A stretch of DNA of 53,560 nucleotides from Caldithrix sp. GTDB taxonomy: Bacteria; KSB1; UBA2214; DYKH01. A program made the position numbers and the translations under genes. Of the stretch, positions 1 to 53,560 are shown one piece after another. The notes under the pieces are model-generated. The model did not search any database. It had not been told where the DNA came from and was given only the letters and a program-made list of their open reading frames with translations. The stretch's first letter is position 1, and every line of letters begins with the position of its first letter. The stretch is from the NCBI GenBank assembly GCA_020722685.1, contig DYKH01000022.1, positions 1 to 53,560 on the forward strand, in the 5' to 3' direction.

Positions 1-112
1 ATTGTGATTTTGAAAGGATGCCTCCAGCATGACAGCAGGGTGAGCGGAGAAAGTTAATCAGGGGGAGGCTTTGTGCTTTTCCAACATAATCTACTTGAAA
101 GAAACGGAAACC

Positions 113-1954
113 ATGAAAACTTTAGCAGGTTTGCTTAGGTCGAGCATGCTCTTGATGTTTTTGGTAACCCAGGGACTGCCGGCGCCATCGGCATTCACCA
201 ACTTTGTCACCGTTAAAGGCGACCGGCTGATGGATGGCGATAAAGAGCTGCGATTCATCTCCTTCAACATCCCAAACTTGCATTGCATCGAAGACAATAT
301 GGCTTTCACCGAGACCAACGTCTGGCGATTGCCAAATGAATATGAACTGCGCGATGCTCTGGTGAGTGCGCGTGAGATGGGCGGCACCGTCGTGCGGATG
401 TACACTCTCAGCGTTCGACGCAAAGACGACACACCGGAAATACCCCGATACGTTTTGGGCCCAGGCCAATTCAACGAAGAAGCTTTTCAGGCCCTGGATT
501 TGGCGCTCGCTGTGGCCAATGAGGTGGGCGTTCGCATCATCATTCCATTTGTCGATAATTGGAGCTGGATGGGCGGCATTGCCGAGTATGCCGGATTTCG
601 CGGCCAGCCGGCGCAGGCATTCTGGACCGATGCAGAGATCAAAGCGGATTTTCAGAAAACCATCCACTATTTGATCAATCGTACCAATACGATGACCGGA
701 ATCAAATACCGCGATGACAAAGCTGTCCTTGCCTGGGAAACAGGCAATGAGCTGAAAGACTGTCCCGACGCCTGGACGGAAGAGATGGCAGCATACATTA
801 AAAAACTCGATCCGAATCACTTGGTTCTGGATGGCTATCATACCAGCGTTCTGCGCAGTGAGTCGGTGGCGAATCGCAACACGGACATCGTTACCACTCA
901 TCACTACGAAAACGATCCGCGCGACATGATCGAACATATTCGCATCAGCGCGGCACGCGCAAAGGGTAAGAAACCCTACCTGATCGGCGAGTTCGGTTTT
1001 ATCAGCACCAGCGGGATCGCTGCGGTGCTGGACGAGATCATCGCTATGCCGCATGTATGCGGCGCGCTCATTTGGAGCCTGCGTTTCCATGCCCGCGACG
1101 GCGGATTTTACTGGCATTCCGAACCGGCCGCCGATGGCTTTTACAAGGCCTACCATGTGCCGGGATTCGCATCCGGCGAGACCTACGACGAACAACGCGC
1201 CCTTGCAGTCTATCGGCAGAAAGCTTTCCGCATTCGCAACCTGCCCCTTGCCGCGCAACCTCGACCATCCGCGCCCCACTTGCTGCCCGCCGATGACGTC
1301 TCCAAGCTGATTTGGCAGGGAGTCGTCTTTGCCGCTTGCTATGATGTCGAACGGGCCGAGTCTGCCAATGGGCCCTGGCAGATCGTCGGTCGCGATGTGT
1401 CGGATGCGGAGACGGCGCACCGGCCGCTGTTCAATGACGAAAGCGCTGAAATCGGCAAGAGCTATTTTTATCGCGTGCGCGCAAAAAATCAAGGCGGGAT
1501 TTCCGAGCCTTCAAACGTCGCCGGCCCTATCCAAGTGCATGCCCGTACGCTGGTGGACGAGCTAATCAATTTTGGTGTGTTGTTCAGCAAAAGAGGCAAG
1601 CTCACTTTGCAGGCGACCCATTCGCGGCCGTTCAAAGAGGACGCGCATCGGCTGCGTGGAGAAGCCGGCGCCGAAGTCGTCTATTATGTGCCGGGCAGCG
1701 TTCGTGAAGCCCGGTGCTATGGGTTCGCCAATAATGTTGAAGGAATCTGGGAGGTAAGCGCCTCAACTGATGGCCAATCCTACCAGCCACTCAAGCCCTC
1801 CGTGCAAAGCTTTTTCGCCGGCAAAGCTGATTACGATTACCAGCAGCCCCTGCTTTTGTTGGTCCGTGAGCTGCCGGGCGGCAGCCGGTACCTAAAGCTC
1901 CGATTTCTCCATGAAGCCCAGCTATCGAGGGTAGAGATTTCCTATGCCGAATGA
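113..1954 (+). CDS. Secreted GH5-type mannanase/mannosidase with FN3 domain
   Basis: Probable secreted glycoside hydrolase of clan A, GH5 type, acting on beta-mannan or manno-oligosaccharides. The 613-aa product begins with a signal peptide (about residues 1-27, ending near APSA). The TIM barrel covers about residues 30-390. The WETGNE motif places the acid/base at E213 and the IGEFG motif places the nucleophile at E293; both are present. A fibronectin type III-like module follows at about 400-490 (YFYRVRAKN signature), then a beta-sandwich. There is no T9SS tail. ATG 113 is chosen because the signal peptide starts there; an in-frame start at 71 would add 14 residues ahead of it. The stop overlaps the next start by 11 bases, so the two genes are probably translationally coupled. 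The GH5 class is confident; substrate specificity is inferred from the locus. Upstream positions 1-112 hold no recognisable gene. Confidence 0.85.
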   Translation: MKTLAGLLRSSMLLMFLVTQGLPAPSAFTNFVTVKGDRLMDGDKELRFISFNIPNLHCIEDNMAFTETNVWRLPNEYELRDALVSAREMGGTVVRMYTLSVRRKDDTPEIPRYVLGPGQFNEEAFQALDLALAVANEVGVRIIIPFVDNWSWMGGIAEYAGFRGQPAQAFWTDAEIKADFQKTIHYLINRTNTMTGIKYRDDKAVLAWETGNELKDCPDAWTEEMAAYIKKLDPNHLVLDGYHTSVLRSESVANRNTDIVTTHHYENDPRDMIEHIRISAARAKGKKPYLIGEFGFISTSGIAAVLDEIIAMPHVCGALIWSLRFHARDGGFYWHSEPAADGFYKAYHVPGFASGETYDEQRALAVYRQKAFRIRNLPLAAQPRPSAPHLLPADDVSKLIWQGVVFAACYDVERAESANGPWQIVGRDVSDAETAHRPLFNDESAEIGKSYFYRVRAKNQGGISEPSNVAGPIQVHARTLVDELINFGVLFSKRGKLTLQATHSRPFKEDAHRLRGEAGAEVVYYVPGSVREARCYGFANNVEGIWEVSASTDGQSYQPLKPSVQSFFAGKADYDYQQPLLLLVRELPGGSRYLKLRFLHEAQLSRVEISYAE

Positions 1955-3197
1955 TCTTTTGAAGCAATTAAGAGCGCAAGCCGCAACGGAGCTGCAGGAG
2001 CACATCTTGCCCTTTTGGCAACGCGAAGCTGTAGATCGGGAAAAAGGCGGATTTTGGGCGCGCATCAGCAACGACTTGCAGGTGCGCACACGCTCTCCCA
2101 AAGGCCTGATCCTCAACACGCGCATACTGTGGACGTTCTCGGCGGCCTATCGGCAATTGGGCAATCCGGAGTATCTGGAGATCGCGCTTAGAGGCTACAA
2201 TTATCTTGTCTCCCGATTTGTCGACAAAGTATACGGCGGCATGTATTGGATGCTGGATGCCGACGGCAAACCCATGGATACCAGCAAAAAGATCTACGGC
2301 CAGGCGTTTTCGATCTACGCTCTGACGGAGTATTATTTGGCCGCCGGTTCGCAGGATGCTTTGCGTCTCGCACGCAACGTTTATGAGCTGATTGAAAGTT
2401 ACAATTTTGATCGCCTGCACGGCGGCTATTTGGAAACGTCGAACCGCGATTGGTCTCCGACGGAAAATCTGCGCCTGAGCGATGTGGACATGAACGAGAA
2501 AAAATCCATGAATACTCATCTGCATCTCTTAGAGGCGTACGTAGAACTTTATAGTGCCTGGCCGGATGCCGGATTGCGCGGAAAATTGGCCGCGCTCGTT
2601 GACAATTTCACTGTACATATCATTGATCAGCATACTCATCATCTCCGGCTTTTTTTTGATGAGACCTGGCATTGCAAATCCCGCAAAATCTCTTTCGGCC
2701 ACGATATCGAGACCAGTTGGCTTTTGGACGAAGCTGTGCGGTTATTGAATGATCCTCAGCTCAGCCAAACCATTCGCGACGTTTCCTTGCAAATGGTGGA
2801 TGTCGTGCTGCAGGAAGGCATGGCGCCGGACGGCGGCCTGCATTACGAGCGGGACGAAATCGGCGATCTCGATCCGGAGGTGCATTGGTGGGTGCAGGTG
2901 GAGGCGGTGGTCGGATTTCTTAATGCCTATCAAAAAAGCAATCGAGAGATTTACCTTGATGCCGCTCATCGCGCCTGGCAGTTCATTATGACCTACCTTG
3001 TCGATCGCAAGCATGGCGAGTGGTTTTATAAGGTCAGGGCGGATCGCACGCCGGCGATGGAGATGTTCAAAGTGTCGGAGTGGAAATGCCCCTATCACAG
3101 CGGTCGCGCTTGTTTGGAGATCATGCGTCGAATTGGCAAGTGTTCAACTGACGTGAAAACAGAAGACCAACAGTCAACTGCCAACGTCCAACGTTAA
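1944..3197 (+). CDS. Cellobiose/mannobiose 2-epimerase (AGE family)
   Basis: Cytoplasmic AGE-family epimerase converting the reducing-end sugar of a beta-1,4-disaccharide at C2 (mannobiose to mannosyl-glucose, or cellobiose to glucosyl-mannose). The alpha/alpha-barrel hallmarks are all visible: KIYGQAFSIYALTEYY, MNTHLHLLEAYVELY, and SFGHDIETSWLLDEA, which carry the conserved histidines. The 417 aa are close to the usual 390-410. It overlaps the GH5 gene upstream by 11 bases and precedes a GH130 phosphorylase, the standard partner in the mannobiose pathway. The last 15-17 residues (after MRRIGKC) look unrelated to the family: they are encoded by low-complexity sequence that runs into an inverted repeat, as though the original stop was lost. 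No signal peptide is present. Confidence 0.93.
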   Translation: MPNDLLKQLRAQAATELQEHILPFWQREAVDREKGGFWARISNDLQVRTRSPKGLILNTRILWTFSAAYRQLGNPEYLEIALRGYNYLVSRFVDKVYGGMYWMLDADGKPMDTSKKIYGQAFSIYALTEYYLAAGSQDALRLARNVYELIESYNFDRLHGGYLETSNRDWSPTENLRLSDVDMNEKKSMNTHLHLLEAYVELYSAWPDAGLRGKLAALVDNFTVHIIDQHTHHLRLFFDETWHCKSRKISFGHDIETSWLLDEAVRLLNDPQLSQTIRDVSLQMVDVVLQEGMAPDGGLHYERDEIGDLDPEVHWWVQVEAVVGFLNAYQKSNREIYLDAAHRAWQFIMTYLVDRKHGEWFYKVRADRTPAMEMFKVSEWKCPYHSGRACLEIMRRIGKCSTDVKTEDQQSTANVQR

Positions 3198-3236
3198 ATT
3201 GTCAATTAGCTGTTGAGAGTTGACAATTGAACGTTG
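3189..3236. repeat. Imperfect inverted repeat after the epimerase gene
   Basis: The arms CAACGTTAAATTGTCAA (3189-3205) and TTGACAATTGAACGTTG (3220-3236) pair at 16 of 17 positions with a 14-base loop. More low-complexity TTGAA/ATTGA sequence follows to about 3260. The left arm lies inside the 3' end of the epimerase reading frame. It could form an mRNA hairpin between the epimerase and GH130 genes. It lacks a proper T tract, so a terminator role is doubtful. Confidence 0.6.
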
Positions 3237-3342
3237 AAAATTGAACATTGACTATTGGGCTTTTGCCGCAAATGAACTTGACTAAACATTTACTCCCATT
3301 GAAAGTCAATCCAGCCGAATTATGAGTTGTAGAGAAAAAGCT

Positions 3343-4527
3343 ATGGTGAAAGAAGAGTTTCAAATCCGCCTTGCGCATCTGCTAAGAGACCACGAGGAAT
3401 ATGTCATCCGCAAGAATGAGCCTCTGCCTTGGAGCAATGGCATTTATCAGCGCTACAAATATCCGGTTCTAACCGCCGGTCATACCCCGATTTTCTGGCG
3501 TTATGACCTCGATCCCAAGACCAATCCGCTGTTGCTGGAACGCATGGGCATTAACGCGACTTTCAATCCCGGCGCTATGGAGATGGATGGCAAAATCCTC
3601 CTCATGGTGCGCGTCGAGGGCTGGGATCGCAAATCTTTCTTTGCGGTGGCCGAGAGTCCCAACGGTATCGACAACTTTCGTTTCTGGGACTATCCGGTGG
3701 TAATGCCGGAAACCGACGATCCGGATGTCAATGTCTACGACATGCGTTTGGTGCGCCATGAAGACGGATGGATTTACGGAATCTTTTGCACCGAGCGTAA
3801 AGATCCAAAAGCGCCGCCGGGAGATTTGTCGTCTGCCATCGCTCAAGCCGGTATCGCTCGCACCAAGGACTTGAAAGAATGGGAACGCCTGCCGGACCTT
3901 AAAACCTCTTCGCCGCAACAACGCAATGTGGTGTTGCACCCGGAGTTTGTCGATGGCCAATACGCGTTTTATACTCGCCCGCAGGATGATTTTATTCAGG
4001 CCGGCAGAGGCGGCGGCATTGGCTGGGGATTGTGCAAGGACATTACCCAGCCGGTCATCAGCCACGAGACCATTATCGACGAGCGGCAATATCATACCAT
4101 TAAAGAGCTGAAGAACGGCTTGGGGCCGGCGCCCATCAAGACGCCGCAGGGTTGGCTGCATCTCGCCCATGGCGTGCGCGGCTGCGCGGCGGGTCTGCGA
4201 TATGTTTTGTACCTATTCATGACCGACTTGCACGAGCCGACCAAGGTCATCCATAAACCCGGCGGCTATCTAATTGCGCCGCAAGGCGAAGAGCGCATCG
4301 GCGACGTTTCCAATGTGGTGTTTAGCAACGGTTGGGTGGCTTTGGAGGATGGCGCCGTTTTTATCTATTATGCCTCCTCCGATACTCGCGTTCATGTAGC
4401 GACCACAACTGTCAGCCGGCTGGTGGATTATGCACTCAACACGCCGGAGGATCCATTGCGCTCGGCGGCGTGCGTGCAACAGCGCATCAACCTCATCGAG
4501 AAGAACCTCGCCATTTTGCGCAAGTAG
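3343..4527 (+). CDS. 4-O-beta-D-mannosyl-D-glucose phosphorylase (GH130)
   Basis: Cytoplasmic inverting phosphorylase that cleaves mannosyl-glucose with phosphate to alpha-mannose-1-phosphate and glucose. The 394-aa product matches the GH130_1 pattern throughout: [28 protein letters not shown]-like strand [27 protein letters not shown] with the presumed catalytic Asp at D133, [22 protein letters not shown] and [10 protein letters not shown]. There is no signal peptide. ATG 3343 is preferred because MVKEEF aligns with the usual N-terminus and follows an AG-rich stretch; an in-frame ATG at 3322 would add 7 residues. Its position right after the 2-epimerase supports the mannobiose pathway over other GH130 activities. 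Confidence 0.93.
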
Positions 4528-4847
4528 GAAGCCTTGCTGTTGTTATTGGGGCGCTCTCAAAAGGCAAGACCATTGAAGGCAAAACCATTAGAGAGCGCTG
4601 CTGAAGGATCACACAGCGGCCCGGCCTATCGTGATTGAAAACGATCTGCCTCCCATCTTCATAGGATAGGGCGTCGGACTGAATGCTTGTGAAATCGGCA
4701 TCTCGCAGAGGCGGTTCTGAGACTAATTGTTTTGCCAGCAAATGGTTTTGCCATTCCTTGGCTCTGTTTGATTATACTTTTCGGTTTTCCATTATGATCA
4801 TGCCTGCTTGTATAGGTCCGTCGTTTAGCCCGATCAAGGAGATGAGA
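4528..4847 (+). promoter_or_regulatory. Intergenic region with repeated GGCAARACCATT motifs
   Basis: This is the largest gap inside the mannan locus and holds no gene. It contains GGCAAGACCATT (4563-4574) and GGCAAAACCATT (4578-4589) as direct repeats 15 bases apart, and the exact inverse AATGGTTTTGCC at 4741-4752. The direct pair lies inside a hairpin with perfect 8-base arms GCGCTCTC (4551-4558) and GAGAGCGC (4591-4598). The layout resembles repeated operator half-sites ahead of the secreted-enzyme genes, but no regulator gene is visible nearby and the role is inferred. Confidence 0.4.
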
Positions 4848-7800
4848 GTGAGTTTACTTCGTATGTGTGGGATTCTTGTCCTTCTCGCTACGAGTGCACA
4901 GGCTCAAGTGACGGGTTTGAGCGAGGACTTTAATGACCAAGACTTGACTGGCTGGCAAGTCCCCGCCGGCCAGGAGCGAACTTACCAGCTTCATGCAGCA
5001 GATAGCACGCTGGTAGTAACCTACACCCGCACGGATAGCAGTTGGGACTGGGACAGCTTTACCTTTACGCCGCCCGTGCCGGTGCAGACGCGGCAAAATC
5101 CCTATCTCCGCCTGGACGTTCGCAGCGATGTGGCAGTCAAGCTCACCCTCAAGCCGACTTATGGTGACGGACAAAATGATTGGCTGGAAGCGTCAATCCC
5201 CGGCAATCGTCAGTGGCGCACGCTAACCTTTGCCTTAAATTCCTTCGTGACGGCCAATTTGATTCGCATAGACTGGTATCTGGACGGCGGCTCCAACCAG
5301 CCGGCGCAAGGCTTGGTGTATTTGGACAATCTGCGCATCGCCGGAGATTTGCTGGTGGTACAAGTCAGCAACCTGCAAGCCACCACGCTGGATTCCGACC
5401 GCATTGCCCTGACTTGGTCCTGCAATCACCCGGAAGCCGCCGGCGAATATCGGATTTACCAGAGCCTCGTATCCGGATTCAGTCCCGCTGCGGGAAATCT
5501 GGTGGGATCTACCACCACAACCAACTATGAAGCTTCCGCTCTTGAAAGTTACCGTATCTACTATTTTCGCGTTACGGCGATTGATACCTCCGGGCTCGAG
5601 TCCAATCCTTCCAACGAAGCCTTTGCTCAAACCTACGCCTCGGGAGCCGCTCCGCGCATTGCCATGCAAAGTGTGAACAGTACGGAAATCGGCCTTTATG
5701 AAAAATTCGAAGCCATCCTTTTGCTGGAAAATGCTGTTTTCGACAATCCCTATGATCCCGAGCAAATCGACGTTCGCGCCGTTTTTACATCGCCAACCGG
5801 CCGCCGATGGGACTTGTATGGCTTTTATGATAATTACCAAAATCGCCAGCAGTGGAAGGTGCGCTTTTCGCCCAACGAAACCGGCGACTGGAAGTACGTC
5901 CTATATGCGACCAACGCCAACGGCACCGGACGCAGCGTGGAGTACACCTTCCGGGCCGTACCTTCCGGGCATCACGGCTGGCTGCACACCTCGCCGAAAA
6001 ATCCTCATTATTTTGTTCACGACGACGGTACGAGCTTTTACGGACTTGCTGCTTATTGGCCCTGGGGCATCAACAACAGCGAGAGCGGTCTGGGTGCATT
6101 GCAGGACTCCGGTTACAACCTCATCGGCTATTGGAACGTGACCTATGACGACGGTACGCTGATCGAATCCCTGGCCTCAGGGCTGGGCCGCTATGACCAA
6201 AACAAATGCAACCGCATTGATGCCATTCTGCAATGGATCGAGCAGCGTAACATGGTCCTCATGTTGGCTATTTGGCCGCACGACCTTTTTTGTCTGAATA
6301 TGGCCGGCTGGGCTGCGCTTTGGAGCCAGAATCCCTATAAAGCTCTATGCAGCGTACTGGAAATCTACGAGAATGAGACTGCCTGGAAATATCAGGAAAA
6401 GCAATATCGCTACCTCATCGCCCGCTGGGGTTACAGTCGCGGCTTGGGCATCTGGGAAATTGTGAATGAAATCAACGGCACGGACGCCTGGGCGAACGGT
6501 CGCATTCCGCAAGCGGAAGGATGGACGCGCAAGGTGCATGCGTTTCTCAAGGCTCATGACCCCTTTGGCAGGCCCACCACGGCCAGCATGAGCGGCGGGC
6601 AATATTGGCCCAACGGCTATGCCATTTTCGACGTGCCCAACGTTCACATGTATGAGACGGGCTGGCCCGGCAAATTCAACGGCAATCCGCTGCGCAGCAG
6701 CCTGTGGACCTACCACACCGTCACCCGGCAAATGTGGGATGATTTTGCCAAACCCGCCATCATGGGCGAAGCCGGCTGGCTGGACAACTATGGCAATTAC
6801 GCCGGCGATAGTGATGAATATGCTATCATGTACCACGATGCCCTGTGGGTGAGCTGGGCGAGCGGACTCGCTTCCACCCCTGTTTGGTGGGGATACGACC
6901 CGCGCGCTATGGGACCAAAGGTCTTGCAGCGAATGAAGATGTTCGCTCCCTTGGCGGCACAGATCGACTATGCCCATAAAGCTTTTCAGCCAGCAGAAGT
7001 GACGGTGGCCGATGCGGATGCTTTTGCCATGAGCGATTCCACCCAAGCTTTCGGCTGGACGCGCGACTTCTACGGCTACGATATTTCCGAACGCCTGATG
7101 CAGCTATCCGGCTTGGTGGATACTGTGTATTCGGTTCAATGGTTTGACACTTGGGCCGGGAAAACGGTGGAAAGTCACATTCGCCCGTGCATTCAAGGCG
7201 TGCTGACCGATCAGTTACCGCTATTGGAAAGCAGACCGGCAGATTTGGCCTTCACCGTCAAGATGGCTGAAATCGGCACGCAGCCAAGTCGCTTGGAGCT
7301 GCTGGCTTCTCCGCGCACGCTTTTCAGCGACGGCCAAAGCCAGTCCATCATCCAGTGCCATATCTTTGATGCTCAGGGTCGATTCTGCATTGGGGCGCAA
7401 AATCAGCTTCAGTTTTCCTTGATCGGATTAGGCCGGCTCGTCGGCCCGGCCTTGGTTGCGGCGCAGCAGGGTGTGGCCACCATCATTCTGCAATCGGATA
7501 GTACGGGCTCCGGCATCTCCAAGGTGGTGGTTTCATCCCCGGGCCTACAACCGGACACGGTCATCATCAAAATGACCGACGTGCAGATGCTGGACGATTT
7601 TGAGTCCTATGGCTCCGACGGCGGCTTGCAGACGGTCTGGAAAATCCGTTCCGGTACCCGTGCTGCCGTTACCCTTGAAACAGGACATGTCGCTGCCGGT
7701 ACGCAGGCCTTAAAGGCCGAATACTCTATCGGTAACGGCCAGCCGCCCTATGCCGGTTTTTTTCGTGATTTTCCCCAGACTTTTCGGCAGAGCAGCTACG

Positions 7801-8372
7801 TTCGCTTCTGGCTGTTGTCCGACGCTTCCAAGCGCGATTTGGTCATCATGCTGAACAAGGACAGCAGCCATTACTGGCAATATCAGATCTCGCTGTCTTC
7901 TGAAGGAAAATGGGTCGAAGTGCCCTTGTCGGAATTCAAGGCGAATGCCGGCGATGCCCCTGTGGATCTTTCGCAGATAGGCAGCATTTTTTTCAACGTT
8001 GTCAAAGGTGCGGGCGAGTATGGCTCAGGCGTTATATACCTCGACGAGTTAGCCTTTGCAAACAGCAGTCGGGCGGGCGTTGATGGGCAAGGCATGGTTG
8101 AATCGGGATGGAGCTTTTCATTGCAGCAAAATTTTCCCAACCCGTTTAACGCAGCGACGGAAATTCGCTACAGCTTGCCGAAGCGCACGCCGGTTACACT
8201 CTCGATTTTTAATGTAAGGGGGCAGCTTGTCAGTCAATTGGTGCATGAGGTGCAAAGTGCCGGCGAGTATCGGGTGCTGTGGAACGGCGAAGGCTTGCCT
8301 TCAGGAGCTTATTTCTATGTCCTGCAGACAAGCGATCAAGTAAAAAAAGCGAAATGTGTGCTGCTCAAGTGA
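4848..8372 (+). CDS. Multimodular secreted GH5-like hydrolase with T9SS tail
   Basis: Very large exported glycosidase, about 1174 aa. Modules in order: signal peptide (LLRMCGILVLLATSAQA); a carbohydrate-binding beta-sandwich (about 20-165); FN3-like module (about 170-265); DUF5060-type N-terminal domain of putative hydrolases (about 270-380); clan-A TIM barrel with IWEIVNE (acid/base E541) and MGEAGW (nucleophile E641); a beta-sandwich; a second binding module starting DDFESYG; and a T9SS type A tail (QQNFPNPFNAATEIRYS to the C-terminus). GTG 4848 is chosen because AAGGAG at 4836-4841 sits 6 bases ahead of it; the ATG at 4842 abuts that site. The N-terminal binding module is paralogous to that of the GH26 protein at 9705. 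Probable mannan-active cell-surface enzyme; exact bond specificity is unknown. Only 10 bases separate it from the next gene. Confidence 0.85.
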   Translation: MSLLRMCGILVLLATSAQAQVTGLSEDFNDQDLTGWQVPAGQERTYQLHAADSTLVVTYTRTDSSWDWDSFTFTPPVPVQTRQNPYLRLDVRSDVAVKLTLKPTYGDGQNDWLEASIPGNRQWRTLTFALNSFVTANLIRIDWYLDGGSNQPAQGLVYLDNLRIAGDLLVVQVSNLQATTLDSDRIALTWSCNHPEAAGEYRIYQSLVSGFSPAAGNLVGSTTTTNYEASALESYRIYYFRVTAIDTSGLESNPSNEAFAQTYASGAAPRIAMQSVNSTEIGLYEKFEAILLLENAVFDNPYDPEQIDVRAVFTSPTGRRWDLYGFYDNYQNRQQWKVRFSPNETGDWKYVLYATNANGTGRSVEYTFRAVPSGHHGWLHTSPKNPHYFVHDDGTSFYGLAAYWPWGINNSESGLGALQDSGYNLIGYWNVTYDDGTLIESLASGLGRYDQNKCNRIDAILQWIEQRNMVLMLAIWPHDLFCLNMAGWAALWSQNPYKALCSVLEIYENETAWKYQEKQYRYLIARWGYSRGLGIWEIVNEINGTDAWANGRIPQAEGWTRKVHAFLKAHDPFGRPTTASMSGGQYWPNGYAIFDVPNVHMYETGWPGKFNGNPLRSSLWTYHTVTRQMWDDFAKPAIMGEAGWLDNYGNYAGDSDEYAIMYHDALWVSWASGLASTPVWWGYDPRAMGPKVLQRMKMFAPLAAQIDYAHKAFQPAEVTVADADAFAMSDSTQAFGWTRDFYGYDISERLMQLSGLVDTVYSVQWFDTWAGKTVESHIRPCIQGVLTDQLPLLESRPADLAFTVKMAEIGTQPSRLELLASPRTLFSDGQSQSIIQCHIFDAQGRFCIGAQNQLQFSLIGLGRLVGPALVAAQQGVATIILQSDSTGSGISKVVVSSPGLQPDTVIIKMTDVQMLDDFESYGSDGGLQTVWKIRSGTRAAVTLETGHVAAGTQALKAEYSIGNGQPPYAGFFRDFPQTFRQSSYVRFWLLSDASKRDLVIMLNKDSSHYWQYQISLSSEGKWVEVPLSEFKANAGDAPVDLSQIGSIFFNVVKGAGEYGSGVIYLDELAFANSSRAGVDGQGMVESGWSFSLQQNFPNPFNAATEIRYSLPKRTPVTLSIFNVRGQLVSQLVHEVQSAGEYRVLWNGEGLPSGAYFYVLQTSDQVKKAKCVLLK

Positions 8373-8382
8373 AAGGAAGAGC

Positions 8383-9693
8383 ATGAAGCGCAGCGTCCCG
8401 TTTTTCTATCTCTGCATGACCATAGGCGTACTACAGGCACAGCCCCCAGATTTTGTACGGGTCAAAGGCACGCAATTTCAGCTCGATGGCAAGCCTTATC
8501 ATTTTCTCGGTACCAACTTGTGGTACGGCTGCATGTTGGGACAGGCTGGGGAAGCCGGGGATCGAGCGCGCTTGCTGCGTGAATTGGATTTTCTGCAAAA
8601 AATCGGTATTAACAATCTGCGCGTCATGGGTGCTTCCGAAGGCCTTGGCTTGGAAGGCCAAATCCAGCCGGCAATTCAGCCGCAGCCGGGGAAAATCAAC
8701 GAGTCGCTGTTGGTGGGTTTGGATTTTCTGCTGGCGGAAATGGCCAAACGCAAGATGTACGCGGTGATTTTTTTGAACAACTACTGGGAATGGACCGGCG
8801 GTATGTCGCAGTACATGTCCTGGGTCACCGGCGATCCATATCCCAGTCCTGCGAACCCAAAATTCGGCTATTGGGGCTTGATGAAAACCAGCGGGCGCTT
8901 CTATGCCAATGAGAAAGCCAACGAGCTTTTTCACAATTTTCTTCGACTGTTAATCAACCGAAAGAATACCGTTAACGCCCGGCTCTACAAAGACGATCCC
9001 ACGATTATGGCTTGGCAGCTTGCCAACGAGCCTCGACCCTATCCTGAGGAGCAAGACCGGCCGCGGCATTTGCAGGAGTTCATCATGTGGGTGGATAAGA
9101 CAGCGGCATACATCAAATCCCTTGATTCCCGGCATCTGGTCACCACCGGCAACGAAGGCTTGGCCGGCAGCCTGCAATCAGATTCGTGCTACATCCAAGC
9201 ACATCGCAGCCCCAATATTGATTATCTCACCATGCACCTGTGGGTGCTGAATTGGTCTTGGTACGATCCGCAGCAACCAGAGAAGACCTATCCCGATGCG
9301 GAAAAGAAGGCTCTGCAGTATGTTGCACAGCACATTGCTTTTGCCGAGCTGGTCGGTAAGCCGCTGACCATGGAGGAGTTTGGTATCCCACGCGACAAGC
9401 ATGACTACTCCTCAACATCGCCCACTTTTTATCGCGACCGCTATTACACTGTGCTGTTCGATGCCATGTACCAAAACGCGCAAAAGGGTGGGCCGATGGC
9501 CGGTTGCAACTTTTGGAGTTGGGGCGGCGAAGGCAAGGCGAGGGATACCAAGACCTTCACCTGGCAAAAAGGGGATGATTACACCGGCGATCCGCCGCAA
9601 GAGCCCCAAGGTCGCAATAGTGTTTTTAGCAGCGACGAAAGCACGATCCGGATCATCGAATCTTATGCGCGAAAGATGAATCAGTTGCCTTAG
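8383..9693 (+). CDS. Secreted GH5 endo-beta-1,4-mannanase
   Basis: Mannan endo-1,4-beta-mannosidase of 436 aa, GH5_7-like. A signal peptide (MKRSVPFFYLCMTIGVLQA) is followed by the family start FVRVKGTQFQLDGKPYHFLGTN. Other landmarks are INNLRVMGASEG, FLNNYWEWTGGMSQYMSW, WQLANEPRP (acid/base E216), the TMHLWVLNW strand, and TMEEFGIPRD (nucleophile E332). It is a single catalytic domain with no binding module and no T9SS tail, so it may be periplasmic or use a different export route from its neighbours. ATG 8383 follows AGGAAG. It sits 10 bases after the 1174-aa enzyme and 11 bases before the GH26 gene, in one transcription unit. Confidence 0.92.
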   Translation: MKRSVPFFYLCMTIGVLQAQPPDFVRVKGTQFQLDGKPYHFLGTNLWYGCMLGQAGEAGDRARLLRELDFLQKIGINNLRVMGASEGLGLEGQIQPAIQPQPGKINESLLVGLDFLLAEMAKRKMYAVIFLNNYWEWTGGMSQYMSWVTGDPYPSPANPKFGYWGLMKTSGRFYANEKANELFHNFLRLLINRKNTVNARLYKDDPTIMAWQLANEPRPYPEEQDRPRHLQEFIMWVDKTAAYIKSLDSRHLVTTGNEGLAGSLQSDSCYIQAHRSPNIDYLTMHLWVLNWSWYDPQQPEKTYPDAEKKALQYVAQHIAFAELVGKPLTMEEFGIPRDKHDYSSTSPTFYRDRYYTVLFDAMYQNAQKGGPMAGCNFWSWGGEGKARDTKTFTWQKGDDYTGDPPQEPQGRNSVFSSDESTIRIIESYARKMNQLP

Positions 9694-9704
9694 CAGAGGT
9701 ATCC

Positions 9705-12593
9705 ATGTTGTTGCGTTTTATCTGCCTTTTTGTTCTGACTCCTCTGGTTACGGTACAAGCTCAAGTGACCGGCTGTATCGAAAGATTCGATGACGGCATC
9801 CTAACCGGTTGGGAAGAGCCTCATCCGGTCACTTTTCATCTCACCGAGGCTAACGGCGTTTTGCGAATCGACTACAATCGCATGCCGAACACCTGGGAAT
9901 GGGATAATTTCAACTATTCACCTCCCGCCACGAATATTAACGCCACGCCGCGCATCAGCCTGCGTGCCAAATCCAATGTCCTAACCGAGCTGACCTTGAA
10001 GCCGATCTACACGGATGGACGCAACGACTGGGTGCAAGCCAATTTGCCGGCGGACAATCTCTGGCACACCTATGTCTTTGAGCTTTCCCGCAGTGGCTCG
10101 ACGATTATGAACCGGATTTACTTCTACCTCGACGGCGGCGCCAAGACGCCCAAGTCCGGGATCGTCTATTTCGACGATCTGGCCATCGGCGATTCAGTGC
10201 GGGTTTCCGCTGCCAGCAAGGTGGAAGAACTGGAGGCTGCACTCAATGCGACGACGGCGCTGCTCGTGAACAGCGAGGAAGGCGATGGCATCGGGCAATA
10301 TCCCGCTGGTTCCAAAGCAGCCCTGCAATCAGCCCAACAGCAAGCGCGCGTTGTCTATCAGAATCCGCTTGCCACTGACGGCGAAGTGGAGCAGGCCATC
10401 TGGGATCTTTATGACGCCTGTGTCACCTTCGAAAGCGCCGCGCAGGTGGGAAATCCAGGCTTGATCGATTCTTTAGCTACTGCCAAAACCAAGTACCTTT
10501 ATCTTAATCTGGAGCGATTACGTAGGGACTACCTGCTCTTCGGCATGCACGACGCCACCGGCTACGGCGTGGGCTGGAGCGGCGATGATGACCGATCTGA
10601 TGTAAAGGACGTATGCGGTGATTATCCGGCGATCTATTCCTGGGATATCAATGCCGTGGATCAAGATCGCGAAATCGACCGTTTCACCTACCGCATTCGC
10701 GCGGCCCATGCGCGCGGCGGCATCAATACGCTTAGCTGGCACCAGTACGACCCGAAGAATCGCAGCTTTTATGCGGCAAACATCAACAACGAGCGGATCG
10801 TGGTCACACTTCTGCCCGGAGGCGTGTATCATCAATTCTATAGAAATCGATTGCGAAAAATTGCCGCATTCTTTAAATCGCTGCGCGGCGAAGATGGGCA
10901 TTCCATACCGATCATCTTTCGTCCCTATCACGAGCATGACGGCGCTTGGTTCTGGTGGGGTGTAGGCCACGCCACCACACAGGAATACAACGACCTCTGG
11001 CGTTTCACGGTCACCTTTTTGCGCGATTCGTTGAATGTGCACAATCTTATTTACGCGATCTCTCCCTCGTCTTTTAACAGCCAGGCCGATTATCTCAAAA
11101 TATTTCCCGGTGATGATGTCGTCGACATTTTTGGTATGGACTTTTATTTCAGCCAAACGCCCAACATGAGCGAAGAGCAGCTCTTTCTAAGCCGCTTGCG
11201 CGTGCCGGCGCAATTGGCCTTGTCGCGCGGAAAAATAGCTGCGCTCACTGAGGTAGGTCAGGAAACTCTGCCGACGGCAACCTGGTTCACGCAGTATCTG
11301 TTACCGCCTCTTAAGGAAGACTCTTTGGCTTCCACCTTAAGCTATGCAGCCGTATGGCGCAATGCGCATGAAGGGCATTTCTTTGCACCCTATCCGGGTC
11401 AGATCACGGTTGCGGATTTCATCCAGTTTTATCAGGATCCATATACGCTGTTTAATAACGATCTGCCGGACATGTTTGGCCCCTCTGCAGACGATCTACA
11501 GCCGCCGGAATTCGTTCGCTATCCCGCTGAACCATTCACAGCCACAGACACCACGATCACTTTATCTATCGAAACCAACGAACGCGCGTTTCTCCGCTAC
11601 GGCCCGCATGACGCACCCTACGCTGGCATGCCGCACGAATTTAGCATCGGTCAAGGCGGACTTGTTCATTTGACCCAATTACATGGCGAACAGGGCCGGA
11701 CTTACAATTGCTTTATTCGGGCTGTTGATTTTGCTGGGAATGAAACGCCGCAATCCACCATGGTGACCTTCACGGTGGATACTCTGCAAAAACCGGTATA
11801 CTGGTACGAGCCTATTTACGACATCACGAACTGGCCACAAGGCAACGCGCCGCTGGGGTACAATAGCAGTGAAAACGTGACTGTCACCTCGGAAGCAAAG
11901 ACTGTCTACTTTCGCGCAACATTTACTTTGCAGCAGGCGGTGGGGGCGTTGGGTATTCTGGTAAAATGCCACGATGGTGCTGTGGTATATCTGAACGGCA
12001 AAGAGATTGCCCGGCTAAATATGCCTACTGAGGGTCAGATCGGCTATGACACGCCGGCGACGGGCGCTAACAAGATCAATCAAGTGATTATCCTGAATCG
12101 GGAAGCTTTGCGGTCTCTTAATATTGGAGAGAATGTTTTGGCGGTGGAAGTGCATGCGGCCCTTTCTGCACCGGCTGACTTGTCCTTTGACGCCCGCGTT
12201 TTTAATCAAAGCGGCATTTTCCTCGATCTCGGGGCAGACTGGCATTACTATGATGCAGGCAAAGCGCCGAAGAATCTGACCATCGGAGACGTTCTTGTCC
12301 CGGTTGTAGCACCACAGGCGCGCGAGCCGCTGCGATTCTATTTGGCGCAAAACCATCCCAATCCATTCAATCCGGTGACGACTATTCGCTATGAGCTGTC
12401 TAGTGAAGGGAATGTGCGCATCCAGGTATTCGATCTAAAAGGTCAGGAGGTGGCCACTTTGCTGGACACTTCCCAGGCTGCTGGCGAATATCAAATTCCC
12501 TTTGACGGTCGGCATCTCGCCAGCGGCATTTATTTTTACCGGTTACAGACAGACGGCTATTCTGCCGTTCGGCGAATGCTGCTGCTAAAATAG
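9705..12593 (+). CDS. Multimodular GH26 beta-mannanase with T9SS tail
   Basis: Secreted GH26 mannanase, 962 aa. Modules in order: signal peptide (MLLRFICLFVLTPLVTVQA); a carbohydrate-binding sandwich (about 22-165) paralogous to that of the 1174-aa enzyme (shared pattern LTLKPxYxDGxNDW and WYLDGG/FYLDGG); a helical FIVAR-like spacer (about 170-255); the GH26 barrel (about 265-600) with FRPYHEHDGAWFWWG (acid/base E410) and ALTEVG (nucleophile E516); an Ig-like module; a galactose-binding-like jelly roll (VYLNGKEIARLNMP); and a T9SS type A tail (AQNHPNPFNPVTTIRYE to the C-terminus). Standard GH26 enzymes use Glu in HEMNG, and here HEHDG keeps the His-Glu pair. Likely an extracellular endo-mannanase anchored or released by T9SS. 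Confidence 0.93.
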   Translation: MLLRFICLFVLTPLVTVQAQVTGCIERFDDGILTGWEEPHPVTFHLTEANGVLRIDYNRMPNTWEWDNFNYSPPATNINATPRISLRAKSNVLTELTLKPIYTDGRNDWVQANLPADNLWHTYVFELSRSGSTIMNRIYFYLDGGAKTPKSGIVYFDDLAIGDSVRVSAASKVEELEAALNATTALLVNSEEGDGIGQYPAGSKAALQSAQQQARVVYQNPLATDGEVEQAIWDLYDACVTFESAAQVGNPGLIDSLATAKTKYLYLNLERLRRDYLLFGMHDATGYGVGWSGDDDRSDVKDVCGDYPAIYSWDINAVDQDREIDRFTYRIRAAHARGGINTLSWHQYDPKNRSFYAANINNERIVVTLLPGGVYHQFYRNRLRKIAAFFKSLRGEDGHSIPIIFRPYHEHDGAWFWWGVGHATTQEYNDLWRFTVTFLRDSLNVHNLIYAISPSSFNSQADYLKIFPGDDVVDIFGMDFYFSQTPNMSEEQLFLSRLRVPAQLALSRGKIAALTEVGQETLPTATWFTQYLLPPLKEDSLASTLSYAAVWRNAHEGHFFAPYPGQITVADFIQFYQDPYTLFNNDLPDMFGPSADDLQPPEFVRYPAEPFTATDTTITLSIETNERAFLRYGPHDAPYAGMPHEFSIGQGGLVHLTQLHGEQGRTYNCFIRAVDFAGNETPQSTMVTFTVDTLQKPVYWYEPIYDITNWPQGNAPLGYNSSENVTVTSEAKTVYFRATFTLQQAVGALGILVKCHDGAVVYLNGKEIARLNMPTEGQIGYDTPATGANKINQVIILNREALRSLNIGENVLAVEVHAALSAPADLSFDARVFNQSGIFLDLGADWHYYDAGKAPKNLTIGDVLVPVVAPQAREPLRFYLAQNHPNPFNPVTTIRYELSSEGNVRIQVFDLKGQEVATLLDTSQAAGEYQIPFDGRHLASGIYFYRLQTDGYSAVRRMLLLK

Positions 12594-12720
12594 AGACTGG
12601 CTACGTTTGCGGAAGGATGAGAATCACTGTGTTGCCCTCTTGGGGAGCAATCCCTTCCGGAAAGGATAGTCCACTAAAAAGTGAGCTTCGTAGGCTTGAC
12701 AAAGAACGAGAGTGAACCTT

Positions 12721-14547
12721 ATGAAAATGACCTGGCTGGATTTCACCATCATCATCGTCTATCTCTTAAGCATCAGCTTGATCGGTTTGTTTCTCAAGAA
12801 ACGCGCTTCCAAAAATTTGAGCTCTTATCTATTGGGCGGAAATCAATTGCCCTGGTATTTGCTCGGCTTATCCAACGCTTCGGGCATGTTCGACATTTCC
12901 GGCACCATGTGGCTGGTGACCATTCTTTTCGTCTATGGTTTGAAGAGCATCTGGCTGCCCTGGCTGTGGCCTACTTTTAACCAAATCTTCCTGATGGTTT
13001 TTTTGTCGGCTTGGCTGCGGCGATCCAACGTCACCACCGGCGCGCAATGGATTGGCACCCGTTTCGGCAGCGGTCGCGATGCCACCCTGTCGCACACCAT
13101 CGTGGTTGTCTTTGCCCTGATCAGTTGCCTCGGCTTTCTCGCTTATGGGTTCGTCGGCCTTGGCAAGTTCATTGAGATTTTCATTCCCTGGGAGGTGGTC
13201 TCTCCGCACATTCCCTTCGAGGTGAATCCGGCTTATGTGCCGCATCTTTACGGCATAGTCTTCACCGTTTTCGCCGTCTTGTACACTGTTTTGGGCGGGA
13301 TGACCAGCATCGTTCTCGCCGATTTGGTGCAGTACATCATCATGACGGTCGCCAGCGTTCTCATCGCCATCATCGCCATGAAGGCGTTGTCCTCGCAGGT
13401 GCTGGTGGTACCGGACGGCTGGCTCAGTCCCTTTTTCGGCTGGAAGTTGAATCTGGATTGGAGGAACATCATTGCCGAGGTCAATGCCAAAATCGCCAGC
13501 GATCAATTCGATTGGTTCACCATCATCATGATGCTCATGCTGTTCAAAGGCATTTTAGCCAGCGCCGCCGGACCGGCTCCCAACTATGACATGCAAAAAA
13601 TACTTGCCACGCGCTCTCCGCGCGAAGCGGGCATGATGAGCGGTTTCGTTTCGGTCATCCTCATGCCGGTACGCTATTTGATGATTGCCGGCTTTGCCGT
13701 TCTGGGATTACTATATTACGATCGACTGGACCTGATCGTCGGCGCCGGTCGCCTCGACTTTGAGCAAATACTTCCTTCTGCTATTAGCGAGTTTGTGCCT
13801 GCCGGACTGATGGGCATACTTTTAGCCGGATTGATTGCAGCTTTCATGGGCACCTTCTCCGGTACCTTGAACGCCGCCCAAGCTTACATCGTAAACGATC
13901 TGTACCTCAAATACATCAAGCCCCAGGCTTCCAACCTGCAAGTGCAGTTCATGAGTTACAGCAGCGGCATTCTGATGGTAGTTTTCAGCATTGTTCTTGG
14001 TTTTTTTGCGCAGGATGTGAACAGCCTTCTGCAATGGATCGTCTCGGCCCTGTATGGCAGCTACGTGGCCTCCAACGTGCTCAAGTGGTATTGGTGGCGT
14101 TTCAACGGCTACGGCTATTTCTGGGGCATGTTGGCCGGACTCATTCCCGCACTCGTTTTCCCGCTCGTCTTCAAGCAGACATTGGAGCTTTACTACTTCC
14201 CGCTGTTGTTGTTCATTTCCGTGCTGGGCTGCTACGTGGGTTCCTACCTGAGTGAGCCGACCGAGGAAAAGGTCCTCATGGACTTTTACAAGACGGTTCG
14301 TCCTTGGGGATTCTGGAAGCCCATTTATGAGAAAATTAGAGCGCAGGAGCCGGGCCTAAAGAGAAACAGTGATTTCAAACGAGACGCAGTTAATGTCATT
14401 GTGGGGACCATCTGGCAAACCGGATTGGTGGCATTGCCCATTTATGTTGTGCTAATGAAAACCGGTTCCATACTCATTTGTGCCGCTGTTGTCCTGGCAA
14501 CCAGCTTTTTTTTGAAGAAGAATTGGCTGGACAAATTACGAGATTGA
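12721..14547 (+). CDS. Sodium:solute symporter (SSS family), putative manno-oligosaccharide importer
   Basis: Inner-membrane SSS/SLC5-type symporter of 608 aa with about 13-14 hydrophobic segments. Family features include the first helix FTIIIVYLLSISLIGLFLKK, the SSYLLGGNQLPWYLLGLSNASGMFDISG region (unwound helix 1 area) and the YTVLGGMTSIVLADLVQYIIM segment. A C-terminal extension of about 100 aa beyond the core ends in two more membrane helices. ATG 12721 is chosen, preceded by AACGAGAG; an in-frame GTG at 12712 is possible. It is the last gene of the mannan locus, so uptake of mannobiose or mannose is a reasonable guess, but SSS substrates cannot be read from sequence. Confidence 0.85.
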   Translation: MKMTWLDFTIIIVYLLSISLIGLFLKKRASKNLSSYLLGGNQLPWYLLGLSNASGMFDISGTMWLVTILFVYGLKSIWLPWLWPTFNQIFLMVFLSAWLRRSNVTTGAQWIGTRFGSGRDATLSHTIVVVFALISCLGFLAYGFVGLGKFIEIFIPWEVVSPHIPFEVNPAYVPHLYGIVFTVFAVLYTVLGGMTSIVLADLVQYIIMTVASVLIAIIAMKALSSQVLVVPDGWLSPFFGWKLNLDWRNIIAEVNAKIASDQFDWFTIIMMLMLFKGILASAAGPAPNYDMQKILATRSPREAGMMSGFVSVILMPVRYLMIAGFAVLGLLYYDRLDLIVGAGRLDFEQILPSAISEFVPAGLMGILLAGLIAAFMGTFSGTLNAAQAYIVNDLYLKYIKPQASNLQVQFMSYSSGILMVVFSIVLGFFAQDVNSLLQWIVSALYGSYVASNVLKWYWWRFNGYGYFWGMLAGLIPALVFPLVFKQTLELYYFPLLLFISVLGCYVGSYLSEPTEEKVLMDFYKTVRPWGFWKPIYEKIRAQEPGLKRNSDFKRDAVNVIVGTIWQTGLVALPIYVVLMKTGSILICAAVVLATSFFLKKNWLDKLRD

Positions 14548-14778
14548 AAGTGCAGGGATTCCTTTGTTTCTCAGAGAAAATGGCCTTGGCAATCTGTGAT
14601 ATTCAGCGGCTGGTACGAGGAGCCTTTGATCGTAAGGATTTCATGGCTAACGGGTCGTACTTCCAGAAAGACAAACGCCAAGATTAACTTGGTCGCCGAA
14701 GGAACAAGGGCCATCTGGTTCCCTTTTTGTGAACGGGTGCCTGTACGAACAACTGCGCACGCCAAGACGAAAAATAGC

Positions 14779-14807
14779 TTGAAATTCCCCGAAAAAATTT
14801 GTATCAT
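14779..14807 (+). promoter_or_regulatory. Sigma70-type promoter for the CAU tRNA
   Basis: TTGAAA (14779-14784) and TATCAT (14802-14807) are separated by 17 bases. The expected start point near 14814 lies about 8 bases before the tRNA. The 14548-14778 stretch upstream holds nothing recognisable. Confidence 0.6.
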
Positions 14808-14821
14808 TTCCGGCGTCGTTC

Positions 14822-14893
14822 GGGCCCGTAGCTCAACGGTAGAGCAACGGACTCATAATCCGCAGGTTGTAGGTTCGAAACCTACCGGGCCCA
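14822..14893 (+). tRNA. tRNA-CAU (Met elongator, or Ile2 if lysidine-modified)
   Basis: A 72-base cloverleaf. The acceptor stem GGGCCCG/CGGGCCC is perfect, the D arm is GCTC-AACGGTA-GAGC, and the anticodon loop CTCATAA gives CAU. The T arm is GTAGG-TTCGAAA-CCTAC and the discriminator is A. The top pair of the anticodon stem is an A/C mismatch. CCA is not encoded (the next bases are CAT), so it must be added after transcription. CAU can be Met or Ile2, and the bases seen do not settle which. Confidence 0.93.
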
Positions 14894-15322
14894 CATGGAC
14901 TTTCCCACCTTTGCGAGAGGGATGCTTTTTCTCTTTGCTCGGCATCCGCTGTCTTGTCCCAAGCCAAAGGTACAATTTTTGTAACACGTTGTATAGACGG
15001 CTAATGGATTTTGATCGACATCTCTGACCGGCATTGCCTTCTTCGAATCGCCAACTTGCCGCCTTACCAAGCCTGAATGACAACTGCTGAAGAGCTTCTG
15101 TGATAACGCGAAGTAGTGATGGTGAGTAGTCTGTATCAACTTGGAACAGGCCATCTCCTGCAATACAGTTTTGCATCCTTTCACAAAGTTTATGCTTGAC
15201 TTTTAGCCAATGGCAACTTACATTTGCACCAGATTTTACCCAGCAGTGAGCCGGCCATTTCAGTTGCCGGATGACCTGCTGGATTCAAGTCAGCCGAATT
15301 GGGTTCGTTGGGATTATATGTG
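14894..15322. other. Gene-free stretch after the tRNA
   Basis: About 430 bases between the tRNA and the TonB-like gene. No convincing reading frame, hairpin or repeat is seen. Open frames on the - strand here are short and run back through the tRNA. Confidence 0.5.
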
Positions 15323-16495
15323 ATGGCAGAAAAGAGAGCACAAAGTAAATTCCCGCGGGAATTTTCCCAAAAGGGCATTGCCGAGTTTGATTGGAGATTT
15401 TTTCTCATCGTGCTGCTCTCGTTGTTTGTACACGTCGCTGCCGTCGTATATTTCAAAGCTCACCTGCCCAAACTTCTTCAAGCAAGCACCATTTCTCAAA
15501 TCCAAAAGCGATACGCGAATTTACTTTTGGAACGAACGACGCCTCCGCCGGCAACTCTGCCGACCAGTGCTGTGACCTTGCCCCCGAGCGAAATCCTCGG
15601 CACGGAAGCGAGTGCGGGCGCTGCCGCGGCCTTAGAATCCGGAGGCGCACCTGCTCTCGGCGCCGCCAGCACTCCTGCAGCCGGAGGCGGAACGATGTTG
15701 AGTGCGGAAGCGCGCTTGCCCACTGCCGGCGAAATGGCTTTGGCCGGAAGGTCAGGTGCTAATCGACGCGCCTCGGCCGTCGCCGAGGTGGTCAACGCGG
15801 TCTCTTCGGTCGGCTTTTTGGCCGTTCTCACGGCTGGAAGCGGCTACGTGCCGGAGGGGTATATTGACAGCATCAGCAGTTACGGCGACGTGGAAAACAG
15901 TCGCCTGGGAGAAGTGCTCGCCGGCATGGACGGTACACAAGTTTCCCGCGGCCCGGACGGCAAAGGCTGGACCGGCAGCGGAAACGGTCGTTCCGGCAGC
16001 GGAATTGGAGACGGTCGAGTGGTGCGTGGCACGCGACGGGAGAGCCGTGCTTTGAACGTGGATGATTTGATCGGAACCCTGCAGCCTACGGCTGCCATCG
16101 AGTTTGACAAAATCAATCGGAACGAAACCTATACCGCTCTTGCCGGGGCCATCGATAAGAAGCCGCCGATTCCGACCACACCGGAAGAAAAAGAAAAGCT
16201 GCGGCGAAAGCCTGATTTTGTGCAAGGGGTCATCAATAGGCATCGCATTGCCATTACCGATTGTTATAAGCGGCTGCTGCGCACCCAGCCGGACCTGAAG
16301 GGCAAAGTCGAAGTGCGATTTGCCATTAATCCGGAAGGCCGGGTCTCCTGGGTGGAAATTCTCAATTCCACCATCGGTGAGCCGGAATTGGATTCGTGTA
16401 TTCTTTTGCGAATCAGGAATTGGAATGACTTTGGCTTTGGCGATCCAACAGCGCCGGATGAGGTTTATCGCCAAACATTTACATTCGGATATTAA
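15323..16495 (+). CDS. AgmX/PglI C-terminal (TonB-like) envelope protein
   Basis: Inner-membrane-anchored periplasmic protein of 390 aa. One N-terminal transmembrane helix (FFLIVLLSLFVHVAAVVYF, about residues 24-45) is followed by an Ala/Pro/Gly-rich region and a Gly-rich linker (about 195-230). A C-terminal domain (about 290-390) carries the AgmX/PglI or TonB-type pattern GVINRHRIAITDCYKRLL, KVEVRFAINPEGRVSWVEI and LDSCILLRIRNW. The two Cys residues (DCYKR and DSCIL) are typical of the AgmX/PglI class. Likely couples inner-membrane energy to an outer-membrane or motility machine. ATG 15323 is chosen; in-frame TTG 15299 and GTG 15320 are alternatives. An intrinsic terminator follows it. Confidence 0.8.
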   Translation: MAEKRAQSKFPREFSQKGIAEFDWRFFLIVLLSLFVHVAAVVYFKAHLPKLLQASTISQIQKRYANLLLERTTPPPATLPTSAVTLPPSEILGTEASAGAAAALESGGAPALGAASTPAAGGGTMLSAEARLPTAGEMALAGRSGANRRASAVAEVVNAVSSVGFLAVLTAGSGYVPEGYIDSISSYGDVENSRLGEVLAGMDGTQVSRGPDGKGWTGSGNGRSGSGIGDGRVVRGTRRESRALNVDDLIGTLQPTAAIEFDKINRNETYTALAGAIDKKPPIPTTPEEKEKLRRKPDFVQGVINRHRIAITDCYKRLLRTQPDLKGKVEVRFAINPEGRVSWVEILNSTIGEPELDSCILLRIRNWNDFGFGDPTAPDEVYRQTFTFGY

Positions 16496-16518
16496 GCGTT
16501 TTCGATACGTCGGATCGT

Positions 16519-16551
16519 GCCGAAAGGTTGTTGCAGCCCTTCGGCTTTTTT
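16519..16551 (+). terminator. Rho-independent terminator after the TonB-like gene
   Basis: GCCGAAAGG (16519-16527) pairs with CCCTTCGGC (16537-16545), with one internal A/C mismatch, and is followed by six T residues (16546-16551). It separates the TonB-like gene from the SDR gene. Confidence 0.75.
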
Positions 16552-16576
16552 GTGTCTAAATGTCAGAATTGCTTCT

Positions 16577-17329
16577 ATGCTTGATTTTTCCGGCAAAGTT
16601 GCCTTGATTACCGGCGGTTCACGCGGCATCGGCAGGGCGACGGCCATTTTGTTCGGCAAGCTGGGGGGAACCCCTGTTGTAAATTACCTCAGCAATGAGA
16701 CTGCAGCCAAACAAGTAGTAGCGGAAATAGAAGTGATAGGCGGCAAGGCCGTGTCTATCGCCGGTGATGTCTCCGATCTGCGACAAGTGAAACGAATGGT
16801 GGACATGCTTTTGAAGCAGCTTGGTCACATCGACATTCTAGTCAACAATGCCGGGGTTTGGCTGCCCTCGTCGATTAAGCAGTTTGATTTCGCCGCATAT
16901 GAGCAAACTTTGGCCATCAATTTGACAGGAAGTATCAATTGCTGTTCAGCGGTTGTGCCCGCCATGATCGAGCAAGGTGGGGGCCGCATCATCAATATTG
17001 CCTCTACCGCAGGACAGAGAGGCGAGGCGGGCTATTCCCCCTACGCAGCTTCCAAAGGAGCGATCATTAGCTTTACCAAGTCACTGGCGGCTGAGTTGGC
17101 TGCGGACAACATTCTGGTCAACTGCGTAGCTCCCGGTTGGGTAGACACCGATATGAGCGCAGAAGCCATCCGGCTGGAGAGCGAAAAAATTTTCTCCGCC
17201 ATTCCCTTACGCCGGCCTGCAACCGCCGAAGAGATCGCTTGGCCGATCCTATTTTTGGCATCGGAAGGCGCCAGCTACATCACCGGCGAAATTCTTAATG
17301 TGAATGGTGGATCGGTCCTCTGTGGATAA
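16577..17329 (+). CDS. SDR-family oxidoreductase (FabG-like)
   Basis: Classical short-chain dehydrogenase/reductase, 250 aa, cytoplasmic and probably NADP(H)-dependent. The cofactor motif TGGSRGIGRA is near the N-terminus, then LVNNAG, the catalytic Ser in NIASTAGQRGEAGYSPYAASKGA with the Tyr-x-x-x-Lys pair (YAASK), and the C-terminal FLASEGASYITGEILNVNGG. It resembles 3-oxoacyl-ACP reductase but no fatty-acid genes adjoin it, so the substrate is open. ATG 16577 (MLDFSGKVALITGG) fits the family; a frame start at 16517 lies inside the terminator. It is followed almost immediately by the AIR-synthase-like gene. Confidence 0.88.
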   Translation: MLDFSGKVALITGGSRGIGRATAILFGKLGGTPVVNYLSNETAAKQVVAEIEVIGGKAVSIAGDVSDLRQVKRMVDMLLKQLGHIDILVNNAGVWLPSSIKQFDFAAYEQTLAINLTGSINCCSAVVPAMIEQGGGRIINIASTAGQRGEAGYSPYAASKGAIISFTKSLAAELAADNILVNCVAPGWVDTDMSAEAIRLESEKIFSAIPLRRPATAEEIAWPILFLASEGASYITGEILNVNGGSVLCG

Positions 17330-17345
17330 CCAGGAGATTGGAGGA

Positions 17346-18368
17346 GTGACAAGCGATATCGAGAAATTGCGTACCGGCAAGCTAGCGCACCACTTTCTTG
17401 CTCGTCTGCTGGCAACACATGCCACAGCCGATGAGCGAATCATCGTCGGCCCCGCAATCGGCGAGGACGCAACCGTCATTGACATGGGGGATCGCTACCT
17501 CATCGCCAAGACCGATCCTATCACGTTCGTTGCGGAGCAAATCGGCTATTATGCCGTGCAGGTGAACACGAATGACATCGTCTGCATGGGCGGGCAACCC
17601 AAATGGTTTTTGGCCACCTTGCTATTGCCGGAAAAGGGAACGACCGCTGAGCTGGTAGAAGCAATTTTTGCCCAAATTGCCGATGTTTGCCGGCAGGAAA
17701 AGATTGCCTTTTGCGGCGGACATACTGAGGTGACCGTCGGCATCGATCGCCCCATTGCGGTAGGGCAGATGCTGGGTGAAGTGGCGAAGGACAAATTGAT
17801 CACCAAAAAGGGGGCGAGAGAAAACGATGTGATTATTTTGGTGAAAGAAATCCCTATTGAAGGCACCACGATCATTGCGCGGGAAAAGGCTGTGGAGTTA
17901 AAGGAGCTTTACTCGGAAGCTTTCGTGCGTCAGTGTCAGAATCTGCTCTTTAGTCCGGGCATCGGCGTGCGCCGCGAAGCGGAAATCGCCTTGGCGGCCG
18001 GCGAGGTTCACGCCATGCACGATCCAACCGAGGGTGGTTTGGCTACCGCCCTGCACGAGTTGGCCACGGCAGCCGGTTTGGGCGTTCGCATCGATTATTC
18101 CCGCATTCCCTTCTTACCGGAAGGGAAACTGCTTTGCGATCAGTATGAGTTGAACCCTCTCGGCTGCATCTCCTCGGGTTCGCTGCTCCTCGTTGTTTCA
18201 CCCAAAGTAGTGCAACCCATTCTGACGGCTTTTGCCGCTCACAGAATCGTCGCCGCGGAAATCGGCCTTATGACCGCGCTGGACTGCGGCAAAACCATGC
18301 TTGTGGAGGGGAAGGAAGTGGAGTTGCCCATTTTTCCGCAGGATGAGATTGGGAAGATATTTGCATAG
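17346..18368 (+). CDS. AIR synthase-related (HypE/PurM-fold) protein
   Basis: Member of the AIR synthase-related ATP-binding superfamily, 340 aa from GTG 17346. The N-terminal domain carries AIGEDATVI, the TDPITF strand and VNTNDIVCMGGQP. The C-terminal domain carries HDPTEGGLATALHELA, typical of HypE/SelD relatives. It ends EIGKIFA and lacks the C-terminal Pro-Arg-Ile-Cys tail needed for HypE function, so it is probably not a hydrogenase maturation protein. GTG 17346 has AGGAG at 17332-17336 upstream; the alternative ATG 17304 would overlap the SDR gene by 26 bases. The last 111 bases are repeated about 970 bp downstream, after the toxin-antitoxin pair. Confidence 0.8.
   Translation: MTSDIEKLRTGKLAHHFLARLLATHATADERIIVGPAIGEDATVIDMGDRYLIAKTDPITFVAEQIGYYAVQVNTNDIVCMGGQPKWFLATLLLPEKGTTAELVEAIFAQIADVCRQEKIAFCGGHTEVTVGIDRPIAVGQMLGEVAKDKLITKKGARENDVIILVKEIPIEGTTIIAREKAVELKELYSEAFVRQCQNLLFSPGIGVRREAEIALAAGEVHAMHDPTEGGLATALHELATAAGLGVRIDYSRIPFLPEGKLLCDQYELNPLGCISSGSLLLVVSPKVVQPILTAFAAHRIVAAEIGLMTALDCGKTMLVEGKEVELPIFPQDEIGKIFA
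18258..18368 (+). repeat. Direct repeat, copy 1 (true 3' end of the AIR-synthase-like gene)
   Basis: These 111 bases match 19224-19334 with no indels and 9 mismatches (92%). Homology begins abruptly inside the gene and stops within about 6 bases of its TAG. Confidence 0.9.
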
Positions 18369-18403
18369 AAATCGGATCTGTTCGAATTGCTCACTTGGTT
18401 CTT

Positions 18404-18436
18404 AACTCTGACAGGGTTCCAAACCCTGTCAGAGTT
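18404..18436. repeat. Perfect 15-bp palindrome
   Basis: AACTCTGACAGGGTT (18404-18418), a three-base CCA loop, and AACCCTGTCAGAGTT (18422-18436). The stem is perfect. There is no T tract beyond TT, so it is more likely a mobile or structural intergenic palindrome than a classical terminator. The GGTTCCAAAACC-type core recurs at 32864-32893. Confidence 0.85.
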
Positions 18437-18489
18437 ATTCGCCCAAAGATTGGGGGCGAGAATTTTCGCTTAAAGTGCAGAGAGCAGAG

Positions 18490-18921
18490 TTACCTTGAAG
18501 GATCAGCCAGTTCCTTCATGAATTGATCCGCCGTAATGATGGAGATGTTTCGAAACGGATTAAGGACGAGCAGGTCTTGATCGCCCGTAACGATATAATC
18601 CACTCGTACTGTCACCGCGCTTTCCAGAAACTTGTTGTCCTTCGGATCTCGACAAGCCTCGATCTTTTCGGAAGGCTTTTCAAGACGAGAATGAAAACTT
18701 AACAACTGCCGGAATTGCTCGATATCATCTTGCGATAAGTACTTTTCGAATCTGGGAAGTTGTAGGACAGCAATAAGCTCGGCGAGTGTTTCTTCAGAAA
18801 AAAGCAATTCGAACTTGTCCTCTTTAAGCCGTTCCAAGAGGACTCGCAGTTTTTTGCCGAGCAGAGCGCTTACCAATACATTCGTGTCAACGACGACCAG
18901 AAGCGGTCTCTTCCCGGGCAC
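18490..18921 (-). CDS. PIN-domain toxin (VapC-like, COG1569 type)
   Basis: Putative ribonuclease toxin of 143 aa. The PIN fold acidic residues are visible: VVVDTNVLVSALLG (first Asp), EETLAEL (Glu), RDPKDNKFLESA (Asp) and YIVTGDQDLL (Asp). The HxRDxxDNxxLxxA pattern marks the 'putative toxin-antitoxin system toxin component, PIN family' group. It is downstream of, and overlaps by 35 bases, the small acidic gene that is its likely antitoxin. The pair lies between two copies of the AIR-synthase gene end. Confidence 0.85.
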   Translation of the reverse strand: MPGKRPLLVVVDTNVLVSALLGKKLRVLLERLKEDKFELLFSEETLAELIAVLQLPRFEKYLSQDDIEQFRQLLSFHSRLEKPSEKIEACRDPKDNKFLESAVTVRVDYIVTGDQDLLVLNPFRNISIITADQFMKELADPSR

Positions 18922-19117
18922 GTTCTACCTCCTCTTCAATCTCACTTTCACTAATGGGGTAGATGGCTTTCCTCTTATCTATTTTCGCAAATAGCTCGTC
19001 CCATTGGGATGAAAGCACCTGGGGCTTCAGTCGCTCAAATACTTCCAGCTTACTTTGAGGATTCAATTGATCCACCAATTCATAGACTTTTTCCGCTTCA
19101 ATAGTCAATGTTGGCAT
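18887..19117 (-). CDS. Antitoxin of the PIN toxin
   Basis: Small protein of 76 aa, MPTLTIEAEKVYELVDQL at the start and a Glu-rich tail (SEIEEEVERAREE). It resembles the small antitoxins that precede COG1569 PIN toxins: an N-terminal structured part and a charged, probably disordered C-terminus that would wrap the toxin. ATG 19117 is chosen over an in-frame start 30 bases upstream because the fold begins at MPTLTIEA and GGAAGGA lies just ahead. Its 3' end overlaps the toxin gene, typical of coupled expression and autoregulation. Confidence 0.78.
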   Translation of the reverse strand: MPTLTIEAEKVYELVDQLNPQSKLEVFERLKPQVLSSQWDELFAKIDKRKAIYPISESEIEEEVERAREETASGRR

Positions 19118-19223
19118 AACAGTGTCCTTCCTAAAATACTCACTCAAATTGCAGGTTGATACTCGCAGGGGTTAAAATATCAAAATAATGTTAGACATCA
19201 AAGTTTATTTTTGACAATGTTCA

Positions 19224-19334
19224 GAGATCGGCCTTATGACTGCGCCGGAATGTGGCAAAACCATGCTTGTGGAGGGAAAGGAATCGGAGTTGCCCATCTT
19301 TCCGCAGGATGAGATTGGGAAGATATTTGCATAG
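19224..19334 (+). pseudogene. Duplicated 3' fragment of the AIR-synthase-like gene (copy 2)
   Basis: Encodes EIGLMTAPECGKTMLVEG and onward to the same GKIFA end and TAG stop as the intact gene. It differs at 9 of 111 bases and only at a few residues (LD to PE, V to S). No start codon or upstream coding sequence is attached. Because changes are mostly silent, the fragment was under selection in some intact homologue before arriving here; it looks like the 3' end of a related strain's allele rather than a fresh copy. Confidence 0.85.
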
Positions 19335-19375
19335 AGATAGAAGCCCCAGAGGCCTGTAGCCTCTGGGGCAGAAAA

Positions 19376-22126
19376 CTACGGCAGCAGTGTCATCTTCTGC
19401 GTCTTCACAAACTCACCCGACTGCATGCGGCAGAGGTAAATGCCCGCACCGACTTTTTCGCCAATCGGGTTTCTTCCATTCCACCGCACAAAATGATTGC
19501 CGGCGGGCATGTCGGCGTTAACCGATGTAGCGATTTTTTGGCCGAGAACGTTGTAGATTTCAACGCGCACTTTGCTCGCTTCAGGCAAGGCGAATCCAAT
19601 GTTCGTCTCCGGGTTAAATGGATTCGGATAGTTCTGACTCAAATCAAAAATCTTGGGCACGCTGGTTAAGGCTTGCCCCCTAGGGCCTTCCTTTTCAAAC
19701 TGACTCTGGGAACGGCCATCATACACATGGGTTAAGCTATAAACCAAATCCTCCCTCTTGTCGTCCAATCCACTCACAACCACGCGAGTGTAGACCTTTC
19801 GCTTGGCAAAGCAGGAGACTTCTGCCGCTTTGTTTACTATCCTCCTTCCCGACTCTGAAATAACTTCTTCCCGCCCTACTTGCAAAAGCTCACTGCGATC
19901 ATCGGCATCCATCATTTGCAGTGTGACCGTTAGCGGCGAGGATTCCGACGCCGCCAGCTTGCCGGAATTCAGACCGTAGGTACCCAACTCCACGACCAAG
20001 CTTTCGGCCTCACTGGGCACAAGACAAGGCTTGCTGTCAAGGTAGCTCCAGAACTCGTGACCGGTGCGGATGAGCAAAGTATCGTCTACTGCCGTGAATT
20101 TGAGCGGTATTGCAGCGCCGTCTTTGGTGCGAAAATAGATATCGCCCAGATCGACCGTCAACAACGCCTGAGTGCTGTTCGCTACCGTAACGCGCCGGTG
20201 ATACTTGTCAGCAAGAAGCTCATGCTTCTGCAAAGTTTCGCTGCTGAGGTTCAGGTTGTAGGGTGAGCTGCTGCCGCTGGTCCAGATGTACTTGGCCGCG
20301 GAAGGAGGATTGTCATTCCCGAAAGATATGGAGGTGTTTGGTGAAAAGCCCGGCGCTACTAACTGTCGGGCAGACCAGATACCGGTGCCATAGTTGTAGG
20401 TTGCCTTGTAAATGCTCGAATATTCGTCCCACAGCATGGCCAGATTGCCGGAAGCCAAGTTGGTAATGCTCGGTTGTTGAAACTCTTTCACGTAGGATTG
20501 CACCGCAGACCAGCTCCCATCAGTACCCGATTTACGTTGGTAATACACCCCCTCTGCCTCAAGAATCGGATCGACCCCCTGCCACACGATATAGGCATGC
20601 GGCTGAGGCTCATTGGCATCGGAGGTAACCTGAGAACAACTGGCCGTAGTGCCGGAGCTGCCGGGCACGGTTTCCGCCGTGCCCCAGGCAGTCGTATTAT
20701 TGCTCAAATTCGTATGGTATTTGTTGAGCAAGATCGTGCTGCCATTATCATAAGTAGCATAGATGTCGAGAAACGTCCAATCGAAAGAAGCGCCGGGAGA
20801 AAGGCTGGGATTTTTGTGAGTGGCACCTGTGGATGGCAATAGCGCGGCACTGGACCAGCTCGTCCCATCGTTCTCAGAATAGCGATGGGAAATGCCCGAA
20901 TTGGTCTTCCAGCAGCCCAGCAAACGAATTTTACGAATTCCCCCGGAAATGCGGACTTCCTTTCTGGTCAAGACGGGCTGAGGATTATTGGGACTGGAGC
21001 AAGTGATGCTGCCAAGGCTCACCGTCGTGCCCCATCCAGAGCCTAAATTGGCACGAAAGTAAATCGTATAGCTGCTGCCGCTGACATATTTTTGCCACAG
21101 CGTATATATTTTGCCATTTTCCCAAACAATTGACGGATACTTGTTATTGCCCAAGCCGTCACTGATCCTTAGCGGATCCTCCCAAGAAGTTCCGCCGACG
21201 TTCGTGCGCCGGTAGATGATTTCACCGCCGGATTCATAGAGGAGATGGTAGCGATTATTGCTATCCCGCACCAAACGCCGGCCGGTGTTGTAGGCAGTAG
21301 CCGTTTGGCTGAGGGATTGGCTGGGATAGCCGAATTGGGCGGTAAAAGAATAGCTGTAGTGCAGATCATCAATGTAAACATTTCGGCTTTGCGCGGTCAC
21401 TCCATCGCTCCACTGGGAAAAGCCGTAGACGATGCCGCCCACACCTTGCGGAGAGATGGCTTCAATGGTTTTGGTCAGCGTCCATCCCCAGTTAAGGGTG
21501 TTGGGGGTATTGTAGTTTGTGCCGTCCATCCCAATTTGGCCGCCGGAGAAGCTGTTGGTGGCGGTGGTCGGAACGAGCAAAGCCGTTCGGTTAGGTGTAG
21601 GATCACCAAAAATGTTCCATATCTGGAGTGTGTCTCCTTCAGAAATCACATGCCATGTGCCATATTGATCTTGATATTTAAGTTCGTCCTCTTGTACGAA
21701 GTATCTGATAGGTAAATCGTGGTAATTCGATTTCCAATCCCTGTCTCTGAAATCTATTTTGAAACCTATAGAAAAAATCTTGCAGTTGAATGTAAACGCG
21801 TACCAGGCCCATGCCATATCGGGCCACTCACTTTCCTTGCTGTCTGCAGCATCAAAGCCACACCTATCATTGCCGGCACAACTTGCGTAAATATTGCCGT
21901 ATAGAGAAGTGGGCAGAGCAATACCTTGGCCTACTATATAGTCCCAACGCGTTTTCCCAGATACGGCCACACCAGTAACTTCTATTGTATCACTCGGATT
22001 CTGAGGATACTCGTCAAATATAAGTTCGCCTATTTCCAAAATAGAATCTTGCGCAAATATAGATTGACTAGCAAAACACACCATAAAGATCGCTCCACAA
22101 ATTAGCACGACAAAACGTAGCAACAT
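19376..22126 (-). CDS. Secreted sialidase-like beta-propeller protein with T9SS tail
   Basis: Exported protein of 916 aa. The signal peptide is MLLRFVVLICGAIFMVCFASQSIFA. An N-terminal beta-sandwich (about 25-260) is followed by propeller repeats with RYSENDGTSW and similar BNR-like turns (about 275-620), another sandwich, and a T9SS type A tail (SQNYPNPFNPETNIGFA to QKMTLLP). No sialidase catalytic set was identified, so binding or display is as likely as enzymatic activity. ATG 22126 has GGAGA upstream and starts the signal peptide; an ATG at 22162 would add 12 residues overlapping the upstream gene. It lies 22 bases after the PQQ-repeat lipoprotein gene and is probably cotranscribed with it. 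AT content is higher than in the mannan locus. Confidence 0.75.
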   Translation of the reverse strand: MLLRFVVLICGAIFMVCFASQSIFAQDSILEIGELIFDEYPQNPSDTIEVTGVAVSGKTRWDYIVGQGIALPTSLYGNIYASCAGNDRCGFDAADSKESEWPDMAWAWYAFTFNCKIFSIGFKIDFRDRDWKSNYHDLPIRYFVQEDELKYQDQYGTWHVISEGDTLQIWNIFGDPTPNRTALLVPTTATNSFSGGQIGMDGTNYNTPNTLNWGWTLTKTIEAISPQGVGGIVYGFSQWSDGVTAQSRNVYIDDLHYSYSFTAQFGYPSQSLSQTATAYNTGRRLVRDSNNRYHLLYESGGEIIYRRTNVGGTSWEDPLRISDGLGNNKYPSIVWENGKIYTLWQKYVSGSSYTIYFRANLGSGWGTTVSLGSITCSSPNNPQPVLTRKEVRISGGIRKIRLLGCWKTNSGISHRYSENDGTSWSSAALLPSTGATHKNPSLSPGASFDWTFLDIYATYDNGSTILLNKYHTNLSNNTTAWGTAETVPGSSGTTASCSQVTSDANEPQPHAYIVWQGVDPILEAEGVYYQRKSGTDGSWSAVQSYVKEFQQPSITNLASGNLAMLWDEYSSIYKATYNYGTGIWSARQLVAPGFSPNTSISFGNDNPPSAAKYIWTSGSSSPYNLNLSSETLQKHELLADKYHRRVTVANSTQALLTVDLGDIYFRTKDGAAIPLKFTAVDDTLLIRTGHEFWSYLDSKPCLVPSEAESLVVELGTYGLNSGKLAASESSPLTVTLQMMDADDRSELLQVGREEVISESGRRIVNKAAEVSCFAKRKVYTRVVVSGLDDKREDLVYSLTHVYDGRSQSQFEKEGPRGQALTSVPKIFDLSQNYPNPFNPETNIGFALPEASKVRVEIYNVLGQKIATSVNADMPAGNHFVRWNGRNPIGEKVGAGIYLCRMQSGEFVKTQKMTLLP

Positions 22127-22148
22127 GGCGCATCTCCATTTCAATGGG

Positions 22149-23426
22149 TTAGTCGACCGCAAGTAATTTCACTGCTTTTGAGTGAGCCCCGCTCGCAGTA
22201 TAGAGCACGCCATTCTCTCCTATGGCGCCAATATCGGTGTAGTTCTCGTATAGCTGCTTTACAAAGCTCACATCACCATCATGACTATACCCTTGCAACA
22301 ATCCCGTCATAATACTCATAAAATAAATAATTCCTTCATAATCGCAAATAAGTGGACAATAAGAAGCTCCACCCGGGGTCGTCACCTTCCATCGGAGGTG
22401 ACCGCTATAATCCAGCGAATATAACGACCCAGATTGGAAATAAATGTGACCTTCGCGGTCTATAGTAATCCCCGATCTAATTCCATCTCTTTGGGCAGAG
22501 TACTGAAAACGCCATCGCTCTTTGCCGCTGGGGTAGAAAGAGAAAAGGTATGAACCGCTAGTGCTATCTGTCCCTGCACAATAAATGTTTCCCTGTGAAT
22601 CAACTGCAGGTGGGCCAATCTGCTTAATCCCCATTCTTTTTTGCCATAAGATCGAACCATTGGCCGCACTCACGGCATTCATGCTCTGATCCAAGCCTTG
22701 AAGATATAGCGTTTGCCCATCAGGCGATATGGAAATAACACCCATTAGCACGCTTGGCTCGGATTCAAATCCTGCCAGTCCAAAGGATTTCCATTTCGGT
22801 GATCCCCAAGGATCTATTGCATGCAGGAAGCCATCTGTAGTTGTTGTGTAAATAGTCCCATCAAGACCGATGTTGTTGCCGTATTGTACTGTCGCGCCGT
22901 TTAGTACGGTGGCCCACTTCACAGTTCCGTTGGGGTTCAACGCATAGAAGGTGCCTATGTCAGTGCCGCCCCACGTGCCTAAATAAACTGTGCTATCAAC
23001 ACCCACTATTGGAGATCCCGCAAACTTAGCAAAAAGGCCAACAGTAGGTCGGAAGGTCCACTTGATGTGGCCTTCCGAAGTCACAGCGTATAGTATGCCC
23101 GTTCTCGATGTGTCTTGTTCAACGCAAACATAAATAGTACCGTCTGGGCCAATAACTGGCGGTGCAAGAACTTTCTCGGCGACCGATGTTTGCCAGAGGA
23201 TTTCACCATTGCGTGGCCCTCTAAACGGAGTTCTTCCCACGGCTTGAGGAGTTCGGAGAGCCATCGGCCAGGGTGAATCCGCCAAGCTGGGCCAAGGTAT
23301 ATCAACCTGCGGCATGGTGGATGGAATAGCCGACGGCTTTTCCGGCTCCAAAGGTTTCTTCTCTCGCGTGCACGCGAATGACAGCAGAATCAAGATGAGT
23401 AGAGACAGGTAGGATTTGTTAAACAT
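22149..23426 (-). CDS. PQQ-like beta-propeller lipoprotein
   Basis: Putative surface or periplasmic lipoprotein of 425 aa. The signal ends in a lipobox (LLSFAC, Cys about residue 19). Then come about seven blades of the quinoprotein-like repeat: GPDGTIYVC, GVDSTVYLG, GLDGTIYTTT, SPDGQTLYL, DSQGNIYCAG, DREGHIYFQS and CDYEGIIYF. These repeats bind partners or form scaffolds (as in BamB); there is no evidence of PQQ dehydrogenase residues. ATG 23426 (MFNKSYLSLL) is chosen because it begins the lipoprotein signal. It is first in a two-gene unit with the T9SS-exported 916-aa protein. Confidence 0.8.
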   Translation of the reverse strand: MFNKSYLSLLILILLSFACTREKKPLEPEKPSAIPSTMPQVDIPWPSLADSPWPMALRTPQAVGRTPFRGPRNGEILWQTSVAEKVLAPPVIGPDGTIYVCVEQDTSRTGILYAVTSEGHIKWTFRPTVGLFAKFAGSPIVGVDSTVYLGTWGGTDIGTFYALNPNGTVKWATVLNGATVQYGNNIGLDGTIYTTTTDGFLHAIDPWGSPKWKSFGLAGFESEPSVLMGVISISPDGQTLYLQGLDQSMNAVSAANGSILWQKRMGIKQIGPPAVDSQGNIYCAGTDSTSGSYLFSFYPSGKERWRFQYSAQRDGIRSGITIDREGHIYFQSGSLYSLDYSGHLRWKVTTPGGASYCPLICDYEGIIYFMSIMTGLLQGYSHDGDVSFVKQLYENYTDIGAIGENGVLYTASGAHSKAVKLLAVD

Positions 23427-23806
23427 AGCAATCCGCCATTCTTCATAGCTCACAAAGGATATTACCCTCCGGGTGAAAAAAATGGATTGACTGTTCAGCC
23501 AGGGGCACCGTCAGGGAAAGCGATTATAGCTCACTGTCCACAAGAATTCGTCTATAGTTGAGTATGGCTGATAGATTGGCGTAGCCCATTTGTAGTCTCA
23601 TATCAATTTACTTTTCAATGGTTCAGTGTCAAGTGGAATTTTCCCATCTTGATAAAGACGGACGTTTTCCTATTCAATGTCAAAGGTAGGATGTGATTTT
23701 ACCGCACCACATTTTGTGATTACACCCAGCAAATGGTGCGATAAAACCGTACCCTACTTACTAAAGGCAATGCAAGACAGCAGTCAACTGCGAAACTGTT
23801 GGCTTT
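23427..23806. other. Intergenic stretch between HicBA and the PQQ-repeat gene
   Basis: No gene is seen in these 380 bases. The stretch holds a 72-bp imperfect palindrome at 23686-23757 (listed separately) and AT-rich sequence that probably includes the promoter of the PQQ-repeat gene. Confidence 0.5.
23686..23757. repeat. 72-bp imperfect palindromic element
   Basis: The outer arms are 24 bases long and pair at 19 positions: the left starts GTAGGATGTGATTTTACCGC and the right ends GATAAAACCGTACCCTAC. A short central region separates them. It resembles a solo miniature inverted-repeat element with no coding content. It lies 50 bases downstream of the hicA stop. Confidence 0.6.
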
Positions 23807-24034
23807 TTAAAGGAGTCCGAGGAATTCATCGACTGTAAGCCCGGTCTGATGAATGATGTTTGCCAGGGTTCCCGTGGGAGTATCTTTGCTATGGAGAGGG
23901 ACTGTCACTCGTCTTTCGGGATTTTCAACGTGAATCAGCCGGGCATGACTTCCAGTTTGATGATGTACATGAAAACCTGCCCTCTGAAGTGCCTTGACAA
24001 CTTGTTTAGGTTCAAGTGAAGGAAGTCTTGGCAT
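23807..24034 (-). CDS. hicA: HicA toxin
   Basis: mRNA interferase toxin of the HicA family, 75 aa. The dsRNA-binding-like fold is recognisable: LPSLEPKQVVKALQRAGF, then HHQTGSHARLIH containing the catalytic His in GSHARL, and VTVPLHSKDTPTGTLANIIHQTGL. Its ATG overlaps the hicB stop by one base (TGATG), so translation is coupled. The order hicB then hicA is the reverse of the commonest arrangement but is frequent. Confidence 0.93.
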   Translation of the reverse strand: MPRLPSLEPKQVVKALQRAGFHVHHQTGSHARLIHVENPERRVTVPLHSKDTPTGTLANIIHQTGLTVDEFLGLL

Positions 24035-24282
24035 CAGGCAGCTTCCAATGTGATGGCCAGCCGCATCTTAATAGGTTCTTGTTCGATGTTCACATCTTCG
24101 GGTATCTCTTCTCCCAACTTTAGGGTGCTTTCCACATAACAACGAATCGCGTCCTCCGCCATCAAGCGAGCTTTCTCAATCGTTTCACCAAACGTACATA
24201 TCTCAGGAATGGCGGGTACTACTACATTATAGCCTCCGCCTTCCATAGGCTCAAAAAAGACAGTATAGCGATATTCTTTCAT
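24034..24282 (-). CDS. hicB: HicB antitoxin
   Basis: HicB-like antitoxin of 82 aa with the degenerate RNase-H-like fold: YTVFFEPMEGGGYNVVVPAIPEICTFGET, then EKARLMAEDAIRCYVES. No ribbon-helix-helix extension is seen after LAITLEAA, so it is the short form. ATG 24282 is used because homologues start MKEYRYTV; the upstream in-frame start at 24321 is unlikely. It forms a toxin-antitoxin pair with the following hicA. Confidence 0.9.
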   Translation of the reverse strand: MKEYRYTVFFEPMEGGGYNVVVPAIPEICTFGETIEKARLMAEDAIRCYVESTLKLGEEIPEDVNIEQEPIKMRLAITLEAA

Positions 24283-24637
24283 TTTACCTCCGTCAAGGCG
24301 GAAACTGCTTAACGCCTTCACTTTGCCGGTTACAGATCTCCGCTGCTGAACAATATCCAGAAAGTCTCACAACAGCTTTCCTGCGACTGAATTATCCCGT
24401 CCCATATCTTCAACCAACGCCGTTGGCTATTCCAATCCAAAACATTCGGCTTTATTATCCAAGAGGTTCTTCTTTACGCGGCGGAAGCAATGTTCCTGAT
24501 CAAAAGTTTTGATGCAGTCACAAACCTACCGTTCCGGGAGTTCGTTTAAAGTCGGTCTTTGCAGTTTCGATATCCCAATTAGCACCGGAAATTTCGGAAT
24601 GCCCAAGCCTCCGGAACGGTTTTAGATTTGGAAAAAT
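24283..24637. other. Intergenic stretch between TonB receptor and hicB
   Basis: 355 bases with no gene. CCGTTCCGGGAG (24529-24540) and CTCCGGAACGG (24609-24619) form inverted arms about 70 bases apart, just past the receptor stop. The rest shows nothing recognisable apart from the expected hicB promoter region. Confidence 0.45.
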
Positions 24638-27163
24638 CTACATCCGTGCCAACAACCCCACTCTCAACCTAAACCGTTCGTCCCAAGCACCCGGATCACT
24701 CAAAATGCCGCCGACGCGATTGTAAGAATCGATCCAGAGAACGTTCTTCTCATCGAGGGTGTTGAGAGACTCGCAAAAGAACGAGGCGTCTAATCCCAGC
24801 ACGGAGAATTCTTTGTTGAAGCGCAAATCCAGATAGCTGGTGGATTGCATGCGAGCGTTGTTCGGTCTCGTGGCGTCGCCGCGGTACTCAGTATACGGCA
24901 GGGGACTGTTCAAGCGAAAGAGCACGTTGAGGCCCCAGATGCCGGATTTGCGAAAATCCAGGTCAGCCACAAAAGTATGACGCTGATCCCAGCTCAGATA
25001 ATACTCATCGATGGGCACGCGCTCATCGATGGTGAGCCAATCGAATTTCTCCGAACGCTCGGATCCCGTTCCCTTGGCCACCATAAAGGTGTAGCAAATT
25101 TTCCCGGACAGAAATTTGCCCACCTGCCTTTTCACAAACAGCTCGGCACCCCAAATGCCGACTTTTTCCATGTTCACGTAGCGCGCGTACCCGGTGCCGG
25201 CCAAGGCCCCTTTGCGCTCATTGAGAAAGGTGTTGTTGTCCACCAGATTGGTCACGTCCTTGTTGAAAAACGTGGCATCAAAAAGCCAGTCCTGGCCGAA
25301 CATTTGTTTGTAGCTAACCTCGTAGGTGATGGTGCGCGCCGGCTTTAAGTCGGGGTCGCCCAGCGGGGAAAAGCCCTCGCTGGTGCTGAGATTGGAATTG
25401 GTGTACAGATAATCGAACAGCGGCATCTGGAAAAAGTAGCCATAATTGATATGTACTTCGTTGCGGGGAGAGATAGGCAGCGCCAAACCCAGGCGCGGAC
25501 TGATCTGGCTCTTTGTCGATGCCTTCACTGTTTCCTGCTTGTCAATGATCCATTCGCTGCGGTCGCCGTAGACCTTGTTTTCCAGCATGGGCCGTGAAGC
25601 GCGCGGATTAAAAAAGTCCCAGCGCAGGCCGAGATTAGCGATCATCCCTTCATACTCGATCTTGTCTTGAATGTAGGCCGAGCCGCGAAAGGGGAAATAG
25701 CGATAGTCCGTGTCATAGCTGATGTACATGGGAAAATCTTCGTCGTAGGTGGCCAGCTCCAGCCGTTGTACGCTCTTTTTGTACAGATCGTAATAGGTCA
25801 TCTCCAGGCCGGTTTTGAGCTGGTGATTGAGGCTCACCTGACTCACCAGATCGAACTTGCCGACTGTGTGCACCTCCTGATGATCCAGCCACCAAGGATA
25901 ATCGCCGGCAATGACCCAGCTATTGGGGTCCTCATTCTGATACTTGACCGCGGCTTGATCGATGGAGGAAGCGCCATAGATGGATTTGAGCACATTGTAC
26001 TGGCTGAAGCGCAGCTCATAGAAGGTGCGCGGGCTGAGGGTGTGCACGGCGCTCAGACTGATACGATAGCTGTCTTTCGATCGCAGCGGCAAACCGGCAA
26101 CATGCTTTTTCCATTTGTGATCGTACTCCGTCCAATCCCAAAGAGAGAGCAAGCCTTGCAGAGAGATTTTGAGCTGCCGGGCGGCAAACCAAGTGAGCTT
26201 GCCGTTGCCGTTGAAATTGCTGCTGGAGCGGTCATTGAAAATGCGCAGCCGCTGGCCGAATTCCTCGCGTTTCCAGCGCGTGTAGGGGGCGCGATAATCC
26301 GCCGAGAGATAGTAGCGCAGCTTGGAAGCCTTGAAGAGCGGCCCGCCGAGGCTGATGTCGGAAATCATGTCCTGCTCCAGCGTGCGGCTGTCAAAGGGAT
26401 TGGAGTTCTTTTGAAAGCGCAGAGTCGATACTTCAGCCTCGGCCCGCTGCCGTTCGCCGCCGTCCTTGGTGATGATGTTGACCACCCCGGACATGGCGTT
26501 GCCGTACTCCGCCGCAAAGCCGCCGGTCTGCACCGTCATGTCGATGACTGAGCTCATGGGCAGCTCCGTGCCCACCTTGCCTTCGATGGCCTCCATGATC
26601 GGCAGGCCGTCCACCAGGTAGGACACTTCGCTCTCGCGTCCGCCGCGAATGTGACCGGCAGCCACTCCCGGCTGGATGTCCACGATTTCCTTGACCGACT
26701 GCACCGGCAAATGGTCGATCTCATCTTTGGAGACGAAATGGGTGGTGGCGGTCACGTCTCTTTGAATGAGAGGCCGCTCGGCGGTGACGTTGACCACTCC
26801 CATCTGCAAGGCTGCGGGCGTCAAGTGAAAATCTATCACGGTGCGCAGATCCATCAGCACGGTCACATTTTCCTGCACCAGCGGCGCATAGCCCAATATC
26901 TGCACGGCCACCGTATGCTTACCTGCCGGAACGTTGTTGATCAAGTATCGGCCCTCCTCGTCGGTGGTGGCTCCCAAATAGGTGCCGCGAATGAGCACAT
27001 TGGCCCCGGCCAGGCCTTGTCCTGTCTTTTTATCGAGTACTTTACCGGCCAACGTACCGGTGATGCCGGCAAAAATTTCTGAAGTGAACAAGATAAGAAT
27101 CAATGCAAGTGCAGTGTGAAAAAAATAACCGGGGATTGGAGAAATGGAATAGGGTTCTTTCAT
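24638..27163 (-). CDS. TonB-dependent receptor with carboxypeptidase-like N-terminal domain
   Basis: Outer-membrane receptor of 841 aa. After a signal peptide (about 1-35) comes a carboxypeptidase D regulatory-like domain (GKVLDKKTGQGLAGANVLIRGT, GATTDEEGRYLINNVPAG). Next is the plug (PLIQRDVTATTHFVSKDEID, LPVQSVKEIVDIQPGV, RGGRESEVSYLVDGLP, AAEYGNAMSGVVNIITKDGG) and a 22-strand-type barrel to the C-terminal LRVGLLARM. ATG 27163 begins the signal; an earlier in-frame start would run into the upstream gene. It follows a propeller lipoprotein gene by 65 bases and the two probably form one uptake unit. The ligand is unknown; no SusD gene is present. Confidence 0.9.
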   Translation of the reverse strand: MKEPYSISPIPGYFFHTALALILILFTSEIFAGITGTLAGKVLDKKTGQGLAGANVLIRGTYLGATTDEEGRYLINNVPAGKHTVAVQILGYAPLVQENVTVLMDLRTVIDFHLTPAALQMGVVNVTAERPLIQRDVTATTHFVSKDEIDHLPVQSVKEIVDIQPGVAAGHIRGGRESEVSYLVDGLPIMEAIEGKVGTELPMSSVIDMTVQTGGFAAEYGNAMSGVVNIITKDGGERQRAEAEVSTLRFQKNSNPFDSRTLEQDMISDISLGGPLFKASKLRYYLSADYRAPYTRWKREEFGQRLRIFNDRSSSNFNGNGKLTWFAARQLKISLQGLLSLWDWTEYDHKWKKHVAGLPLRSKDSYRISLSAVHTLSPRTFYELRFSQYNVLKSIYGASSIDQAAVKYQNEDPNSWVIAGDYPWWLDHQEVHTVGKFDLVSQVSLNHQLKTGLEMTYYDLYKKSVQRLELATYDEDFPMYISYDTDYRYFPFRGSAYIQDKIEYEGMIANLGLRWDFFNPRASRPMLENKVYGDRSEWIIDKQETVKASTKSQISPRLGLALPISPRNEVHINYGYFFQMPLFDYLYTNSNLSTSEGFSPLGDPDLKPARTITYEVSYKQMFGQDWLFDATFFNKDVTNLVDNNTFLNERKGALAGTGYARYVNMEKVGIWGAELFVKRQVGKFLSGKICYTFMVAKGTGSERSEKFDWLTIDERVPIDEYYLSWDQRHTFVADLDFRKSGIWGLNVLFRLNSPLPYTEYRGDATRPNNARMQSTSYLDLRFNKEFSVLGLDASFFCESLNTLDEKNVLWIDSYNRVGGILSDPGAWDERFRLRVGLLARM

Positions 27164-27228
27164 GGTGCAAGAATCCTCCTTGCAGATTTTGAACGGTCTG
27201 TTTGCTTGTGGCAGCATTTTGCGTTTTT

Positions 27229-28305
27229 TCAATCCATTGGCGGCATATAAACGAGTATATTGTCCTGGTAAGGAACGTACAATTTTCCTTGCAGATCAAA
27301 AGCCATGTGCTGAATCAATGATACTCTCTTGAGGAATCCCGAATCATAGATAAAAGCGAGGCATCGGGTTTTGCTCACCTGCATGGCGGCGTCATGCCGA
27401 TACAGCCAGTTGGTTCCCTCATCAAAAGACCAGATGTTTTTTCCATCATAGGCAATGGCGGTCGGATGAAGGCCGGGGCTGGCATATTCGGCAACGGGTT
27501 GCGTCGAAGCTCTGCTGAGCTTAAAAATTCTGTAATTGGTCGAAGTCGCCCAGATGAATTCCCCGTCGTACGTCAAATCGACTAACCTGTGTGGAGCGGC
27601 AAACTGTCCCACCACTTGACCGGTTCGCCGGTCGAGAATACAAATTTCCGGGTTGGATAGTCCACCGGAAAATGACAGATAATTCGGCGTGACCCAAATA
27701 AGACCCGACATTTCCGGATTTTCTGTTTCAAAGACTTGGGAACCGATGACTATTAATTCTTCGGATCGATTGCCTTCATAAAGACGAGTATAGGTAGTTT
27801 TCGATTCCGGATACGGCAGCCACTCACCCAATGTAGCTAAGGTGTTGGCGTCCTTCCAGCATAAGCCAAACTTCCATAGTTCGTCTTGTAAGGGCACTCT
27901 ATGTCTTTCAGATGCAAACAAAACTTCAGGTATTTTAATAGCAAGAGTGGAATCCCCGAATCCCATAAAGAATTTATCCTCCAAAACTTGCACCCCTTCT
28001 ACAACGCACGAGATTTGGTATGCGCCCGGATAGACGTCAAAGCTCAACTCACCTGACTGATCGGTGGTATCGCGAAAACCGTACCAATCCACAAAAATCC
28101 CCGCATCAGAAGCTGCATACAAGAATACATTTTGCATAGGCTCACTGGTATCAATATTCACGATCTTTACTGTTAGCTTGTAGATAGGAAATTTGGGCGC
28201 GTTTATATCGTGTGATTGTTTGTGCCAGCAGTTTAGCAAGGGGATTAACAAGAAAAAAATAGTTGTAGCTCTTTTTGTGGACAATAAGTAAATAAATCTG
28301 TGCAT
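27229..28305 (-). CDS. Propeller lipoprotein paired with the TonB receptor (paralogue A)
   Basis: Lipoprotein of 358 aa with a lipobox near residue 26 (LLNCWHKQ). A carboxypeptidase regulatory-like beta-sandwich (about 40-120, GELSFDVYPGAYQIS) is followed by a propeller with blades such as DLTYDGEFIWATSTNYRIFKL and AIAYDGKNIWSFDEG. It is paralogous to the lipoprotein at 29056-30114: both share the LNCWxKQxHxxxAP lipobox region and module order. It lies just upstream of the TonB-dependent receptor gene, the place where a substrate-capturing surface lipoprotein would be expected. No enzymatic motif is seen. Start ATG 28305 gives the best lipoprotein signal. Confidence 0.7.
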   Translation of the reverse strand: MHRFIYLLSTKRATTIFFLLIPLLNCWHKQSHDINAPKFPIYKLTVKIVNIDTSEPMQNVFLYAASDAGIFVDWYGFRDTTDQSGELSFDVYPGAYQISCVVEGVQVLEDKFFMGFGDSTLAIKIPEVLFASERHRVPLQDELWKFGLCWKDANTLATLGEWLPYPESKTTYTRLYEGNRSEELIVIGSQVFETENPEMSGLIWVTPNYLSFSGGLSNPEICILDRRTGQVVGQFAAPHRLVDLTYDGEFIWATSTNYRIFKLSRASTQPVAEYASPGLHPTAIAYDGKNIWSFDEGTNWLYRHDAAMQVSKTRCLAFIYDSGFLKRVSLIQHMAFDLQGKLYVPYQDNILVYMPPMD

Positions 28306-28367
28306 CGCTGACCTCATCTAAATAAAGTTTAGGGAAGGGAGTAGTCACCCCTCCCTAATTCTTGCAT

Positions 28368-28733
28368 TTAGAAAGGCATATCGGTGAAATCAAAATCATG
28401 CCGTTTTGAATTTTCAGTACTGGGTAGAGTATCATACTCCACAATGATTCTGCCTCTATCATTAGCCATCATGCGATACTCTCCAGAATAACCTACAATC
28501 TTTTGATAATAGCCTTGAGCATTAGATTCTGTTGTATAAGTAGTGCCAGTACTGACATGCTGCAAGGTTATATCAACTCCTGCAAGATAAGTGGAGCCAT
28601 CGTAACAATAACCATACCAGGTCTTTTCCGCAGCAAATGCATTAGTCGGCTTGTAGGTTATTGTGCCGGAAAATGCCATGGAAAAAATAATTGCTAAGAG
28701 AATGCTCGCAAAAAGCCTGTTTCTTGACTTCAT
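28368..28733 (-). CDS. Small exported protein with carboxypeptidase-like regulatory fold
   Basis: Exported protein of 121 aa that I do not recognise by name. A signal peptide (MKSRNRLFASILLAIIFSMAFSG) precedes one short beta-sandwich: YDGSTYLAGVDITLQHVST, TTESNAQGYYQKI and YSGEYRMMANDRGR, the pattern of a carboxypeptidase D regulatory-like domain. It lies between the two paralogous propeller lipoprotein genes, which each carry a related domain, so it may be a stand-alone version of that module. A GGAGG site (in GGAGGTCACC) is present just before ATG 28733. Confidence 0.6.
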   Translation of the reverse strand: MKSRNRLFASILLAIIFSMAFSGTITYKPTNAFAAEKTWYGYCYDGSTYLAGVDITLQHVSTGTTYTTESNAQGYYQKIVGYSGEYRMMANDRGRIIVEYDTLPSTENSKRHDFDFTDMPF

Positions 28734-29055
28734 GGTGACCTCCTTGGCAAAAATAGATATGCTTATTTCTCTGTATTTATATGTTAGCAGTCTTTTGAGG
28801 TGTTTGAACCTTATTATGTTTTATAGGAGGGGATCGAGAAGAGTACCTTAACAATAGTATTTATAAATTAGCTATCACGGCTATCATCCCACACCTTAGT
28901 AACCTCAAAACTACTTATTGGAGGTGATGAATTGCACAATGAAATCAGAAACAGATCGATATTTTGGGCGACATGGATATTTTCTACTTTATTAAAACTA
29001 AGACTCTATACTGTGTATGGCTCATAATAGTTTCCAGCCATGGTGGAAATTTGCC
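28734..29055. other. AT-rich intergenic stretch
   Basis: 322 bases between the small exported protein and lipoprotein paralogue B. No supported gene. It probably holds the promoter of the 121-aa gene on the - strand. Confidence 0.4.
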
Positions 29056-30114
29056 CTAATAGTCCGTTAGCTTGAATTCATATACGCTTGCATTATCGCT
29101 GGCCCATAAGGCTCCGGAAAAGTCAAAAGCTAGATAGCGGAGATCGGTTAGCAGAAAAGCTCGAGTGTTTTTTTCATCCCAGCCAAAAGGGCGAAAGCTG
29201 GTGCGAACGACGAAATTTTCACTAAGGTCTAAAAGCAGATTGGACGCCTGATCGTAGATCCACATATTACTTCCGTTCCAGGCAATCCCATAAGGCTGTT
29301 GAGCCACGATCTCATAGACGTTTTCCACAACAGAAGGATGAACGCCGAATTTGATGATCTTGCCCGGCTCGGCGGTTGCCCAGAGATTGGTTTTGGTGGC
29401 CGTCAGGTCCCGGAGAGTGTACGCCGTCTGGGTCGCGCCATCGATGATTCCCTTGGAAGGATCGATGGAATAGACGCTGGTGCCAGGAGATTTGCCGTCG
29501 GTGGTCCAATATCTTTCCAGATAAGCAAGACCGTAGAATGCCGGATTATCTTTGACAATGATATCTGCACCGAGACGCTCAAAGCCCTTGGAAAAATCAC
29601 CCAGCAAAATGGAATTAATGAGCGGGTCATCGCTGTGGCGCTTCCAAGCAGCGACGCCAGCCATCCTTTCCGGGGACGTCCACCAGATTCCGGTAAAGCG
29701 CGGATAATCGGGAAGTGAAAAAGCTCTGCGTGCCACCAGGTACTTCGGCAAGGCCAGCTCGAATTGCTTGTCTTCATGCTGCATCACTAGGGTTTCCTCA
29801 GCCACAGGATAGCCCTGACGATACCCGGTGAGAAGATAGGTGCCGGGAGTGATCTTGGCGTAAGAATATTCACCTTCAGCATTGGTCGTGTCCGTTGCTT
29901 CCGTAAAGTCGTAATCGTACAGCATCGACTGCGCGGTGAGCCTGACCACCACGCCTTGCATGGGCTGCCGGGAATCCAGGTCCAGCACTTTGCCCGAAAG
30001 CAAATACACCGGCGTTTCCGGTGCAGTGACCTCGTGGTGCTGCTTCTTCCAGCAATTCAATAACAGCGGAAGCGAAGCCGAGAAGATCAGAATCAATAAG
30101 GCTTTTCTAAAGAG
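29056..30114 (-). CDS. Propeller lipoprotein (paralogue B)
   Basis: Lipoprotein of 352 aa with a lipobox at LLLNCWKKQ (Cys about residue 20). A carboxypeptidase regulatory-like domain (about 35-110, GKVLDLDSRQPMQGVVVRL, AEGEYSYAKITPGTYLLTGYRQGYP) is followed by a propeller domain (TATKTNLWATAEPGKIIKFG, GIAWNGSNMWIYDQASNLL, LAFDFSGALWASD). It is paralogous to the gene at 27229-28305 but has no receptor gene directly after it. Function unknown; probable surface binding. ATG 30114 starts the lipoprotein signal; the frame is open further upstream but without a sensible N-terminus. Confidence 0.7.
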   Translation of the reverse strand, partial: LFRKALLILIFSASLPLLLNCWKKQHHEVTAPETPVYLLSGKVLDLDSRQPMQGVVVRLTAQSMLYDYDFTEATDTTNAEGEYSYAKITPGTYLLTGYRQGYPVAEETLVMQHEDKQFELALPKYLVARRAFSLPDYPRFTGIWWTSPERMAGVAAWKRHSDDPLINSILLGDFSKGFERLGADIIVKDNPAFYGLAYLERYWTTDGKSPGTSVYSIDPSKGIIDGATQTAYTLRDLTATKTNLWATAEPGKIIKFGVHPSVVENVYEIVAQQPYGIAWNGSNMWIYDQASNLLLDLSENFVVRTSFRPFGWDEKNTRAFLLTDLRYLAFDFSGALWASDNASVYEFKLTDY

Positions 30115-30276
30115 CATAGTTGGCGTTCCATGAGAATATGATTCAATTTTCAACTCTGCCACGGTTCCCAATCCTGCTAGAGCTGCCGATCGCTGACTGC
30201 TGGCCGCTGTAATCAAGTTTATGTGACCGCAGAAAAACTCCGACAGGGATTAAAATAGTGTCAGCGTTCATGTTGC

Positions 30277-30324
30277 CTTTGCGTTCTTGGCGTGAGCTTT
30301 GTTTTCTCGCGCCAAGCCGCAAAG
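30277..30324. repeat. Inverted repeat CTTTGCG..CTTGGCG
   Basis: CTTTGCGTTCTTGGCG (30277-30292) and CGCCAAGCCGCAAAG (30310-30324) form an imperfect stem around a 17-base loop rich in T. It lies between two - strand genes, just upstream of lipoprotein paralogue B and downstream of the phosphoesterase stop, and could act in 3'-end formation or be a dispersed palindrome. Confidence 0.6.
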
Positions 30325-30337
30325 CGAAGCCTTCTTG

Positions 30338-32830
30338 TTAATCACTTTCCTCCCTGGACGAGTGGTTAATCGGCTTGGGCATCACGGAATCAACTCCACG
30401 AACGGACTTCCAAATAATCTCGTTCAAGCGAATTTCCGGGGTGGCATCTTCGCGGGAGAAATTCATGGCCAAACTTTCCTCGGCGCCGTAGGCCAGATTG
30501 CTGTTGCGCTCGTCCATGGGAACCTGCGGGCGCAAGGCTGTATAAGGTGTCAGGTCCGGCTTGTCGCTAAAGCAAGCAAACATCGGCAGAGCTGCGGCAT
30601 CGTACTGGCTCAAAGGCGGCAGGCCGAGGATCAGCTCCATGGTGCGCAGCATGCTCACGGTATCGTACATGCTGTTGTCTACCATGCCGCGGCGAATGTA
30701 CGGGCTGATGGCGTAGGCGGTGGAGCGATGCGCGTCCACGTGATCCGGGCCGTTCTGCGCGTCGTCCTCGACCACAAAGATGGCGGTTTGTGGCCAAAAC
30801 TTGCTACGGCTCATGGCTTCTACCACCTGGCCGAAGGCGAGATCGTTATCCGCCACCATGGCTCTGGGCGTTGGTGCTCCGGGTTTGGTGCCGGAAGTGT
30901 GATCGTTTGGCAAGCGCATGATGGTGAAGCGCGGAAAGTCACCGGACTTTTCAAACTCGTGCAGCTCGCGAATGAATTCTGCGGCACGCAACGTGTCGGG
31001 ATAGTCCAAGTCCCAGGGACGGAACAGCGGGTCGTAATGTCCTTCCAATGCCGGATGCCGGGAAAAAACGGAGTCTTTCTCCAGATCGATGAATTCCCCA
31101 TAGCTGCGATAACTCACGCCACGCCGGGCAGCCGCTTCCCAAATGTAGCCGCTGGTGGGAAAGGCGATGCGAAAGTTGCCTTCGGAAGGATAGGGCAGAC
31201 CGCGACCCGAGTAGCTGGTGGGCCAAGTCTTTTCCACAAAATCCGTGGCGATGGCGCCGGTGCTCCACTCGTGGCCGTCGGCGCTGACTTCGGCATTGAC
31301 GTAAAAGTTGTCCAGCAGAACAAAGGTCTCTGCCAACGCGTGGTGGTTTGGCGTCACCTCGCGGTCAAATAGGCAGATGTTGGGATCGCCGTTTCCCTGC
31401 GGCAAATCACCGAGCACCTGATCATACGTGCGATTTTCCTTGATGATGTAAATGACGTGCTTGATGAGCGAAGGCTCGCCAACCCGGCGCGGAATGGCGT
31501 GCGCTTGGGTCGCCTCGCCTTTCTCGATCAGCTTTTGCGCCGCTTCGTTAAAGCCGTTGTTTTTCGCCACCTGTTTCGTGTACTCGGCTAAACGCAGCCC
31601 ATCCGGTACCGGGATAACGGACACTGTACCTGAGAACATGCGGCCGATGTACTGCGTTTCCTCCGTTCGCTTCTCATTGGGATTCGGTCCCTTGGGATTG
31701 GCAGCCGAGGAGAGTCCCTTGCCGTTGGCTACAAAGATGTTGTTCCCATCCGCGCTGACCGCTACGGCTGTCGGATACCAACCGACGGGAATCAGCCCTT
31801 TGACGACGCTGTGACCCGGCCGGCTGATGTCGATCACAGCCACGTCATTATTATCCGCATTGGCGACGTAAAGCGTTTTGCCGTCCGGGGAAATGGCCAG
31901 ACCGTTGGGGGTGCTGCCAAACGGCGCGTTGGGATAGGGAGGCAGCCCGATGGTTTCTAGAACAGCATGGGTCTCCGAATCAATGACCCAAACTTCGTCG
32001 GTGTTGGCGCAGGCAATGAAAAGGGTCTTGCCGTCCGGGGCAAGCTGCATGGCGTTGGGATGGTCGCCGACGCGGATTTTGACGATCATCTTGCGAGCGG
32101 CAGCGTCGACGATGGCCAGGCGGCTGGCGCCCCACAGGCTGACAAATGCCGTTTTCCCATCTTGGCTGAGCTTGACATCATAGGGATGGGCGCCTAACAG
32201 AATTCGGGTCTCGATCTCCCCGCTTTGTAGATGGATGATCGCCAGACAGCTATCGCGATTCTCCGCCACGTACAGAGTCGCGCCATCGGACGAGATCGCC
32301 AAGCCGGCAGGGAATTTGGGTGAGGCCCCCAACGACCCCACCATGGTCTTGGGATCCGCCAAAGTGATGACGCCGGGGTCGATGACTATTTCCGGCTGGA
32401 GCATTTTTTTCTTGAGGTCGATGGCCGGCTCCGGCATGGCGGTTTTCCCTTCCAGCCGCCAGACCAAGATCTGATCGTCCGCTCCTCCGGAAGCATACAA
32501 GTGTTTGCCGTCCGGGCTGAATGCCAGGCCGAAGAACGCCTTTTTCACCTCCAGCTCGCCGAGCTTTTGCTGCTGCTGTGCATCGATCAGCGAAATGAAT
32601 TGCCGGCCATAGCCGTTGTTGGTGACAGCGAGTGTCGAGCCATCGGGAGACAGAACCATGTTGAGCGGCAGTTCGCCGATGGGAATTTGCGTCCCCGCTG
32701 GCGTGAGCACCCAGCGATTTGGCAGTCGCGTGCCACCCGAGAAAAGACCGGGGAGATCCGGCTTTTTTGAGCATGAGAAGAACGAAGCAAGAACAATCCC
32801 CGTGAGCAAAAGGCACAATGTCCGTTTCAT
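30338..32830 (-). CDS. Lipoprotein with YVTN propeller and phosphoesterase domains
   Basis: Exported lipoprotein of 830 aa (signal MKRTLCLLLTGIVLASFFSC, lipobox Cys about 20). The N-terminal half is a YVTN/YncE-type propeller with repeats such as SPDGKHLYASGGADDQILVW, SQDGKTAFVSLWGASRLAIVD and SPDGKTLYVANADNNDVAVID. The C-terminal half (about 490-760) is a phosphoesterase domain of the acid phosphatase/phospholipase C type: HVIYIIKENRTYDQVLGD (metal Glu-Asn), DGHEW, LPNDHT and FVVEDDAQNGPDHVDAHRS. It probably hydrolyses phosphomonoesters or phosphodiesters outside the cell. ATG 32830 has GGAGG upstream. A hairpin at 32864-32893 lies in its leader. Confidence 0.87.
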   Translation of the reverse strand: MKRTLCLLLTGIVLASFFSCSKKPDLPGLFSGGTRLPNRWVLTPAGTQIPIGELPLNMVLSPDGSTLAVTNNGYGRQFISLIDAQQQQKLGELEVKKAFFGLAFSPDGKHLYASGGADDQILVWRLEGKTAMPEPAIDLKKKMLQPEIVIDPGVITLADPKTMVGSLGASPKFPAGLAISSDGATLYVAENRDSCLAIIHLQSGEIETRILLGAHPYDVKLSQDGKTAFVSLWGASRLAIVDAAARKMIVKIRVGDHPNAMQLAPDGKTLFIACANTDEVWVIDSETHAVLETIGLPPYPNAPFGSTPNGLAISPDGKTLYVANADNNDVAVIDISRPGHSVVKGLIPVGWYPTAVAVSADGNNIFVANGKGLSSAANPKGPNPNEKRTEETQYIGRMFSGTVSVIPVPDGLRLAEYTKQVAKNNGFNEAAQKLIEKGEATQAHAIPRRVGEPSLIKHVIYIIKENRTYDQVLGDLPQGNGDPNICLFDREVTPNHHALAETFVLLDNFYVNAEVSADGHEWSTGAIATDFVEKTWPTSYSGRGLPYPSEGNFRIAFPTSGYIWEAAARRGVSYRSYGEFIDLEKDSVFSRHPALEGHYDPLFRPWDLDYPDTLRAAEFIRELHEFEKSGDFPRFTIMRLPNDHTSGTKPGAPTPRAMVADNDLAFGQVVEAMSRSKFWPQTAIFVVEDDAQNGPDHVDAHRSTAYAISPYIRRGMVDNSMYDTVSMLRTMELILGLPPLSQYDAAALPMFACFSDKPDLTPYTALRPQVPMDERNSNLAYGAEESLAMNFSREDATPEIRLNEIIWKSVRGVDSVMPKPINHSSREESD

Positions 32831-32863
32831 TGGTGAGCCTCCATAATTGGCCGCTGTCCATGC

Positions 32864-32893
32864 CCTCTCGGAGGTTCCAAAACCTCCGGGAAG
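32864..32893. repeat. Hairpin in the leader of the phosphoesterase gene
   Basis: The GGAGGTT/AACCTCC core (32870-32876 with 32881-32887) extends outward imperfectly through CTCTC and GGGAAG. The central GGTTCCAAAACC resembles the core of the palindrome at 18404-18436, so the two may belong to one family of short intergenic hairpins. Confidence 0.55.
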
Positions 32894-33025
32894 TTTTTGC
32901 AGGTTTGCCGACCAAGTTAAGCAAATTCTCCAAAATGTCAAGCGCTGTTTGCTACCCACCGGTTGGCCGCGAAATTTGTTGTCTTGATTCTGAAATCCGT
33001 GGCGTTCACTTTTTCGTCAAAAATC

Positions 33026-33075
33026 GTAACCAATCAGGGGGTGTTGTACCGGCACTGTCATTCGGATGTTCAGGA
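33026..33075 (+). repeat. Partial copy (C) of the 125-bp inverted-repeat element
   Basis: Begins GTAACCAATCAGGGGGTGTT and continues with GGCACTGTCATTC, matching the left part of the complete copies at 41252 and 50061. The right end is missing: homology fades by about 33075, where the broken propeller gene begins. Confidence 0.65.
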
Positions 33076-34048
33076 TATTGCCTACGCAGAGGATGGTAGA
33101 TTGTGGATCGGTGGTTTAGGCGGAATGAGCATCTATCAAGACAATCACCGCACTTCGGCCTTGACTCCTGAAAATGGCCTGCCTAACGTTTTTGTGCGCT
33201 CGGTGACCCAAGGACCGGGTGGCCGGATGTGGATCGGCACTGAAAATGGCTTAGCCCGATTTGATGGCAAGGAGTGGTCCCGGCGCCACAGCAAGCGCTG
33301 GCTCCTGAGCGATGATGTTCGCGATGTGGCTTTTGACGCGCACGGCAACGCTTGGATTGCTACGGCTTATGGCGTGAGCGCCATCAAGCATCGGAGGATG
33401 ACTTTGATGCAAAAGGCCGATTACTTTGATCGCATTTGTCAGGCGCGGCATGTCCGCGAGCCAGGATTGGTGGAAAAGGGCTTGCTGATGACTCCCGGCG
33501 ACGCCTCCACCTGGCAGCCGCGCAACGACGATAACGACGGTTAGTACACCGGCATGCACTTGGCAATGGAATCTTTTCGTTACGCCGCCACCCGCGATCC
33601 TCGGGCCAAGTCCCATGCCAAAAGGGCATTCGAGGCTTTACGCTTTCTACAAACCGTGACCGAGACCCCCGGCTTTGTGGCCCGCACGGTCATTCCCAGT
33701 GACTGGAAGCGCATGGCTGATCCGAACATCACGTGGACGGAACAGGAGTGGGCGGATAACTATGTTCATAATGCGAGGGAAAAGCGGGTGGAAAAGCGCT
33801 GGCGGCTTTCCCGCGACGGCAAATGGCTGTGGAAAGGCGATAGCAGCAGTGACGAGATTACCGGCCATATGTTTGGCTACCTTTTCTACTATGATCTTGT
33901 TGCCGAGCAGGCCGAGCGGAAGGTCGTGGCCGAACACGTCGCCAACATTGTCGACTACATCATCGATGGCGGCTTGGTCATGAAGGATATCGACGGCAAG
34001 CATACTCGCTGGGCGGTTTGGCCCCCGGAGAAGCTTAACCATGATAAC
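33056..34048 (+). pseudogene. Broken sensor-propeller gene with in-frame amber codon
   Basis: Remnant of a protein with a ligand-sensor (two-component-type) propeller followed by an alpha-helical domain. Blades seen: DIAYAEDGRLWIGGLGG, TQGPGGRMWIGTENGLARFD and AFDAHGNAWIATAYGVSAI. After NDDNDG an in-frame TAG (33542-33544) interrupts the gene; coding resumes in the same frame with YTGMHLAMESFRYAATRDP. The reading then loses family-like sequence after PEKLNHDN (34048). The 5' end abuts a truncated repeat element and no start codon or signal peptide is attached. It is therefore truncated at both ends and stopped in the middle. Confidence 0.75.
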
Positions 34049-34172
34049 TGTATCTTCTCACTCTATTTAATCAAATCTTTGGCAAAATTCCTCGCTTTAT
34101 TCAAGCAAAAAATTATTCTCACTTTTGCTGCCTTGTATTCATATTCTCTCTCAGAATCGGCCGTAAATAAAA

Positions 34173-34213
34173 AAGTCTTCGGAAAAGGCCGTCATTCCAT
34201 TCTCCGAAGACTT
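34173..34213. repeat. 11-bp inverted repeat
   Basis: AAGTCTTCGGA (34173-34183) and TCCGAAGACTT (34203-34213) form a perfect stem with a 19-base loop. It lies between the pseudogene and the transposase-like remnant and could be a transposon terminus or a relic hairpin. Confidence 0.55.
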
Positions 34214-34234
34214 CACTAAATCAACTGGTGGTAC

Positions 34235-34411
34235 CCTATACTCATTTCTTCGGAAAATGTCAAAGATTATTTTTCGCTGCTGGTTAACCGCTATGACCTG
34301 TACCTCAGCGGCTGTCCAAGATGCGGACACGACCGTCTGATCCGCGGGGGATATTATTGGCGTTCGGCTCTGCCGGCCGGTGATCGCACCCGCGTTCAGC
34401 GCATTCGTGAA
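34235..34411 (+). pseudogene. Zinc-ribbon transposase-like fragment (DUF6431-like)
   Basis: Reads ISSENVKDYFSLLVNRYDLY, then CPRCGHDRLIRGGYYWR and RTRVQRIRE. The CPxC plus HG/RGGxYxR pattern resembles the N-terminal zinc-ribbon of transposase-related proteins. No start codon; the rest is missing because the frame runs into the 3' end of the convergent cytochrome gene. It is a remnant about 59 codons long. Family assignment is by pattern only. Confidence 0.45.
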
Positions 34412-34418
34412 TTTGGCA

Positions 34419-35462
34419 TTATTTTTTGCTCACCTTTTTGGCGAGCTGAGTAAGCTGTTCTTTTGTAAGAGGCTCACCATAGCCGGCATAGTGCAGGATC
34501 GGCTTGGCGGGGTTCTTAATGGGAATCCACTTGCCAGCTTGATAATCCTGGTAAATCATTTCATAGTTGGTCCCATCCGCAACAGGTACAACGCCACTCA
34601 GATGTCTTACTTCGCCCTTTTCAAGCCAAGTCAAGGGCAATTTTCCCTTTTGAGCTTTTTTGGCAATTTCCGTGGCATGACAATCGTCGCACTTTCTGCC
34701 GTCCTTCATCACGGAGTGACTATGCTGGGGAGCAAACATGAGAAACGTTTTGTTACCTTCGACAACGAAAGTCTGCATGTTGGCTGATGTCACTTTGCCA
34801 TTATGATTCATCAAAAAGACCCAGCCGGAAATGGGAAGGGAAACACGCTTACCCTCTTTGATGAGAGTGCTAAAGTGACAGTTAGAACAACTGACCACGT
34901 GGCGATCGTGACAAGCTTTACAGTCCAGCTTGCCGTCATGAACCGTATGGGAAACACTTTGGGTAACAGACTCATGGCACTTTTCACATTTTGCATCCAT
35001 CGCGTCTTTTTGTTTCATGGACGTGTACTCAGCACCGTCGCCATGCATCTCCCTGGCCGTGTGACAATCCAGACATTGCATTTCCTTGGCAAAGTGCACA
35101 TCCTGTTGATTTACGGCCCGGTCGATCTTTAGGATCGCGGCTTCCCGAGCATGGCACTTTAGGCACATCTCCTGGTTCCGAGCCGCTTTTGCTGAGTAGG
35201 AAAGCTTCCCATCGGTCCCAGTCTTGTGGCAGGCATCGCAGCCGGATACATGACAATTTTGACAACTTAATTCGGAATACGGCATGCCGGTAATGGTCTC
35301 CAAGCCGCCATTGGCTTTGTCGTACCAGTGCGCCATTCCTTTGGCGGTGTGGTGCAGACTGGTAAAGAAAAAACAGTCTTCCGTTTTGGGTGTCTGCGCC
35401 GGCGCGCTGGCCGTCAATCCCATACCAGTGATTGTCAAGAAAACAAGTAGTGTGCTTCGCAT
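34419..35462 (-). CDS. Octaheme c-type cytochrome
   Basis: Exported multiheme cytochrome of 347 aa. A signal peptide (MRSTLLVFLTITGMGLTASAPAQ) is followed by eight CXXCH haem-binding sites: CQNCH, CDACH, CLKCH, CLDCH, CEKCH, CKACH, CSNCH and CDDCH. Many further His residues could serve as distal ligands. The haems occupy about residues 65-280, followed by a C-terminal tail of about 65 aa without haem sites. Periplasmic or outer-membrane electron transfer is likely; the reaction is not identifiable. It starts 62 bases after the ABC permease gene on the same strand and may be cotranscribed. Confidence 0.88.
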   Translation of the reverse strand: MRSTLLVFLTITGMGLTASAPAQTPKTEDCFFFTSLHHTAKGMAHWYDKANGGLETITGMPYSELSCQNCHVSGCDACHKTGTDGKLSYSAKAARNQEMCLKCHAREAAILKIDRAVNQQDVHFAKEMQCLDCHTAREMHGDGAEYTSMKQKDAMDAKCEKCHESVTQSVSHTVHDGKLDCKACHDRHVVSCSNCHFSTLIKEGKRVSLPISGWVFLMNHNGKVTSANMQTFVVEGNKTFLMFAPQHSHSVMKDGRKCDDCHATEIAKKAQKGKLPLTWLEKGEVRHLSGVVPVADGTNYEMIYQDYQAGKWIPIKNPAKPILHYAGYGEPLTKEQLTQLAKKVSKK

Positions 35463-35524
35463 TCTCTCCTCCTTTACGTTTCTTGTTTGTTAAAATGGTT
35501 ACCCAATACAGGATGGATTATGTT

Positions 35525-36277
35525 TCAGGTTCTCGTCTTAGCTTGGGGTCTGGCAATGATCGAGACGACCAGCGCCGCCAACGCGTTAAAGAAAACGATG
35601 GTGTATCCCGTCGGAAAATCGAATTGATATGAAACGGTTATGGAAACGATATTGATGACAATACCGATAACCCAGGCATTGATGAGCGGAATGCCTCGCC
35701 CAATGATGGTGGCGATCAAAGCCGGCGCCACCAGCAGGGCGAAAAGTACAAAGACGCCGGCCAACTTGACTGCGCTTGTCACCGTTACGGCAAAGGTGAC
35801 GAAAAAAAGAATATCGCGAACAAAGCCATGGGTCTTTTTTTGAAAGAGAAGAATGAGCAATCCTAATATAACGTACAGGACCGCGGTTTTGATAATCTCC
35901 TCTAAGGGTGTGAACAGAATGTCCGCGGCCATCAGTTTTTGAAAAGCTTCCATGCCGTGATAGGATTTGGAGAGCAAGATATACACGGCGGAAAAACCAA
36001 ACGCATACAATAGACCGATGAAGGCTTCCACATTGTTGCTTCTTTGTGAGATCCAGGCGATAATCAGTCCGGCCAGCAAGGCAAAGCTGAGTGAGATGGG
36101 GTAAATGTAGCTACCCTCGAAGAAGAACAAGGAAACCGCGGCGCCAAAGGCGGCCATTTGTCCGATGGCCAGATCAGTGAAAATAATGCCCCGGCTAATG
36201 ATCTCGAGACCGAAATAGGAGTTGATACCCAATAGTACTACCGAAAGCAGGAATGCCGAAAGCAGAATGTCAGTCAT
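35525..36277 (-). CDS. Metal ABC transporter permease (ZnuB/ABC-3 family)
   Basis: Inner-membrane permease of 250 aa with about seven hydrophobic segments. ABC-3 family features include SRGIIFTDLAIGQMAAFGAA, the AVKLAGVFVLFALLVAPALIA segment and the C-terminal FPTGYTIVFFNALAAL. Likely imports zinc, manganese or iron together with the binding protein encoded just upstream. Its ATG overlaps the frame-corrected stop of the binding-protein gene by 8 bases. No ATPase gene is found beside it in the window, which is unusual for this transporter type. Confidence 0.88.
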   Translation of the reverse strand: MTDILLSAFLLSVVLLGINSYFGLEIISRGIIFTDLAIGQMAAFGAAVSLFFFEGSYIYPISLSFALLAGLIIAWISQRSNNVEAFIGLLYAFGFSAVYILLSKSYHGMEAFQKLMAADILFTPLEEIIKTAVLYVILGLLILLFQKKTHGFVRDILFFVTFAVTVTSAVKLAGVFVLFALLVAPALIATIIGRGIPLINAWVIGIVINIVSITVSYQFDFPTGYTIVFFNALAALVVSIIARPQAKTRT

Positions 36278-37164
36278 TGGTCAGCCTCCTAACGATTTCG
36301 TCAAACAATGAGAAGATACCCTCTGTTTCGGGGACCGAGCCAACATCATGAGGCACCTTGATGAGCTTGATGGCGAATTTTTTTCGCCAAGTGCTGGGAG
36401 GCTTCTGCCGGATTGTATACGTCCTGCAAAATGAAACGAACGTCCGAGGCCGTGATTTTCTTTTCCAGCTCTTCTATGTGTTTCGAGGTGGGGGGAATTC
36501 CCGGCAGCATTTCCACGGTTCCCAGGAGCTTGATCTGATACCTTTCCAAAAGATAGTCCAGATTTTTGTGGTATTCGATCACCGTGGTGCCTTTTATTTT
36601 TGCCAATTTCTGCGACCATTCCTCGATCTTCAACTGCCAGCTTGCAGCGAAATCAGCATAGTTCTTATCATAATAATCAGCGGATGCGAGTTCGAGTTCG
36701 GAAAGTTTGTCCGTAATCCCTTTGGCGAGCAGAGGAATATTATAGGGATCAAGATAAAAATGCGGGTTGCCATCCGGATGGATATCGCCCTGCGCCCGGG
36801 AAACGCTTGTGGGCACGTCGATCAATTGCACGAACCGGGAAAGATCCAAAAGACCTCGAGAGCCAACGTTAACCTTGGGATTATTCGCCTGACTAAGAAG
36901 TGGCGGCAGCCAGCCGATTTCGAGCTGAGCGCCATTGATGATGAGTAAATCCGCCCGCCTGAGCTTGGCAATGAACGAAGGCTTGGGCAGAATCGTGTGC
37001 GGATCCCAGGCACCGCCGGCAAGGGCAAACACCCGCACTCGATCCTTGTCGATTTGTTCCACGATGCTGGCAATGTAGGGATACGTAGTCACCACCTGTA
37101 GCCTGTCGGCGAAGGCAGGCAAAACAAGTAGAAAAACAAGCAAGCAGGTAATGATTTTGTTCAT
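36270..37164 (-). pseudogene. ZnuA-like metal-binding protein, interrupted by a homopolymer frameshift
   Basis: Substrate-binding lipoprotein-like component of a metal ABC importer. The signal peptide is MNKIITCLLVFLLVLPAFA; the ligand regions are WDPHTILP, NPHFYLDP and VIEYHKNLDYLLE. As sequenced, the frame ends at 36346 after HLAKKIRHQAHQGAS. Removing one base from the seven-T run at 36378-36384 (A7 on the coding strand) restores FAIKLIKVPHDVGSVPETEG and a proper C-terminal helix to a stop at 36270, giving 297 aa. That tail normally completes the fold and the fourth metal ligand. Sequencing error, transcript slippage and true mutation are all possible. Confidence 0.8.
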
Positions 37165-37182
37165 GTTTTCTCCTTTCGGTGT

Positions 37183-38471
37183 CTAAAATGCGTGTGCGCC
37201 GTGCGCGCCGATTGCAAGATTTATTTGCAAAACCAATTCGTGGTTTTTCTGACGTGAAAGGCCTTTCGGTGTAATTTGGTACCGGCTTTGGTCGAAATTG
37301 TATTGTAGACGAAGTCGGGAAAATTCGGTCGGATTGTATTCCGCCATCACTGAATAGCGGGGCAAGGTATTCGGATAGGCCTTTTCCCTTCCATCTAGCG
37401 AGATGCTGTTGTAATTTATCAGGTCAAAACGTCCACCAAGGCGCAGACGTTTGGAGAGACGACCCACGGCTTGAACATACATGCCGGATTGCCGACGCAG
37501 CAGTGTGTATTCTTGGGCATCATCATTGGATCGCTTCGAGTATTGTTGTCCTTCTGTATAGCGGTAGAGATACTCCGCCTGCACCGAAAGGTAGCGTATG
37601 GAATCAAAAAGATATTTCAAGGTCAGGTCGGCGCCGAGGATTTGGCTGGTTCCATATATCGCCTCTCCTTCAGATTTCACTTGGTCTATGCCATGATTCA
37701 GTCGTGTCTTACCGTAGGCGTGAGAAAGGCCGCCAAGAACGGTGAGCCTGTCGGCGTCAAAGGAGGTCTTTAGGCAGGCGACGGAAAGATTCGGCTTGTC
37801 ACTTTCCGGGACTCGAACCGCGCCGGAAAGATCGGCATAACCGGCATGGCCAAAACTCATATGGTTCTCGCCCTGCAAGATTTCCCAACCCAACATGAGA
37901 TACTGATCTATCGGCGCGACCCAGCTCAACCTCAATCCTTTTTCATTCAAGGAGGATTCTCCGAAAAAAGCGGCGTAGGCCAACGGCAGATCCGAGAAAT
38001 CCCAATAGTGCGTATGTTGCCCATTGATTCTGCCGAACTGACTCAGGAATTTACCTCCTTTGATTTGCAGTCCATAGGGTAGCCGGCGAGTCGCAAAAAT
38101 GCTTCTTCGATCTCGAAAGCGCTCTGCGATAGATGACAAACCACAAACAGATCAAAATAGGGATCCACCACCGATGAAAACACCAATTCCCCATAGTTCA
38201 GGTTGAATCCTCGGCTCGAATTCATGCCTTCATGTTCGTGCTCGGGGTGCTCAGCGTTTTCGTGACTAAAGCCCGGCATGATCAATTTGTCGAAGGTGTC
38301 ATTGCTGTGGTTGCGATAAACATAAGAGGCATCCAAAATCAATGAAATGTCCGGAACGAATTTGGCTTGGGCAAAAGGATTGCTCGGGCTCTCTCCTGTC
38401 TGCGCGCGCACGACCGGCGCGAGTAGGTAGAATACGGTAAGGCAATTGGATACAAGGCAGTACAATCTCAT
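37183..38471 (-). pseudogene. Outer-membrane porin-like protein, interrupted by a homopolymer frameshift
   Basis: Outer-membrane beta-barrel protein associated with the metal transporter. Frame 1 runs 38471-38043: signal MRLYCLVSNCLTVFYLLAPVVRAQ, a His/Glu-rich loop (HENAEHPEHEHEG) and NLNYGELVFSSVVDPYFDL. It then switches after EIEEAF to a second frame ending at 37183: TRRLPYGLQIKGGKFLSQFG, DQYLMLGWEILQGENHMSFG and a C-terminal strand. One extra base in the A5 run at 38095-38099 (T5 on the coding strand) joins both parts into 429 codons. GAGGG precedes ATG 38471. The His-rich loop fits metal binding; the transported substrate is unknown. Confidence 0.8.
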
Positions 38472-38677
38472 GGTTTTCCCTCACAATCGTATTTGGTTTC
38501 ATCACGTGAGAATTGGCCATTTGGGCCTGTTTAGGATTGACCGGCAGCCTTCGCCATGGACATAATGACGGTAGGGTCATTTAGTCCGGATCGAAGTGGC
38601 TGAATCGCCTCGCTCACTATGATGATAGCAGGGTCAGCCTAAAAAGACACGCAAGGCAAGGAAATTAGACACATCTT

Positions 38678-38703
38678 TGGCATGGCACTCGGCTTGCATG
38701 CCA
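38678..38703 (+). promoter_or_regulatory. Inverted repeat TGGCATG..CATGCCA containing a sigma54-like site
   Basis: TGGCATG (38678-38684) and CATGCCA (38697-38703) form a perfect 7-base dyad around 12 bases. Inside it lies TGGCAC-N5-TTGCA (38683-38698, + strand), matching the sigma54 -24/-12 consensus. On the + strand it points antisense into the Cys-rich gene. Equally, the dyad could be an operator about 210 bases upstream of the porin gene. Function unproven. Confidence 0.4.
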
Positions 38704-38735
38704 GGATGAGTTGCTAGGAAAATTCTGAAAAGTGG

Positions 38736-39029
38736 TCAAAAAAGGGGTGGAGCGTGAGGAAGATTACAGCAGAATTCTATGGACTGGCCAAGAGGAAAGT
38801 CTGCTTCAACTTCTACCCAAGCATGAATGACCTCTGATCCGAGGCACTGGCAATAGACTTCAACGTTTGATGCATTGTCATCGATCTGATAACGACACAG
38901 GGGACAATCATCATGGTTCTTGCAATCGTCATGAAAATCAAACGCTGTGGCCCAGCCTGCATATACTATTAGGATGGAGGTCAGGACAATTGCGAGTCCA
39001 CTTGGTTTTGCTAGTGTCTTTATCATCAT
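38736..39029 (-). CDS. Small Cys-rich exported protein
   Basis: Hypothetical exported protein of 97 aa that I do not recognise. A signal peptide or anchor (about 1-29, LAIVLTSILIVYAGWATA) is followed by a short mature part with CKNHDDCPLCRYQ, YCQCLG and a FCCN motif: seven Cys plus several His/Asp, suggesting metal binding or disulfides. It resembles the small exported Cys-rich proteins found beside metal-transport genes. It lies upstream of the porin, binding protein and permease genes on the same strand. A strong promoter ends only 8 bases ahead of the start codon. Confidence 0.6.
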   Translation of the reverse strand: MMIKTLAKPSGLAIVLTSILIVYAGWATAFDFHDDCKNHDDCPLCRYQIDDNASNVEVYCQCLGSEVIHAWVEVEADFPLGQSIEFCCNLPHAPPLF

Positions 39030-39037
39030 GGCCGGAA

Positions 39038-39066
39038 ATTTTACAAAAAATCGATAAGATTGTCAA
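39038..39066 (-). promoter_or_regulatory. Consensus sigma70 promoter of the Cys-rich gene
   Basis: On the - strand, TTGACA (39066-39061) and TAAAAT (39043-39038) with exactly 17 bases between. The predicted transcription start is at about 39031, two bases before the ATG at 39029, so the mRNA would be effectively leaderless. No Shine-Dalgarno sequence precedes the ATG. Confidence 0.7.
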
Positions 39067-39353
39067 TCCTTTTTTTGCATTTGTTGCGATCCGCTCGGGT
39101 CGTGGATAGTCATGGAAAAAGAATCCCCTCACTTGACTTGTCCTAATTTTGGGGGGAATGCTTGGCTTGATTCAAAAACCTGGCTCAATCAAAGTGTATT
39201 TGCGAAGGACATTGAGGTCGGTGAGGCTCTTATCAGTCTTGTGGACGGATTGCCGAACAAAGCCTTGAGGCCAGGTAGGGGAACTCCCCCAAGATAGGTC
39301 GCGACATCTGGAATCTGGCTGTTCGACAATCTGCTGGGTTTTTGAAAGGTACT

Positions 39354-39558
39354 TTATGCCTTGAAACCGGATACTGCCTGTTCACTGGTTTCAAAGGTCT
39401 CGAACACTGTGATCAGCTTGGTGATGATGAGCAGGTTGTGTACCTGATCGTTAGCCCCGGCGATCTTTAGGGTTCCACCGGCGTTTTGCAGAGAAGTATG
39501 GCATGAAATCAGCAAGCCAAGCCCGATACTGCTGAGCCATTCGATCTTTGACAGATCC
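39354..39558 (-). pseudogene. C-terminal fragment of a STAS-domain anti-sigma factor antagonist
   Basis: The - strand encodes KDLSKIEWLSSIGLGLLISC, then GGTLKIAGANDQVHNLL and ITVFETFETSEQAV, ending GFKA and TAA. This is the second half of a STAS domain, including the SSxGLG segment that carries the regulatory Ser. The first 45-50 residues are absent: upstream the sequence turns into low-complexity TTTGCATTTTG repeats. It is a truncated remnant of about 65 codons. The remaining 39067-39353 and 39559-39801 show no supported gene. Confidence 0.7.
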
Positions 39559-39801
39559 TTTGCATTTTGATTTGTCAGTTTGCATTTTGCTATTTGAATT
39601 TTTCATTACCTTCATCAGGAATGCTTTTGGCCCTACTTCGCCAAGAGGTACGCATTTGCCGGATGAACCTATTTTCAGTCCCGCAAATAGTGCTTGAATT
39701 GGTCACTACAAGTTCTAAATTACAGCAAGGGAAAAGAGCGTAAACTGCGCGTCAGAGATTCACGAGCATTATAAGGCGACAAATCGGCAAGAGGAACCAC
39801 T

Positions 39802-41058
39802 GTGTCACCCAAAGAACGAGTTTTGGCAAGCCTAAATCACCGTCAACCGGATGCGGTACCGGTGGATTTCGGCTCAACGGCGGTAACGGGAATTCACGTC
39901 AACTGCGTGGCACAATTGCGTGAGTATTACGGATTAGAAAAAAGGCCGGTAAAAGTCATTGAGCCTTATCAAATGCTCGGCCAATTGGACGATGACTTGA
40001 TGCAAACGATGGGTATTGATGTCCAAGGCGTCATTCCCCCGGAGACGATGTTTGGCTTTCGCAACCTGGATTGGAAGCCATGGCGAATGGATGATGGATT
40101 GGAAGTGTTGGTGCCCGGCCAGTTCAACACCGTGAAGGATCAAAACGGAGACACGCTCATTTTTCCTCAGGGCGATACTTCCGTCTCGCCCAGCGGCAAA
40201 ATGCCCAAAGGCGGCTATTTCTTTGACTCTATCATTCGCCAAGAGCCTCTCAAAGAAGAGTTGGATCCGCAGGATAATTTAGAAGAGTTCAACCTGATTT
40301 CGGAGGAGGATCTCAATTACTTTGCTCAAGCTGCCCAAAAAGCCGCAGCCTCTGGACGAGGCGTCATTGCTAACTTTGGCGGCACCGCCTTGGGTGACAT
40401 CGCTTTAGTCCCGGCGCCGTTCATGAAACACCCAAAAGGCATTCGCGACGTGGAAGAATGGTACATTTCTACCGTCACGCGACAGGACTATATCCACCAA
40501 ATTTTTGACAAGCAGACTGAGATTGCGTTGAAAAATCTGCACCGGATAAAGCAGGTTGTCGGCGATTCGATCCAAGCCGTGTTCCTCTGTGGCACGGACT
40601 TTGGGACTCAGCAATCGACCTTTTGTTCGGAAAAAACTTTTCGCAGACTTTATGGGCCGTATTATAAGCGGCTCAACGACTGGATTCACAAAAACACATC
40701 CTGGAAGACTTTTAAACACTCATGCGGAGCGGTGGAGCCCCTGCTAGAAGCCATGATCGACAGCGGTTTTGATATTCTCAATCCGGTGCAGTGCTCCGCT
40801 CGTGGGATGGCCGCTGAGCATTTGAAAGAGAAATACGGCGACAGGCTGGTGTTCTGGGGCGGCGGCGTCGATACCCAGTCCACACTTGCCTTTGGCACGC
40901 CGGCTCAGGTACGAGAACAAGTGCTACAGCGATGCGAGGTGTTTGGAAGAGACGGCGGCTTTGTCTTTAACTCGGTCCATAACGTGCAAGGCAATACACC
41001 CATCCTGAATGTGGTGGCGATGATGGAGGCGGTTAAGGAATTCAACGGCCGGCGCTAA
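39802..41058 (+). CDS. Uroporphyrinogen decarboxylase family protein
   Basis: Cytoplasmic protein of 418 aa in the URO-D superfamily (HemE/MtaA fold), of the long type seen in many anaerobes. Family landmarks: MSPKERVLASLNHRQPDAVPVDFG at the start, VIANFGGTALG, VFLCGTDFGTQQSTF, FKHSCGAVEPLLEAMIDSGFDILNPVQ and FWGGGVDTQ. The HSCG Cys region resembles zinc-dependent methyltransferases, so a methyl-transfer role is as likely as a role in haem synthesis. No corrinoid protein gene adjoins. The start is supported by GAGGAACC ahead of GTG/ATG near 39802. Confidence 0.85.
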   Translation: MSPKERVLASLNHRQPDAVPVDFGSTAVTGIHVNCVAQLREYYGLEKRPVKVIEPYQMLGQLDDDLMQTMGIDVQGVIPPETMFGFRNLDWKPWRMDDGLEVLVPGQFNTVKDQNGDTLIFPQGDTSVSPSGKMPKGGYFFDSIIRQEPLKEELDPQDNLEEFNLISEEDLNYFAQAAQKAAASGRGVIANFGGTALGDIALVPAPFMKHPKGIRDVEEWYISTVTRQDYIHQIFDKQTEIALKNLHRIKQVVGDSIQAVFLCGTDFGTQQSTFCSEKTFRRLYGPYYKRLNDWIHKNTSWKTFKHSCGAVEPLLEAMIDSGFDILNPVQCSARGMAAEHLKEKYGDRLVFWGGGVDTQSTLAFGTPAQVREQVLQRCEVFGRDGGFVFNSVHNVQGNTPILNVVAMMEAVKEFNGRR

Positions 41059-41693
41059 AACTGCCCTAGAAATCGTGACCAGGTTGATTTTGTATTCTTT
41101 GTCTCAAGTCACTCTGCAAGTTCGAAATGCTGCTAAATTGACGAACAGAAACTAACTAAGGTACGTATAATTAGGCGGCGAAACCAATGGCCTGAGGAAA
41201 GGATCAAGTGCGAGTAGATTAGATCGCCCAATGGCTTAGATCATTTGATTGGTAACCAATCACGGTGTGTTCTGCCAATGCTGTCATTCCCGCGGGGGCA
41301 GGAATCTCCTTTCCATTACCCGGCAAAAGGAGACCCCGGCATACTCAGAGGTGACCGTGTCCTATGATTGGTTACGTTGATTGGCACACGGGATATGTCG
41401 GCAAGAGGAGTGCTTATTCTTTGCTCAAGTTTGCAGCAATGGTCATGATTATTGAGGACGGACATAAGGGACAGCGCCCTGTTGGGGGATTCTGATCGAG
41501 TCCGATCCCAATATTTTACGCAATTTGTTCGATTTGCTCTATATTAGTTCGATGAGGACTGGTGCGAAACGACACTCGTATGTGAGCTGCTTTACCGAGG
41601 CATGCCCTTTCAATTGGCGAAAAAGCATGCAACCCTTTTCATAAGGCGAAACCGGGCTGTTGCTGAAATGAGAGGGATGCAGAAGGAACGATC
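41059..41693. other. Long intergenic stretch with one inverted-repeat element
   Basis: 635 bases between the URO-D-like and adenosine deaminase genes. The only structured feature is the 124-bp element at 41252-41375. No supported gene on either strand. Confidence 0.5.
41252..41375. repeat. Miniature inverted-repeat element, copy A (124 bp)
   Basis: Ends GTAACCAATCACGG and, inverted, GTAACCAATCATAGG. The interior holds TCATTCCCGCGGGGGCAGGAATCTCC-like sequence with an ATTCC/GGAAT dyad. It matches copy B at 50061-50185 along its whole length and the left part matches copy C at 33026. No coding capacity. Confidence 0.8.
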
Positions 41694-42776
41694 GTGGTTG
41701 ATGAAAAATTAAGCGAGTTTATTCGGCTCATGCCAAAGGTTGAGCTGCACCTGCATTTGGAGGGAGCAATTCGCCCGCAAACGGCATTAGACCTTATGAA
41801 ACGCAACAACTCGCACTCTAAAGCGCAGGACATAGACGACATCAAGCGTTTGTATCGCTTTGGCAATCTGACCGAATTTGTTGAAGGTATGCGCACGGTG
41901 TCGGACAATTTGCGCTATTTAGAAGACGTCTGCCGGGTGACTCGTGAGTTGTTGCAATCGCTGGCTGAGCAGAATATCCGCTACGTCGAATTCGATTGTG
42001 CAGTGCAAAAGTATATCGATTTAGGGTTCTCGCTGGCTGAGGTGATTGACACTATTCAATCATGCGCCAAGGAGGTGGCGGATAAGCGCAAATTTCAAGC
42101 TTATCTGGTGGTCAATCTGCTGCGCTCTCATGGCGCCCAAAAGGCGGTCAAATTGGTGGAATCCGTGGCTAAGCTCGATCATCCGTTTGTGGTCGGCATT
42201 GGTCTATCCGGTGACGAGAACAAATACCCGCCGGAAATATTTCGCGACGCATTTATGCTCGCTCGCCAGATGAACCTGCCTCGCACGGCGCACGCGGGCG
42301 AAACCGTGGGCGCAGGAAATGTCTGGAAGGCCATCCGGGAGCTCGATGCTCATAGAATCGACCATGGAACAAAGGCCCAGGAGGATGAGACTTTATTGGA
42401 CTATTTGGTGGAGCATCAGATTCCCCTTACTCAGTGCTTAACGAGCAATTTGAGGCTCAATGTTGTCGAAAGCATCCAGCGCCATCCTTTTGGCTCATTC
42501 CATCGTCGCGGTATGTGCGTCACCCTGAACACCGACGACCCGCAGGTATTCGGAACAACCCTCACGGACGAGTATTTGCTGGCGGCCAACGCCTTTAACT
42601 TGGATGCCCACCAAATAGCCACAATAGTTTTGAACGGCGTCCAAGCATCGTTCATAGATGAAAAAGCGAAACAACAGCTCAGGCTCAATGTGAAAAGCGA
42701 ACTCGACGCGCTCATGGTGAAACTGGGTCTAAAGGACGGCAAGGCGGTTGCAAGAAAAATCTCCAGCCAAGTTTGA
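41694..42776 (+). CDS. add: Adenosine deaminase
   Basis: Zinc-dependent adenosine/adenine deaminase family, 360 aa, cytoplasmic purine salvage. Metal and catalytic motifs: PKVELHLHLEG (HxH), RTAHAGE (His and Glu of the active site), HRIDHG (His) and LNTDDP (Asp pair). Starts with GTG 41694 preceded by AAGGAA at 41683-41688; the next in-frame Met (LMPKVELH) is too far into the fold. Distinguishing adenosine from adenine or aminofutalosine deaminase needs a tree; length and motifs fit Add. It is followed 43 bases later by a small outer-membrane protein gene. Confidence 0.88.
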   Translation: MVDEKLSEFIRLMPKVELHLHLEGAIRPQTALDLMKRNNSHSKAQDIDDIKRLYRFGNLTEFVEGMRTVSDNLRYLEDVCRVTRELLQSLAEQNIRYVEFDCAVQKYIDLGFSLAEVIDTIQSCAKEVADKRKFQAYLVVNLLRSHGAQKAVKLVESVAKLDHPFVVGIGLSGDENKYPPEIFRDAFMLARQMNLPRTAHAGETVGAGNVWKAIRELDAHRIDHGTKAQEDETLLDYLVEHQIPLTQCLTSNLRLNVVESIQRHPFGSFHRRGMCVTLNTDDPQVFGTTLTDEYLLAANAFNLDAHQIATIVLNGVQASFIDEKAKQQLRLNVKSELDALMVKLGLKDGKAVARKISSQV

Positions 42777-42819
42777 CCAAATGGAGCGCCCAATTAACTA
42801 AAGGCACTTTGGAGGTAGT

Positions 42820-43374
42820 ATGAAAATGAGAACGATCGTTTTATCTGTTGGCGTTTTGTTGGCTATCTCTGCAACTGCGGAGGCAGTTGGATTCATCGGC
42901 GTCGGTCCGCGTGCAGGCTACTACAGAGCGCAGGATGCCGATGAAGGTCGTTGGATGGGAGGAGCTTGTGCCCGCATTAAGCTGGGACCCGCCATTGGCG
43001 TCGAAGCCTCTATCGACTATCGGTCGGAGAAATGGGCCAAGGGAGCGCTCACGGTTCGAAGCTGGCCGGTTATGGCGACCGCGATGATTTATCCTCTGCC
43101 TATTGTATATGGTTTAGCCGGTTTTGGCTGGTACAATACAACTTTTGATTATGATCAAAGTCGATTTCCCCTGAAAAAAATCCAAGACAAGACGGACCAG
43201 CAAGTCGGCTGGCACTTTGGCGGCGGATTAGAATTGCCCTTAGGGCCTCTCACGTCTTTAACGGCGGACATCCGTTACGTTTTTCTGGACTATGACTTTT
43301 CTGAAGTTCCGGGAAGCGAGGACCTGAAGGCAAATTTTTATGCCATTACCGTTGGAATACTGATCGGCCTGTAG
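42820..43374 (+). CDS. Small outer-membrane beta-barrel protein
   Basis: Exported protein of 184 aa with signal peptide MKMRTIVLSVGVLLAISATAEA and alternating beta strands typical of an 8-stranded OmpA/OmpX-like barrel: VGPRAGYYRA, ACARIKLGPAIGVEASIDYR, IVYGLAGFGWYNTTFDY, QQVGWHFGGGLELPLG, TADIRYVFLDYDF and the final FYAITVGILIGL. GGAGG is 6 bases before ATG 42820. Function unknown; structural or small-ligand role. A terminator-like hairpin follows at 43438. Confidence 0.75.
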   Translation: MKMRTIVLSVGVLLAISATAEAVGFIGVGPRAGYYRAQDADEGRWMGGACARIKLGPAIGVEASIDYRSEKWAKGALTVRSWPVMATAMIYPLPIVYGLAGFGWYNTTFDYDQSRFPLKKIQDKTDQQVGWHFGGGLELPLGPLTSLTADIRYVFLDYDFSEVPGSEDLKANFYAITVGILIGL

Positions 43375-43437
43375 CCGCCAATCGCGAGGCGATTCGCCTG
43401 AATCTCAAGCGTACAAAAACGGAAATAGCCTGGTTCG

Positions 43438-43477
43438 AAAAGCCCGGCGCAAGTCAAGCTGACTAAACCGGGCTTTT
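43438..43477 (+). terminator. Rho-independent terminator after the small outer-membrane protein
   Basis: AAAAGCCCGG (43438-43447) pairs perfectly with CCGGGCTTTT (43468-43477), with a 20-base loop; the four T residues end the stem. The symmetry would let it work in both directions. The rest of 43375-43697 has no gene. Confidence 0.65.
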
Positions 43478-43627
43478 CCGTGTCGGTTCTGCCGCAGCCA
43501 TTTTTTCTCTCTGAGGACGAATTCGCCTTTGGCACCATTGACCGAGCAATGAACTGTCCCTAATCGGTTCCTTTGTTCAGCCCAACGTCCAAACAAATTC
43601 GGAACGTAAAGAGTGACAGTAATCCAT

Positions 43628-43655
43628 TTGCCTTGCGGCAAATTTTGTTTATATT
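43628..43655 (+). promoter_or_regulatory. Candidate promoter of the ribulokinase gene
   Basis: TTGCCT (43628-43633) and TATATT (43650-43655) are 16 bases apart, about 43 bases before ATG 43698. AGGGATG-type purine-rich sequence (GAGGGATG) near 43686 is a plausible ribosome-binding site. Confidence 0.4.
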
Positions 43656-43697
43656 GTTTCCAAGCAATTAACCGATAAAAAAAATGAGGGATGATAT

Positions 43698-45278
43698 ATG
43701 GCTATCGTTGCAGGAGTCGATTTTGGTACGCTGAGCGTACGAGTTTCCGTGTTTGACAGTACTCGAGGCCGGCTGGCGTCTGCCGGTTGTGAATATGAGC
43801 TCATCCGCAAAGCATCCGATCCGGATTGGGCTACCCAAAGGCACGTCGATCACTTGCAGGCCTTTGAGAAAGCGTGCAAAGAAGCCATTCGGCAAGCCGG
43901 CATTTCCGGTCATGAAATCGAGGCAATGGCCATCGACACAACGGGTTCCAGCGTCGTGCCGGTGGACAAAAATCTGCAACCTATCGACGATTATTATTTG
44001 TGGTGCGATCATCGCGCCAAGAAGGAAGCGGCCGAAATTACCGCTAAAGCGCATGAGCTTGAGTTGGAGAACATCAAAAGGTGTGGCGGCGTCTATTCTT
44101 CCGAATGGGGATTGGCGAAGGTTCTCCACTGGCTGAGACATAATCCCGACAAGCGCAGCAAATTCGACAGCGCTTTGGAGCACTGCGATCTGATGGTCGC
44201 ACTCTTGAGCGGTGTCAAAGAGCCTGCTAACGTGCTGCGCAGCGCCTGCGCAGCCGGGCACAAATGGATGGCTCACGATGATTTGGGTGGTTTGCCTTCC
44301 AAAGAATTCTTGAGTGCCGTGGATCCGCTCTTGGGTGAAGTTCGCGACCAGCTTACCGGCCCCTACGCCACCTCCTTTGAGATCGGTGGATACCTTGGTG
44401 TGGAATGGGCCGATCGTCTCGGCTTGCGCCACGGTATACCCATCCCCGTCGGAGCTCTTGACGCGCACTGGGATGCCATCGGCGCCGGCATTCGTGAAGG
44501 GGACGTTGTCAACGTGGTCGGTACTTCCACCTGCATTATGGGCATTGCCAAGGAGGCGAGCCTCATTCCCGGCGTCAGCGGCGTCGTAAAAGGCTCCATT
44601 CATCCGGACTACTGGGGCATCGAGGCCGGCTTGTCCGCCGTAGGGGATATTTTCGATTCCATCGCCAAAAGGGCTGGGACGACTGTCGCCAAGCTTTCGG
44701 AAGGATTGTCGAGTTATCGAGCCGGGCAAACCGGCTTGTTGAGATTCTCTTGGGACAACGGCGATCGCAATGTCCTGGTCAATCCGGAGCTTTCCGGCAT
44801 GACTCTGGGCTGGACATTGACCAGCAGCGCAGCAGACGAGCTTTTCGCGGCCATCGAGGGCACCGCATTTCATACGCGCATTGTTCTCGACCGGATGACG
44901 GAATATGGTGTGCCCGTTCAGAGAGTCATCAATGGCGGAGGCATCCCCCAGAAGAATGACGTCCTGAACCAAGTCTATGCCAACGTCCTCGGCAAGTCGA
45001 TTCGGGTGCCGGAAAAGGACGTCACCAGTCTTGGCTCGGCCATTTTTGCTTTTATGGCGGCAAAGGCCTTCCGCAGCATCGAAGAAGCCCAGGACAGGCT
45101 TTGCCCCAGCTATCGGGAATTCAAGCCGCAACCGGAGGCCGTATCCGTCTATGAAAAGCTGTTTCCGCTCTACCGGCAAGTCTATTTTGCATTCGGTCAG
45201 AAGGAACAAACATCTACTTCCCTGGCGGCGGTTCTTCCGGAACTGCGAAAAATCGCTAATCAGACGAGAAAAAGCTAA
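43698..45278 (+). CDS. araB: Ribulokinase
   Basis: FGGY-family sugar kinase, 526 aa, matching AraB-type ribulokinase: it phosphorylates L-ribulose to ribulose-5-phosphate in arabinose use. Visible are the N-terminal phosphate loop VAGVDFGTLSVRVSVFD, AMAIDTTGSSVVPVD, WCDHRAKKEA, the catalytic Asp region VGALDAHWDAIGAG, VVGTSTCIMGIAKE and the C-terminal INGGGIPQKNDVLNQVYANVLG. No araA or araD genes lie nearby, so the pathway is split. The gene is flanked by unrelated genes and has its own promoter-like sequence. Confidence 0.92.
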   Translation: MAIVAGVDFGTLSVRVSVFDSTRGRLASAGCEYELIRKASDPDWATQRHVDHLQAFEKACKEAIRQAGISGHEIEAMAIDTTGSSVVPVDKNLQPIDDYYLWCDHRAKKEAAEITAKAHELELENIKRCGGVYSSEWGLAKVLHWLRHNPDKRSKFDSALEHCDLMVALLSGVKEPANVLRSACAAGHKWMAHDDLGGLPSKEFLSAVDPLLGEVRDQLTGPYATSFEIGGYLGVEWADRLGLRHGIPIPVGALDAHWDAIGAGIREGDVVNVVGTSTCIMGIAKEASLIPGVSGVVKGSIHPDYWGIEAGLSAVGDIFDSIAKRAGTTVAKLSEGLSSYRAGQTGLLRFSWDNGDRNVLVNPELSGMTLGWTLTSSAADELFAAIEGTAFHTRIVLDRMTEYGVPVQRVINGGGIPQKNDVLNQVYANVLGKSIRVPEKDVTSLGSAIFAFMAAKAFRSIEEAQDRLCPSYREFKPQPEAVSVYEKLFPLYRQVYFAFGQKEQTSTSLAAVLPELRKIANQTRKS

Positions 45279-45426
45279 AAGTCAGGGTTGAACGCCAATC
45301 TCAACGAAGATCCTTGACACAGCTTTCCTTGTTGTGATCGGAATAAGCGACAAGGTGGCGGCGTTAAACGAGCGGAATTTTGTAAAGGCGATGAACATCT
45401 ATTGACTGAGATTGTGAGTATTTGTA

Positions 45427-47433
45427 ATGAGTGAGAATGGGATGAATCGGCGGGAGTTCTTAGGGCGGGCTGCGGCTGGAGCAGCAGGCTTGGGGACAAT
45501 TAGCTTGCTGAGTCCCCCAGCCTTTACAAGTCCTCACATAAGAAGCAGCAAGATTGCCAACAAAGTCATCGTCATCGGCATAGATGGTCTCGATCCCGTT
45601 CTTTTGCAGCGTTTCGTCGCCAGGGGAGAAATGCCGAACTTTGCAAAACTCATGCAGTCCGGTTACTTTGGTCCGCTGCAAACCACCATGCCGCCGCAAA
45701 GCCCCGTGGCTTGGTCAAGCTTCATTACCGGTACCAATCCCGGCGGGCACGGTATCTTCGATTTCATTCATCGCGATCCGGCCACTTTCACACCCTATCT
45801 TTCAACGTCGCGCAGCTACGGGCCGAGACAAACTTTGGGCATTGGCAAATGGTCGATCCCCCTCAAAGCCGGCAAAGTTGAACTTTTGCGCCGCGGCCCT
45901 GCTTTTTGGACCACCCTCGAAGACAACGACGTCTCCGCTTCCCTCATCAAAATGCCGGCTAATTTTCCGGTCACGGCCAGCAAGTCCAAAGCCATAAGCT
46001 GCATGGGAACTCCGGACCTGCTGGGCGGCTACGGCACGTTTACCTATTTCACCGACGCAGAAGTTCCGGGAGCGAACAAATTCACCGGCGGCAGGGTCGA
46101 ACCAATCAAGGTGATCGATCATGTCATAAGGACCAAGATCAGAGGGCCGGAAAACTCTTTCCGCTCAGACGGAAGTGAAGCCGAAATCGAACTCACTGTT
46201 TTTCGCGATCCCCGTGAGCCGGTGGTCAAACTGGTTATTCAGGCCCAGGAGATCATCTTGCGGGAAGGGGAATGGTCGGAATGGATTCCGCTCAAGTTCG
46301 AGCTGATGCCGATGTTTGCCGCCATCAACGGCATGGTGCGAATGTATATGCAGCAGGTGCATCCGCAATTCCGCCTGTACATGTCGCCCATCGACATCGA
46401 TCCCATGGAACCGAGCTTGCCCATTTGTAGTCCATCGGGATATTCGCGTGAATTGTCGCAAGCCATCGGGCGTTTCTATACTCAGGGATTTCCAGAAGAC
46501 ACCAAGGCTTTATCGCACGGCATCTTCACCAACGAGGAATTCCTGCGCCAGTCGAAAATGGTGCTCGATGAACGGCTGAGAATGTTCGAGTACGAGTTTG
46601 AGCGGTTCAAGGAAGGTTTCTTCTTTTTTTATTTCTCCAGCGTCGATCAAAATACGCACATGATGTGGCGCGACATGGATCCCAATCATCCACTGTATGA
46701 AAAGACTGCCAGCCCGGAGGCTAAAGAAGCGGTATATTATTTTTATCGCAAGATGGATGCGGTATTGCAGTCAGTGTATGCAAAGATGGACAGCCACAGC
46801 ACCTTGATCGTGATGTCCGATCACGGCTTTGCGCCCTTTGAGCGGGAATTCCATCTCAGCACCTGGCTGGTGGAAAACGGCTATACCGTGCTGACAGAGC
46901 CGGACAAGCAGAGCGAAAGCAAGTTTTACGATCACGTGGATTGGTCAAAGACCCAAGCCTACGCCATGGGCATAAATGGTCTGTACATCAACCTGCACGG
47001 CCGGGACCCGCACGGCTCGGTCATGCCGCGCGACGCCAAGAAGATCAAGGCGGAGATCGCTGCAAAATTGGCCGGCATTCGGGATCCGCTGAATGGCCGC
47101 AGGGTTATCACTACGGCTTATGACTCGCGGCAAATCTACTCGGGACCATACCTTGATTTGGCGCCGGATTTGGTGATCGGCTATCAAAGTGGCTATCGCA
47201 TTTCCGATGAGGCAGTATTGGGGAAATTTCCGGAGGGGATCATCGGTGATCGAACGGACAAGTGGTCGGCTGATCATTGCATGGATCCTGCCATTGTCCC
47301 TGGGGTATTGCTAACGAATCGAAGGGTCGCTTCCGCTCGGCCCGGCTTGTGGGATTTGGCTCCGACGATATTGAAAGAATTTGGGCTGGAGGCTCCCCGC
47401 GAGATGGATGGGAAACCGATCTTCGCCGGCTGA
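45427..47433 (+). CDS. Tat-exported type I phosphodiesterase/alkaline phosphatase-like protein
   Basis: Metal-dependent phosphohydrolase of the nucleotide pyrophosphatase/phosphodiesterase class, 668 aa. A twin-arginine signal (NRREFLGRAAAGAAGLG) shows folded export by Tat. The alkaline phosphatase-type core has KVIVIGIDGLDP (metal Asp), MPNFAKLMQSG, PPQSPVAWSSFITGTNPGGHG (Ser/Thr nucleophile region), SSVDQNTHMMW (Asp and His), VMSDHGF (Asp-His) and a later SADHC. ATG 45427 begins the Tat signal; MNRREF at 45442 is an alternative. Substrate unknown. It converges on the operon at 47693-49964. Confidence 0.85.
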   Translation: MSENGMNRREFLGRAAAGAAGLGTISLLSPPAFTSPHIRSSKIANKVIVIGIDGLDPVLLQRFVARGEMPNFAKLMQSGYFGPLQTTMPPQSPVAWSSFITGTNPGGHGIFDFIHRDPATFTPYLSTSRSYGPRQTLGIGKWSIPLKAGKVELLRRGPAFWTTLEDNDVSASLIKMPANFPVTASKSKAISCMGTPDLLGGYGTFTYFTDAEVPGANKFTGGRVEPIKVIDHVIRTKIRGPENSFRSDGSEAEIELTVFRDPREPVVKLVIQAQEIILREGEWSEWIPLKFELMPMFAAINGMVRMYMQQVHPQFRLYMSPIDIDPMEPSLPICSPSGYSRELSQAIGRFYTQGFPEDTKALSHGIFTNEEFLRQSKMVLDERLRMFEYEFERFKEGFFFFYFSSVDQNTHMMWRDMDPNHPLYEKTASPEAKEAVYYFYRKMDAVLQSVYAKMDSHSTLIVMSDHGFAPFEREFHLSTWLVENGYTVLTEPDKQSESKFYDHVDWSKTQAYAMGINGLYINLHGRDPHGSVMPRDAKKIKAEIAAKLAGIRDPLNGRRVITTAYDSRQIYSGPYLDLAPDLVIGYQSGYRISDEAVLGKFPEGIIGDRTDKWSADHCMDPAIVPGVLLTNRRVASARPGLWDLAPTILKEFGLEAPREMDGKPIFAG

Positions 47434-47692
47434 TTTGCCGGATATTTCGAAAGTCCGCGAGGTTTGATTCGACTTTGGGCCTCACTTTATGATCGATCAC
47501 AGGAGAGTGAATTGCTCCGCCCGACAAAAGTCAGAATAACTTAATGACAAAGGCATTCAGAATTCAATTTGATCGATTTGATCAACGAATGATTTAGAGA
47601 GATGAGAACTTTTTTTACAGGCCAATCATTTTGACTGAAATCATTTTGACTTTCTCTTTACGCCTATGATAGATTGCCTCGCTCTGATCTCT

Positions 47693-48430
47693 TCAGGGAC
47701 TAATGGAAAACTTGCCGCTTGTTATGTCCCGTTCTGCTTCCTGCAGGTCGTGGGGTTTCCCCAAATCTCGCCAATAGCAGCCCTCCATTCGATATGCTGA
47801 GACTTTGCCGCCTTGGGCCGCTTCCTTTAGGTAAACATCGATGCTGGAAAAAATTTTTTCCGGATAGCCGACAAAGATGGCGGGGGAGATGACTTGGATT
47901 CCGTTGAATGCCAATCGTTCGACCGCTCCGCCTACCGGTCGAACCAACTCCCTCCCCCTATCTGCGCTTTCGCGTCCGCACAGATGATCCTCTTTGTCGA
48001 ACAGAAGGTATCGTTTTGTCTGTCGGGCCTGCACCGCCAAGGTCGCCAAGCTCTCGGAAGCTTTGTGCCGCGAGATCAGCTCTCGCAGGTCGAGATTCGA
48101 AAGCACGTCCACATTGTGAACCAGGACAGGCTGATCGGCGCCGAGGAAATCGAGCATTTTCTTGATGCCGCCGCCCGTGTCAAGAATTTCCGGCTCTCGG
48201 GAAATCTGAATCGTTGCCGAAGTCAATGGATGGTGCCGCAAGTGCTCTTCAACTTGTTCCGCATGGTGATGAAGGTTGACGGCGATTTCAGTAAAGCCGG
48301 TCCGCAGAAGCTTTCTCAACACGATATCGATCAAAGGAGTATCGTGGATTTTGATCAGTGCCTTTGGAATGGCGTCGGTAAGGGGTCTGAGCCGCGTGCC
48401 GTACCCTGCTGCCAAAATCATCGCTCTCAT
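47693..48430 (-). CDS. Nucleotidyltransferase, MurU-like (MurNAc-1-P uridylyltransferase)
   Basis: NTP-transferase of 245 aa. The N-terminal signature MRAMILAAGYGTRLRPLTDAIPKAL is diagnostic, followed by ILDTGGGIKKML, LVHNVDVLSNLDL (metal Asp) and YWRDLGKPHDL. Size and neighbours fit MurU of the cell-wall recycling bypass (MurNAc-1-P to UDP-MurNAc); a mannose-1-phosphate guanylyltransferase-like role is the alternative. Its ATG overlaps the RapZ-C gene stop by four bases (ATGA). Confidence 0.82.
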   Translation of the reverse strand: MRAMILAAGYGTRLRPLTDAIPKALIKIHDTPLIDIVLRKLLRTGFTEIAVNLHHHAEQVEEHLRHHPLTSATIQISREPEILDTGGGIKKMLDFLGADQPVLVHNVDVLSNLDLRELISRHKASESLATLAVQARQTKRYLLFDKEDHLCGRESADRGRELVRPVGGAVERLAFNGIQVISPAIFVGYPEKIFSSIDVYLKEAAQGGKVSAYRMEGCYWRDLGKPHDLQEAERDITSGKFSISP

Positions 48431-48912
48431 GCGTATAAGTCCGGTTTGTCTACATGTCTGACTTGGACATGGAATCCGGCCGATTTCAGCTTTGCGGCAA
48501 GCTTTTCAGCACAATAAACAGAACGATGCTGGCCGCCGGTGCAGCCGAATGCCACCATGAGATGGGTAAATAAGCGATCGCGATAATTTTTCGCGGTCGC
48601 TTCGACGATCTTGTACACGTTTTGAAGGAATTTCCTGACCTCCGAATACTTTTCCATGTACTCAACGACCTCTCGATCTTGACCTGTCAAATTCTCAAAG
48701 TATTCGAGTCGACCCGGATTGGGTAATCCCCGGCAGTCGAAGACAAAGCCGCCGCCGTTCCCGGAAGCATCTTCCGGTATGCCGGATTTGTGATAGCCAA
48801 AACTGTAAATGGAAATCGTCAGTGGGTCTTGCACTTCCTGACCACCTGCTTGAGTTTGATCGGAGTCATGAGGGCTGAGATTAAGCTTGGAGATGGGAGC
48901 TCGAAACATCAA
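48427..48912 (-). CDS. Stand-alone RapZ C-terminal domain protein
   Basis: 161-aa protein equal to the C-terminal domain of RapZ (the RNase E adaptor that senses glucosamine-6-phosphate), without the N-terminal kinase-like domain. Signatures: ISIYSFGYHKSGIP, VFDCRGLPNPGR and HLMVAFGCTGGQHRSVYCAE. It lies between the AmgK-like and MurU-like genes with four-base overlaps on both sides, so all three are translated together. In RapZ this domain binds GlcN6P and RNA; here an amino-sugar sensing or regulatory role in cell-wall recycling is inferred, not shown. Confidence 0.85.
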   Translation of the reverse strand: MMFRAPISKLNLSPHDSDQTQAGGQEVQDPLTISIYSFGYHKSGIPEDASGNGGGFVFDCRGLPNPGRLEYFENLTGQDREVVEYMEKYSEVRKFLQNVYKIVEATAKNYRDRLFTHLMVAFGCTGGQHRSVYCAEKLAAKLKSAGFHVQVRHVDKPDLYA

Positions 48913-49964
48913 AACGCTCGCAAACTTTCGTCTTCCACGAGATGAACGAACACTTGGTGCAGCGTCGGCAGCTTGTTGATGATCGTGTCTTGCTTCAACA
49001 ATTCTTCGATGTTGGCGACCGCATAAGGAACGCTCTTGAGGAAGTTGCGCTTACCCTTGACTGCTGCCAAATAGCCATAGGCGCCAAAAGCCTGCATGAT
49101 GCGGATGAAAACAAAGCCGTAGAAATAATGCATGAAGCGGGAGACATCCACCTTTTCGATTTTTGCCAAACAATCAAGATAATGCTGCAGCAGCTCGGCG
49201 CGCACTTGGTCAGGCAGATTCGCTTTGGCGTCGTAAAGAAGCGAAGCCACGTCGTACTGCAGCGCACCCCGGCGGCCAGACTGGTAGTCGATAAAATATG
49301 GTTTGCCGTTCTGCACCATTACGTTACGGGATTGGAAATCGCGATAGAGGAAATAGTCTGCTTTTTCCTCAAGTAGGTGATGAACCAAATGATCCATATC
49401 CCGTTGCAGGGCGTCACGATCCAGTTGTTGCTTGTAAAAGACCTCCAGGAAGCGATGGCGAAAGTACTGCAAGTCCCAACGCATCGAGTCCCAAGCAAAA
49501 GAGCTGTGCTGGTAGCAGTAAGAATAATCCAGCGAGCGACCGGCGGTGATTTGAAAATGCGGCAGCCATTCCAGCGTCCGCCGGTAGACCTCGATGATCT
49601 CATGAGAAAATCCCTGTTGTTCGCGAAGGCGGGTCATCCATTCGAACAAGGTGTCCGGACCAAGGTCTTCCTCCAAATAAACGCCTTGTGCCAAGTCTTG
49701 GGCATAAATTTCCGGCACCGGCAGGCCGTGCTCGCGGAAATGGCGTGAGAATCGCAGGAAGGCCTCGTTTTCCGCCCGGTGGTCGCCTATCACTCCAATG
49801 ATGGAGCGATTCTGACCCTTGATTCGATAAATTCGCCGTTCAGAGCCGTCGCCTTTAAGAGCAGTAATGGAAAGGGGTTTTTCGGCGCAAAACTGAATGA
49901 AGAGATTTTCGAGCTTGTCAAGTCCCAAAGAGTTCTCACTGGTTTGGTTCGTTAAACGCACCAT
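48909..49964 (-). CDS. AmgK-like sugar kinase (aminoglycoside phosphotransferase fold)
   Basis: Kinase of 351 aa with the APH/choline-kinase fold. Visible: GDGSERRIYRI (nucleotide loop), HGLPVPEIYAQD, VYLEEDLGPDTLFEW, FLYRDFQSRNVMVQNGKPYFIDYQSGRRG (catalytic Asp in YRDFQSRN and metal Asp in FIDYQ). AmgK phosphorylates MurNAc/GlcNAc at the anomeric carbon and hands it to MurU. The presence of a MurU-like gene two genes downstream supports this. ATG 49964 (MVRLTNQTSE) is chosen; the frame is open upstream to 50072. Confidence 0.83.
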   Translation of the reverse strand: MVRLTNQTSENSLGLDKLENLFIQFCAEKPLSITALKGDGSERRIYRIKGQNRSIIGVIGDHRAENEAFLRFSRHFREHGLPVPEIYAQDLAQGVYLEEDLGPDTLFEWMTRLREQQGFSHEIIEVYRRTLEWLPHFQITAGRSLDYSYCYQHSSFAWDSMRWDLQYFRHRFLEVFYKQQLDRDALQRDMDHLVHHLLEEKADYFLYRDFQSRNVMVQNGKPYFIDYQSGRRGALQYDVASLLYDAKANLPDQVRAELLQHYLDCLAKIEKVDVSRFMHYFYGFVFIRIMQAFGAYGYLAAVKGKRNFLKSVPYAVANIEELLKQDTIINKLPTLHQVFVHLVEDESLRAF

Positions 49965-50060
49965 GGGCCGGAGAAATCTCCGTCCTGATTGGTGATCGGG
50001 CAAACATAAGGAATTTGCGATTCTTCTCAAAGATTTTTTTCCGTAAGAATGTAATGGCTC

Positions 50061-50185
50061 GTAACCCATCACGGGGTTGTCCTGCCAGTGCCGTTATTCC
50101 TGCGGATGCAGGAATCTCCTTTCCATGACACGGCAGAAGGAGGCCGCTGCATACGCAGGGGTGACGGCATCCTGTGATCCGTTAC
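50061..50185. repeat. Miniature inverted-repeat element, copy B (125 bp)
   Basis: Begins GTAACCCATCACGGGG and ends, inverted, GTAACGGATCACAGGATG. The interior carries TTATTCCTGCGGATGCAGGA, an ATTCC/GGAAT dyad. It lies about 97 bases upstream of the AmgK-like start and could affect its transcription. Matches copy A end to end with many substitutions. Confidence 0.8.
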
Positions 50186-50600
50186 AATAGCTCACTTACA
50201 GGGCGCAAGTGACGCAATCGCCTTGCCAAGTCTTAGTTTGGAAAGGAGATTGCCCACCCGTGACTGAGGTTTTAGTAGCTTAAGTGTAAACATCTACCCA
50301 AATCTGGCAAATGTTAAAAACTCAACGCAGAGGCCGCGGAGAAAAGTTTCATGGCATGACTAAACCTCTGCGTAACTCTGCGGCCTCGGCGTTCCCGGCG
50401 TTAAGATAGGCGAAAGCCAATTTAAGTTTGACCTATTATCCATTTTGGGTTCCGGCTTGTCCGGGTTAGGTAAGAATGACCTAAATCCGAACAAGGTTAT
50501 TGATCCGCAGAAAAAGTGCTGGCAAATCTGCTGCGATTGACATATTTTTAGTGGAGATTGTGTTGGAAATGACGTGCACCATTCGAGGAACATTAGACCC
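50186..50600. other. Intergenic stretch before the dipeptidase
   Basis: No gene. It holds the inverted repeat AACGCAGAGGCCGCGGAG (50324-50341) with CTCTGCGGCCTCGGCGTT (50376-50393), 16 of 18 paired, a dispersed type of palindrome. The remaining sequence is unremarkable. Confidence 0.5.
50324..50393. repeat. Inverted repeat AACGCAGAGG..CCTCGGCGTT
   Basis: Two 18-base arms (50324-50341 and 50376-50393) pair at 16 positions around a 34-base spacer. CTCTGCG also occurs once more within the spacer. Confidence 0.6.
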
Positions 50601-52286
50601 ATGATTTATCAATTTTCAGTCAGGGGATCGCTTGTTGTTGCAGGGCTGTTTTTGTTCGCCGCTATCACTTCGTTGCCGGCGCAGACCATCCAGGGTACCG
50701 TGGTCGATCTCACGGCGCAAACTCCGGTGCAAGCGGCAAAAGTCAGCGTCACCAATAGGATTACCGGTGCCGTGGGTACGGTTTTGACTGATGACAACGG
50801 CGAATGGTCTTTTTCGTTGGGACCCAATTCAATGGTGGATGATCCACGCTTGCCGCTTCAGTTCGCGGTGGAGCAGAATTTCCCCAATCCTTTCAATCCT
50901 ATGACCAGCATTCGCTTTGCCGTCGCGCAGGCAGGGCTGGTACGTATTGATGTTCGCAACGTCTTGGGCCAAGTCGTGGATGAACGGGAAGAGTTCCTTG
51001 TTCCCGGCTTTTATCGCGCACTTTGGCAAAGCAAAGGCGGCGCCGGTGTCTATTTCTACACCATCCGCAGCAGAAGCGCTACCATCGTTAAAAAGATGAT
51101 TCAATTGGAGGGTGGGCAATCCGGCGGGCTATCGACCATCGAGAAGGTTGGTAGCTCGCTCACGGATTTGCAGAAAGCTGCTTCCGTTCCTATCACTCTA
51201 ATCGTTTCCAAATTCGCTTACGTCGCGGATACTCTGGAGGCAGTGGTCGCGGGCGGAGAGCAGTTCCACACCGCCATAGAGACCGTTCACTCGCATGCCA
51301 TCTTGATTGATCTGCATAACGACATCCTGGAAAAAATGGCCGCGGATTCGAGCTACCATCTGGGTCAATGGCATGACTACAATCACACGGACATTCCTCG
51401 TCTCAAAAGCGGCGGCGTGGACATCCAGTTCTTTGCGGTCTGGGTCAGTCCGACGTCCTTTCCTAACAATCCGTACGAAAAAGCACTCGAGTTTGTGCAC
51501 ATCATGAACACAGAATTTGCTGCGAATGCCTCGGCAATTCAGCAAGCCCAAGCCCCTGATGAAGCTACGGAAATCAATCGGCAGGGCAAAATCGCCGGCG
51601 TGATCGGTGTAGAAGGCGGCCATTCGATTGAAAACAGCATTGACAAGCTGAAAACCCTCTATCAGTTGGGCATGCGCTACCTGACCATCACCTGGAACAA
51701 CAGCACGGATTGGGCGGTTTCGGCGAAAGATCAACGTTCCCGAACTGTGGGGCTGTCCGAGTTCGGCAAACAAGTCATTCGTACCATGGATTCTCTGGGT
51801 GTCATCATAGACGTTTCCCACGTCGGCATCAAAACCATTGAGGATATTCTCGCCGTTAGCAAGAATCCGATTATCGCCAGCCACTCCGGCGCTCGGGCCT
51901 TGCGAGATCATTATCGAAATCTGTATGACGACCAGATTGTGGCCATTGCGAATACCGGCGGAGTGATCGGCGTCGTCTTCTACCCCCCGTTCTTAGGCCG
52001 GCCTTCGTCGCAGGTGAGCTTGCAGACGGTGATCGATCACATCGACTACATCGTCAGGCTGGTGGGGATCGATCACGTCGCCCTCGGCTCCGATTTTGAC
52101 GGCATCGAATCGACGCCGATCGGCTTGGAGGATACAACAAAGTTTCCCGACCTTACTCTTGCTTTGCTCAAGAAAGGCTATACGCGCGAGGACGTAGAGA
52201 AGATTCTTGGCGGCAATTTCATGCGTGTTTTTAAGCAAGTCTGCGGAGCGAGTCAGACGCACATTGCTTCGCAAAGGCATTATTGA
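50601..52286 (+). CDS. Membrane dipeptidase (M19) with N-terminal carboxypeptidase-like and internal T9SS-like modules
   Basis: Exported 561-aa protein with an odd layout. Signal peptide (about 1-28), a carboxypeptidase regulatory-like stretch (QGTVVDLTAQTPVQAAKVSV, about 32-75), then a complete T9SS type A sorting-like module (EQNFPNPFNPMTSIRFAVA to TIVKKMIQL, about 90-170). A linker leads to a renal dipeptidase-like M19 domain: LIDLHNDI (His239, Asp241), GVEGGHSIENS, DVSHVG, ASHSGARALRDHYRN and LGSDFDGIES, the full zinc site. M19 enzymes cleave dipeptides. ATG 50601 starts the signal. The sorting module is normally C-terminal, so its internal place suggests a gene fusion. Confidence 0.88.
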   Translation: MIYQFSVRGSLVVAGLFLFAAITSLPAQTIQGTVVDLTAQTPVQAAKVSVTNRITGAVGTVLTDDNGEWSFSLGPNSMVDDPRLPLQFAVEQNFPNPFNPMTSIRFAVAQAGLVRIDVRNVLGQVVDEREEFLVPGFYRALWQSKGGAGVYFYTIRSRSATIVKKMIQLEGGQSGGLSTIEKVGSSLTDLQKAASVPITLIVSKFAYVADTLEAVVAGGEQFHTAIETVHSHAILIDLHNDILEKMAADSSYHLGQWHDYNHTDIPRLKSGGVDIQFFAVWVSPTSFPNNPYEKALEFVHIMNTEFAANASAIQQAQAPDEATEINRQGKIAGVIGVEGGHSIENSIDKLKTLYQLGMRYLTITWNNSTDWAVSAKDQRSRTVGLSEFGKQVIRTMDSLGVIIDVSHVGIKTIEDILAVSKNPIIASHSGARALRDHYRNLYDDQIVAIANTGGVIGVVFYPPFLGRPSSQVSLQTVIDHIDYIVRLVGIDHVALGSDFDGIESTPIGLEDTTKFPDLTLALLKKGYTREDVEKILGGNFMRVFKQVCGASQTHIASQRHY

Positions 52287-52337
52287 TTCTCATCTCCGCG
52301 GCCACCCTTATGGCGCCGGACACTTGCGGATTTCCAC

Positions 52338-52365
52338 TTGACTTTTCCTTCTTTGTTTGTTAAAC
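52338..52365 (+). promoter_or_regulatory. Candidate promoter of sucC
   Basis: TTGACT (52338-52343) and TTAAAC (52360-52365), 16 bases apart, about 50 bases before the sucC start. GGAGG (52406-52410) is 4 bases ahead of ATG 52415. Confidence 0.4.
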
Positions 52366-52414
52366 TTGCCTGCGAGGCTGAAAGAACAAAAAGCAATCAC
52401 GACATGGAGGCTTG

Positions 52415-53560
52415 ATGAAAATACACGAGTACCAGGCAAAAGAGATTTTGGCTCGTCACGGCGTGCCGGTGCAAAAGGGCAAAGTAGCCTTTACGCCGGA
52501 AGAAGTGCGCCAGATTGCGGAGTGGCTGGCAGTGGACAAAATCGTCCTCAAAGCTCAGGTGCATGCCGGCGGACGCGGCAAGGCCGGAGGAATCAAGTTG
52601 GTATCGAGTCCGCAAGAGGCGGAGCAAGTCGCCCGCCAGATATTTGGGATGAAGTTGGTCACCCCGCAAACCGGCGCGGAAGGCAAAATAGTCCAACGCA
52701 TTTTGGTGACCGAAGCGGCGGACATCAGGCGCGAGCTGTATGCGGGCATTGTCCTCGATCGCAGCCGCAATCAGCTCGTCTTCATGATCAGCACGGAAGG
52801 CGGCGTCGAGATCGAGAAGGTGGCCGAGACCCATCCCGAAAAAATCGTCAAAGAATACATCGATCCTTTGGTTGGCTTGCAGGCCTTTCAGGCACGGCGT
52901 ATGGCTTTTGCCTTGGGACTGAGCGGTGATTTGCACAAACAGGGTGTCAAGTTTCTGTTGGCGTTGTATGATGCCTTTAGCAAGAACGATTGCTCGCTGG
53001 CCGAAATTAATCCTCTGGTCGTTACCCCTGACGGTCAGCTTTTGGCTTTGGATGTCAAGATCAATATCGACGACAACGCTTTGTATCGACATCCCGATAT
53101 TCTTGCCATGCGCGACCTGAATGAAGAGGCACCGCTGGAAGTGGAAGCTTCCAAGTATCACCTCAATTATATCAAACTCGATGGCACAGTTGGCTGCATG
53201 GTCAACGGCGCCGGACTGGCCATGGCGACCATGGACATCATCAAACTCGCGGGTGCGGAACCGGCCAACTTTCTCGATGTGGGTGGCGGCGCTTCGGTAG
53301 AGACCGTGGAGAACGGCTTCAAAATTATTTTGTCCGATAAGAACGTCAAAGCGGTCTTGATCAATATTTTTGGCGGCATCGTCCGCTGCGATCGGGTGGC
53401 TAAAGGCGTCATCGAAGCGACCAAAAACATCGGCGTCAAGGTGCCGGTGGTGGTTCGTCTGGCCGGCACGAATGCCGAGGAAGCCGCGCAACTATTGACA
53501 AACTCGGGAATGGACTTTCTGGTAGCTAAGGATTTGAAGGAAGCGGCGGAGAGGGTGGTG
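52415..53560 (+). CDS. sucC: Succinyl-CoA ligase beta subunit (partial, runs off the window)
   Basis: ADP/GDP-forming succinyl-CoA synthetase beta chain of the TCA cycle, cut by the window end at 382 codons (the family is about 385-400 aa, so only the last few residues are missing). ATP-grasp features: [72 protein letters not shown], then [18 protein letters not shown] and [19 protein letters not shown] precedes ATG 52415. The alpha subunit gene would be expected downstream, outside the window. Confidence 0.95.

Follow-up and report, generated by a model that had tools for sequence, protein, structure and literature searches.

Chromosomal toxin-antitoxin (TA) pairs can lie between the intact end of a neighbouring gene and an orphaned second copy of that same end, an arrangement that recurs at unrelated genes and whose two copies, taken across the class, differ from one another as alleles do. 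Bracketing by direct repeats is, moreover, enriched at TA loci. We favour, at a probability of roughly 0.6, the explanation that TA modules are acquired from related strains when one side of the incoming DNA recombines by homology through the end of a gene, that the resident end is left behind as an orphan, and that addiction protects an insertion that would otherwise be open to deletion. The spread of chromosomal TA pairs without mobility genes has been a long-standing question, and orphan gene ends beside them would record their entry, including the allele that arrived, the distance of the donor strain and the target gene. The case treated most fully here lies in a window of 53,560 nucleotides, which is the whole stretch of Caldithrix sp. 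DNA that was analysed (GenBank assembly GCA_020722685.1, contig DYKH01000022.1, positions 1 to 53,560 of the forward strand).

The target gene in the window encodes an AIR-synthase-like protein of the HypE/SelD/ThiL superfamily (17304..18368, plus strand; Pfam AIRS and AIRS_C, with every NCBIfam match falling under its cut-off). To judge from a homologue record, translation may begin at 17346, and the protein record P0001 measures 340 amino acids. The 3' end of this intact gene, copy 1 (18258..18368), is found again on the same strand as an orphan, copy 2 (19224..19334), positioned 966 bp away. A repeat search of the window returned a single 115-nt direct repeat (18258-18372 against 19224-19338, 91%), and in its coding part of 111 bp the two copies align without a gap at 102 of 111 positions (92%), just as the original prediction had described for the last 111 bases of the gene. 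With a BLASTN E value of 1.6e-40 for copy 1 against copy 2, the repeat is not the product of chance. The homology had been said to end at the stop codon and in fact ends 4 nt past it; to the left of 18258 and 19224 it has no continuation and starts abruptly inside the gene, with a 14-bp identical stretch at this edge. Codon by codon, the copies are separated by five silent differences and three amino-acid changes (4 nt). Only the TA pair lies between them, closely bracketed by this direct repeat of the order of 100 bp, and the stretch from the AIR stop to copy 2 is A+T-rich by the standard of the window, its G+C content of 43.9% standing near the 2nd percentile.

The cargo itself is judged from its sequence to be a type II TA pair of the PIN/VapC family in which the toxin is ordinary and the setting alone is unusual. 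The PIN-domain toxin (18490..18921, minus strand) scores well above the cut-offs of both TIGR00305 (96.3 bits against 29.15) and PF13470, or PIN_3 (77.2 bits against 27; E value 2.2e-21), and carries the acidic motifs DTN, EET, RDPKDN and TGDQDL, which we presume to have a role in its activity. The putative antitoxin (18887..19117, minus strand) has a reading frame that begins MPTLTIEAEK, with a start at about 19117, and overlaps the start of the toxin; it is weakly VapB15-like (NF047401, 26 bits against a cut-off of 80), and the profile search gave it no Pfam match. A promoter-like site precedes the antitoxin and abuts copy 2 (19188..19217, minus strand), a consensus match in a region where three such sites were found against 1.9 expected from shuffles. 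Beyond copy 2 stands a strong hairpin (19343..19369; -25.5 kcal/mol, z -4.42, with none of 200 shuffles equally stable), whose T-rich tail is on the minus strand. It precedes the convergent gene that forms the right flank of the insertion (19376..22162, minus strand; 928 amino acids, Pfam FlgD_ig and Por_Secre_tail), the product of which is matched by P0241, on a 19358-bp contig, at 100% identity over 99% of the query. This hairpin, adjoining copy 2, is probably native to the resident and may also have served the AIR gene. A hairpin family shared among orphans was considered and rejected, as 451 loci held no exact match.

The same arrangement is found well beyond the AIR gene. Sixty PIN loci were fetched from the phylum of genome G003, and several of these are bracketed by direct repeats. 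G040 has an intact sdhB, beyond which come, in this order, a PIN TA pair and an orphan end of the same gene; in G070, a PIN TA pair is bracketed by two sdhB 3' fragments, with no intact sdhB found there. Across the 19 genomes with an sdhB match, a second end occurs in these two, and a PIN gene lies between the ends in both. Other toxin families and other genes are involved as well, including an FMN-reductase gene end repeated around HicAB (L355), a peptidase-like gene with HicA and 635 bp repeated (L357), a Gate-domain gene end of 102 bp with a HicA pair (L484) and, in genomes of other phyla than that of G003, an NTP-transferase gene end with HicA (L389) and an Mg-chelatase-like gene end with a HicA pair (L393). 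The mirror case is provided by L188, where the first 126 bp of a response regulator, that is its 5' end, are repeated upstream of a PIN TA pair. Relative to the stop codon, the homology ends at +4 in the window and in L355, +12 in L357, +1 in L484 and +2 in L456, and slightly before it in L389 (-4), L393 (-7) and L396 (-15); the exceptions are L360 (+103), G070 (about +57) and L024 (about +47). The converse view is given by 80 AIR loci chosen regardless of TA genes: the 1.16 Mb that they cover contain four pairs of direct repeats spaced 0.5-3 kb from each other. One of these brackets a DUF433/DUF5615 pair beside the 3' end of a CoxE-type gene (L024) and another a nucleotidyltransferase with a DUF433 gene (L032), while the remaining two lie, respectively, around the AIR gene itself and around neither AIR nor TA genes.

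A first-pass survey found 16 of 125 PIN genes bracketed, the window not counted. For the comparison with control genes, a locus was scored as bracketed when it had a repeat of at least 40 bp and at least 70% identity with neither copy further than 1 kb from the gene. Both flanks had to span at least 600 bp, a requirement that reduced the TA loci from 210 to 186 and the controls from 120 to 105. Under this rule, direct repeats bracket 32 of the 186 TA loci against a single one of the 105 controls (Fisher 2.9e-6; GNAT 0/89, AIR 1/16), although the controls are imperfect, as TA genes reside in more variable regions and GNAT genes may sit in calmer ones. By family, the bracketed fractions in the phylum of G003 are 6/28 for PIN_3, 2/23 for PIN, 2/26 for ParE, and 4/25 and 10/39 for HicA, with a further 6/25 and 2/20 in 50 other genomes. 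Two other measures of background were taken: 23 of 3593 arbitrary 400-bp positions in the 80 AIR loci are bracketed, and in TA loci none of 18 positions is whose distance to the PIN gene exceeds 2.5 kb. Loci were sampled best match first; L111 and L128 come from apparently close relatives and do not count as independent cases. Non-coding sequence makes up many of the bracketing repeats, and those of L111, L128 and L106 look dispersed, so the bracketed class is a mixed one; five more from the first-pass survey (L145, L150, L151, L183, L272) look dispersed or tandem and are still in all counts. By an automatic rule, a gene terminus is involved at 13 of 186 TA loci and 0 of 105 controls (Fisher 0.0025), about five of the 13 being doubtful. 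This set comprises L102 (the same locus as L140), L111, L127, L355, L357, L360, L389, L393, L396, L456, L467, L484 and L503, of which the doubtful L111, L127, L360, L467 and L503 were kept out of the codon test described below, L360 because its frame is broken.

The most serious rival to entry from a related strain is a long target duplication made in situ, in which a target of about 100 bp would be copied as the TA pair entered, after which the copies would drift and the orphan would be free of constraint. In keeping with this, the bracketing repeats (40-647 bp) range from 73 to 100% in identity, as though from events of many ages, and six of eight repeats that were checked have no other occurrence among the loci compared. 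The divergence between copies speaks to the question directly. The codon test drew on 13 coding cases, namely the window, G070, G040, L355, L357, L484, L389, L393, L396, L024, L456, L188 and L140, with gapped codons skipped. Pooled over 580 codons, these hold 96.8 silent and 57.2 replacement changes (dS 0.293, dN 0.044, omega 0.15), and the aligned orphan codons contain no in-frame stop against about three expected. In a null simulation that paired a neutral orphan with a constrained gene, the silent count was reached in 0 of 300 runs in each of six settings. Most of the divergence thus arose while both gene ends were at work, which is to say in different cells, and the pooled data reject duplication in situ followed by neutral decay; the copies of the class diverge like alleles. 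L357 by itself has 39 silent and 18 replacement changes over 210 codons. The individual loci are uneven in this respect. Taken alone, the window has five silent and four replacement changes (p 0.13-0.27) and does not reject an in-situ origin. A silent excess is missing from G040 (two replacement changes, no silent one, and a deletion of 12 bp), L456 (0/4, silent to replacement), L024 (1.8/4.2), L140 (6/10) and L396 (1/1). Near-identical donors or old orphans are expected to look this way, and an in-situ duplication fits these five as well, the deletion and replacements of G040 and the counts of L456, L024 and L140 being what unconstrained orphans would show. As an account of the class, we consider duplication in situ unlikely.

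Precedent for such a process comes from restriction-modification genes, another kind of addiction module. Nobusato et al. 2000 are said to have described restriction-modification genes that insert with a long target duplication. Passages of PMC3874152 and PMC1643837 report insertion of these genes with long, variable target duplications of the order of 100 bp. The likeness to TA loci is considerable, in that addiction-type genes lie within a direct repeat of about 100 bp and, in the passages available from PMC1643837, PMC3874152 and PMC4978471, are associated with no known mobile element. The differences are threefold: the cargo of the window is a PIN toxin with its antitoxin and not a restriction-modification complex; the repeat at TA loci is often a gene-terminal piece whose homology stops near the stop codon; and the copies flanking TA pairs diverge in the manner of alleles, so that insertion need not be what created the repeat. 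No report of gene-end duplication around TA pairs was found in the literature searched (titles, abstract openings and some passages).

A second rival, distinctly less probable than duplication in situ, is the remnant of a site-specific element that restored the gene end on integration and whose integrase has been lost or acts in trans. Its model is prophage e14, which by the account in parts of PMC4759930 exchanges the end of icd through its integrase and leaves the displaced end as icdC, with 12 SNPs between icd alleles with and without e14, 10 of them silent. The anatomy is the same as that of the TA loci: two 3' ends exist, one attached to the gene and one an orphan, the incoming DNA brings a mostly silently different end (the element-borne one would have to be deduced), and the resident end stays behind. 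The 14-bp identity at the left edge of the homology in the window could also be read in this way. However, the insertion in the window has neither integrase nor phage genes, and its two ends are 966 bp apart; the absence of any integrase, noted in the original prediction, held for a profile search of nine proteins from 12712 to 24034. Moreover, the TA families are several and the genes unrelated, with 3' and 5' ends both used and repeats of 40-647 bp. The AIR site is also not reused in relatives: among 98 further AIR loci whose stop codon is covered, none showed a credible second AIR 3' end, with or without toxin genes, though of these 98 loci 13 have less than 1 kb beyond the stop, some have weak matches judged non-credible, and L081-L100 partly repeat the genomes of L001-L080, so the 98 are not all independent. 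The idea that insertions commonly target the 3' end of the AIR gene was rejected on this count, and the gene fragment on its own, whose presence in many relatives without the toxin genes would have spoken against an insertion, was not seen among these loci. A strain-mixture assembly artefact, by which a metagenome contig would combine the versions of one gene end from two strains, is very improbable even though metagenome-assembled genomes are among the sources of the other cases, since the orphan has no clear sequence in common with the gene at its left junction and no overlap could therefore have joined them, and since TA loci are enriched for the pattern. In addition, P0001 stands as one sequence on two contigs, and two sequences on two contigs make up the toxin cluster (90% identity), the second contigs possibly not being the same.

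Entry of a donor gene end by recombination, the reading that we prefer, raises the matter of which copy is resident. Named homologues of the AIR protein of the window include several entries from candidate division KSB1 and Calditrichaeota. The closest, P0002 (89% identity), is available as protein sequence alone, encoded on a contig of 11388 bp; it has P and E as in copy 2 and V as in copy 1, and thus differs from copy 2 at two residues and from copy 1 at three. Alignment of both ends with orthologues, which had been put forward as a check, therefore yields too few differences for polarity. All 82 genomes searched from the phylum of G003 have an AIR match, with a best identity of 64%; neither these genomes nor the best 80 of 576 matches in a genome-contig search offered an empty-site relative of the window or an AIR homologue above 64%, and another genome-contig search and one of viral contigs for a relative of the locus returned nothing. 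The copies of L357, set against six relatives, have no clear polarity, two of the relatives leaning to the orphan. G070 is more informative. Its orphan sdhB end adjoins a Pyr_redox_3 gene, a homologue of which lies downstream of sdhB at two of six loci tested, those of G071 (77%, with a 248-aa ORF in between) and G010 (59%); in both of these, which are other species, one sdhB end stands before the same neighbour gene, so the far orphan of G070 appears to sit on the resident flank. In the window, copy 2 stands beside a probably native hairpin. Copy 2 is accordingly read as probably the old gene end of the resident, and copy 1 as probably, at least in part, the incoming allele. This bears on the original prediction that copy 2 derives from the allele of another strain: that the two ends differ like alleles was borne out across the 13 loci, the window contributing little by itself, and the choice of copy 2 as the foreign end is probably the reverse of what took place. 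The prediction of a small element entering at a gene end is in line with these results as far as gene-end entry goes, and the occurrence of the pattern with several TA families and at unrelated genes makes a single dedicated element unlikely.

Under the proposed route, DNA from a related strain would carry the end of the neighbouring gene together with the TA module. On one side, a homologous crossover inside the resident gene would leave that gene whole, with a tail at least partly of donor origin; on the other, a non-homologous join would fall inside the resident gene, in the window 111 bp before the stop. The old tail of the resident would become the orphan beside its native downstream sequence, and no host sequence would be lost. 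As donor sequence beyond the gene would be different, homology would stop near the stop codon. The product would be no different if a small circle of gene end and TA module had integrated through a single homologous crossover. Mobile genes of fungal mitochondria of the Allomyces atp6 type carry a foreign gene 3' end, and these similarly produce a hybrid gene and a displaced native end, whereas their cargo is a homing endonuclease and their setting a eukaryotic organelle. Direct repeats of such size should recombine and expel the insert, and the insertion would in this way be deletable. Addiction would kill or stall cells that lose the TA pair, and TA insertions would persist where other cargo is lost. 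Such a filter would explain why repeats are found at TA loci and, by report, at restriction-modification genes and not at the sampled acetyltransferase genes. On plasmids, TA pairs are reported to reduce deletion between repeats (PMC6354349). The broader proposition, which we hold tentatively and at a little under even odds, is that many TA families share this integrase-free mode of spread, with a conserved gene end as the homology arm, a one-sided entry that spares the gene, and addiction punishing repeat-mediated deletion. If this is true, each orphan gene end would be the fossil of one TA entry, with about one in six of the TA loci surveyed being repeat-bracketed, and TA pairs would be joined to restriction-modification genes as a further addiction module with a similar manner of insertion. 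The idea that addiction serves as protection would also become directly testable.

One further feature lies near the left edge of the insertion. The perfect 15-bp palindrome that had been noted there is real, with perfect arms of 16 bp (18403-18418 and 18422-18437, within 18403..18437), and it was considered as a mark of insertion and rejected. Absent from the 100 other loci compared, it belongs to a dispersed intergenic repeat family unrelated to the event, present in 8 of 82 genomes searched and reaching 32 copies in one of them.

A PIN gene in one of the fetched loci (L246) is flanked by a 227-bp direct repeat whose two copies, at 858-1084 and 1994-2220, are 95% alike and located outside large ORFs. 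This locus possibly represents a recent event of the same kind as the toxin-antitoxin insertions bracketed by gene ends, albeit one that took place outside a gene. Within the window itself, a HicA toxin gene (PF07927) is found on the reverse strand at 23807-24034, and no direct repeat flanking it is present among the repeats listed for the window.

The sdhB ends of genome G070 are arranged as if two successive insertions had entered one gene end. Unrelated sequence is found upstream of the first sdhB 3' fragment on contig C478 (L143, 3-722), and no match to sdhB in this genome is an intact gene. In genome G071 (contig C15, L200), a 248-aa reverse-strand ORF (locus positions 1846-2592) lies between sdhB and the Pyr_redox_3 gene and occupies the gap that houses the toxin-antitoxin pair in G070.

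Repeats were also observed at other sites. In the orphan Mg-chelatase-like end of L393 (1219-1459), additional stretches measuring 24 and 20 nt look, by eye, like small dispersed repeats. The palindrome of the CTGACAGGGTT type is present in 32 copies in genome G061 and in at most three in every other genome among the 82 searched. In the window, a dispersed repeat of approximately 108 nt occurs at 41268-41375 and 50078-50185 (81% alike), with a third site at 33026-33063 having its left part only.
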